From positions 1 to 36,610 of IMG/VR virus record IMGVR_UViG_3300014913_000036: DNA of 36,610 nt. One strand, given 5' to 3'. The position numbers and the translations under genes are program-made. The notes under the pieces were generated by a model. The model did not search any database, had not been told where the DNA came from, and saw only the letters and a list, made by a program, of their open reading frames with translations. Shown piece by piece: positions 1-36,610 of the stretch (positions are counted from its first letter, which is position 1; every line of letters begins with the position of its first letter). The DNA comes from a virus.

Positions 1-123
1 GCATTTTCTTCGTTTAGACCCTTAACAACATCAGCTATTTCTTTTCCTACTTTATAATTAACCTTTTTTCCGTTCTCCCAAACACTTATGGTGTCATTAC
101 CGACCTTTTTAGCAACGGGGAAC
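1..123. repeat. Terminal direct repeat, left copy (circular overlap)
   Basis: These 123 bases are identical to the last 123 bases of the window (36488-36610). The large minus-strand frame reads continuously across the join, so this is best explained as the overlap left when a circular or circularly permuted genome is assembled. A genuine short terminal repeat of a linear virion genome is the alternative. The repeat lies inside a coding region, as expected for an arbitrary break point. Confidence 0.95.
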
Positions 124-2327
124 ATTTTTTCGTATTCGGGTGATATTTTCCTCAAATCAACAATCGATTTGGCTACTCTATTTTTTGCTACCGCAGACTC
201 TATTTTATAAGTATCAGCAATAATAGACTCTAGTGGGGACAAAATCTTTCTTTTAGAACCTTTAATCTTTTTAATGGGTTGACCTGGTTGAGCAGAGCGA
301 GTTGGTAGCCCTAAGTAATTGTCTATCTCGTCTCTAACTCTTTGGAATGGAACATAGTTTACATTTTGCGATTTAATCTTTTCGTATGAGTCGGGGCTTA
401 GAAAACCAATCTCAACTAACTTTCTTAAATTATCGTCTTGGTATTTATATAATTGACCAGCTATTTCGTCTAATTGTTTAATGTCGTATTTTGAACCCAA
501 TGCGTTAATCCTCTGTTGTGCTAATTTCGGGTCAGAACCGATTATTTCTCTACCAACTTGATTAAATCCTAAATCTCTCTTTGCCTTTAAGAACACATCC
601 ATATCGTCAAAACCTATACCAATCTTGTCTAGTCTATCTAATATTGGTTGAAGCACCTTTTTATGTCTTAATTCTGCTGTCCCTCCAGCACCTTTTAATT
701 GTGTTATGGTATATTCTGGAGAGTACTTAGGTAGGATTTTTGTTTTTGTTTTCTTTTCTAAATTAGAGGTAAGTTTCTCGACCGGATACCACGGATTAAC
801 ATAGTTGGTATAAAACTTATCTAACTTCTGTCTAAAGGTTTGTTTATTTTCACTGGGCGAACCAATTTCTTTTTTGGCTTGTGATATAATGTTATCTGAT
901 GATACTTTATTACCTATTTTGTCTATTTCTGGCTGTAATGTTTTTTGGCTTACTTGGTCTGATAATTTGGGATATTTTATTTTGGCCAAAGAGGTAGGTT
1001 CTTGTTTTATTTTTATTGTAGGTTTGTGAGCTTGGTTGTAGATGTCGGCAATTGTTTGGTCATACACTTCTTGCCACTGATTTGTTGCCTTAGCAAACAT
1101 TTTCTCATCACCGTCCCCAATAATTCCTGACCTAATGGTTTTTCTAAAATCACCATACAACTTCTTAAACTTTTTATCGCTTGAGGCTATTTTGCGAGCT
1201 GTTTCATCTATTTGTTCTAAGAATTTATTGTGGTTAGGGTAATTTATTGTGTAATCAGTCCCAATCGCCTTTTTCAACTCCTCTGCACTTTTATACTTTT
1301 TAGCTTCGTTCTTTAATGCTTCCAATGGGTCTTGTTTACCTATCTTTGCCTTTGGGTTTATATACCCACCCATTTTCTGTTGAACTGGTAGGTTTTTATA
1401 CTTTTGAACCACATCACCTATTGTTTTTTTGATAACTGGACTCATCTTTGCGACATCTCCAATAGAGTCAACACCAGCGAACCCTATGTTTGTTACTAGG
1501 TTCTCCACAAACTCTTTTTTCATTGCGTCTGTCCATTTCTCCTTATCGCTACTGTTTAATGTTGCCCATACGGGTGTTTCTACCATTGTTTCAATAACGG
1601 CACTCTTGAATAACTTCTTGCCTGCTACATCCGCCCATTTTTTAATTGCTTGCTTTAGGGTATCTGACTGAAAGGGTTGGTTTAATGCTTTGTTTGTTAG
1701 CGGTTTAAGTGCGGGGATATAATTAGCCAGGTGTTCTACCAAGGAATTAGTTACTCGTGTTGTTCCTGCATTAGCCAAGCCTTGTCCAAAGCCTTGTTTG
1801 AAAGCCGTAGCGTTATTTTGAGTAAGGGGTTTTTTATTTATGACATTAGACCCCATATTAAGAGCTGTGTTAAAAACCCCACCGCCTAAGGCTGAGGTTA
1901 GAGCAATATTTGGTTTTGCTAATCCATATGCTGTCATACCTGCCGACAATGAGTGTTTTATATCTTGCCACGGTTTGTAGTTTGTGGGTAGTTGCGATTG
2001 AGTATTATCTACCTTGTGTCTAAGCGCTACAGCAGGAGATGAGTATTCATATAAGTTTAATAAGCTTTTACCTTGTTTTAATCTATTAAGAGTAGGTTTA
2101 ACTAAATCTTGTGTTTGGCGTTGGAAATTAGCTAAAGACTGACCAGTTTTAGACGACCAAAAATTATCCCCTTTGTTATAAGTAGGATTAAGAGTTTGTG
2201 AGAAACTTTTAAGATTTTTAGTTTTATCAGCGATATTAACTAGGGGTGCGAACCTACCGCCACGAACCCAACCCTCATCGTCCATTGTTTTGTTAAAGAT
2301 AGATTTTATCTTGGATAGTAAATCCAT
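1..2327 (-). CDS. Large polyvalent (LPD38-type) virion protein, N-terminal part; continues across the circular join to 34492
   Basis: The gene starts at ATG 2327, ten bases after the previous stop, behind a strong AAAGGAGG ribosome site. It stays open to the left edge and continues in phase into 36487-34492, giving 1440 residues in all. This part holds about 775 residues: a helical, Lys- and Gln-rich N-terminus, an Ala/Gly-rich stretch near residues 130-190, and long charged segments. I recognise no catalytic motif here; the identifiable LPD38-like region lies in the other part. Giant polyvalent proteins of this kind in phages are known or suspected virion proteins carried into the host. The position between a coiled-coil virion-type protein and the connector gene supports an internal or ejected protein. 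Confidence 0.8.
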   Translation of the reverse strand, partial: MDLLSKIKSIFNKTMDDEGWVRGGRFAPLVNIADKTKNLKSFSQTLNPTYNKGDNFWSSKTGQSLANFQRQTQDLVKPTLNRLKQGKSLLNLYEYSSPAVALRHKVDNTQSQLPTNYKPWQDIKHSLSAGMTAYGLAKPNIALTSALGGGVFNTALNMGSNVINKKPLTQNNATAFKQGFGQGLANAGTTRVTNSLVEHLANYIPALKPLTNKALNQPFQSDTLKQAIKKWADVAGKKLFKSAVIETMVETPVWATLNSSDKEKWTDAMKKEFVENLVTNIGFAGVDSIGDVAKMSPVIKKTIGDVVQKYKNLPVQQKMGGYINPKAKIGKQDPLEALKNEAKKYKSAEELKKAIGTDYTINYPNHNKFLEQIDETARKIASSDKKFKKLYGDFRKTIRSGIIGDGDEKMFAKATNQWQEVYDQTIADIYNQAHKPTIKIKQEPTSLAKIKYPKLSDQVSQKTLQPEIDKIGNKVSSDNIISQAKKEIGSPSENKQTFRQKLDKFYTNYVNPWYPVEKLTSNLEKKTKTKILPKYSPEYTITQLKGAGGTAELRHKKVLQPILDRLDKIGIGFDDMDVFLKAKRDLGFNQVGREIIGSDPKLAQQRINALGSKYDIKQLDEIAGQLYKYQDDNLRKLVEIGFLSPDSYEKIKSQNVNYVPFQRVRDEIDNYLGLPTRSAQPGQPIKKIKGSKRKILSPLESIIADTYKIESAVAKNRVAKSIVDLRKISPEYEKMFPVAKKVGNDTISVWENGKKVNYKVGKEIADVVKGLNEEN

Positions 2328-2337
2328 TTAACCTCCT

Positions 2338-3543
2338 TTAACTGATAACATTTCCGAAGATATCTTTTTCTTTCTCGTTGGCGTTACCGTAGTAAACTGG
2401 TAATGTATAATTTCCCCCTGATATTTGAGGAGTGCCTTGGAATACTTGACCTTGCGGAAGATTAGCCTTAAATCCTGCTACACCTTGCATATTTTGTCTC
2501 AATTCAGCAAGATTTTTAGAATTTCCAATTGCCCACTGGTCTAACATCGACCTTCTATTTGAAGCCTCTTGGTCTATAGCATTTAATCTCTGTAATGCTT
2601 GATTTAGTAAGGTTTGGGATAGTGCGGCTAAATCCTTTCCCCTACCTACACCAGCCTGACCTATTTGACTTCTAATAGCATTTTGTTGTTCGTTAAACCA
2701 ATTGCCTAATTCAAGAACTTTGTTGTCCCTTTCAGTCGCAAGATTTCTTGTTTCTTGGTCGTAGATAGTTTTAAGGTTTGTTTCTCTTCGTCCTATCTCG
2801 CCTAATTGGTCGGCGGTTTGGGACATAATATCCCCTCTCGCTTTACTTCCTAATTTCGTTAAAGCATAGGAGTATTGATTAGCGGCGGAACTATCACCAG
2901 CACCTCTCGAACCTAAATAGACATTCCCTGACATAAACATATTTCGTATGTTTGAAGCCATATCTTTTAAGTTTCTTGATTGGTTCTTTTCTAACGAAGC
3001 TCTTTCACCCTCTAGGTTAGTCAAACCAGTATCTCTTTCAACTCCCAAATTACCCACACCAGTTTTGTATTGGTTTTGGATAATCCCTTCTTGGGCTGAC
3101 TTTTGTCCTGGCAAACCTGAATTCAACATATCGTTTAGTTGCCCTATATAAGAGTCCCAACCCGAATTTATATCGTTTCGCATTTGTGCAGAGTAATCAA
3201 CACCACCACCTCCTGGACCACCTGTTTTTTCGTAATCGGCCCTCATAGCATTAACATCAGTCCAACCCCTATCTCTATATGCCTGTTCGTTAAAACCACC
3301 ACCTGAACTAGAACCACCACCTGAACCCGAACCCGAACCCAAAACACTTCCACCTGAACCTTGTAGATATTGTTGTCCACTTGGTAATTGAGACACAGGC
3401 ATACCCGAATATCCGCCACTACCTACAGTAGAAACGGCCCCTTGTCTAAATAACTCTTGAACGGATGGTTGTGGAGCAGGAGCTGGGGCTGGTTGCATCC
3501 ACAACGGTTGATTAGTATTACTTTGTGGCCAGAAATCGCTCAT
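2338..3543 (-). CDS. Gly-rich, coiled-coil virion-type protein (hypothetical)
   Basis: This 401-residue protein has a Pro/Ala/Gln-rich head (residues 1-35), a Ser/Gly-rich linker (about 40-85) and a long helical body (about 120-350) rich in Gln, Asn, Arg and Glu with heptad-like spacing. It has no signal peptide or membrane segment. I do not recognise the family. Low-complexity linkers with long helices are typical of tail, neck or ejected internal proteins. The gene is coupled to the 71-residue gene upstream by an ATGA overlap and lies ten bases before the giant LPD38 gene, so the three probably act together in the particle. Confidence 0.7.
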   Translation of the reverse strand: MSDFWPQSNTNQPLWMQPAPAPAPQPSVQELFRQGAVSTVGSGGYSGMPVSQLPSGQQYLQGSGGSVLGSGSGSGGGSSSGGGFNEQAYRDRGWTDVNAMRADYEKTGGPGGGGVDYSAQMRNDINSGWDSYIGQLNDMLNSGLPGQKSAQEGIIQNQYKTGVGNLGVERDTGLTNLEGERASLEKNQSRNLKDMASNIRNMFMSGNVYLGSRGAGDSSAANQYSYALTKLGSKARGDIMSQTADQLGEIGRRETNLKTIYDQETRNLATERDNKVLELGNWFNEQQNAIRSQIGQAGVGRGKDLAALSQTLLNQALQRLNAIDQEASNRRSMLDQWAIGNSKNLAELRQNMQGVAGFKANLPQGQVFQGTPQISGGNYTLPVYYGNANEKEKDIFGNVIS

Positions 3544-3755
3544 TTTGTTAATTCAACTATTAATTCTTTAATTCTCACAAGTTGTGCGGTGTTCTTGTCT
3601 ATTGAACCACCTAATTGATTGAGAATAGGAAACACCCTTTGATAGAAACCTCTTGCGGGGAGTTCTGTAGCATCTCTTAGGAATAAATCTAATAACTCAT
3701 CTTTAAGCTCTCTGAGCTTGTCTGCTTTCTTTTCTTGAAACTTCTTTTTTTTCAT
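3540..3755 (-). CDS. Small basic/helical protein, hypothetical
   Basis: This 71-residue protein starts with a run of lysines and is predicted mostly helical with a central Pro-Ala-Arg-Gly break. I recognise no family. It is the first gene after the promoter-hairpin-terminator leader at 3764-3856: its ATG lies only nine bases after the end of the U-run, so its mRNA must cross that terminator. Its stop overlaps the next start (ATGA). Its position as first gene of the internal-virion block suggests a small structural or chaperone role, which is inference only. Confidence 0.6.
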   Translation of the reverse strand: MKKKKFQEKKADKLRELKDELLDLFLRDATELPARGFYQRVFPILNQLGGSIDKNTAQLVRIKELIVELTK

Positions 3756-3763
3756 AGTCTATT

Positions 3764-3814
3764 AAAAAAATAAAAAGCCCCCATAAGGGAGCTGTGTTGT
3801 TGGAATGTCCAACA
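3764..3814 (-). terminator. Leader with hairpin plus intrinsic terminator, after the glycan operon
   Basis: On the minus strand a perfect 7-bp hairpin (TGTTGGA, 3-nt loop, TCCAACA; 3798-3814) is followed by AGCTCCC-TTAT-GGGGGCT (3776-3793), a 7-bp stem with one G-T pair, and then a run of T interrupted by one A. The terminator is nearly identical to the one at 16337-16360. It lies downstream of a promoter (3827-3856) and directly upstream of the gene starting at 3755. It could end the glycan operon and also act as an attenuator or antitermination target for the next block. Confidence 0.8.
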
Positions 3815-3826
3815 TATTGCTGACTT

Positions 3827-3856
3827 ATTCTAACCACAAGTGTTAGGATTTGTCAA
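3827..3856 (-). promoter_or_regulatory. Sigma70-type promoter TTGACA-N18-TAGAAT
   Basis: The minus strand has a perfect -35 (TTGACA, 3851-3856), an 18-nt spacer and TAGAAT (3827-3832). The -35 overlaps the 3' end of the glycosyltransferase gene. Predicted transcripts begin near 3820 and run straight into the hairpin and terminator at 3764-3814. Confidence 0.65.
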
Positions 3857-4907
3857 CCATTGAAAACCATTTTGCATAATCCTCAATATGGTCTTTACAT
3901 TGCCAATTCTTTTTTACCTCGTTAAAGGCATTTTCACCCATTTGTTTTCTTAACTCCTTATCGTCTATTAACTTTTTAATAGATTGATACCAATCTTCCG
4001 ATGTTTTAGCGAGAAACCCTGTATTTTTAACCGCCTCTCGGTATTGTCTTATGTCTTGATATACACCTGGTTTTTTAGCAGATGACATTTCTAAGAATTT
4101 AATTGAACTTTTAGCTTTAGTGTAGGTGCTTTCCTTTAATGGAACAACCATAATATCAGAATTGTCCATAAAATAAGGAAACTTCTCTTTAATCCACCTA
4201 TAAACATCGACATCTCCAAAGGCATTTTCATATCTCATTCCCCACATTTTTTTTAGTTTAGGCATCATCGCCCCCACGGTTATGAGTTTCACATTAGGGT
4301 ATTCTTTCATCACTTTATCTATCCCTAAAACAAATTCATTTTCTTCTAGGTCGATAAAATGGGTAGTTGAGCCAAAATGAAGTAATACAATCTCGTGTGT
4401 ATCTTTAAACTTACTTCTATGGGAGTATAAATCTAAATCTATGTAATTTGGGAAAACTTTTATTTCTTTTTGATTAGTTTCGTGTCTGATTATATTCTTT
4501 AAGTATCTTGAGGTAGTTGTCATATAATCCACCTCGTTGCATATAGTAGTGAAATTCTTTATTCCCTCACTGCCACGCTTATAAACTTTATGAGCCTGAT
4601 TGTCTGGTAAAACACTCCATAATGCGTCGTCTACATCTAACACTAATTTAGTCTTATGGTGTTTAGCATAAATTTTCATATGGGCGAAACCCCAAGCATC
4701 GTTTAGGTAATTAAAATAAATAATGTCGTATTTTTCTGCTACTTCTAGCCAATTCATCTTTTCTTTGGGATTAAATATGTGGATATCAAAATCGGGGTGT
4801 TTAGATAAATGTTCCATCGGTTGTATTATCCTGGCAAAATCCACTCCTGATACCCTATACTCTGTGCCGTGACTTGGAAATGCGAAGATTCTAATTTTGT
4901 GTTTCAT
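3843..4907 (-). CDS. Glycosyltransferase, GT-B fold, group 1 (GT4-like)
   Basis: This 354-residue protein looks like a family 4 glycosyltransferase. The N-terminal half has a Rossmann-like start (KIRIFAFPS) and a DVDDALW stretch seen in many such enzymes. The second half resumes with LLHFGSTTHF (about 190), then a sugar-nucleotide domain with PLKES (about 265) and KFLEMSSAKKPGV (about 278-290), where the conserved acidic residue of the donor site is expected. It would transfer a sugar from a nucleotide donor onto a growing glycan or virion protein. It is the last gene of the cluster and overlaps the preceding gene by 17 bases. The exact substrate cannot be read from sequence. Confidence 0.85.
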   Translation of the reverse strand: MKHKIRIFAFPSHGTEYRVSGVDFARIIQPMEHLSKHPDFDIHIFNPKEKMNWLEVAEKYDIIYFNYLNDAWGFAHMKIYAKHHKTKLVLDVDDALWSVLPDNQAHKVYKRGSEGIKNFTTICNEVDYMTTTSRYLKNIIRHETNQKEIKVFPNYIDLDLYSHRSKFKDTHEIVLLHFGSTTHFIDLEENEFVLGIDKVMKEYPNVKLITVGAMMPKLKKMWGMRYENAFGDVDVYRWIKEKFPYFMDNSDIMVVPLKESTYTKAKSSIKFLEMSSAKKPGVYQDIRQYREAVKNTGFLAKTSEDWYQSIKKLIDDKELRKQMGENAFNEVKKNWQCKDHIEDYAKWFSMVDKS

Positions 4908-5637
4908 TGATAAACCTCTCTAGCTTTCGCTCAAAAATACTAACTAAATGTTCGTAATGCTTTCTAAATCTAGCCGTGTCTAACTTTTTATCCTTTTTCC
5001 AACCTAATCCATTTATACCTGGTTCATAAAGACTAAAATCTTTTAGCTTGTCGCTTAAAACCACCACTCTACACCCACACAATCTAGCGACTTCAAACAT
5101 AGCCGACCTATGGTCATAGGAATATAGAACCTCACACTCGTTTAAAAAATCTGCTAGTTTCTGTTGGTCTTGGGCAAAAGCTCTGTTAATAATAATACAG
5201 TCTTTTGGGTGTAGTCCTAAATCCTTTCCCTTTCCAAATAATACTGCTTTTTTAGTCCTTTTTTTGTGTTGGTCTTTAAATATGTGTAAGTTTAATATAG
5301 GTAAGAACATTGTGTGTTTTTCGTCTGTTTTATGCACAATTCTGGAAAAGCTATATATCTTATCTGTAGAGGGGTATGAGGTTGGTCCTGGTATTCCGTT
5401 TGACGACATCTCTCCTAGTGGGGCTAATATATATCTAACGACTGTTTTAGCATTAAATGGATTACCGTTTACTATTTCTGGATAAATGGCTATCGTGTCG
5501 GCTTGGACTCTCCTATTCATATAGGCTATTTGTCCTTTAGATAGTAACCAACCGTATAATCCCCACATAACTCTCACTCCTCCTGATACTACATTCTGAC
5601 CAACTAAATCTGGTGACATTAAAGAATATGGTTTCAT
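4891..5637 (-). CDS. Putative GT-B-like glycosyltransferase or sugar-cluster protein
   Basis: This 248-residue protein begins SPDLVGQNVVSGGVRV, reminiscent of the acceptor-side glycine loop of GT-B enzymes. It carries LYSYDHRSAMFEVARLCGC (about 175-193), resembling the donor-binding end, where Asp/His and Glu lie near the nucleotide sugar. The family assignment is weak, and it is shorter than most GT-B enzymes. It is coupled by overlaps on both sides to recognised glycosyltransferases (ATGA with the gene upstream, 17 bases with the one downstream), which supports a glycan role. Confidence 0.6.
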   Translation of the reverse strand: MKPYSLMSPDLVGQNVVSGGVRVMWGLYGWLLSKGQIAYMNRRVQADTIAIYPEIVNGNPFNAKTVVRYILAPLGEMSSNGIPGPTSYPSTDKIYSFSRIVHKTDEKHTMFLPILNLHIFKDQHKKRTKKAVLFGKGKDLGLHPKDCIIINRAFAQDQQKLADFLNECEVLYSYDHRSAMFEVARLCGCRVVVLSDKLKDFSLYEPGINGLGWKKDKKLDTARFRKHYEHLVSIFERKLERFINETQN

Positions 5638-6380
5638 ATTTTTATGGTTACTCCTTTATAAGCTATGTCTTTTAAATATCTAATAACTTCGGGTTTGAAT
5701 TTGATATCTGTTCTATCAAAATCCATTTTGGGGAAGTCTTTACCCCTAGCCCAATGGTAGGCTTTAACTACTTGATTGTTATACATCAATTTCCCATCTT
5801 TAATATAAAAGTCTTGTTCTCCGCCTAATGATTTACAACCCAAGTAATTCTTCTTTCTATCCCATATTAACCGCTTCATTTTTTTAACCTTTGAGTTCTG
5901 ATACCAAATTAAGTTAAGAATGTCGTTTTCTTGTCTTAGATATTTCATTGCATTCTTGTTGGCTTTTTCCCATATATCCCAAAACTCTGGGTTTGTAGAC
6001 CCCACCATACCAGCTTGGACATAATCTAACTCGCTTATATTATCTAAACTAGCATTCTCATAAAGATTAAAGTTCCACACCCCACCTACTTCCCAATCTG
6101 TGTCTAAAACCTCACTTAATCTGCCTGTAATTATCGTATCGGCGTCTATATTTATTATCCTGTCATAGTCTTTAAGTAACAATTTAGCAAAGGTTGGTTT
6201 AGCCTGATAAAAATTAATCCCCTTTAAGGCGAATACTTTGTCTATCATATCTTGGCGGAATACTACCAAATCAATATCGGGGTGAAACTTCTTAAATGAG
6301 TTGATTAAGATATGTGTTCCGACCTTATAGTAATAATCATCTGAAACGATAGTAAAAAAGCAGGTTTTAAGGTTAGTCAT
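5634..6380 (-). CDS. Glycosyltransferase, GT-A fold, family 8-like
   Basis: This 248-residue protein has the layout of a small GT8-type enzyme. An N-terminal VGTHILINSFKKFHPD segment resembles the nucleotide-binding part. The metal-binding DxD motif appears as NIDADTI (Asp79 and Asp81) after DYDRI, and a C-terminal AYHWARGKDF supplies the late histidine typical of the family. The likely reaction is metal-dependent transfer of a sugar from a UDP- or GDP-sugar. It overlaps the FkbM methyltransferase gene by eight bases and the next gene by ATGA, so all are probably made from one message. Confidence 0.8.
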   Translation of the reverse strand: MTNLKTCFFTIVSDDYYYKVGTHILINSFKKFHPDIDLVVFRQDMIDKVFALKGINFYQAKPTFAKLLLKDYDRIINIDADTIITGRLSEVLDTDWEVGGVWNFNLYENASLDNISELDYVQAGMVGSTNPEFWDIWEKANKNAMKYLRQENDILNLIWYQNSKVKKMKRLIWDRKKNYLGCKSLGGEQDFYIKDGKLMYNNQVVKAYHWARGKDFPKMDFDRTDIKFKPEVIRYLKDIAYKGVTIKI

Positions 6381-7038
6381 TTCTGGTAAAAAGTATAATT
6401 ATGGCACTTGAGGCGTATCTTTTAGGGGTAAAACCCAAACTACTCATATACTCAACCAATTCCATCCAATTAGGGAAGTGCATTTCCATCATAATTGATT
6501 TTATTCTTGGTGCAACTTTTCTAAACCCCTCACTCCTATAAATCATATCCTCTGCGCCCTCTACATCTGACTTACAGAAATCTACCGTATCTATGTTGTT
6601 TTCTTCCATAAAGGTATCAAAGCGGATAGTCTTAACCATTTCACCCTTGTCGGACTTTAATACCAATGAATGGCAAGTTTGGTTATTATCATTGAGGTTT
6701 AACATCATTTCGCCATTTTTATCAGCCATAGCCGTATTAAATATCTCGACATTATCCCAATGATTAAACTCTTTGTTCTTTTTTAAGGCGGTGAAGTGAA
6801 TAGTGGAAGGTTCTATGGCGTAAATCTTTTTACAATGCGAGCGAAAATGGTCGGTAATTATACCTATATTTGCACCAATATCTAGCATTACCATATCCTT
6901 TTTGCTATTTAGGATATCAGTGTAAACTCCTTCAAAATAAATCTCCCTATAAATATAAGGAATGTATAAATTGTCAAAAGGGACTTTTTTTCCCTCTTTG
7001 TCGGTAACTGGATAATAAATTGCTCCTAATTTTGTCAT
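6373..7038 (-). CDS. FkbM-family SAM-dependent methyltransferase
   Basis: This 221-residue protein is a typical FkbM-type methyltransferase. It has the SAM-binding motif DIGANIGI (residues 53-60), the acidic end of strand two in YAIEPS (about 74-79), and the family signature FDTFMEENNIDTVDFCKSDVEGAE in the second half. FkbM enzymes O-methylate sugars or polyketides, and in sugar clusters they commonly cap a residue. It lies between the split transketolase and the GT8-like enzyme with ATGA and 8-base overlaps, so it probably methylates the sugar added by this cluster. Confidence 0.88.
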   Translation of the reverse strand: MTKLGAIYYPVTDKEGKKVPFDNLYIPYIYREIYFEGVYTDILNSKKDMVMLDIGANIGIITDHFRSHCKKIYAIEPSTIHFTALKKNKEFNHWDNVEIFNTAMADKNGEMMLNLNDNNQTCHSLVLKSDKGEMVKTIRFDTFMEENNIDTVDFCKSDVEGAEDMIYRSEGFRKVAPRIKSIMMEMHFPNWMELVEYMSSLGFTPKRYASSAIIILFTRND

Positions 7039-7532
7039 TTTCTAATTAAACTAATAAACGAAGGTTGTTTACTTTCAATGGCTTGTTTTAAGGCTTCCGC
7101 TCCGTCTTGTTTGGTTTGAGGCCAGTATTGTCTTACATTCGGAAAACAAGCTAATGCTTTTTTGGCATCTGGACTTTGGTGTGTCCAACCGTCTTCTTTG
7201 TAATCCATATCCCTACCAGCTCCAACTAAAATTACTGGTGCTTTTTCGTGGTCAATGTAATTTCTTATCCATTCAAATGGTCGAAATAAAACAAAGTTTG
7301 TAATTGAGTAAACAATCGGTATTTTACCCCTATATGTCATTCCCACCGCTATTCCTACCATCGCTTGTTCTGAAGCACCCAAGTTAAAAAACCTATCGGG
7401 GTAATCATCTCTGATAGCGTCAAAAAGTTTGTAACCTAAATCTGCCGTAACAAGATATATATCTTTATTTTGTTTCATCTGTTGATGTAATTCGTAGGCA
7501 AAATACCCTCTCTGTGATTCGTGTCTTTTCAT
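7035..7532 (-). CDS. Transketolase-like subunit, pyrimidine-binding domain (C-terminal half)
   Basis: This 165-residue protein matches the pyrimidine-binding domain of transketolases. It has LVTADLGYK near residue 27 and NLGASEQAMVGIAVGM (50-65), in which Glu55 is the glutamate that activates the thiamine diphosphate ring. It lacks the third transketolase domain, as is usual for split enzymes. With the partner at 7529-8137 it should form an alpha2beta2 enzyme that transfers a two-carbon unit. Phage-encoded split transketolases are unusual; in bacterial surface-glycan loci such pairs are thought to build unusual or branched sugars. Confidence 0.85.
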   Translation of the reverse strand: MKRHESQRGYFAYELHQQMKQNKDIYLVTADLGYKLFDAIRDDYPDRFFNLGASEQAMVGIAVGMTYRGKIPIVYSITNFVLFRPFEWIRNYIDHEKAPVILVGAGRDMDYKEDGWTHQSPDAKKALACFPNVRQYWPQTKQDGAEALKQAIESKQPSFISLIRK

Positions 7533-8137
7533 TTTATCTCCTTATATTTTTCTTCATCTAACTTAACATAATGACCATCTATGCCTTGTAGGAAATCGGG
7601 GTAATCAAATAAATTAACTCTATAAAATAAGACTGGGTAAAAAGTTTTCAATCTTCGTTCCAAATCGTCTAAATCAATCCTTCCATAAGCCGAATAACCA
7701 TTAGCAATAACCGAAACCCTTAGGTTCTCTAGTCTGAAATCTCCTGCTATTCTTAAGGCTTCCCAGACCGAACCCTCAGCACAAGCACCGTCTGAAGTAA
7801 CTAAATAAACTGTTCTACTTCTGTCTGCTAAAGCCATTCCTACTGCGACTGTTTCGGCTTGACCTAAACTTCCACCACTTACATAAATACCGTCTTTTAA
7901 ACTTCTTTCAGCGTGTGTCCCCATTCTTTTAATTAAATCTTCAGCGTTGATTCCTTTCTCCTCTAGTAATACATACAAAGCTAATGCAGAATGGCTGTTA
8001 CCTAACACCACCTCATCGTTTGGTTCTTTAACTCTATATATGTCTTCTAAGGCGGGAAGTGTCGTTAGACAACTGCTAATGTGTGTTAGTCCGTGTTTGT
8101 AACTTAAATCAATTATTCTTTTCTCTAAGGTATTCAT
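7529..8137 (-). CDS. Transketolase-like subunit, diphosphate-binding domain (N-terminal half)
   Basis: This 202-residue protein matches the N-terminal domain of transketolases. It has the conserved histidine in NSHSALALY (His49) and the thiamine-diphosphate motif as SDGACAEGSVWEA (115-127) followed by Asn146. The first position of the usual GDG is Ser, as tolerated in some split enzymes. It is shorter than a standalone N-terminal half (about 270 residues). Its start overlaps the epimerase gene by 29 bases, and its stop overlaps the C-terminal partner (ATGA), which favours equal production of the two subunits. Confidence 0.85.
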   Translation of the reverse strand: MNTLEKRIIDLSYKHGLTHISSCLTTLPALEDIYRVKEPNDEVVLGNSHSALALYVLLEEKGINAEDLIKRMGTHAERSLKDGIYVSGGSLGQAETVAVGMALADRSRTVYLVTSDGACAEGSVWEALRIAGDFRLENLRVSVIANGYSAYGRIDLDDLERRLKTFYPVLFYRVNLFDYPDFLQGIDGHYVKLDEEKYKEIK

Positions 8138-8888
8138 CTACCATCTCCTTTATTGAAACTTCTAATGTCTTTTGAGGTAACCAACCCCAACTCCTTGACC
8201 TAAAATTATCCGATACCCATTTTTTTGTGTCGTATGGTCTTAAAGAATTAACTATGTTGGTTTTTATTTTGTTTCCAGTTATATCCTCAACCATTTCTAG
8301 GACTTCTTGGTTTGAATAAGATGTTCCAGTGCCTAATTCAAAAACTCCTCCGACTTTATGGTTTGATAGGTTTAAAATCCCATTAACTAAGTCTTCTACA
8401 TCTATAAAATCGTGTCGTGGTTCGGGAACAAAGTTTACGGTTTCTCCACTATAACTCGCCCTAATTAAAGTTGGGATTAAGTGTTCTTTTTGTTCTCCTA
8501 CCCCTGTAATTGACATTGGTCTGATTATACAAATAGGTAGTTTGTGTTTCTCTCTAAAAGCTAGTAAAACTTCTTCTGTCGCCCTTTTAGTTCTTGAATA
8601 CATTGTTTGAGTGGGTAATTTAACCGATGAAGTGCTAAAAAAAACAAACGACTCGAAGTCTGATGACCTAGTTATAATACTTAGTGGGTCAAAAACATTA
8701 GCCCTGACGATTAATTCGTCATTATTATGGTGGTGCATATTCCCATAAGTGGAAAGGAAAAAAAATCTCTTGAATTTGTCTAGTTTAACCGTCTGAATAT
8801 CTTGGTGTCTTATTGGGGTGCAGTCTATTCGCCTACATAAGTGGCTACCTACAAAACCATTGCTTCCTGTAATGTAATTTTCTATCAC
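8109..8888 (-). CDS. NAD-dependent sugar epimerase/dehydratase (extended SDR)
   Basis: This 259-residue protein starts at GTG 8888. The start is fixed by the N-terminal nucleotide-binding motif TGSNGFVG (Gly8, Gly11, Gly14), which must sit near the N-terminus. The catalytic pair is Tyr97-x3-Lys101 (YSRTK) with upstream Ser87/Ser88, and RHDFIDVEDLV near residue 155 is typical of sugar epimerases. It is slightly short for the family (usually about 310). The likely substrate is a nucleotide sugar. It is the first gene of the cluster and follows the promoter at 8915-8923. Confidence 0.88.
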   Translation of the reverse strand: MIENYITGSNGFVGSHLCRRIDCTPIRHQDIQTVKLDKFKRFFFLSTYGNMHHHNNDELIVRANVFDPLSIITRSSDFESFVFFSTSSVKLPTQTMYSRTKRATEEVLLAFREKHKLPICIIRPMSITGVGEQKEHLIPTLIRASYSGETVNFVPEPRHDFIDVEDLVNGILNLSNHKVGGVFELGTGTSYSNQEVLEMVEDITGNKIKTNIVNSLRPYDTKKWVSDNFRSRSWGWLPQKTLEVSIKEMVDEYLREKNN

Positions 8889-8914
8889 CTAAGTTTCTAA
8901 AATGCTAATAAGCA

Positions 8915-8923
8915 ATTATATCA
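8915..8923 (-). promoter_or_regulatory. Extended -10 promoter TGATATAAT for the glycan operon
   Basis: The minus strand carries a perfect TATAAT preceded by TG at the extended -10 position. No good -35 hexamer is seen 16-18 bases upstream. A transcript would start near 8908, about 20 bases before the GTG of the epimerase gene. It lies just downstream of the 40-residue gene at 8926-9048. Confidence 0.6.
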
Positions 8924-8925
8924 CA

Positions 8926-9048
8926 TTATTTTTTCTTAACTTCTTTTTGTAAATTACTCAACATATCTATTAATTTATAAACTTCCATATAAGGTCGCCT
9001 AGCTAGATAATTGATAATAACGTTAACTTGTTCTTTTGTAATATTCAT
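8926..9048 (-). CDS. Small protein (40 aa), hypothetical
   Basis: A 40-residue frame starts at ATG 9048 behind AGGA at good spacing and ends TAA at 8926. It is helical and ends in a run of lysines: a typical MNITKEQV start and an LSNLQKEVKKK tail. It fills the gap between the tail-fibre gene and the glycan promoter, and its ribosome site lies in a tandem repeat (9046-9106). I recognise no family. Confidence 0.55.
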   Translation of the reverse strand: MNITKEQVNVIINYLARRPYMEVYKLIDMLSNLQKEVKKK

Positions 9049-9106
9049 ATTTTCCTAAATATGTGCTTTCATATTTCTAAATATGTGTTTTCATATTTTC
9101 CTAAAT
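9046..9106 (-). repeat. Tandem repeat carrying stop-RBS-start relay minigenes
   Basis: On the minus strand a 22-24 bp unit beginning ATTTAGGAAAATATG occurs three times in a row, the last one partial. Each unit holds a TAG stop, an AGGA-like site and an ATG. The first stop ends the tail-fibre gene. The first two units encode five-residue minigenes (MKTHI and MKAHI), and the third ATG is the start of the 40-residue gene. The ATGs are at 9094, 9072 and 9048. Confidence 0.75.
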
Positions 9107-11254
9107 TAGTAATTCTAGTTTATCAAGTTTATCAGATATTTGTTGAACAGCTACTGTAAGTATAGATACCATTGCACCGATATCTCTTTCTACTACAGTT
9201 TCCATAATAGGTTCATTATTCTCATCATATTTTTGTCGTTCTACAGTTACTGTTTCTGTGACTGGCTTTTTGTTTTCATCGAGAATAGTCTCACCTTTCT
9301 CGTCTTTAACTTCTTGTTCTATCTCTACTAATTCTGTTACACCTTGTCGTAGTTCTTTTTGTGCGAACACTGGCAATGAGCTATGGTCTATTTCTTTCTT
9401 CCCATCTTTGCTTTTTATAGCTTTAATTTCTGCTAATGCATCCCCTTCATAGTATGGCGTTCTATCTGTAAATGAAGCAGCAGAACAGTTATTGGTAACA
9501 TACAAATTATTATCTGACACGGCGTTTGCCCCTCCGATATTACAACCCCCGTTTACTTCAAGCTGGGATGCGGGACCCGCTGTCCCGATACCAACGTTGC
9601 CGTTTCCTAGAATACGTAAACGTTCGTTATCTTGCGTTCCAAATATAAGTGGACTATTACCGCCAGTTGTAAATACCAATCCTGAGACGCTGGTCTCTGA
9701 ACGAAATCTTGCATAGCCTCCCATCGGAATGCTATCCCAAGTCGATGTGAATCCTTTTCCAAACATTTGAATTGCATATCCTTGTAATCCACCAGCTCCA
9801 TCATCTGCACGAATGTAAAAATCACTCCAGGCATTATTTCCTGTATTTGGGTTTGAAATTCTAATTCTTGTTGGACCGTTAGAAGAACGATATAAATCTA
9901 GTAAGTAAGTAGGAGATACACCGATGCCGACGTTACTCATAGTCGATATATCTCCATTCGTGCTGTCAAATGTCCAACCGTCTTCTCCACTAACTCCCAT
10001 AAATCCCCCATCGGGAACATAGACATTTGCAAAAGTCGGACTTGCAGTAGTCTGTACATCTTGGTTTATATAAGTATGGTCTGTACCATTTGAAGTGGTG
10101 TGTGTATAAGCATCATCCCAGTTATCTAGTTTCCCTGTTGGCATTAAGCCGTTTTGAGTATTTGTAGCATCTCTGGTAGCTTCTGTGTGTTCATCTTCTG
10201 TTAAATGATAATACTCGTCGGTTGTTCCACCTTGTAGTCCAGCTAATACATTGTGTTCTGAAGCTACTGATGGAATAAACACAACATTAAAAGCTGACTT
10301 TATTTCTGTAAGACTAGTAGCATCTTTTTCGATAATAATTCTTCCTATCAAACCACCAATATTTGAAAGTAAATCTGGAATATCAGATGGCGGTTGTGTA
10401 TTCTCAGCATCACTTAATAAATAATCACCCCTACCGTATAAAACGAATACGTGTCCGCCAGCATCTTGGTAGACCCAATGAACACCGTAATAAGACCTCC
10501 AACCCAACGGATTAGATAAGGTTGCTAATGTCCCCGAACCATCGTCCCAATGAGTGTTGTCAATTTGTGTTTGCCCTGTAACATAGGTATAATCTCCCGA
10601 ACCATCTCTATAGATTGAAGTAAAAGTATCTGAAACCGAACTATCAAAAGCTGGAATGGATAATTTAGTTAAACCTGCATAAATATAGCCCGAAGTAATA
10701 GAGATTTTTCTGTCAGATTTCTCTCCGAGTATAAGACCGTTTACTCTTTGAAACTTACCATTTATCTCAATATCCTTCCATAGAGTTTTAGCTGGATAGT
10801 TAGCTATAAGCTGACCAGCTGTAATTATGTGGATATCCGTCCCGTTTCTGTAGGCTAATCCTAATAAGATATCGGTATTCTTATCAGAGGGAAGTGTGGT
10901 AGAAGATATGACATCTGGACTCCCAGAATTGTATCTAACATAAATATAGTTAACACTGTTATCCACAAGAGAAACACTTGAATCATTTGACCAATCAATA
11001 GAAAGGATTTGAGCAGTGTCATCATTAGTAGCCCTAATCAAACCCGTTCCATTAGAAACTGCAACTGTTCCATCTCCATTATCTGTCAAACCCCCCCCGC
11101 TTATCTTTCCTACCGATTGAGTCGTATTTATCCATTCTTCTAAAGTCGTATAGGTTGGTGAACCTAACTTTTTAATTGAAATATCACTCACATCCATATT
11201 GTGTGAGTGCATTAAAACATTTCCCTTTACAATATTGTCGATTACGATTCCCAT
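9101..11254 (-). CDS. Tail fibre / receptor-binding protein with S74-type C-terminal domain
   Basis: This 717-residue protein has an N-terminal attachment region, a beta-rich shaft and several NVGIG-type segments (NVGIGVSPTYLLDL, NVGIGTAGPASQLEV) typical of phage fibres and adhesins. The C-terminal region (about 590-717) resembles intramolecular-chaperone ends of fibres: ASFTDRTPYYEGDALAEI, then IDHSSLP, then a terminal coiled coil (ISDKLDKLEL). The usual S74 Ser-Asp pair is not clearly present, so self-cleavage is uncertain. Its start shares one base with the stop of the preceding gene. It probably binds the host surface, and the neighbouring sugar cluster could modify it or the host receptor. 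Confidence 0.85.
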   Translation of the reverse strand: MGIVIDNIVKGNVLMHSHNMDVSDISIKKLGSPTYTTLEEWINTTQSVGKISGGGLTDNGDGTVAVSNGTGLIRATNDDTAQILSIDWSNDSSVSLVDNSVNYIYVRYNSGSPDVISSTTLPSDKNTDILLGLAYRNGTDIHIITAGQLIANYPAKTLWKDIEINGKFQRVNGLILGEKSDRKISITSGYIYAGLTKLSIPAFDSSVSDTFTSIYRDGSGDYTYVTGQTQIDNTHWDDGSGTLATLSNPLGWRSYYGVHWVYQDAGGHVFVLYGRGDYLLSDAENTQPPSDIPDLLSNIGGLIGRIIIEKDATSLTEIKSAFNVVFIPSVASEHNVLAGLQGGTTDEYYHLTEDEHTEATRDATNTQNGLMPTGKLDNWDDAYTHTTSNGTDHTYINQDVQTTASPTFANVYVPDGGFMGVSGEDGWTFDSTNGDISTMSNVGIGVSPTYLLDLYRSSNGPTRIRISNPNTGNNAWSDFYIRADDGAGGLQGYAIQMFGKGFTSTWDSIPMGGYARFRSETSVSGLVFTTGGNSPLIFGTQDNERLRILGNGNVGIGTAGPASQLEVNGGCNIGGANAVSDNNLYVTNNCSAASFTDRTPYYEGDALAEIKAIKSKDGKKEIDHSSLPVFAQKELRQGVTELVEIEQEVKDEKGETILDENKKPVTETVTVERQKYDENNEPIMETVVERDIGAMVSILTVAVQQISDKLDKLELLI

Positions 11255-11586
11255 TACGAATAAGATAAACTTGTAAGGTCGGTAGCCACATTATCAAACT
11301 CAGAATCACCATCAGCCCAAGTAATTGTAGTGTCGCTTCCACTTACGCTAATCTTCTTACATTGCCATTTAGCTGTAGCCTGTGCTGTTCCAGGTGGGGC
11401 GATTCCAATATAAGTATCATCACCCGAAACTGTAATTTTAGTTGCCACTGCATCTGAGGTGAGTCTTTGCATATCGTTACCGTCATACCCAACCATCTCT
11501 ACTACTGGTAAATTAAATTCTGTGTCAAAACCTAAATTCCACACCTCTTGAACCGATTTTGCTGTTTTTATATCTTTACTTACCAT
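11254..11586 (-). CDS. Small virion protein (fibre- or head-associated), hypothetical
   Basis: This 110-residue protein is beta-rich with DDTYIGIAPPGTAQATAKWQ (about 56-75) and a WADGDSEFDNV end. I recall this pattern from many short phage structural proteins placed near fibre or baseplate genes (YIG..PG....W.I......I.WADG), but its exact role is not established. It overlaps the upstream gene by 11 bases and touches the tail-fibre start, so it probably joins the fibre or the head-tail region. Confidence 0.6.
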   Translation of the reverse strand: MVSKDIKTAKSVQEVWNLGFDTEFNLPVVEMVGYDGNDMQRLTSDAVATKITVSGDDTYIGIAPPGTAQATAKWQCKKISVSGSDTTITWADGDSEFDNVATDLTSLSYS

Positions 11587-11986
11587 ATCTTGCTAAATTA
11601 AACTTTATTTTATCGCAATTTCTCAAGAATTTAACATATTCTGAAACGACCTCAATTTTAACTATTGGTCTTTCGTTTTTGTCTATGTTGGTTATCTTTT
11701 CCATTTTTTTTAATGCTTCTTTTATGGCTTCGACATTATTTGGTAGTTCTCCTTTTTCAATTCTATCGTTAAAAAATTCTTGTATAAGTGATATTTCTTT
11801 TGAAAAACCTCCATTTGGGTCATTCCAGGTATCACCTAGTTTATAATATTCGGCTACAAAAGGTCTGCCATTTTCAGATTCGTAATCCTTATAAGGAACA
11901 ATTGTCTTATCTGTGCTAACGGTAGTCTTATCTTTTGCTTCGGTCTTTATATCTACAGTTGGTTCTGTTGGGGTTCTAAATGGCAT
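11576..11986 (-). CDS. Hypothetical protein (136 aa) in the head-to-fibre block
   Basis: This 136-residue protein has a Thr/Lys/Asp-rich N-terminus (1-35) followed by a mixed charged, mostly helical body. I see no cysteines, signal peptide or membrane segment, and I do not recognise the family. Overlaps of 11 bases on each side place it in one operon between the coat and fibre genes, which suggests a minor virion or assembly role. Confidence 0.55.
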   Translation of the reverse strand: MPFRTPTEPTVDIKTEAKDKTTVSTDKTIVPYKDYESENGRPFVAEYYKLGDTWNDPNGGFSKEISLIQEFFNDRIEKGELPNNVEAIKEALKKMEKITNIDKNERPIVKIEVVSEYVKFLRNCDKIKFNLARYGK

Positions 11987-12203
11987 TTCTTCTCCTCAAC
12001 ATATCTTCTCTAATGTCTTTGGTATTTTGAGTCCTACCTTTTCTTGTTTCTCTTAGTAAAGCCTCTCTAGCACTTTTAGTCCAACTGTCTTCGTTTCTTA
12101 TCTTTCTGCCAGTTTCCTCAATTACTTTTTTCATAACTGGGTCGCGAGTGTTTTTATACTCCCTGCGGAGTTGTTGTAAATCTGCTTGTCTTGTTTTATC
12201 CAT
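11976..12203 (-). CDS. Small basic helical protein, hypothetical
   Basis: This 75-residue protein is very rich in Arg, Lys and Glu and almost wholly helical, ending RREDMLRRR-like. It is the first gene after the coat-protein hairpin (12250-12279). The AT-rich leader carries a 17-bp tandem repeat (12213-12246). I recognise no family. Small highly charged proteins just after the coat gene can be head-completion or nucleic-acid-binding proteins, which is inference from position. Confidence 0.5.
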   Translation of the reverse strand: MDKTRQADLQQLRREYKNTRDPVMKKVIEETGRKIRNEDSWTKSAREALLRETRKGRTQNTKDIREDMLRRRNAI

Positions 12204-12212
12204 AATTTTATT

Positions 12213-12246
12213 AATTTTATTTTAACAAAAATTTTATTTTAACAAA
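12213..12246. repeat. Exact 17-bp tandem repeat in the leader after the coat gene
   Basis: AATTTTATTTTAACAAA occurs twice head to tail with no gap between the coat-gene hairpin and the ATG at 12203. It is almost pure A/T and may be an UP-like element, a leader spacer or simple slippage. No convincing -10/-35 pair could be placed in it. Confidence 0.8.
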
Positions 12247-12249
12247 TGC

Positions 12250-12279
12250 GGGGATACAGTTAAGGGCGTCTGTATCCCC
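12250..12279 (-). terminator. Strong hairpin downstream of the coat gene
   Basis: A perfect 10-bp stem (GGGGATACAG with CTGTATCCCC) and a 10-nt loop begin nine bases after the coat-protein stop. The following minus-strand sequence is AT-rich but lacks a clean U-run. It may be a partial terminator, or a 3' stabiliser that raises coat-protein mRNA relative to the downstream genes. Confidence 0.7.
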
Positions 12280-12287
12280 TATCTCGA

Positions 12288-13241
12288 CTAAACGCTAGTG
12301 AAACGACAACTTAATGCCCAATTACTGTTAAGTAATTTAGTTGCATAAGAACCCGCCCACGAAATTTTAGTGATTCTACCAACAGGTGAGTTTGAATCCA
12401 CCACGTTAGGAAGAATATAAAGTTTCGGAACGTCTTGTGCTAAGTCGTAAGTTCCAAATGCGTCAGAGCCGTGAACATAAGTATAGAACCTTGTAACACC
12501 CGAAGATGCTGTTGATGCCGCTTCTGTTCCAGACGATAAGTCTTTATTCAAAAGCCATCGAACCTGGTATAACTCACCCATCTCTCCTTTGTAAAGTTTC
12601 TTTACATCAGAATAGACTTTGGAATTAATCCAAGTTGTATCTCCCAGCAATCTGTGTTTGCTATAAGGGTCTGTCTTCCCCATAAAAGTCCCGTCTTTAT
12701 AAGCACGAGCCTTATTTAGTTCAAGCTGTCTCACCATCAAACGGATATTACAAGCATCCAAAACATCGCCTGCGGCGATGCTGGCTACATCGTGTCCATT
12801 TGGGTAATAGGCTGTCCCATTTTCAAGCTCATTCCTAACCAAACGGTTAAGAGTTTCGCCCATATTTTGACCGACTAATTCGACTTTCTCCTTAGCACCT
12901 GAATCAATAGAAACCAAAGTCTCCATCTTTCCAGAGTTTACGGTTAAACCATAGGCTGAAAGAGTCATCGAAACGGTGCAAGCTGTGACGGCACAGGTTA
13001 CAGGGTTAGAAGCCTCTCCCAATGGGGTAGTAATAATACTTAGTGGTTCGTAACGCGTAAAGTTTACGGTGTGTCCTGAATTAACAGGGTGAGTTCTTTT
13101 TTGAGAACCCTCTTTCAATATCAAGTCATACTCCGCCCTAGCTAAGAAAACTTTTTCGTAGTAGGTCATTATCTCTGCAGATAACGATGAAGTAGTATTG
13201 ACATTGGTTGCACCGGATATTCCGCTACCGACTACTGCCAT
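12288..13241 (-). CDS. Major capsid protein, N4-gp56 family
   Basis: This 317-residue protein carries the hallmarks of the N4-gp56 capsid family: a Thr/Ser-rich start leading into SLSAEIMTYYEKVFLARAEYDL, then GHTVNFTRYEPLSIITTPLGE (about 58-78), then QNMGETLNRLVRNEL near residue 130, which fit the HK97-fold arm, E-loop and spine helix. Its start has AGGAG eight bases upstream. It directly follows the scaffold gene and is followed by a strong hairpin. It would form the head shell. Confidence 0.92.
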   Translation of the reverse strand: MAVVGSGISGATNVNTTSSLSAEIMTYYEKVFLARAEYDLILKEGSQKRTHPVNSGHTVNFTRYEPLSIITTPLGEASNPVTCAVTACTVSMTLSAYGLTVNSGKMETLVSIDSGAKEKVELVGQNMGETLNRLVRNELENGTAYYPNGHDVASIAAGDVLDACNIRLMVRQLELNKARAYKDGTFMGKTDPYSKHRLLGDTTWINSKVYSDVKKLYKGEMGELYQVRWLLNKDLSSGTEAASTASSGVTRFYTYVHGSDAFGTYDLAQDVPKLYILPNVVDSNSPVGRITKISWAGSYATKLLNSNWALSCRFTSV

Positions 13242-13278
13242 ATTTTTTACTCCTATTTAATTTTACGCCAAGTTAAGG

Positions 13279-14022
13279 TTAAGTCTGAACAATCCCCAGT
13301 TCCCTTTCTAGTTCTTGTATAGACTTTTCCTCTGCTGATTTCGTTGGCTTTCTAACTGAGGTTGGTTTTACAGCGGTTTGCGAAGCCTGTTTGGCTAATT
13401 CCTCGCCTACCTTTCCAACTTCTTTGGCTACCGACCTTTTATAAGGTTTCATCAGTTTATCAACAAAGCCTTTGACATCTGCGGAGTAGGGGTTGGCTCG
13501 AACCTTTGCCTCTACTGCTTCAGTAACCGATTGAGATAAGTCTTTATCAAAAAGGTCATTATCAGGGTCGAGTTCGGGATATTTCTGAACAACCGCTTGA
13601 GTGTCAGACTGTATTTTCAAAGACGCACTTTGCTGTTTAAGTCGCAAATTAACAATCGCATCAGCTCTTCTGGCAACATCGTTACCATATTGCTCTGGGG
13701 TTATTTCTGCCCCCGGTTGGATTGGAGGTGTGTATTGTGGCACATCAGGCGAACCGCCTGTTAGTTCCTCAACCCTTTCAGATAGCGATTTGATTTGCTC
13801 CTCAGCTTGGCGTGCCTTTTCTTCAGCCTGCTTCGCACGAGCATTCAATTCTCTAACTCGATTAGAAAAGCCCTTTTTAGACTTCTCACCTGTTTCAGCT
13901 TCAGGTTTAACCTCCTCCGTCGATTCGGTTTCCTTGACTTCCTCAGTAGCTTCAGATACTGGCGTGGTATCAGCGTTTGCTTCCTCGTTTTCGTTTAACG
14001 CCATCTTTTGACTTTCGTCCAT
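13279..14022 (-). CDS. Capsid scaffolding protein
   Basis: This 247-residue acidic protein has an N-terminus rich in Glu and Thr (1-50), a coiled coil (about 58-92, KQAEEKARQAEEQIKSLSERV), a Pro-rich hinge (TPPIQPG) and a basic helical tail with Lys-rich repeats (about 185-247). This composition and its place immediately upstream of the coat gene are typical of scaffolds, which guide procapsid assembly and then leave or are degraded. There is no protease domain, so maturation would need exit of the scaffold or a host protease. No strong ribosome site is seen at the first ATG; Met7 is a possible alternative start. Confidence 0.85.
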   Translation of the reverse strand: MDESQKMALNENEEANADTTPVSEATEEVKETESTEEVKPEAETGEKSKKGFSNRVRELNARAKQAEEKARQAEEQIKSLSERVEELTGGSPDVPQYTPPIQPGAEITPEQYGNDVARRADAIVNLRLKQQSASLKIQSDTQAVVQKYPELDPDNDLFDKDLSQSVTEAVEAKVRANPYSADVKGFVDKLMKPYKRSVAKEVGKVGEELAKQASQTAVKPTSVRKPTKSAEEKSIQELERELGIVQT

Positions 14023-14108
14023 AGTTTTAATAACTTTTAACCATACCCGTAAGGTGATATGAGATTACCCAAGCAAAGAGCTTGATTGTAGGCACATAAT
14101 GCACACAA

Positions 14109-14306
14109 TTAAACCCTCTTCTTTAAGATTGGCTTACCCTCCTTAGTTTCACCAACCATAACCTTATCAGGTCCGATAAATATTGCGTGCTGGAGGTCGC
14201 AACTTTTACAAACGAGGTAAAAACCTTGTTGCCTCCAGTTATGGCGACCTTTGGGAACGAATTTAAAAACTTCCTCATAGGTTTCATTTACCTCCTCCGC
14301 TTTCAC
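14109..14306 (-). CDS. Small CxxC phage protein, hypothetical
   Basis: This 65-residue protein starts at GTG 14306 behind AAGGAAG and overlaps the preceding gene by 23 bases. It has one Cys-x2-Cys knuckle (CKSC, about residues 33-36) in a YLVCKSCDLQHAIFIGPDKV segment, and it ends in PILKKRV. I recall similar short proteins in head operons of other phages, but no function is known to me. The single knuckle could bind zinc if the protein dimerises. Confidence 0.6.
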   Translation of the reverse strand: MKAEEVNETYEEVFKFVPKGRHNWRQQGFYLVCKSCDLQHAIFIGPDKVMVGETKEGKPILKKRV

Positions 14307-14601
14307 ACGCTTCCTTTGCGTCGTTGACTTTGTTTAAGAGCTTTCTAACAATGTCTTTGACTAAACTGATAACTATGGTGTTTCGTCCTATTTCTTCAAA
14401 TGTAGCCCCGCTAGTAATGGCTGTGTCGTTGATTTTATCTAGGTCGGATATCATTTTTTCTATTATTTTAACTAAATACTGCCAACCGTGTGATTTGGAC
14501 ATTGTATATAACGAGGTTTCCTCATCGGTTGGTCCTTCAGACTTTTTTGTTTTAGTTAGTGCTGGTATGTTAAAAAACTTTGGTTTTATAGCTTCAGACA
14601 T
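14284..14601 (-). CDS. Hypothetical head-operon protein (105 aa)
   Basis: The start is ATG 14601, chosen because a perfect AGGAGG lies six bases upstream inside the end of the portal gene; a longer frame from 14673 lies wholly within the portal. The protein is helical in its second half (residues 40-100) with a polar N-terminus. It overlaps the portal by eight bases and the CxxC gene by 23. I recognise no family. Position between portal and scaffold suggests head assembly. Confidence 0.65.
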   Translation of the reverse strand: MSEAIKPKFFNIPALTKTKKSEGPTDEETSLYTMSKSHGWQYLVKIIEKMISDLDKINDTAITSGATFEEIGRNTIVISLVKDIVRKLLNKVNDAKEACESGGGK

Positions 14602-16336
14602 TTTGACCTCCTGTTGGCACACCTTGACTTTGCATTTGTTGCACCGCTTGAATAAATTGTTGAGTTCCCTCATCTAAAATCCTATTAGTCATATCTTCTG
14701 GTTTTTCTTCTTCAATTATCTTATCCCAGTCTTGTAGACCTGAGTTAACTATTGACCTTTTAAGCAATTCTCCTACAGATACTTTAATATTCCCTAATTG
14801 GGCATAACCTGTTTGTATAACTTGCTGTTTCATTTCGGGGTCTTGAAGTATCATACTTAATAATCCGTTTACATTTTCTTGCTGGGATTTTTGGTCAACT
14901 AAATAAGTCGAACCACTTACAATTTCATAATCATATAAAATATTGCCTATCTTTCCTTTTGAGATAGTTAACTTGCCTGTCTTTTCGTCATATATATCTT
15001 GGATATCTTCATACTGTGAGGCTAATTCTTCTATTTCATCTTTAAACATCCTAATTGCCACTCCGCCCGAGTTCTTTTTAGACATTAAATTGACCATTTT
15101 ATTCACAACCTTATTAATAAATTGCTCCATATAATACCTATCAGCATTATCTCTTGTATTTTCTCTTGCACCCTGCATTTTCAAGGCTTCTGGAGTTTTA
15201 CCAAACCCTGCTTCGGTCTGTTTGGTAACCGCAGTATCTGTAGTTCCAAACATATTAAGTAATGAGGCATTGGCTATTTGGAATGTATTATTGAAGGTGG
15301 ATATACCTAAAGGACTTAGATTGACTGGTTGGACTGCATTGTTTATTTGATTTCTAACCAACCATTTTGCCCCTGCTTTCATTTTAATTGAACTCATAGA
15401 GGCTATGTTGTCTTTGTTGATTAGAACTGGAGGATAAATGCTTGTTTTAACTCCGTCTAGATATAAGTTCCAAACAGAATTAACCACGTGTTGCATCGTT
15501 CCACCTCTTTCGGCATCGCCCATACCCATAAAGTCGTCCATTAAAGGAATAGAATATTTTTGAACTACTGGCAATTCTCCGTTATCGTGGGGATTCTTTA
15601 TTTCCCTAAAGTTTAAATCGGCGTCAACACAATAATCTGTCCATTTGTCTTTTTCATACATTGTTAAGACTTCGTAATAACCATCTGATTTGGTTCCCTC
15701 TGCTTGGGGATATTTGTCGTTGGTTCTTTTAGTCTTCTCTCCAGCTGATTTTTGGGGGTTAGATTTTTTCTTTAATATGTCTACAATCTTCTTGATATTC
15801 TTAAACTCTTTGTCTTTTAACTTTTTCTCAAAGAATGAGATTGGTTGCCAACTTCTAACGATAATATAATCACTGTCTTCAATTGATACCGCCCCTACTT
15901 GAGGGAAGACATCTCGTATATTAAGTAACCATAAATCAGGACCAGCATAGCCATTCTTTTTTACTGTCCAATCCACTAAACCATAGTAACTGCCATATAA
16001 ACTAGAATAAATATCAACCATTCGTAACTTAGTTAAGAAGTTGAATTGAGAATTAGCGTTTTTAAGAATATATTTGTCTAGGACTAAATTCATTAACCTG
16101 GATGTTCCCTCATCGTTTCTGCTTATAGCTCTAACCTTTCCTGTAGGGTTTTGAGCCATAACACGATATGCCCTTTCAATCATCAAAGTCGAAAGTTTAG
16201 GGTCAAAGACGTGCGACCTGGCATCGTTGTGGTTTGATAAGGAATTATGAAATAGTTTTTCATATTCATCCCAGTCATCCCTCTTTTGTTTAAGGTATTC
16301 GTATGACGCTTGTTTTCTTTGTAATATTAGGCTCAT
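14594..16336 (-). CDS. Portal protein
   Basis: This 580-residue protein fits podovirus-type portals. It has a helical N-terminus, PTGKVRAISRNDEG (about 65-80), a beta-rich wing (WLLNIRDVFPQVGAVSIEDSDYIIVRSW), a long clip/stem with VDQKSQQENVNGLL, and a Gln-rich C-terminus (QAVQQMQSQG) like the barrel end. It forms the ring at the packaging vertex. I chose ATG 16336, because the earlier ATG 16372 would put the terminator hairpin inside the gene. ATG 16336 lies directly after the U-run, so translation requires a transcript that reads through the terminator. Its stop overlaps the next start. Confidence 0.82.
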   Translation of the reverse strand: MSLILQRKQASYEYLKQKRDDWDEYEKLFHNSLSNHNDARSHVFDPKLSTLMIERAYRVMAQNPTGKVRAISRNDEGTSRLMNLVLDKYILKNANSQFNFLTKLRMVDIYSSLYGSYYGLVDWTVKKNGYAGPDLWLLNIRDVFPQVGAVSIEDSDYIIVRSWQPISFFEKKLKDKEFKNIKKIVDILKKKSNPQKSAGEKTKRTNDKYPQAEGTKSDGYYEVLTMYEKDKWTDYCVDADLNFREIKNPHDNGELPVVQKYSIPLMDDFMGMGDAERGGTMQHVVNSVWNLYLDGVKTSIYPPVLINKDNIASMSSIKMKAGAKWLVRNQINNAVQPVNLSPLGISTFNNTFQIANASLLNMFGTTDTAVTKQTEAGFGKTPEALKMQGARENTRDNADRYYMEQFINKVVNKMVNLMSKKNSGGVAIRMFKDEIEELASQYEDIQDIYDEKTGKLTISKGKIGNILYDYEIVSGSTYLVDQKSQQENVNGLLSMILQDPEMKQQVIQTGYAQLGNIKVSVGELLKRSIVNSGLQDWDKIIEEEKPEDMTNRILDEGTQQFIQAVQQMQSQGVPTGGQNV

Positions 16337-16360
16337 AAAAAAAGCCCCCATCAGGGAGCT
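16337..16360 (-). terminator. Intrinsic terminator abutting the portal start codon
   Basis: On the minus strand AGCTCCC-TGAT-GGGGGCT is followed by seven T and then immediately the ATG of the portal gene. It is nearly identical to the terminator at 3764-3793. Both are preceded by CAC, by a further hairpin (here with one bulge, around 16362-16379) and by AGCAAT. It could end the terminase operon or act as a regulated leader terminator for the head operon. Confidence 0.8.
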
Positions 16361-16392
16361 GTGCGCACGCATTGTGCCATTGCTAATAATTT

Positions 16393-16421
16393 AATATAAC
16401 ACTAAGACTGGTTGTTGTCAA
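16393..16421 (-). promoter_or_regulatory. Strong sigma70-type promoter TTGACA-N17-TATATT for the head operon
   Basis: The minus strand has a perfect -35 (16416-16421), an optimal 17-nt spacer and TATATT (16393-16398). The start of RNA is expected near 16386. The 50-nt leader holds a hairpin and the terminator at 16337-16360 before the portal ATG. Confidence 0.8.
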
Positions 16422-16459
16422 TTTTGTTAATTTTCAATTTTGTTAATTTTCAATTTTGT
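16419..16459. repeat. 16-bp tandem repeat upstream of the head promoter
   Basis: CAATTTTGTTAATTTT occurs twice exactly and a third time partly. It covers the end of the small gene at 16443 and runs into the -35 box. The A/T tracts, repeated at 16 bp, could act as an UP element or a curved segment, or could be slippage. Confidence 0.75.
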
Positions 16460-16625
16460 ATCTCTTTCTCTTGGCAGTAACAACATCTAGTGTTTTCATA
16501 ATCACCAGACCGTTTTTAATTTGACAAGTATAAGTTATCTGTCCAAATTGAATATCAGACGCTTGTTTTTCTATTAGCAAGTGAAGCGGTAAATTCGGTA
16601 TCTCGGACGCTTTCATAGATAACAT
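16443..16625 (-). CDS. Small paralogue of the upstream gene, YezD/DUF2292-like (second copy)
   Basis: This 60-residue protein starts at ATG 16625 (or Met4 at 16616); an in-frame TAG lies just upstream, so the N-terminus is bounded. It has a QFGQITYTCQIKNGLVI stretch that lines up with the neighbouring protein at 16555-16755 and with the short YezD/DUF2292 pattern (G-I-polar-hydrophobic-NG-V). It ends in a basic AKRKRYKIEN. It overlaps its paralogue by about 70 bases in another frame. Function unknown. Confidence 0.55.
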   Translation of the reverse strand: MLSMKASEIPNLPLHLLIEKQASDIQFGQITYTCQIKNGLVIMKTLDVVTAKRKRYKIEN

Positions 16626-16755
16626 AGTCTACCAAATTTCCTCTGTTTACTTTCAATACAAAATTTATTGTTCCATTTTTAATCCTTTGGATGTCGGACT
16701 CTATATCCAAGTGTGCTTGTAAATTCTTTGGATTTAATTTTACTCCATATTTCAT
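16555..16755 (-). CDS. Small YezD/DUF2292-like protein (first copy)
   Basis: This 66-residue protein is coupled to the terminase by an ATGA overlap. Its core KNGTINFVLKVNRGNLVDYV resembles the short beta-hairpin pattern of YezD/DUF2292 proteins, and its start MKYGVKLNPKNLQAHLDIE resembles MKASEIPNLPLHLLIE of the next gene, so the two are tandem duplicates. The last 20 residues lie in the overlap. Function unknown; the family call is tentative. Confidence 0.55.
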   Translation of the reverse strand: MKYGVKLNPKNLQAHLDIESDIQRIKNGTINFVLKVNRGNLVDYVIYESVRDTEFTASLANRKTSV

Positions 16756-17927
16756 ATATATAATCCATCTAAATTTTCTTCCGGTGGTAATTCAGTGTCT
16801 ACATTAGGTTTGAGGTCAGTGAGGGCATACCTAACGGCATCCATTGAGTTTGACCATTCGTGAATCGTGTCATCTGGGTCGTTTAGTATTCTTCCGTCTT
16901 TATCAGTCTTGAACATATAATTCCTATAAGCCTTGATAGATTTAACACTTCGTTTGGTTATGCTTATCCTTTGGTCTTGGACATACTGAATGCCTTGATA
17001 AACACTACCTTGACCTTTAGAAGCTCCTAATATGTTTACTCCGTATGTTCTTATTTCGTCTATGCTTTTAGGTTCGGCACTATCCGCTATAACTAAAGCC
17101 TTTGGTCGGTTATTAAATATGTCGGCGATAGATTTATTACTTAATCCCTTTTGGTAGGTTATTTCGTCTAGTATATATCCGCCGTTATAATAATAAACCG
17201 CAATAATAACTGTGGGGTCGTTACTATAGCCAAAATCTAGTCCATATCTCTCTAGTCTAGCTTCGTGGGGAATGTCGTCTATTAGTTTCCAGTCTTTATA
17301 AACCTTTTCTTCTAATTCTCCTAAAAGCCCTAATCCAAATACCCTCCACCAATTCTTGTTCTCTTTTCGGCTTTCGATTGATTTTATAATTGACTCATCC
17401 AATCCTTCATTGTCTTTGTAGGTTAAAATTATAAAGTCTGTATCCTCTTTGTCTTTGACTTCAGTATAGAACCAAAACTCCATCGTTGGATTCCAGTCCA
17501 TCCATATTATTTTCCGTGTTCGTATTTCTAACTGCGTGTAGACTTCGTATGAAATGTTATTTGCTTCGTTTATAAATAAAACATCTCGTCTTGGACCTCT
17601 TACTTTACCTGATTGGTCGGCACTAAAAAACTCTATTTTGCTTCCAGTTTCAAATGTATAAGTTGAGTCGGTTTTATTCCACCTTTTTGGTTTGAAGTAT
17701 TTATGACCCTCCATTATGTTTAGGAAGTCTCTAATCGCTCCTCGTTTTAAGTGTGGGTATGTTTCTGATACAACACTGATTAATTCATTCTGGACACTCT
17801 GGGCGTAATCTATAAGGATAAGAAGTATACTGATAGTCTTAGAGGCACTAGTTCCACCCGATACACCCCTAATCCTCTTTTTCAGCTTTAATAGTTTCTT
17901 TGTGGCTGTTGTGGCTTGATAACGCAT
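16752..17927 (-). CDS. terL: Terminase large subunit
   Basis: This 391-residue protein is the packaging motor with ATPase and nuclease domains. The Walker A motif is GGTSASKT (24-31), Walker B is VLFINE (116-121) with catalytic Glu121, and DWNP (144-147) fits the coupling motif. The RNase H-like nuclease starts at LDFGYSNDPT (Asp231), followed by VIADSAEPKS near 285 and a late acidic segment near 365. The length is at the short end for the family. It overlaps the small subunit by 59 bases and the next gene by ATGA. Confidence 0.93.
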   Translation of the reverse strand: MRYQATTATKKLLKLKKRIRGVSGGTSASKTISILLILIDYAQSVQNELISVVSETYPHLKRGAIRDFLNIMEGHKYFKPKRWNKTDSTYTFETGSKIEFFSADQSGKVRGPRRDVLFINEANNISYEVYTQLEIRTRKIIWMDWNPTMEFWFYTEVKDKEDTDFIILTYKDNEGLDESIIKSIESRKENKNWWRVFGLGLLGELEEKVYKDWKLIDDIPHEARLERYGLDFGYSNDPTVIIAVYYYNGGYILDEITYQKGLSNKSIADIFNNRPKALVIADSAEPKSIDEIRTYGVNILGASKGQGSVYQGIQYVQDQRISITKRSVKSIKAYRNYMFKTDKDGRILNDPDDTIHEWSNSMDAVRYALTDLKPNVDTELPPEENLDGLYI

Positions 17928-18282
17928 TTCCTCCTAGTATAGCAACTGGTTTGCCTCCAGTAGTAACATCGGTCTTCTCTTTCATTCCGTGATTGTTTTG
18001 GAGTAATAGTTTGACTATTGTTGAGTTGACTTCTTTGCCTCCATATATGCCGTCGTTTATGAGTTGTCTCTTCTGATTTATCTTGATGGCTTTCAAAGAG
18101 TCGCGAAACTTCTCGTGTTTTTTCACCCATCTATAAATTGAGTGTTTAGATACTCCCAATCTTATGGCAAAGTCTTCAACCATTGGCAATCTGCCAAATC
18201 CACACTCATCTAAATATCTCCCTACTTCTTCACAGTATTCTTCTTTATATTTGGACGGTCTCCCGCCGTTGGCTCCTCTCAT
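17869..18282 (-). CDS. terS: Terminase small subunit
   Basis: This 137-residue protein has an N-terminal basic NGGRPSKY start and a helix-turn-helix (RLGVSKHSIYRWVKKHEKF, about 45-63). Then follow helical oligomerisation segments with KLLLQNNHGMKEK, a pattern widely seen in small terminases. It recognises the phage DNA and feeds it to the large subunit. The -10 box at 18288-18293 lies only five bases before ATG 18282, and no ribosome site fits between, so its message is probably leaderless. A 16-bp palindrome lies at the -35 position. Confidence 0.88.
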   Translation of the reverse strand: MRGANGGRPSKYKEEYCEEVGRYLDECGFGRLPMVEDFAIRLGVSKHSIYRWVKKHEKFRDSLKAIKINQKRQLINDGIYGGKEVNSTIVKLLLQNNHGMKEKTDVTTGGKPVAILGGNALSSHNSHKETIKAEKED

Positions 18283-18287
18283 ACTTG

Positions 18288-18296
18288 ATTATAGCA
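18288..18296 (-). promoter_or_regulatory. Extended -10 promoter TGCTATAAT for the terminase operon
   Basis: A perfect extended -10 on the minus strand lies five bases before the terminase small-subunit ATG. There is no good -35; that position is occupied by the palindrome at 18300-18315. RNA would start at or within a few bases of the ATG. Confidence 0.65.
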
Positions 18297-18299
18297 CAG

Positions 18300-18315
18300 T
18301 TCTCGCCAGCGAGAA
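18300..18315. promoter_or_regulatory. Perfect 16-bp palindrome, probable operator of the terminase promoter
   Basis: TTCTCGCCAGCGAGAA is a perfect inverted repeat (7-bp arms, 2-bp centre). It is centred about 17 bases upstream of the -10 box, over the -35 region. This is the expected place for a dimeric repressor, or for an activator that substitutes for the missing -35. Confidence 0.65.
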
Positions 18316-18325
18316 AATTAGGATA

Positions 18326-18727
18326 CTAAATAAAACTTTTTTTATCATTTAGTTGGCTCATATTGTCGATGATGTGTCTGTAATAACACATATTCTTGTT
18401 TGACAAAAACCCGACATAGTAAGCCTTTAAGATACCACTTCTCTCATAAACAACAGACTTAATCATATAATCTTTGTGTCCAAACTTTCCTTTTTCTACA
18501 ATTATTTCATACACCATAGCCCCTTTTAATGACCCATTCTTTATCTCTCTCTTGTTCACAGGTCTTTTTCTCGCCCACATTGAAACATCTGTCCCAAGAC
18601 CGTTGACTTTAGCCTTTAATTTAATCCACTCTGGAGTGTTATCGGGGGTTAGTTTCATCCCCACTTCATTTTTGTATTTCTCCTGTAGGAGTTTTTTGTT
18701 GTCTAGTATCTGTTTTATTGATTGCAT
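18326..18727 (-). CDS. Hypothetical protein (133 aa) between replication and packaging genes
   Basis: This 133-residue basic protein has a helical start (residues 1-20), a central KGAMVYEIIVEKGKFGHKDYM strand-rich part and a polar tail. I do not recognise the family. It follows the DnaD-like gene by 14 bases and is separated from the terminase promoter by about 40 bases, so it probably belongs to the replication-gene transcript. Confidence 0.6.
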   Translation of the reverse strand: MQSIKQILDNKKLLQEKYKNEVGMKLTPDNTPEWIKLKAKVNGLGTDVSMWARKRPVNKREIKNGSLKGAMVYEIIVEKGKFGHKDYMIKSVVYERSGILKAYYVGFLSNKNMCYYRHIIDNMSQLNDKKSFI

Positions 18728-18741
18728 AGTTTATTTAATTT

Positions 18742-19467
18742 TTAATGGTTCAATAGGTTTCCTATGTAATCCACATCTTCCCCTTGTGGATTTTTTCTCC
18801 TGAATAATATAGTTGGGGTCATTTTGTCTTTCCAAAACTTATTTGACGGTATGTTTCTAATTGCTATCTCTATGTCTGGTATTTCGTATGTTTGTAACCA
18901 GTATTCTAGTCCTTTTAGTATTGCCTTTATGGATTTGTATTTTGTTTTCATTACCTTGTTAAACAAATCAACATAAATTTTAGCTAACTCCTCTAGGGTG
19001 TATTTTTTATGAGTTGAAGAACTTATGTATGTATTATCTTTAACACTCTTAACACTCTTAACACTCTCTAATACATTCTTGTTAGTGTTACTCGCTTGGT
19101 ACTCGCTTGTTACTCGCTTGTTACTCGCTTGTGACTTTGCTTGTGACATTGAGGTTATCTCATCGTAGTTTTTAATGGTAACTATTGTAAAACTTGTGGT
19201 TCTCTCGCTTGTTACTTTGCCTGTTACTTTTTCGAGCCTTTTTAAAACTTTTTCAATTCCTGACGGTGAAAGTCCAAAATATCTACAAAAAGAGTTCCTC
19301 CCAAACAACGATTGACCTCTCTTAAGTTTGATGAATTTTCCTCCCCACTTTATAACCGTGTCCTCATTTCTAGCCCTTACCAGTAATAGTAGAAACAACA
19401 TATAAGCAATCTTGTCGTCTCCAAAGTCTTTTTCTAGGTCAGTTGGTATTGGTTGTTTCCACCCCAT
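18742..19467 (-). CDS. DnaD-like replication initiator (phage replisome organiser)
   Basis: This 241-residue protein has an N-terminal winged-helix region (FGRNSFCRYFGLSPSGIEKV, about 55-75, then TIVTIKNYDEI near 100) like many phage replisome organisers. A low-complexity Ser/Lys/Gln linker (105-150) follows, and the C-terminal helical part ends with FWKDKMTPTILFR, typical of the conserved C-terminal domain of phage replication proteins. It should bind the origin and recruit the host helicase loader. The start has AAAGGAGG. The DNA of the linker holds clustered short direct repeats that may be the origin itself. Confidence 0.75.
   Translation of the reverse strand: MGWKQPIPTDLEKDFGDDKIAYMLFLLLLVRARNEDTVIKWGGKFIKLKRGQSLFGRNSFCRYFGLSPSGIEKVLKRLEKVTGKVTSERTTSFTIVTIKNYDEITSMSQAKSQASNKRVTSEYQASNTNKNVLESVKSVKSVKDNTYISSSTHKKYTLEELAKIYVDLFNKVMKTKYKSIKAILKGLEYWLQTYEIPDIEIAIRNIPSNKFWKDKMTPTILFRRKNPQGEDVDYIGNLLNH
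19040..19145. repeat. Iteron-like direct repeats within the replication gene (candidate origin)
   Basis: A 9-bp unit TTAACACTC is repeated three times without gaps (19040-19066). Then an 11-bp unit ACTCGCTTGTT and close variants are repeated four times (19090-19133), with a degenerate fifth copy to 19145 and related copies near 19203-19229. The 11-bp period is not a multiple of three, so the repetition is at the DNA level rather than only in protein. In lambda the origin iterons likewise lie inside the initiator gene. Confidence 0.6.
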
Positions 19468-19630
19468 TAGCTCCTCCTTTAACGGGTAGACCAGTCATAT
19501 TGTCTAGCACTATGTATCCCTTGCCACCGCAAGCCTTGCACTCCTCCTTACCCCAATTGACTGTTCCACGACCTTTACAGACCTCGCACCTATATACGGA
19601 AAAAGGTTTTTCTTCTTGGGTTGTAGACAT
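19439..19630 (-). CDS. Small zinc-binding protein with two CxxCxGxG motifs
   Basis: This 63-residue protein has two Cys-x2-Cys-x-Gly-x-Gly repeats (CEVCKGRG and CKACGGKG) spaced as in the DnaJ zinc-finger region, so it should bind one zinc. It has no J domain. It starts with AGGAGG upstream and overlaps the replication gene by 29 bases. It could be a small chaperone-like or DNA-associated factor for the initiator, which is inference from position. Confidence 0.7.
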   Translation of the reverse strand: MSTTQEEKPFSVYRCEVCKGRGTVNWGKEECKACGGKGYIVLDNMTGLPVKGGANGVETTNTN

Positions 19631-19744
19631 AACTTCTGCTCCTCCTAATTAGTAACTAAACTAACAATATACTATCCAACTTAGAAAGTAAATTAGTAAA
19701 AACTATATCAACTTTACTTCTTTACAGATATGTTATAATAGCTT
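19631..19744. promoter_or_regulatory. Divergent control region between early (+) and replication/late (-) genes
   Basis: This 114-bp AT-rich gap separates the two transcription directions. On the plus strand it holds the extended -10 promoter at 19731-19739. On the minus strand a TATATT (19666-19671) with a weak TTTACT -35 may serve the gene at 19630. ATTAGTAA occurs at 19648-19655 (next to a TTAGTAACTAA palindrome) and at 19692-19699; the same octamer lies in the spacers of two early promoters. No coding frame was found. Confidence 0.55.
19731..19739 (+). promoter_or_regulatory. Extended -10 promoter TGTTATAAT for the small HTH gene
   Basis: A perfect extended -10 lies five bases before ATG 19745. 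The -35 is weak (TTTACT at 15-nt spacing). The message would be leaderless or nearly so. Confidence 0.6.
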
Positions 19745-19888
19745 ATGAAGACAAAGTTTTCGTATAAGAAGTTTGCCGAGATAAAGAGTTTAATTGAATT
19801 GGGTGTTCCGATTGCCAAGATAGCAAGAAAGTTTAAAATCACCAGACAAACCATTCACCACTGGCTTAATACTAAATCAACTACTTGA
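19745..19888 (+). CDS. Small helix-turn-helix protein (47 aa), probable early regulator
   Basis: This 47-residue protein is almost entirely one homeodomain-like helix-turn-helix, resembling the DNA-binding end of resolvases and transposases: IKSLIELGVPIAKIARKFKI then TRQTIHHWL. It has no catalytic domain. It is the first plus-strand gene, follows a -10 box by five bases, and its stop overlaps the -35 of the next promoter (19885). It is the best candidate for the protein that reads the ATTAGTAA sites nearby. Confidence 0.7.
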   Translation: MKTKFSYKKFAEIKSLIELGVPIAKIARKFKITRQTIHHWLNTKSTT

Positions 19889-19913
19889 CAGATTAGTAAA
19901 GATAGTCTATAAT
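19885..19913 (+). promoter_or_regulatory. Early promoter TTGACA-N17-TATAAT (copy 1)
   Basis: Perfect -35 and -10 hexamers at 17-nt spacing. Fifteen bases of the spacer (GATTAGTAAAGATAG) are the same as in the promoter at 22412-22440, which suggests a shared operator. It drives the early operon starting at 20006 after a leader of about 85 bases with short alternative CAACT/AGTTG pairings. Confidence 0.85.
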
Positions 19914-20005
19914 CAAATCAGTTGAGGCAACAACAACTATAAATGAAAAGTTGAAAAGCAGAAAATGCAGGTGGACACGCAATTAAAAATTAAACTAAAA
20001 CCAAT

Positions 20006-20176
20006 ATGGTTAAAATGAAAAAGAAACTTGAATGGATAAAAAGGATATACGAAGTATACTTTATTATCTTGGTTACTGGTATGCTCAATCTACTTAGTGT
20101 AGGAGACTTTGGTTTTGGGGAGCTCTTCGCAATAACAATGATGGCGCTTGCCGTTTACTATATGGAAAAAGTTTAA
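20006..20176 (+). CDS. Small membrane protein (56 aa), hypothetical
   Basis: This frame encodes a basic N-terminus followed by two hydrophobic segments (about 16-32 and 38-52), so it should sit in the inner membrane. The start may be ATG 20006 or Met4 at 20015; neither has a clear ribosome site. It is the first gene after the consensus early promoter. I recognise no family. Small early membrane proteins in phages often affect the host or block a second phage, which is inference only. Confidence 0.5.
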   Translation: MVKMKKKLEWIKRIYEVYFIILVTGMLNLLSVGDFGFGELFAITMMALAVYYMEKV

Positions 20177-20178
20177 AA

Positions 20179-20319
20179 ATGAAAAACCTCCAAAAATACA
20201 AAGACCCCAAATCCAAAAAGGAAAGAAAGAGATACAACCAAGAGTTATACGAAGAGTTAAGAGAAGAAGCTATATTAGAACAGTCCCACGCTTATGACAG
20301 TTTAGTAAACGACCAATGA
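20179..20319 (+). CDS. Small charged protein (46 aa), hypothetical
   Basis: This frame is rich in Lys, Glu and Arg (KSKKERKRY, then EELREEAI) and is probably helical. It starts two bases after the previous stop and ends in an ATGA overlap with the next gene. I recognise no family. Confidence 0.5.
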   Translation: MKNLQKYKDPKSKKERKRYNQELYEELREEAILEQSHAYDSLVNDQ

Positions 20320-20477
20320 ATTACAAAAAGATAGCCAAAACACTATCCGGCATTTTAGACCCCGATATAAGGCAAGACGCCACAGAAAAAGCCTTAGAGC
20401 GAGCCTATTTAACAGGTAAAAGCGACGAGGCTCTAGAGAGATTGAAATTATTAATTAAAAAAGATTTTACTAATTAA
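20316..20477 (+). CDS. Small helical protein (53 aa), hypothetical
   Basis: This frame has a repeat-like helical layout (LDPDIRQDATEKALERAYLTGKSDEALERLKLLI). It is coupled by an ATGA overlap to the gene before it and ends eight bases before the annealing-protein gene. I recognise no family. The coupling and codon pattern support a real gene. Confidence 0.55.
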   Translation: MNYKKIAKTLSGILDPDIRQDATEKALERAYLTGKSDEALERLKLLIKKDFTN

Positions 20478-20485
20478 AAAAGACT

Positions 20486-20974
20486 ATGAATAAAAAATTC
20501 ATCATAAGTATACAAGGTAAACAGTTTGTTTTATTTGAAGGATTATTAGACGCCTTTCATAATAATGGTGGAACTTCTATCAAAACTTATGAATTAAAGT
20601 CTAGCACCCCAGAACGACCTATTTTTAAAGCTATTGTGAAAGGTAAAAAAGGAACATTCACCGGACACGGAGACGCCGAAAACATAAATGTTAATAAAAT
20701 GATAGCCCCCCATAAATACAGAATGGCTGAAACAAGAGCTATCGCTAGAGCCTTAAGGTGGTATTTGAATATCGGAATGTGTGCAGTAGAAGAGGTGGCT
20801 AAACCAGTCCCGCAGACTGTAGACTTGCCCGAGAAATACGTCAAGCAGTTAAATGCAGTTTCGGATTTATTGACCTTAAATACTTTAGCTAAGAAAATCC
20901 AAACCGAAACTAAGCATAAATATCAAAAATCCTTGTTAAATATCTACAATCAAAGAAAGGAGGAATTGAAATGA
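20486..20974 (+). CDS. Probable single-strand annealing protein (Rad52/ERF-like)
   Basis: This 162-residue protein has RMAETRAIARALRWYLNIG (about 76-94), a segment found in phage annealing proteins of the Rad52/ERF type. A Gly-rich HG-containing strand precedes it (GTFTGHGDAE, about 53-62), and a Lys-rich helical C-terminus follows. It overlaps the YqaJ exonuclease gene (ATGA), the usual partner in two-component recombination systems such as lambda Bet/Exo. It would anneal single strands made by the exonuclease. The exact family cannot be fixed by eye. Confidence 0.6.
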   Translation: MNKKFIISIQGKQFVLFEGLLDAFHNNGGTSIKTYELKSSTPERPIFKAIVKGKKGTFTGHGDAENINVNKMIAPHKYRMAETRAIARALRWYLNIGMCAVEEVAKPVPQTVDLPEKYVKQLNAVSDLLTLNTLAKKIQTETKHKYQKSLLNIYNQRKEELK

Positions 20975-21552
20975 AAATCTATACTTTCGAACAAGGCTCG
21001 GAAGAGTGGATACAAAAAAGGCTTGGCGTATTTTCCGCTAGCACCGCTCAGGCTATCGCAACCGCAGGAAAAGGATTAGAAACCCTAGTCTATAAAAAAC
21101 TTGCAGAGAAGCTGGCTAATAAAGCCCCAGAATATACTAATGAAGATATGGAGCGAGGACACGAACTAGAAGCTATGGCACGAGACGCTTACGAATTAGA
21201 AACTGGGAATATCGTTGAACAAGTTGGGTTTTGTGAATTAAACGAATATGTCGGAGCCTCACCAGACGGATTAGTCAAAGACGGATTAGTAGAGATTAAA
21301 TGTAAAAACGATGTCAATTTTATCAAAGAAAGACTAAGCGATGAAATCGATTCGGCTCATAGGTGGCAAATGCAAATGCAAATGTATGTTACTAATAGAA
21401 AGTGGTGTGATTATGTGGTTTTTAATCCTAATTTCGAAAAGAGTTTAGTAATCAAAAGAGTAAAGCGAGACGAAGAGGCTATCAAAAAAATAAAACTAGG
21501 TTTAGACGAAGGAATTAAAATGTTTAAGGATTTATTGGGGAGGCTAAAATGA
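20971..21552 (+). CDS. YqaJ/lambda-exonuclease-type recombinase nuclease
   Basis: This 193-residue protein has the PD-(D/E)xK core of YqaJ-type nucleases: QGSEEWIQKRLGVFSAS at the N-terminus, GHELE (63-67), the acidic SPDGL (Asp99), VEIKC (Glu108, Lys110) and the QMQMQMYV helix (about 133-140). These enzymes degrade one strand of linear duplex DNA from its ends, here feeding the annealing protein encoded just upstream. All key residues appear present. Its stop overlaps the next start. Confidence 0.9.
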   Translation: MKIYTFEQGSEEWIQKRLGVFSASTAQAIATAGKGLETLVYKKLAEKLANKAPEYTNEDMERGHELEAMARDAYELETGNIVEQVGFCELNEYVGASPDGLVKDGLVEIKCKNDVNFIKERLSDEIDSAHRWQMQMQMYVTNRKWCDYVVFNPNFEKSLVIKRVKRDEEAIKKIKLGLDEGIKMFKDLLGRLK

Positions 21553-21704
21553 CTAAATGTGAGTTAAGGGGATATGAAAAAGCCTACAAGGAAATAATAG
21601 CTATGGGTAATGATAGACCTAATCACGGTGGAAATATAAGATGGGCTGATTTTAAGTTTATGTTAGAAATGAGGTTAAAAGTCGTCAAAAAAAATGAAGT
21701 ATAG
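21549..21704 (+). CDS. Small protein (51 aa), hypothetical
   Basis: This frame begins in an ATGA overlap with the exonuclease gene and ends 11 bases inside the next gene. It is basic, with a GYEKAYKEIIAMGN start and an RWADFKFMLEMRLKVVKK end. Tight coupling on both sides supports a real gene, but I recognise no family. Confidence 0.55.
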   Translation: MTKCELRGYEKAYKEIIAMGNDRPNHGGNIRWADFKFMLEMRLKVVKKNEV

Positions 21705-22026
21705 ATTAACTACTTTTGTTGGAGAGAGTGTTAACAAGGCTTTTGAAACTGTTGTTGATTGGAAAGAAAAGCTGGTTAAAGGAAGAGATGAAGTGGTGTT
21801 TCTAATTCTTAACGGGGGTCAGTCATTCGTTCCTTTTGTTATTGATACCAAAGCAGTTCCGGTTGGAAGTGCTAAAGGAAAAGGTAAGGTGTTGGTTTAC
21901 AGAAATCACCCTGTTATGAAAGTTTATTGGAAGAACAACAGACTTTGTTACAAGCCAATTGGAACAGCTAGACAATGGTTATATGCTTGGTGGAAAAAAA
22001 TTAAAGACAAAAAGGAAGACAAATGA
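21694..22026 (+). CDS. Hypothetical basic protein (110 aa)
   Basis: This protein has a beta-rich middle (VVFLILNGGQSFVPFVIDT then GKVLVYRNHPVMKVYW) and a strongly basic C-terminus with two aromatic clusters (WLYAWWKKIKDKK). I recognise no family. It sits between the recombination genes and the following conserved early protein and overlaps both, so a DNA-metabolism role is possible. Confidence 0.55.
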   Translation: MKYRLTTFVGESVNKAFETVVDWKEKLVKGRDEVVFLILNGGQSFVPFVIDTKAVPVGSAKGKGKVLVYRNHPVMKVYWKNNRLCYKPIGTARQWLYAWWKKIKDKKEDK

Positions 22027-22361
22027 AATCAGTAAAGGTAAACACTATCATTACAGGTATTAGAGCCAAAGTAGATGGTTCACTAGGTTTGACTATCTCG
22101 ACTCCCGAATTAGACCCAAAACAAAAAGTCTTATTTATGGAATTACAAAACATCGAATGTGAGACCACCTTTACTCCTAAAGGCGTTAGAGAAGAAATAA
22201 CTATCGAAGGCAAGACTGATACTAAAACTCCTAGCCAGCGTCTGCGGTCGGTCTTATTTATTCTTTGGAAACAAACTAAAACAGACGAACTATTTGATAC
22301 TTGGTATGCTAAAAAAATGGAAGGGTTTATTGATTGGGTTAAAAATAAGTTGAGTGTATGA
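22023..22361 (+). CDS. Conserved early phage protein (112 aa), possible DNA-binding
   Basis: This protein has a beta-rich N-terminal half (ITGIRAKVDGSLGLTISTPEL, about 10-30), a KTPSQRLRSVLFILWKQ helix (about 67-83) and a helical end. I recall this DGSLGLTISTPEL...TPSQRLR..LF..W layout from early regions of many phages, next to annealing and exonuclease genes, without an assigned function. A role in DNA metabolism is inference from neighbours. Confidence 0.65.
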   Translation: MKSVKVNTIITGIRAKVDGSLGLTISTPELDPKQKVLFMELQNIECETTFTPKGVREEITIEGKTDTKTPSQRLRSVLFILWKQTKTDELFDTWYAKKMEGFIDWVKNKLSV

Positions 22362-22405
22362 AAGGGGAGAGGGTGGAAGCCTAACGGTTGAGACTCTCTC
22401 CTTTT
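22361..22405 (+). terminator. Intrinsic terminator ending the recombination operon
   Basis: An 11-bp stem (22361-22371 with 22394-22404, one G-T pair) encloses a 22-nt loop and ends in TTTT on the plus strand. It begins at the stop codon of the preceding gene and lies seven bases before the next promoter. Confidence 0.8.
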
Positions 22406-22411
22406 GTATAC

Positions 22412-22440
22412 TTGACAGATTAGTAAAGATAGAGTATAAT
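22412..22440 (+). promoter_or_regulatory. Early promoter TTGACA-N17-TATAAT (copy 2)
   Basis: Perfect hexamers at 17-nt spacing, with the first 15 spacer bases (GATTAGTAAAGATAG) the same as in the promoter at 19885-19913. The -10 ends six bases before ATG 22447, so the first message is probably leaderless. Confidence 0.88.
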
Positions 22441-22446
22441 GAAATT

Positions 22447-22911
22447 ATGAAAAAAGAAACCTCCGAAACCGTTGAATACTTAATCTCCTTTATAATTGCA
22501 ATAATGCTAGCATTCTTTCCAATGGGAATGTTTAACCGACACCAAATTAAAGAACAGAAAACTCCGACAGTAACCCCAACTACAATTCCAACTCCTACCT
22601 TAACTCCTTGTGACGAACCTATGTGCTATATAAGAAGAAAAGGTCAATCGTTGGGATATGATGATTACACTATTACCAAGTTTATAGAATTGGCTAAGGT
22701 TGAGAGTAGTCTTAATCCCAAAGCAAAGAACCCCAACTCTACCGCTAAAGGACTTTACCAATTTATTGATTCAACCTTTGCTCTTTACTGTAAAGGTGAT
22801 GTATATAACTACAAAGACAATGTAAACTGCTTTTACTCTATTCTCGAAAGAGAGGGCTATCCTAGAGGCCTAAGACACTGGAAAGTGAGTCTAGAGAAAG
22901 CAGGACTATAA
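22447..22911 (+). CDS. Membrane-anchored lytic transglycosylase (SLT domain)
   Basis: This 154-residue protein has one membrane segment (residues 11-28), a Thr/Pro-rich linker (39-54) and a lysozyme-like domain with catalytic Glu86 in AKVESSLNPKA followed by STAKGLYQFIDSTF, the SLT signature. The start is ATG 22447, set by the promoter just upstream; a longer frame from 22354 would include the terminator. It would cut peptidoglycan from a membrane tether. It is far from the lysis genes and under an early promoter, so it may alter the wall early in infection rather than lyse. Confidence 0.82.
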   Translation: MKKETSETVEYLISFIIAIMLAFFPMGMFNRHQIKEQKTPTVTPTTIPTPTLTPCDEPMCYIRRKGQSLGYDDYTITKFIELAKVESSLNPKAKNPNSTAKGLYQFIDSTFALYCKGDVYNYKDNVNCFYSILEREGYPRGLRHWKVSLEKAGL

Positions 22912-22997
22912 TGCCAATGGTGGGCTTCTGGGAGGTTGACCCACCAAAGGCAACCTTTTTGGGAATATGCTCAAAAGGGGAGAACATTAAAAATTGA
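22911..22997 (+). CDS. Possible 28-residue minigene
   Basis: A short frame begins in the TAATG that ends the transglycosylase gene and stops at TGA 22997. It encodes MPMVGFWEVDPPKAT, a LGICSKGEN segment and a basic end. The same bases form two RNA hairpins (TGGTGGG with CCCACCA at 22918-22946, and a bulged stem near 22960-22980), so this may be leader RNA rather than a gene. Confidence 0.3.
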   Translation: MPMVGFWEVDPPKATFLGICSKGENIKN

Positions 22998-23003
22998 ACA
23001 TTA

Positions 23004-23157
23004 ACCCGTGAGTATAGTGCAACTGATTCATTACCAGCTCTGTCAACTCAGTGTTGCCCCGATGGAAGCCCAAAGAAACTATACAAGGCGACTAATTCCA
23101 TCAAGTATACGAGGGTTACCAATCAGGCGAAGTACAAGTTTGATTGGTAGCACGGGT
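23004..23157 (+). ncRNA. Candidate structured RNA with pseudoknot, family unknown
   Basis: This gap can form five perfect helices: closing stem ACCCGTG/CACGGGT (23004-23010 with 23151-23157); GTATAGT/ACTATAC (23012-23018 with 23078-23084); GCAAC/GTTGC (23019-23023 with 23053-23057); GATGGAA/TTCCATC (23061-23067 with 23096-23102); and a 9-bp hairpin TACCAATCA/TGATTGGTA (23117-23125 with 23141-23149). The second and fourth cross, making a pseudoknot. The GTATAC at 23105 could compete for the same strand. No RNA family is recognised, and no convincing coding frame was seen in it. It may be a 5' leader element or a processed phage RNA. Confidence 0.6.
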
Positions 23158-23188
23158 GAGTGTTTAATTATTACTTATTAAATAAACT

Positions 23189-23392
23189 ATGAAAAAGAAA
23201 GACTTAATCAAGGAAATTACAACCATTAGGGACATTAACCAAAGAAACAGTATGGGGTGTAGTGAAAATTGGTATAACCCAAGGTGGTCGGTTAACCATA
23301 CATTTTCTAAGCAAGAGTTAGAACAGATGACACTTAAAGAAATTAACAATTTATTGAAACTAGCCGAAGCGATATCGGACGGTCTTTACTAA
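23189..23392 (+). CDS. Small hypothetical protein (67 aa) downstream of the structured RNA
   Basis: This basic, helical protein has an SKQELEQMTLKEINNLLKLAE C-terminal half, a pattern seen in short phage proteins of unknown role. It starts 31 bases after the closing stem of the structured RNA and has no clear ribosome site, so the RNA could influence its expression. No cysteine pair, signal peptide or membrane segment is seen. Confidence 0.6.
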   Translation: MKKKDLIKEITTIRDINQRNSMGCSENWYNPRWSVNHTFSKQELEQMTLKEINNLLKLAEAISDGLY

Positions 23393-23457
23393 TTAAATAA
23401 AAACAAAACATAAAAAAACTAAAAGCAATATTAGAATATAATGGTTTTTTAAAAAGG

Positions 23458-23604
23458 ATGTATATCTCCCAACCAATACCGATAATCAGAATCCTAAACC
23501 CTAAGCCAGTGCTAGACCCAAGCTCACATGCAGAGGTTTGGGAATTTGAACGTAAAGGAAGGATTGCTGATGATATTTATTTGTACCAAAAAATTACAAA
23601 TTAA
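23458..23604 (+). CDS. Small protein (48 aa), hypothetical
   Basis: This frame starts MYISQPIPIIRILNPKPVLD and ends in an acidic/basic polar tail. It fills the gap between 23392 and 23617 and has AAGG just upstream of its ATG, which is close for a ribosome site. I recognise no family. Confidence 0.45.
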   Translation: MYISQPIPIIRILNPKPVLDPSSHAEVWEFERKGRIADDIYLYQKITN

Positions 23605-23616
23605 AAAAGGAGAAAA

Positions 23617-23835
23617 ATGAAAAAACTAATCTTACCCCTAATTCTATTTTCCATAGCCTTTTATATTATCGTTTCGTCTATCAAAAAGATAACAAGTATT
23701 CCTATATATCTTGAAAAGGATTATATAGACCAAAGAGTTAGACAGAAACTATCAGAAAAGGGCTGTAATATAGATAATCCACAATCATTTAGTAATTTGC
23801 CAATGTGGAAGCAACCTTGTAGGAGGGGAGAATGA
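23617..23835 (+). CDS. Small single-TM protein (72 aa), hypothetical
   Basis: This protein has a short basic start and one hydrophobic segment (residues 4-21, LILPLILFSIAFYIIVSS), then a polar domain with two cysteines (Cys50 and Cys68) that would be outside if the N-terminus is cytoplasmic. It has a good AAGGAG site and overlaps the first YopX gene by ATGA. There is no lipobox. Family unknown. Confidence 0.6.
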   Translation: MKKLILPLILFSIAFYIIVSSIKKITSIPIYLEKDYIDQRVRQKLSEKGCNIDNPQSFSNLPMWKQPCRRGE

Positions 23836-24401
23836 AAAAAGTTAGATTTAGAGTTTGGCAAACATTCCACAAAAAGATGTTAACTGTTACCGATTTACAT
23901 TTTGATAAGAATGGAAACATAAAGGGAGTTACGGTTAGAAATACCCCCGACACCATCCCCACAATAATATCCTATGGATTAGAAAAAGATTTTGGGTTGA
24001 CCTATGAAGGAAAAGAGACCTTAGTTTTGATGCAATCTACCAACCTAAAAGATAAAAATGGAAAGGAGATATATGAAGGAGATATTATTGAATATAAACA
24101 TTATCACATAATAATACCTTGGTGGAAAGATTTGAAACATAAAAAAGAAATCGAAAAGATGACTAAGAAAAAACGCAAATCGTTTTCAAAAAATAGATGT
24201 GTCGTTACTTTTGAAGATGGTGAGTTTAAGTTTGCTTATGGAGTAAGAGGTTATAATATTAAGATTAACAACTTTATTCATAATGGTTTATCGTATACAA
24301 GTGATTATAAGGAACGATGTTGGGATTTTGAAGTTATCGGTAATATTTATGAAAATCCTGAATTACTTAAGGAGGACAAAAATGAACCTAAAAAGGATTG
24401 A
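23832..24401 (+). CDS. YopX-family protein (first copy)
   Basis: This 189-residue protein has the YopX layout: FRVW near the N-terminus, LMQSTNLKDKNGKEIYEGDII (about 67-87) and VIGNIYENPELL at the end. YopX proteins are common in phages and plasmids, form beta-rich oligomers, and have no firmly known function. Its first 27 bases are identical to those of the paralogue at 24618. The C-terminus reads past the usual LLKEDK end for seven residues because the ribosome-site cassette here has two extra A. Confidence 0.85.
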   Translation: MKKVRFRVWQTFHKKMLTVTDLHFDKNGNIKGVTVRNTPDTIPTIISYGLEKDFGLTYEGKETLVLMQSTNLKDKNGKEIYEGDIIEYKHYHIIIPWWKDLKHKKEIEKMTKKKRKSFSKNRCVVTFEDGEFKFAYGVRGYNIKINNFIHNGLSYTSDYKERCWDFEVIGNIYENPELLKEDKNEPKKD

Positions 24402-24621
24402 GAAGGAATTTATAGAAGAATTATGTCGAGCAATTTCTTTCTGTGAAAACAGCAACATTATGTTAAATCAAAATTACTGCAACCCCTATGTAGATCCGAC
24501 TAAAATAGTAATAGCTTTCCGCCAGGCCATCAAACAAGTAGTAGAGAGCGTGCCAGTAGTTGAAGAAATTAAACAATGGAAAAAGAAAATATTAGATGAT
24601 TTACTAAAGGAGGACAAATGA
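24382..24621 (+). CDS. Hypothetical protein (79 aa) between two YopX genes
   Basis: The start is ATG 24382, chosen for AAGGAGGAC six bases upstream; a longer frame from 24283 lies inside the YopX gene. The protein is helical, with Cys near residues 15, 21 and 34, a PTKIVIAFRQAIKQVVE middle and a DDLLKEDK end. It overlaps both neighbours (20 bases and ATGA). Family unknown. Confidence 0.6.
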   Translation: MNLKRIEKEFIEELCRAISFCENSNIMLNQNYCNPYVDPTKIVIAFRQAIKQVVESVPVVEEIKQWKKKILDDLLKEDK

Positions 24622-24983
24622 AAAAAGTTAGATTTAGAGTTTGGGATATTATAAATAAAAGAATAATTAAAAAACCATACTTACATTTTGTAGACGGAGA
24701 AAGTTTTTTTATTAAAGAAAAAGGAGAACCAATTAGAAGTGACTTAGAATTTATTCTCTTGCAATTTACTGGCTTGAAGGATAAAAACGGAAAGGAGATA
24801 TACGAGGGGGATGTTGTTAAATATATTACAACGGAAAGAAATGTTTATGAAGTAAGATTTGCAAACGGTAAATTTGTCGCTTTTAATAGGTTCATGCAAC
24901 ACGACTTGTTTTTTATTTCAAAGAACGCCAAGGTTATTGGGAACATTTATCAAAATTCTGAATTACTAAAGGAGAACAAATGA
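24618..24983 (+). CDS. YopX-family protein (second copy)
   Basis: This 121-residue protein is a shorter paralogue of the gene at 23832. It shares FRVW at the N-terminus, LKDKNGKEIYEGDVV (about 57-71) and VIGNIYQNSELL. The loop insert of the first copy, rich in Lys and Trp, is missing. Both copies keep the core residues, so both may be functional and mix in one oligomer. Coupled by ATGA overlaps on both sides. Confidence 0.85.
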   Translation: MKKVRFRVWDIINKRIIKKPYLHFVDGESFFIKEKGEPIRSDLEFILLQFTGLKDKNGKEIYEGDVVKYITTERNVYEVRFANGKFVAFNRFMQHDLFFISKNAKVIGNIYQNSELLKENK

Positions 24984-25189
24984 AACTAGATAGAACTTGT
25001 CAACCATTTTCAGTCGAGGCAGTATTCATTTCATTTCTTGTCAATGGAAAGAAGCTACTTGGGGAGTATTCTAACTCAAAATATCAAAGGCAACTAAAAA
25101 GATTTGCCAACGACAAAGAATATCGAGAAAAAGTTTTTGATTTTCTTAACGAACGATTTACATTAAACATTAAATTGGAGGACAAATGA
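24980..25189 (+). CDS. Small hypothetical protein (69 aa)
   Basis: This protein has a mixed start (FSVEAVFISFLVNGKKLLGEY) and a basic helical end (YQRQLKRFANDKEYREKVFDF) finishing in KLEDK like its neighbours. It is joined by ATGA overlaps to the genes before and after, with AAGGAGAAC before the start. Family unknown. Confidence 0.55.
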   Translation: MKLDRTCQPFSVEAVFISFLVNGKKLLGEYSNSKYQRQLKRFANDKEYREKVFDFLNERFTLNIKLEDK

Positions 25190-25383
25190 AAATTAAAACA
25201 ACTGTAAAGAAAAGACCAGATGAAATAACAGTAAAATGGGGTGATTATGAAGTTAGATTAGAACCTGATGGCGACATAACAATTACAAGGTATAGTGGTT
25301 GGCTTGCCCGCATTATAAGGATAGACAAAAAGAACCTCACCAACTTAATAGAAGCATTAAATAAAATAAAAAGAGGAGGATAA
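25186..25383 (+). CDS. Small hypothetical protein (65 aa), beta-rich
   Basis: This protein alternates charged and hydrophobic residues in strands (DEITVKWGDYEVRLEPDGDI) and ends in a short basic helix (LIEALNKIKRGG). It has a GGAGGAC ribosome site and overlaps the previous gene by ATGA; the next gene begins on the following base after its stop. Family unknown. Confidence 0.55.
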   Translation: MKIKTTVKKRPDEITVKWGDYEVRLEPDGDITITRYSGWLARIIRIDKKNLTNLIEALNKIKRGG

Positions 25384-25731
25384 ATGAAACATAAAAGCAG
25401 AGCTATAGAAAAACCAACGGTAGAAGAGCTAGAAGCAATATTGATTAGGTTCGAGAGAGCAGGACAATATGGGTGGGCAGTTCAAGAAATGTCGGATTTA
25501 ATAGATAAATATATTGACAAAGTCATCAACCAATTTGAAAATACAAGTTATAAATTAGGTTATAAACCGTTAGATTTCATCAAAGACTACAATCACATCT
25601 CGCCTTTAGATTTAGAAGAAATACTAGAAACACTGGAGGATTGTGGGTATCTAAGCAAAGAGGGAAAAGAGTTTAGGACTGAATTGTGGAAGTTATTTGT
25701 TAAAGAGACAAATGGACAAGCAACTAATTAA
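25384..25731 (+). CDS. Hypothetical helical protein (115 aa)
   Basis: This protein is almost all helical and acidic in its second half (ISPLDLEEILETLEDCGYLSKEGKEF). A strong GAGGAGGA site precedes it. It has one cysteine and no membrane segment. It overlaps the start of the next gene. Family unknown. Confidence 0.55.
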   Translation: MKHKSRAIEKPTVEELEAILIRFERAGQYGWAVQEMSDLIDKYIDKVINQFENTSYKLGYKPLDFIKDYNHISPLDLEEILETLEDCGYLSKEGKEFRTELWKLFVKETNGQATN

Positions 25732-25897
25732 AAAAGTAGAAAAAAGTTGGGATGAATTATTTACCTTATTATGTGGTAGAGAGGGAGATGATTGGTCTGA
25801 ATTAAAGATTACCGTTAAACTAAACAATGGTGAAACTTATATTAAAAGTTGGCAAGCAAGCCAAAGGAGGAGAAGTGAAAAGAGCGTACTTCGTTAA
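25712..25897 (+). CDS. Small hypothetical protein (61 aa)
   Basis: I chose ATG 25712, which lies inside the end of the preceding gene; the TTG at 25697 is less likely. The protein has a helical start (KKVEKSWDELFTLLCG) and a beta-rich middle (LKITVKLNNGETYIKSW). It overlaps the following gene by 23 bases, whose ribosome site AAAGGAGGAG lies inside it. Family unknown. Confidence 0.5.
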   Translation: MDKQLIKKVEKSWDELFTLLCGREGDDWSELKITVKLNNGETYIKSWQASQRRRSEKSVLR

Positions 25898-26102
25898 AAA
25901 CATTATTGATAAAAGACCATTCTTAGAAAGGCTGTTTAGTAGAAAAGTTACCATGTTTTCTGCTGTCATTTCTGACGGTATAACCGATTACCCCATAAAC
26001 TATGTCGACACCGTTTACTTGGAAGACATAAAACAATCACTTACAAAAAGCCTAAAGAGAATAGAGGCAATTCGTGACATTAGAAATTCATTGGATATAT
26101 GA
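25875..26102 (+). CDS. Small hypothetical protein (75 aa), GTG start
   Basis: The start is GTG 25875, fixed by AAAGGAGGAG at ideal spacing; a longer frame from 25827 has no such site. The protein has a basic start (KRAYFVKNIIDKRPFLERLF), a strand-rich middle and a helical end (LTKSLKRIEAIRDI). It overlaps the next gene by ATGA. Family unknown. Confidence 0.55.
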   Translation: MKRAYFVKNIIDKRPFLERLFSRKVTMFSAVISDGITDYPINYVDTVYLEDIKQSLTKSLKRIEAIRDIRNSLDI

Positions 26103-26344
26103 ACACAATACCTAAAGAATACCTGTTTAATAAAAGAAAGTTTGAAATTATCTTTAAGTTTAATGGAAAGACATACACAATGCACGATGTTGGGTCATAT
26201 AGTCTCTACCATATTTATGAAGACGGTAATAATAGTTGCGATTGTAATAGAAGTCTCCTTATTAGAAAACACTGTGACAAAAACTTTCCGATAATGGATT
26301 GTGGTGAAAAGATTAAGCTAGTATCAATAAGGGAGGTCTCATGA
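26099..26344 (+). CDS. Hypothetical Cys-containing protein (81 aa)
   Basis: This protein starts MNTIPKEYL, almost the same as the next gene (MNTIPKKYL). It carries cysteines in NSCDCN, RKHCDK and MDCGEK, which could bind a metal. The middle is beta-rich (KFEIIFKFNGKTYTMHD). It is coupled by ATGA overlaps to both neighbours. Family unknown. Confidence 0.5.
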   Translation: MNTIPKEYLFNKRKFEIIFKFNGKTYTMHDVGSYSLYHIYEDGNNSCDCNRSLLIRKHCDKNFPIMDCGEKIKLVSIREVS

Positions 26345-26601
26345 ATACAATACCTAAAAAATACCTACCAAGAGGAAACAAGGGAATTAGGAAAGAGAAA
26401 GATATTTGGCTAAACCCCGAAGATAAAAAGACCTTTGCTAAGTATTATAGAAACGCTACTATCAGAGCTAGAAAGCTGTATACAGTAGGAACACGACCTT
26501 ATATCAGGGCTAAAGAAATGCTTAAAACTATGAGTGTTAAAGAAGTAGGTGTTAAATTGAACCGAAGTGAAAGGTGGGTTAATTGGGTTAAAAAACAATG
26601 A
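26341..26601 (+). CDS. Small basic protein (86 aa) with C-terminal helix-turn-helix
   Basis: This protein shares its first residues with the previous gene and then differs. It is very basic, with a KTFAKYYRNATIRARKLY helix. Its C-terminal VKEVGVKLNRSERWVNWVKKQ has the spacing of a helix-turn-helix recognition pair, so it may bind DNA and regulate transcription. It overlaps neighbours by ATGA. No wider family is recognised. Confidence 0.55.
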   Translation: MNTIPKKYLPRGNKGIRKEKDIWLNPEDKKTFAKYYRNATIRARKLYTVGTRPYIRAKEMLKTMSVKEVGVKLNRSERWVNWVKKQ

Positions 26602-26885
26602 GAACCTTATTTTTACTCTCTAGACTGGGCGATGTTTTAAGCACGGTAGCCAATCTTTATATCTTTGGGTATAACCCCGACTTAGAATTGAACCCGATTA
26701 ACAGATTTCTATTAGAGAATGGAATTGGGTATTTTATCCTTTATCAGATTTTAGTAACCTTAGCCTTGCTTAATTTAGACAAATACAGACTTGGTCGTTA
26801 CATACTTACGATTATTATACTTGTAAGTATACTGATTACAGTTTGGAATGTTCTCATATTATTGAGTGTTACAATATTCTTATGA
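26598..26885 (+). CDS. Membrane protein, DUF5658-like (95 aa)
   Basis: This protein has three hydrophobic segments (about 5-25, 43-60 and 68-93) with the DUF5658-like features of an Asp in the first segment (RLGDVLSTVANLYIFG) followed by ELNPINRFLL. DUF5658 proteins are small integral membrane proteins of unknown role. It is coupled to its neighbours by ATGA overlaps. In a phage early operon it could affect the host membrane, which is inference. Confidence 0.65.
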   Translation: MRTLFLLSRLGDVLSTVANLYIFGYNPDLELNPINRFLLENGIGYFILYQILVTLALLNLDKYRLGRYILTIIILVSILITVWNVLILLSVTIFL

Positions 26886-27136
26886 AAGTTAAGTATGTCA
26901 AATTATGGATTAAGAGAGGTAAGGATACTAAGTGGTTGATAAGATACCGCAAACGAGCAATCTACCGAAAAATCGTGCCTACAAACGACCCAAAAACTCT
27001 TTTTAAAGTAAAAGTGGTATACAATGCTAGCGGATACAAATCAACACCTTTAAACGAGTCTAATTGGGGCACCGCAAGTAATATAAAAAAAATGTTATCA
27101 ATTTTTATAGAGCAAAGCCTCTTAAACACAATATGA
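26882..27136 (+). CDS. Small basic protein (84 aa), hypothetical
   Basis: The start is ATG 26882 in an ATGA overlap; a longer frame from 26843 lies inside the membrane-protein gene. The protein is strongly basic at the N-terminus (YVKLWIKRGKDTKWLIRYRKR) with aromatic residues, a nucleic-acid-binding look. It overlaps the next gene by ATGA. Family unknown. Confidence 0.55.
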   Translation: MKVKYVKLWIKRGKDTKWLIRYRKRAIYRKIVPTNDPKTLFKVKVVYNASGYKSTPLNESNWGTASNIKKMLSIFIEQSLLNTI

Positions 27137-27318
27137 AATATACAATCTCCACCAAAGTTTTTGATACAAAAGAAGAAGCATTAGATATGTTAGAACGATA
27201 CAGAGAATGGGAAATGCTTAATCCTGAAAGTAAGGTTTTTGAAGTTTCTAAAATATATGATGTTAAATTATCTTTAGATGAACACAAAGAAACTAAAAAC
27301 AAAGAAACTGAAGGCTAA
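27133..27318 (+). CDS. Small protein (61 aa), hypothetical
   Basis: This protein has a beta-alpha start (YTISTKVFDTKEEALDMLERY) like small ferredoxin-like or DUF-type phage proteins. It ends in a KETKNKETEG tail encoded by a short tandem repeat that also encodes the start of the NinG-like gene in another frame. The overlap is 41 bases. Family unknown. Confidence 0.5.
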   Translation: MKYTISTKVFDTKEEALDMLERYREWEMLNPESKVFEVSKIYDVKLSLDEHKETKNKETEG

Positions 27319-27709
27319 GTGTTGGAGGACTTTTTCCAACTATATTCGTATGCGAGATTGTCTAGAAACGACTGGAACAACTGAAAGGGGTAAATGTTGC
27401 ACCTGCGGTAAAATAATCCCTTACAAAGGCTCTCACGCTGGTCATTTCTTACCCGGTAGACACAATGCTAATTTATTTGACGAACACGGCTGTCATTTAC
27501 AATGTGTGCACTGTAATACTTATCTTCAAGGAGCTGGGGCGGAGTATTATAAATTTATGCTAAACAAATACGGTCAAAAAGAAATCGACCGTCTAATGAA
27601 ACAAAACAGAACGACTAAAAAATGGAAACCAGGTGAACTCAAAGAACTCGAACAACACTTTAGAGACAAAATCGGAGAAATTACTTGTTCAAAAAACTTA
27701 CCATTCTAA
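27278..27709 (+). CDS. NinG/Rap-like recombination protein (HNH-type zinc fold)
   Basis: This 143-residue protein matches the NinG layout: a basic start, CCTCGKIIPYKGSHAGHF (Cys40, Cys41 and Cys43; His53, His56), a GRHNANLFDEHGCHLQCVHCN knuckle (Cys72, Cys76, Cys79) and a helical end. NinG (Rap) of lambda is a structure-specific nuclease that acts on Holliday junctions and supports Red-type recombination. The residues needed for a zinc-bound HNH-like centre appear present. It fits the annealing protein and exonuclease encoded upstream. Confidence 0.85.
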   Translation: MNTKKLKTKKLKAKCWRTFSNYIRMRDCLETTGTTERGKCCTCGKIIPYKGSHAGHFLPGRHNANLFDEHGCHLQCVHCNTYLQGAGAEYYKFMLNKYGQKEIDRLMKQNRTTKKWKPGELKELEQHFRDKIGEITCSKNLPF

Positions 27710-28047
27710 TGAAACTAAAAATACCTAAAAAACTACAAATATTAAACTTAACTTTTGATATTAAAATGAGTAATGATTACTATGGTTACTTTGATTTGAG
27801 AGACCCTGACAACGAGGGGAAACCGACCATTTATATTAAAAAAAGTTTAACCAAAACTAATAAACTAGAAATACTAACACACGAGGCACTAGAGGTCATA
27901 TTACACTTACTTAGATTGAGATATGAACGACCAGATGAGGTGGGGAGTTTTGTTTTCTTTTATGCCCACAAAGACCACGACACCGCTTCAATAATTATGT
28001 CTAATGTTATAGCCCAAATACTTAAATACAATGGAATTGAACTGTAG
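27709..28047 (+). CDS. Protein with metallopeptidase-like helix (112 aa)
   Basis: The start is ATG 27709 in a TAATG overlap with the NinG gene; the longer frame from 27685 starts inside that gene. The protein has LEILTHEALEVILHLLRL (about 55-72), which looks like a zinc-peptidase helix, but HEALE lacks the second His of HExxH, so catalysis is doubtful. A strand-rich N-terminus precedes it. It is the last early gene. Function unknown. Confidence 0.6.
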   Translation: MKLKIPKKLQILNLTFDIKMSNDYYGYFDLRDPDNEGKPTIYIKKSLTKTNKLEILTHEALEVILHLLRLRYERPDEVGSFVFFYAHKDHDTASIIMSNVIAQILKYNGIEL

Positions 28048-28172
28048 CGTATTGTTGACGCCAACAAAACGATAGATTGTCGCAACCGCTCTACTCACAG
28101 TGACATAAGAAGTCCGTATAAGTGCTTAGAGTCTTGGCTTCTGCTTTTATGAAAACACCAAAGATGTAAAAA
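28048..28172. other. Intergenic stretch between the early operon end and the 59-residue frame
   Basis: This gap has a perfect 6-bp hairpin with a 4-nt loop (TTGTTG/CAACAA, 28052-28067) just after the last early gene, without a U-run, and a weak AGAAG/CTTCT pairing further on. I see no tRNA, promoter or convincing coding frame in it. The hairpin may mark the 3' end of the early message. Confidence 0.5.
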
Positions 28173-28352
28173 CTAACGATTAACATTCCTAATCTCTAAA
28201 TTAGGATTTTTAGGGTGAACCTCTATACCCCCCTCTAAGACTACTCTTGGTTCTAAATACCAATCCTTTCCACCTACTAAAGATGGGAGTTTGTGTTTAG
28301 GGATTACTTTAATAATTTCTCTCCACTTGTCAGGTTTTATTCTACCTTCCAT
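28173..28352 (-). CDS. Small protein (59 aa), hypothetical
   Basis: This frame encodes MEGRIKPDKWREI, then LPSLVGGKDWYLEPRVVLEG and a polar end. It has no clear ribosome site. It lies downstream of the bidirectional terminator at 28392-28444 relative to the lysis genes, so it would need its own promoter. I recognise no family. The amino-acid pattern looks like a gene rather than random sequence. Confidence 0.4.
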   Translation of the reverse strand: MEGRIKPDKWREIIKVIPKHKLPSLVGGKDWYLEPRVVLEGGIEVHPKNPNLEIRNVNR

Positions 28353-28358
28353 ATTTTT

Positions 28359-28386
28359 TTGACTTTAAACCTATAATTGTTATAAT
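28359..28386 (+). promoter_or_regulatory. Promoter TTGACT-N16-TATAAT reading straight into a terminator
   Basis: The plus strand has TTGACT (28359-28364), a 16-nt spacer and a perfect TATAAT (28381-28386). RNA would begin near 28393 at the foot of the terminator stem and end about 50 bases later. It may make a very short RNA, antisense to the 3' end of the lysis operon if it reads through. Confidence 0.55.
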
Positions 28387-28391
28387 ATCCC

Positions 28392-28444
28392 AAAAGACAC
28401 TTCAAAACCAATTCGGCGTTGAGTTTTAAATGAGGTGTCTTTTT
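28392..28444. terminator. Bidirectional intrinsic terminator at the convergence point
   Basis: A 12-bp stem (AAAAGACACTTC with GAGGTGTCTTTT, one G-T pair) encloses a 28-nt loop with a possible inner stem. The A- and T-runs let it work on both strands: five T on plus, four on minus. It overlaps the stop codon of the last lysis gene and separates the two converging halves of the genome. Confidence 0.8.
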
Positions 28445-28631
28445 ACTTTAGCTTTTTCAAATAATCAGAAATCGCCCCGTAAAGTGCCAATAGCAAAACC
28501 CAACTGGCTTGCTTAAAGGGAACTTCTTGTTGCAATAATCCGAAGAACACTGACAAGGCGGGAGCGGTGAACTTCAATAAGTTTACCCCCCATTTCTTTA
28601 GGTTCTTTTTATCTTTGATTACAAGTTTCAT
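28443..28631 (-). CDS. Holin-like small membrane protein
   Basis: This 62-residue protein has a basic N-terminus (KDKKNLKKW), two likely membrane segments (about 17-33 and 41-57, VLLLALYGAIS) and a charged end, the layout of a class II holin. It is coupled by ATGA to the coiled-coil membrane protein and lies two genes after the endolysin. Holins make the membrane holes that release or activate endolysin. No sequence family is recognised, so the call rests on layout and position. Confidence 0.65.
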   Translation of the reverse strand: MKLVIKDKKNLKKWGVNLLKFTAPALSVFFGLLQQEVPFKQASWVLLLALYGAISDYLKKLK

Positions 28632-28864
28632 TTTGCAATTAATAAATAAACATCATCTAGTCTGTTGCGGATATATTGAATATTCTCTTGGATAGTTTCA
28701 ATTTGTTTTTCATTAGCGATTACTTTCCCATCGGTTTCACTAAGATGTAACGAAATAGGAGTGAGCTTAGCAAAGAGCCAAAGATTAGCAACAGCCACAA
28801 CAATAGCGAGAATGGCGAACGATTTCTCGATAAACCATTTTTTAAAGGTAGTTTCATTCTTCAT
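28628..28864 (-). CDS. Single-TM coiled-coil protein of the lysis cassette
   Basis: This 78-residue protein has one membrane segment near the N-terminus (about 15-33, FAILAIVVAVANLWLFA) followed by a heptad-patterned helix (43-75, ETDGKVIANEKQIETIQENI). Such proteins next to holins and endolysins can be accessory holins, antiholins or spanin-like. No lipobox or second spanin is present. Coupled by ATGA overlaps to the endolysin and holin-like genes. Confidence 0.6.
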   Translation of the reverse strand: MKNETTFKKWFIEKSFAILAIVVAVANLWLFAKLTPISLHLSETDGKVIANEKQIETIQENIQYIRNRLDDVYLLIAK

Positions 28865-29679
28865 TTTCCTAGCAATTTCTTTAACAAGATAACAACGAGT
28901 TGAATAAAATTAAGTTTAGAACAGTCCCGACTCAGAGTTTTCTCATACCATTTCCGATACTGGTTTCTTTCAGCTTCGGTTTTACTCACCAATTCTTTTA
29001 ACTTCACAATTTTCCTATTAGCAGAGTCTAGGTCTTTTGCTAAAGTTGAACACTTTTCACTTAATTCCTTATTTTCCCTCTTTAATTCCTTGATATTTTG
29101 TTCTAATGACTTCGTAAGAGTTTGGCAAGTGTCTAGGGTTTTACGAACATTCTCCAAATCCATCCAAGCACCATACATTTCACGGACATCACCTTCGGTG
29201 TATTTATCTTTTTCTTTTAAGAATTTGGTTATTTCATTCATAGGTGGCTCCTCTGGATTATTATAACTTTTTGGGACTAGAAAACCAATAACATTCGTAT
29301 ACCGATTACTTTCTAATTGGAATATCCTAGATGACCAGTTTTGAGCCCAGTTTTTAAGTATTCCTTTAGTAGAACCTTTAGCTACAATAGCGATGTGGCC
29401 CCACTTATTTGTTGACCACGGTTTCCATACAGCTATCCAACCCTCTTGGGGGATTAAGTCAGGGGTGTTATTTACTTTCTTAAACACCGTTCCCAAAGGA
29501 TTTGGGAAGTTAGACCAGTAACCATAAGCCGAACCCGACCCCGATGGTGGGGGACTAATTCCAAATACTTCTTTGATGTAAAGTTTACAGATAGAAAGGC
29601 ATTCACCTTTATATTGTTTGTCAGTAGGATAACCCTTTGATTGACCTAAGTATTTTTCTAAGAATTGTTTAAGTGTCAT
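28861..29679 (-). CDS. Endolysin with N-terminal CHAP domain
   Basis: This 272-residue protein has a CHAP amidase/endopeptidase domain (about 1-135) with catalytic Cys27 (GECLSICK), His95 (WGHIAIV) and a following Asn-rich strand (NWAQNWSSR) that can supply the third residue. A coiled coil (about 165-245) and a short hydrophobic/basic end (FIQLVVILLKKLLGK) follow, which may bring it to the membrane or wall. It would cut peptide cross-links of the host wall. It has its own promoter at 29714-29742. Confidence 0.85.
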   Translation of the reverse strand: MTLKQFLEKYLGQSKGYPTDKQYKGECLSICKLYIKEVFGISPPPSGSGSAYGYWSNFPNPLGTVFKKVNNTPDLIPQEGWIAVWKPWSTNKWGHIAIVAKGSTKGILKNWAQNWSSRIFQLESNRYTNVIGFLVPKSYNNPEEPPMNEITKFLKEKDKYTEGDVREMYGAWMDLENVRKTLDTCQTLTKSLEQNIKELKRENKELSEKCSTLAKDLDSANRKIVKLKELVSKTEAERNQYRKWYEKTLSRDCSKLNFIQLVVILLKKLLGK

Positions 29680-29713
29680 TTTTTATCTCTTTGACTATAT
29701 TTTTTTATAATTC

Positions 29714-29742
29714 ATTATAACTTTTAATTACATAAATGCTAA
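29714..29742 (-). promoter_or_regulatory. Probable lysis-cassette promoter TTAGCA-N17-TATAAT
   Basis: The minus strand has a perfect TATAAT (29714-29719), a 17-nt spacer and a moderate -35 TTAGCA (29737-29742) within the end of the adhesin gene. RNA would start near 29707, leaving a 28-base leader with a weak ribosome site before the endolysin ATG. Confidence 0.6.
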
Positions 29743-30906
29743 AAAACCACTATTGGTTTCAACTAATGATGTATCGTTTGTAGAATTATAGGTAGGTGAA
29801 GTTGTTCCACTGACAGACTTTGAATAGTGAACTGCCATGCGACCATCGCCACCATCGCCCCCCTTACCGTTACCGTCATTTGTGTTTCCACCACTCCCAT
29901 TTGTTGCCGTTATTTGGGTTGTCCCAAGCGTGATATCTTGTCCGACCACCAGCACTGACCCTGCCCCTCCACCACCACCTGCACCTCCTCCGTTTTGGTT
30001 TGAAGATCCTCCATTTCCGCCGTTTACTGTAATACTTGAGGATACAGTTATTGTCTTGGATATAAGTATCGTAATTCCGCCACCACTTCCACCAGCACCA
30101 ACCACCTCGCCAGTATTCGTGGTTATACCGCCACCTCCACCTCCTCCCATCACCATTGTTGTTAAATCCGCACTTCCAGCAGTCCCACCACCAGTTCCAA
30201 CAGTACCCGTATTAATCCCACCACCATTCGCTCCAGCTGTTCCATTCCCTCCACCACCACCAGATTGTCTGCCAAAACCACCAGTCGACATTCCAGCTCC
30301 ACCGCCATTTCCATTGGCACTAGAACTTTCTGAACCAGCACCACTTGTTCCACCACCCTGATGACCACCGTGTCCACTTGTTGCACCATACCTTTGATAG
30401 CCACCCTTAAAACCTCCGCCAGTAGTTGTTGTCTGCGTTGAACTAGACGATGTCCCAGTGCCTCCGCTTCCTGTTATCGCTCCACTTACAGTTATACTTG
30501 TCCTTCCACAAATTACCTCAATTCCATTCTTAGAACCATTCCAGGCTGTTATGGTGTGAGCATTTACCGTTACAACATCATACATTGGGATTTTAATTAT
30601 TTGAGCGCCCGATACATAAGCATAGTGTGTTTGTTCTTTGAGAGTTAGAGATGTAGTCCCGCCACCACTTGCAATTTTATTTATTTCCCATTGTCCAGCT
30701 CCAGTTCCTTGTGTTTGGTGAATTAAAACAATATCGCCGTTAGCTAGTCCAGTCCCTCCTGCTGTTAATGAAGTAGAGTTAATTGAGGCTGTACATGTTT
30801 CACGAGTATTTGGGTCTGATGAAATTGTAGCATTACCACCTGAACCATCGCCAAACGGTTTACCTGATATAACCCGGTCTATTTTTTGCCAACTATTTAA
30901 TGCCAT
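29728..30906 (-). CDS. Polyglycine-rich adhesin-like protein
   Basis: This 392-residue protein has a beta-rich N-terminal domain (about 1-145) and then a long glycine-rich part (about 145-350) with many GGG, GGAG and GNGG segments broken by short strands (ILISKTITVSSSITVNGG). It ends in a polar C-terminal strand. The pattern recalls polyglycine-II sandwich adhesins such as the gp38 tips of S16/T2-type phages, in which exposed loops between glycine helices bind the receptor. It lies with the fibre-like gene 30906-31736. The homology is by composition only. Confidence 0.65.
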   Translation of the reverse strand: MALNSWQKIDRVISGKPFGDGSGGNATISSDPNTRETCTASINSTSLTAGGTGLANGDIVLIHQTQGTGAGQWEINKIASGGGTTSLTLKEQTHYAYVSGAQIIKIPMYDVVTVNAHTITAWNGSKNGIEVICGRTSITVSGAITGSGGTGTSSSSTQTTTTGGGFKGGYQRYGATSGHGGHQGGGTSGAGSESSSANGNGGGAGMSTGGFGRQSGGGGGNGTAGANGGGINTGTVGTGGGTAGSADLTTMVMGGGGGGGITTNTGEVVGAGGSGGGITILISKTITVSSSITVNGGNGGSSNQNGGGAGGGGGAGSVLVVGQDITLGTTQITATNGSGGNTNDGNGKGGDGGDGRMAVHYSKSVSGTTSPTYNSTNDTSLVETNSGFLAFM

Positions 30907-31736
30907 TAAAAGTTATCTAAATAAGCAACTAAATCCCATTTACTATCAGTGGTATTGTAGAAAAAGCCACAATACATTGTTTTACCAGCTACGGTAGTTG
31001 TTGGTAGGTCAGTGTCCCCATCTCTGAATACTGCATTCCAAGTAATCGCTCTAGCTGTCCCGTCATCTTTTAGCCTAATTATCAGAGTTTGTCCTTGTGT
31101 TGGAGTTCCTGACGGCTGAGCGAAAGTAACCGCCTCTGCTTGAGCCGTAACCGTATACATATCGTAATCATCAGAGTTGATTGTGTGAGTAGCGGCCGAA
31201 GCGGAAGTTCCTACTCTTTTGGTTATTCTTTTATTAGTAAAGGTTACCGTCGATGTGGCTGTTGGAATACTACTATCCGCTATTGCTTTAGGTGTGACTA
31301 TTTTAGCGTCTTCTGTCCCTGTGTCTATTTCGGCTCCTGTAGCCTTTAGGGTAGTAACTAAGGCTGATTTGTGTGTTCCGTCTTGATTGTGTTCTACTAC
31401 ACCCCAATCAACCATATCATTCCAATTGTCAGCAGTCCAAAGTAATTCCACAACCGCTCCTGCACTATGTGCTTGGGCTGTTCCCTCAACTCCCCTAACC
31501 GCACTAACGATATTACTTCCACTAACTACACCAACGATTGTTTCCTCTAATGCGGAAGTCGAAGTTCCATTACTGTCTACCCTATCAATAACTAATGTAA
31601 CCGCTGTATCGGTGGGTAGATTGGTTGCCGAACTTAGTGGAATGGTTGTAACCGAATCATCAGCCACACCACCACTTCCTATCTGGCCGACCCATCGGCG
31701 AGCCAGTTTTCTTAATTTGTCTGTATTACTTGCCAT
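30906..31736 (-). CDS. Fibre- or spike-like tail protein
   Basis: This 276-residue protein is Thr/Ser/Ala-rich and beta-rich, with GVVSGSNIVSAVRGVEGTAQAHSAG (about 66-90), a segment typical of phage tail-fibre or spike N-terminal modules. It then has VEHNQDGTHKSALV and a beta-sandwich-like end. It would attach to the hub and carry the adhesin encoded just downstream, whose start shares a base with its stop. A strong AAGGAG site precedes it. Confidence 0.7.
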   Translation of the reverse strand: MASNTDKLRKLARRWVGQIGSGGVADDSVTTIPLSSATNLPTDTAVTLVIDRVDSNGTSTSALEETIVGVVSGSNIVSAVRGVEGTAQAHSAGAVVELLWTADNWNDMVDWGVVEHNQDGTHKSALVTTLKATGAEIDTGTEDAKIVTPKAIADSSIPTATSTVTFTNKRITKRVGTSASAATHTINSDDYDMYTVTAQAEAVTFAQPSGTPTQGQTLIIRLKDDGTARAITWNAVFRDGDTDLPTTTVAGKTMYCGFFYNTTDSKWDLVAYLDNF

Positions 31737-31745
31737 AATTTCTCC

Positions 31746-33746
31746 TTATGATACCCAATCAGACGGCACTCGTCTACTAACAAGTGTCCCCCTCGCCTGT
31801 AGGGATAAAATTGAATAACTAGTGTCTGCTGTAGTAGATGACACTTTAAATTGAATTGCATATAGTTTGGCTCGTTTTTTAATAGCCTTTTTTGTAATAG
31901 CCTGAGTAAAGGTGGAGGGGGTTTGGGTGTAATATACTGCCCACGAACCAGCTCCACCTTTAGAGTTATCGTTTGTAGAAGTCATAAAGAAATCCCCAAC
32001 TAAATCAGACCCCACGCCCGTGCTAGCACCAAAATTGTCTATAGTTGTTGAACCGATAGTAGTGAAACTGTTATCTTTGCCTATACCTAAAATTTTGAAA
32101 CTAATCGAACCTTTTGGTCTGCCTAATTCCAATACTGCATCCTTTAGAACTAACATATCTGTTTTGTGTTTAGATACTGGTATAAGGGGGGAGATGTAAG
32201 ACTGATTAAAAGCCGAACCCAAATCATTAGCATAATTCTCTGATAATTCTATTAACTTCGTCCCTGTCATAGGAACATATAAAAAGTGAGTATTACCCGA
32301 TGTATCTGTGTAGTCTAAAAATTGCCTAGCACCATTATTCCACGACCACGACCAATTCCTCCTTTCCATATCGTAAATTGCAATAGTGTCGTTTCCTGAA
32401 GTAGAGTTAGGAACAGAAATAAAAACTTTAGCGTCGTAATAATAAGCACAAATACTAGATATTTTAGATGATATTAAATTTCTCCAACTAGGACGGATAT
32501 TACTTGATAATTCCCGTGTTCTTAGAATACCGTAATAATTCTTTTCTGGACCTAAAGAAAACCACCCCTTTCTATTGGGGAACATCAAATCATTATCAGT
32601 AGCCACCGTCCCTAATATAGACTCTGTCCCAAACGAACCGATAACTTTAGTGGCCGAAGGTATAGAAAATGAGGTATCCCCTACGGTAGCGGTTGATATG
32701 TCTATCTGCCAAATAGCCCCCCTGCCGTCTGGGGTTTTACACAAAGCAGTCGCTACTCCTGAACCTGAACCAGTTTGATAATGTCGAACAACTATTGGCA
32801 TTTCCCTACCGCCTTTTTCTAGGTTAATCCACCCGCCTCCGTAAAAGTCTGAGAAATTACCTAAATATTGTCCTGTGCCTGAAAAATAAACTTTATATTT
32901 ACTATCGCTATCATTAGTCGCCCAAATCCTATTCCCTGACATACACATTGATTTAAACTTAGGAGCACCAGTGGTATTATCTTCTGGAACAACAACATAA
33001 GTATTGATATCTAATGAACCATTGTCGGTGTAACTTGTATCTATGGTAGAAGTTAATAATGCCTCGTCCCCCGACTCATCAGAAATATAAAGTTGATATC
33101 TATTAGCATTGGCTACGGAGTCCCAACTCCACACCACTTTATCTGTGCTTGAATTCCAGTTATCTCTGTCTTTATTCACACTTATAGAAGCCTCTGTCGA
33201 CCCTACCGTTTCACCTACATCGTTTAAGGCGGTTACTTGAGCATATTGGGTAAACGACCCACTTGATAACCCGACTAAAGAAGCACTAAGGTTAGCAGGG
33301 GCGGATATTTCAGTATATGAGGTTAGATTAGTCCCGTCATATCTAGCTAAAGTGTCCGTTCCATTAGCAATATAAAGGTAACCACTTATTTGTAAAAAAT
33401 AACACTGTAATCCTGCGGTAAAAGTAGCTCCTGTAACTTCGGTTAAATCTCCCCCGTCGGTAGACTTCCAAACCTTTCCATTACTGATAGTGATAAGTTC
33501 TGTTGTTCCATCTGATTTAACGAATTCACAAGCCCCGTCTATAGTAGAGGCGTGGTCTTTTCCATAATATGCTGACCCCCATTTAGTTGTCCAAACTCCG
33601 TCTTGGGTTTGTAACATATTATTGCTCTCAACCGCAAACTCCGAACTCATTCTAGCCTCATCTATTAAGGTATTAGTCCCGCCTTTGAATTTATCAACGG
33701 CTATCTCTATTTTTCGTGGTCGTATTTTACTTGCTGGTATTTTCAC
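31746..33746 (-). CDS. Tail hub/nozzle protein (P22 gp10/T7 gp12-like layout)
   Basis: This 666-residue beta-rich protein starts with FKGGTNTLIDEARMSSEFAVESNNMLQTQDG, the kind of opening found in tail-nozzle proteins of podoviruses. It has propeller-like repeats with GYLYIANGTDTLARYDG, then a fibronectin-like segment (about 150-240, PANLSASLVG to VVPEDNTTG), then more blades (DIYDMERRNWSWSW) and a C-terminal domain. It would form the stub tail tube and plug. It overlaps the connector gene by ATGA. Confidence 0.75.
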   Translation of the reverse strand: MKIPASKIRPRKIEIAVDKFKGGTNTLIDEARMSSEFAVESNNMLQTQDGVWTTKWGSAYYGKDHASTIDGACEFVKSDGTTELITISNGKVWKSTDGGDLTEVTGATFTAGLQCYFLQISGYLYIANGTDTLARYDGTNLTSYTEISAPANLSASLVGLSSGSFTQYAQVTALNDVGETVGSTEASISVNKDRDNWNSSTDKVVWSWDSVANANRYQLYISDESGDEALLTSTIDTSYTDNGSLDINTYVVVPEDNTTGAPKFKSMCMSGNRIWATNDSDSKYKVYFSGTGQYLGNFSDFYGGGWINLEKGGREMPIVVRHYQTGSGSGVATALCKTPDGRGAIWQIDISTATVGDTSFSIPSATKVIGSFGTESILGTVATDNDLMFPNRKGWFSLGPEKNYYGILRTRELSSNIRPSWRNLISSKISSICAYYYDAKVFISVPNSTSGNDTIAIYDMERRNWSWSWNNGARQFLDYTDTSGNTHFLYVPMTGTKLIELSENYANDLGSAFNQSYISPLIPVSKHKTDMLVLKDAVLELGRPKGSISFKILGIGKDNSFTTIGSTTIDNFGASTGVGSDLVGDFFMTSTNDNSKGGAGSWAVYYTQTPSTFTQAITKKAIKKRAKLYAIQFKVSSTTADTSYSILSLQARGTLVSRRVPSDWVS

Positions 33747-34408
33747 GAACCAAACCCCTCCTCTTCAGAAGTATTAAGCGTATCTTGAAACCAAGGTGGC
33801 ATTATATTCATAGTCTTCATTCCTTCCATTTTCTGTGAGGCAATCGAAGCAGAAGTTATATCTCCCTCATCTCGTCTTAGTTCTGATAAAGCATAAAAGA
33901 CTGCAAACATTGGGTCTGACATCTCAAAGGTATCTGAACCCGAACTTAATTTAGTTGCTTTTTTGTAATATGAATAATGGATATCGTATCCGCCCGTAAT
34001 TGTGAGATTGGGGTTTATTTCCAAAGTCGTAGTTGTAAACCAACAAACATAATCGGTTGAGTTTTCATATAACTGTTTTTCTTCTTGTTTGATTACCTTA
34101 AGGGCGGTTTTTGATGTTCCACTCCCTAACCACACATAACCTGAAGCGGCAAATTTGAAATCACTTGGTAAATCGTAAGCAAATGTAGAAGACGCTGTAG
34201 TTTTATCTCCGTCTGAGGCGTCTTCTAGTTTTACAAATAACTCATTCCACAAAACACCTTCTTCGGTTTCCCATAGATTTATGGCTATATTTATAAGCGA
34301 AGTCCAGTAAGTGTAATCGCTATCTCCACTTGTAGGAGGTGAATTATCCCCCTCGTAGATAGAGTTTATGTAACTTATGGCATTATCTAGTGTATTTATT
34401 ATTGACAT
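33743..34408 (-). CDS. Head-tail connector/adaptor-like protein
   Basis: This 221-residue protein is helical at the start (ISYINSIY then INIAINLWETEEG) with a beta-rich middle (YDLPSDFKFAASGYVWLG, LEINPNLTITGGYDIHYSYY) and a helical end (FAVFYALSELRRDEG). It fits the podovirus adaptor that joins portal and tail. It is the first gene after the terminator at 34423-34448, whose U-run ends 14 bases before ATG 34408. It overlaps the hub gene by ATGA. Confidence 0.7.
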   Translation of the reverse strand: MSIINTLDNAISYINSIYEGDNSPPTSGDSDYTYWTSLINIAINLWETEEGVLWNELFVKLEDASDGDKTTASSTFAYDLPSDFKFAASGYVWLGSGTSKTALKVIKQEEKQLYENSTDYVCWFTTTTLEINPNLTITGGYDIHYSYYKKATKLSSGSDTFEMSDPMFAVFYALSELRRDEGDITSASIASQKMEGMKTMNIMPPWFQDTLNTSEEEGFGS

Positions 34409-34422
34409 AGTTTTTTGACATT

Positions 34423-34470
34423 AAAAAAGACCGTCAAAACCGACGGCCTGTATCAATAGTCTTTTTGATA
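34423..34470 (-). terminator. Leader with hairpin plus intrinsic terminator before the tail operon
   Basis: On the minus strand a perfect 6-bp hairpin (TATCAA/TTGATA, 34451-34470) is followed by GGCCGTC-GGTTTT-GACGGTC (34429-34448; 7 bp with one G-T pair) and six T. It ends the LPD38 gene unit and lies 14 bases before the connector start, so connector transcripts must read through it. The layout is like the leaders at 3.8 and 16.4 kb, although the sequence differs. Confidence 0.78.
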
Positions 34471-34481
34471 ATTGGTAACTT

Positions 34482-34490
34482 AGTATAACA
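34482..34490 (-). promoter_or_regulatory. Extended -10 element TGTTATACT before the tail-operon leader
   Basis: The minus strand has TGTTATACT just after the stop of the LPD38 gene. No matching -35 is seen at 16-18 bases; a TTGACA seven bases upstream of TATACT is too close. A start near 34475 would put the hairpin and terminator in the leader of the connector message. Confidence 0.45.
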
Positions 34491-34491
34491 T

Positions 34492-36610
34492 TCATGTCAA
34501 GAACCCCCCTTTTGATACTTTCATTGTAGGTAATTTAGCTACCCTAATCTTTCTTATCTTTTTAGGTTGTTTGATATTGATAGCTTTGTATAGTTTCTTA
34601 TCCCTAACAATTTTAGAACTTGGTGCTTTGGTTAGTTTCAAAGGCTTTAATTTAACAGAACTCAATTTAGGCATTTTAACTTTAGATATTGTTATTTTTC
34701 GCCTAGTTACCTTTATTTTTCTGCCCTTTCGTCCTTTTCCCCCATAAGACTTAATCTTCCCACCGCTATTATATTTACTAACACTAACACCCATTTCACG
34801 CAATTTCTTAACTACACTTTTAGTTAATACTTTAGCCTCAAGCATTTTGTTTACCGTATCATTAAACTCTTTACCTTTAAGGCCTTTTAATTTACTACTC
34901 GCCCACTTAGCCCTTTCATCAACTGTTTGACCCCCACCTGATTTATATATATCTAATTGAATATCAAAGACTTGTTCGGGTCGTTCCTTTTTTATTTGTT
35001 TTAATAAAGCATTGGATTTATCAAACTCTGATTGTAAATCCTCAAGGCTTTTATTAGTTAATCCATATTGGCTTTTTACCTTTCTCTGTCGGTAGTTATT
35101 TACATCACTTAAAGCGTCTTTGTATAAAGTCTTTAAGTCTTCTGTTTCTTTGGGTAATTCTTGAGCATTAACTGCAAACCTAGATTTTTTACTCTTTATT
35201 TTGATAGTTTTGTTATCACCGTAAGTTTGACCGAAAAATCTTCTCAAAATAGGTATTTGGTTAACATCGGGTTTTTCTCCACGAGATAATTTGTCTAGTG
35301 TTTCTGTAACCATAACTGGGGTTTTTATCCCCCCTGCGAAAGTCCCCTCTAAGAAGTTTTGAGCCTTTAACGGGGAAACATTTAGTATTTTCCCTAATGC
35401 CTTATAGACATTAGGCGTCCATCTCTGATGTTGTTCTGACGGCGGTTTCTTCTCCAAATAATAAGGGACGATGTCTTTAGGTGAACCCTCTGGGGTTGTC
35501 TTGAATGTAGACTTATTCAACAAGTTTTCTAAAGTAGGCTTGAATGCTTGTGGTGTTATTTTCCCTATTGTTCTGACACCTATCTCCTTAAAATTAGAAC
35601 CACCACCAATTACTGGTGCGGTTTCACTCAATAAACTTAAGGCTAACTCCTTGAAATCTCTAGGCGAGTTACCAGCCATCCAAGTTACTAATTCTTCTGT
35701 TGGGTTGGCTACCAACGGGACGACATTTCCCTTAGGTATTTTTATATAATTAACCTTTCCGTTTTCGTCCCTGCCTGTAATTATTACGAAATTAGTATCC
35801 TTAACCCAAGTGGGTATTTCTTGCAATTCCGTAGAGTGGAATAGATTGTTGTATGCCGAAGTTACCAATGCTGGCAAACCTGCATAAGCACTCAATAATA
35901 AAGCTGTTTTTTTAGGGTTGCCTTTAACCGTTCTGATTAACTTATCAAAACCTTGAACTCCAACATTTAAAAACGGAATGACTGAATTGGCTGTTTTCAT
36001 TTTAGACCCAATACGAGCAAAGTCTAATGTCCCCTCTCTTGACTCTTTAGCTGATATAAGGGGGTTGCCTGTTTTCTCTATTGCCCTCTTGAATAAACCA
36101 AGCCTTGTGGGAACTTCTGAATACTCTCCGATTGTTTCTATACCCCCTACCGCCCAATCACTTAGTTTCTTTAGAAAGCCTTTCTTTTTGGTGGCATCCA
36201 TTATTTGTTCTTTAATCCCCTTTCGACCTGACATATTTTCAAAGAAGATTTGCCCACCGTGTTTCATCCACGACTCCATTAAATCATCGGAGCCTGTTCG
36301 GTTGTAATTTATCAAATGCCTCAATCCTCTAAAGTAATCGTAAAAAGGAACATATCCATACTTGGAGTTTATAGCGGCATCAAACTGGTCTTTAACTACA
36401 TTCGGTATCATAAAGTCTATATTCCTACCTGTAGCCCCTTGTCTTAATAATCTTGCTGGAACTGATAACATCTTAAATAATGTCCCTGCATTTTCTTCGT
36501 TTAGACCCTTAACAACATCAGCTATTTCTTTTCCTACTTTATAATTAACCTTTTTTCCGTTCTCCCAAACACTTATGGTGTCATTACCGACCTTTTTAGC
36601 AACGGGGAAC
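34492..36610 (-). CDS. Large polyvalent (LPD38-type) virion protein, C-terminal part; starts at 2327 across the join
   Basis: This is the rest of the 1440-residue protein. From about residue 785 it has SVPARLLRQGATGRNIDFMI, VKDQFDAAINSKYGYVPFYD, then EVPTRLGLFKRAIEKTG and FLNVGVQGFDKLIR, the run of motifs I associate with the LPD38 domain of large polyvalent phage proteins. A hydrophobic stretch follows (LLLSAYAGLPALVTSAY). The last 90 residues are extremely Lys/Arg-rich, as in DNA-binding or ejected tails. Such proteins may act inside the host soon after DNA entry. An ATG at 36471 is internal, not the start. Confidence 0.8.
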   Translation of the reverse strand, partial: FPVAKKVGNDTISVWENGKKVNYKVGKEIADVVKGLNEENAGTLFKMLSVPARLLRQGATGRNIDFMIPNVVKDQFDAAINSKYGYVPFYDYFRGLRHLINYNRTGSDDLMESWMKHGGQIFFENMSGRKGIKEQIMDATKKKGFLKKLSDWAVGGIETIGEYSEVPTRLGLFKRAIEKTGNPLISAKESREGTLDFARIGSKMKTANSVIPFLNVGVQGFDKLIRTVKGNPKKTALLLSAYAGLPALVTSAYNNLFHSTELQEIPTWVKDTNFVIITGRDENGKVNYIKIPKGNVVPLVANPTEELVTWMAGNSPRDFKELALSLLSETAPVIGGGSNFKEIGVRTIGKITPQAFKPTLENLLNKSTFKTTPEGSPKDIVPYYLEKKPPSEQHQRWTPNVYKALGKILNVSPLKAQNFLEGTFAGGIKTPVMVTETLDKLSRGEKPDVNQIPILRRFFGQTYGDNKTIKIKSKKSRFAVNAQELPKETEDLKTLYKDALSDVNNYRQRKVKSQYGLTNKSLEDLQSEFDKSNALLKQIKKERPEQVFDIQLDIYKSGGGQTVDERAKWASSKLKGLKGKEFNDTVNKMLEAKVLTKSVVKKLREMGVSVSKYNSGGKIKSYGGKGRKGRKIKVTRRKITISKVKMPKLSSVKLKPLKLTKAPSSKIVRDKKLYKAINIKQPKKIRKIRVAKLPTMKVSKGGFLT
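36488..36610. repeat. Terminal direct repeat, right copy (circular overlap)
   Basis: This is an exact copy of bases 1-123. Removing one copy gives a circular genome of 36,487 bp in which the LPD38 gene is uninterrupted. Confidence 0.95.

Follow-up and report, generated by a model that had tools for sequence, protein, structure and literature searches.

A predicted structured RNA domain in the gap between two early genes of a phage

Judging from computed folding energies, a compact RNA fold on the plus strand is very probable for the gap between two early genes of the uncultured phage in the IMG/VR record IMGVR_UViG_3300014913_000036. We analyzed positions 1 to 36,610 of this record, a stretch of 36,610 nucleotides referred to as the window. 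A preliminary description had proposed an undescribed structured RNA at 23004-23157, and this proposal holds, because the fold beats shuffled controls, the plus strand is favored, and no Rfam family matches. Together with the poor coding score of the overlapping open reading frame (ORF), the folding energy, the strand bias, and the lack of an Rfam match make a structured, non-coding, and undescribed plus-strand RNA well supported. As for its function, we tentatively prefer, with somewhat less than even confidence, a cassette-borne RNA domain controlling in cis the downstream gene for a 67-residue protein, perhaps via alternative pairing of the sequence GTATAGT.

Folding statistics and architecture of the gap

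The segment 23004-23157 has a folding energy of -46.5 kcal/mol (z -3.81 against shuffles, none of which matched it), and the entire gap, 22912-23188, folds at -90.9 kcal/mol (z -5.39), again with no equal among the shuffles. The comparison with shuffled controls, suggested beforehand as a check, thus came out in favor of the region at both scales. The reverse strand folded more weakly, with a z of -2.0 for 22990-23165 and of -1.6 as a 240-nt tile. At the 240-nt scale, the plus strand of the region reached a z of -4.97, which only one of the 304 tiles of the window surpasses. Within 154 nt, the region holds four Watson-Crick helices of at least 7 bp, compared with a shuffle mean of 0.42, and none of the 400 dinucleotide shuffles reached this number. 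The domain has a G+C content of 0.46 against 0.37 for the window. Such a fold might also arise by chance if, in an A+T-rich phage, a gap of higher G+C content is singled out as the best one among many, and similar or better z values indeed occur in other tiles (e.g., 12241-, z -5.67). We consider this explanation improbable in view of the helix count and the unmatched z of -5.4 for the whole gap. The 57-residue ORF at 23008-23181 was rejected as a coding sequence, as its score of -0.17 falls under the -0.11 that marks the 5th percentile for stop-free stretches.

The five helices listed in the preliminary description are all exact at their coordinates (Table 1). The closing stem was confirmed for its perfect part, but its real extent is longer than first described, so that the domain spans about 186 nt instead of 154. 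Likewise, the two hairpins noticed upstream exist, but their limits of 22918-22946 and about 22960-22980 had to be corrected. Helix C is stacked on helix A and continuous with the 5' strand of the latter.

Table 1. Features of the intergenic gap and its surroundings (positions in the window).
Feature	Position	Strand	Details
Promoter, sigma-70 type	22412-22440	+	TTGACA-17-TATAAT, 12/12 match; upstream of the SLT gene
Upstream gene	22447-22911	+	Transglycosylase SLT domain protein; start codon (ATG) 6 nt downstream of the -10 box
Hairpin 1	22912-22952	+	TGCCAATGGTGGG...CCCACCAAAGGCA
Hairpin 2	about 22954-22979	+	CCTTTTTGGG/CTCAAAAGGGG
Structured RNA domain	about 22988-23173	+	~186 nt; closed by stem P1
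Closing stem P1	22988-23010/23151-23173	+	23 nt, 83% paired; includes perfect 7 bp 23004-23010/23151-23157
Helix A	23012-23018/23078-23084	+	GTATAGT/ACTATAC, 7 bp; crosses B
Helix C	23019-23023/23053-23057	+	GCAAC/GTTGC, 5 bp
Helix B	23061-23067/23096-23102	+	GATGGAA/TTCCATC, perfect 7 bp; crosses A
Near-copy of leader	23072-23082	+	AAAGAAACTAT; 10/11 match to the next gene's leader AAATAAACTAT at 23180-23190
End hairpin E	23115-23151	+	Watson-Crick core 23117-23125/23141-23149, 9 bp; 14 bp with G-U
Orphan gene, 67 aa	23189-23392	+	No Shine-Dalgarno; leader TTATTAAATAAACT

The gap also contains a direct repeat, GAACATTAA, present in two copies 14 nt apart (22982 and 22996). This repeat, the dyads, and the position at a mosaic boundary would suit an element acting at the DNA level, such as a replication origin, a recombination site, or a protein-binding site, whose dyads can be folded as RNA by accident. 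A DNA site has no need of a strand-biased folding energy or of G-U pairs on the plus strand, both of which we observed, and we regard this explanation as very improbable.

Relatives and known RNA families

The sole other copy of the domain to be found is an identical one in IMG/VR; its contig, 3300014914_000072, has 99.96% identity with the window along 14.6 kb. Among the phages that differ, the closest (contig 3300013103_000004) lacks the RNA domain; in the longer segments that it shares with the window, identity is 94.6-97.4%. Its identity to the window ends at 22958, just past hairpin 1, and resumes at 23415 for 96 bases, with other genes lying in between. Hairpin 1 is identical in both phages and sits where they diverge. 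The break in identity, together with the different genes of the relative, indicates that the RNA is part of a replaceable cassette.

Homologues were sought by several routes. We found none by blastn in phage and plasmid records, and only the identical contig was retrieved from IMG/VR by exact and gapped patterns, and from IMG/VR and the GTDB genomes via the 57-codon stop-free frame. Matches of 15-mers in IMG/VR amounted to 47 loci, which by our own estimate is about the chance level for that collection. In other viral loci, including the whole records of distant relatives, a covariance model derived from the window gave no convincing match. The remaining matches were attributed to chance, among them one that falls within the ORF of a tail gene. 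A search for relatives of the 67-residue gene likewise returned nothing besides the identical contig. The absence of a diverged homologue from these searches, and with it of covariation and of a conserved link to the gene at 23189, counts against the cis-acting reading. If real, the domain would exemplify structured RNA as the exchangeable cargo of a phage early operon, located at a cassette boundary that is itself fixed, and at the same time an RNA without detectable relatives among millions of viral contigs. Orphan RNAs escape covariation surveys, and such a case would illustrate this blind spot.

Among the 4227 families of Rfam 15, none matched at the curated gathering cut-offs, so that the covariance search envisaged in the preliminary description identified no family. 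Relaxing the threshold to E values up to 10 for 22850-23250 yielded only three unrelated weak matches, none of them to group I introns. The topology had been likened to group I intron cores, and on paper the order of helix, inner hairpin, and crossing helix does resemble that of P3, P4-P6, and P7. The likeness ends there. Neither the gathering score nor a limit of E 10 brought a match to the group I covariance model (RF00028). The seven pairs of helix B follow one another without the bulged nucleotide of P7, and no gene is interrupted, the site being flanked by complete ORFs at 22447-22911 and 23189-23392. Unlike a group I core, the domain also has its two ends closed in a single long stem. 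We rejected a group I intron on the first three of these features.

The manA and wcaG motifs, which are structured cis leaders preceding phage genes and stem from metagenomic phage DNA, are nearest in kind (PMC2864571). Both motifs comprise many aligned members showing covariation (PMC2864571), whereas the domain described here is known from one sequence and has no Rfam match. GOLLD and ROOL are elaborate phage RNAs of unknown function, the latter with pseudoknots; the length of GOLLD is often above 800 nt, and tRNA islands often lie near either of the two (PMC12286853). The present domain of about 186 nt matches neither and is of a different kind. A tRNA search of the phage found none.

The crossing helices

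The claim of a pseudoknot stands in part: the strands of the crossing helices A and B are present in the sequence, and their joint formation is plausible at most, a rough energy sum being near neutrality. Forcing helix B while leaving the strands of helix A free changed the folding energy from -46.5 to -43.3 kcal/mol, a cost of about 3 kcal/mol, and helix A would regain about 10 kcal/mol by our own sum of standard stacking energies. A usual pseudoknot penalty of 7 to 10 kcal/mol would cancel this gain, making the pseudoknot plausible only. Shuffling the region 400 times produced a crossing pair of 7-bp helices once. Such pairs are also present in 35 of 715 genome tiles (about 5%), the genome being A+T-rich; this feature alone is hence not rare. 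We dropped a search with a loose descriptor of the pseudoknot topology, as it returned many matches in real and shuffled sequences alike. The alternative partner at 23105-23109, suggested earlier as the switch for the strand at 23078-23084, can pair with it, but only weakly (5 bp, -2.2 kcal/mol).

The frequency of such crossings by chance and the neutral energy sum would also agree with a passive inter-cistronic spacer, which stabilizes the mRNA, has a part in its processing, or insulates the two cistrons from each other, and involves neither switch nor pseudoknot. Hairpins precede other genes of this phage, too, e.g., upstream of 12203, 3755, and 34408. By comparison with these single hairpins, the four-helix domain is much more complex, and the gap reaches a z of -5.4; we judge a mere spacer to be rather unlikely.

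Transcription and possible roles

The perfect promoter ahead of the SLT gene is the likely source of the transcript carrying the RNA. It shows no substitution across 22407-22496 in contig 3300013103_000004, while the stretch just before it is much diverged. On its plus strand, the gap contained no site resembling a promoter or a terminator, and 15 nt separate the end of the domain from the ATG of the 67-residue gene on the same strand. Of the roles proposed at the outset, a cis-acting leader fits these features best. A packaging-type RNA found no evidence, and the phage carries ordinary terminase genes.

In the cis-acting reading, read-through of the early operon from the promoter at 22412 would generate a transcript containing the domain, which would serve as the inter-cistronic leader of the gene at 23189. 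Pairing of GTATAGT with ACTATAC would form the pseudoknot and leave the start region free, and pairing with ACTATG would sequester the start codon. The folding state, which a protein, a ligand, or the ribosome may in turn determine, might thereby tune the translation of the gene. The two pairings were computed at -5.6 kcal/mol for ACTATAC in the domain and -4.5 kcal/mol for ACTATG at the start codon, and this similar strength makes a start-site switch possible. Against the switch, GTATAGT could reach the start codon only by a pairing that crosses the closing stem; predicted nested folding leaves GTATAGT unpaired with the start codon, and the start region lies outside the domain.

The 3' side of helix A sits inside AAAGAAACTAT, the near-copy of the leader, which is a possible decoy for the 5' strand of helix A. 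An equally good copy of the leader is held by 0.15% of shuffles, a figure to be read with the post hoc recognition of the similarity in mind. In contig 3300013103_000004, a gene with a similar A+T-rich leader occurs without the RNA domain, so a leader of that type works without it. A switch based on a decoy of the leader would, if true, constitute a simple and testable mechanism. That the domain represents a hitherto undescribed class of regulatory RNA in phages, combining a four-way-junction pseudoknot, a decoy leader copy, and a switch between open and closed start codons, appears quite doubtful.

The domain is self-contained, with a 23-nt closing stem and flanking hairpins, which would also befit a stand-alone RNA acting in trans. 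Such an RNA could be cut from the early transcript, e.g., by an RNase III-type cleavage in the closing stem or the two upstream hairpins, and function as a sponge, a decoy, or an RNP scaffold, being an accessory module like the cassette genes. Its absence from the nearest relative is as expected of accessory cargo, and its elevated G+C content points in the same direction. On the other side, neither a promoter nor a terminator belongs to the domain itself, and no homologue was detected in IMG/VR, the GTDB genomes, or phage and plasmid records at the sensitivity used. We therefore see a trans-acting RNA as an unlikely competitor of the cis-acting leader.

Several observations on expression signals were made elsewhere in the window. 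A second perfect TTGACA-17-TATAAT promoter is found at 19885-19913 and has the same 15-nt spacer start, GATTAGTAAAGATAG, as that at 22412-22440; the common spacer start is possibly an operator for a phage regulator. TATAAT boxes lie 5-6 nt upstream of ATG at 22435-22449, 19734-19747, and 18293-18280 (-), a spacing that suggests leaderless mRNAs in this phage. Several gene starts lacking a Shine-Dalgarno sequence have in common AAACTATG after an A+T-rich leader (23184, 18732 (-), 14027 (-), and 34413 (-)).

The best terminase matches are to Flavobacterium phages with 48% identity, too distant for naming the host, and no prophage turned up when genomes were scanned for the terminase. The strongest folding tile of the window lies at 12151-12450 on the minus strand (z about -6) and contains the hairpin GGGGATACAG/CTGTATCCCC ahead of the gene starting at 12203. 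Positions 24618-24983 encode a 121-residue protein that PADLOC matches weakly (E 2e-4) to a model for type II restriction enzymes.
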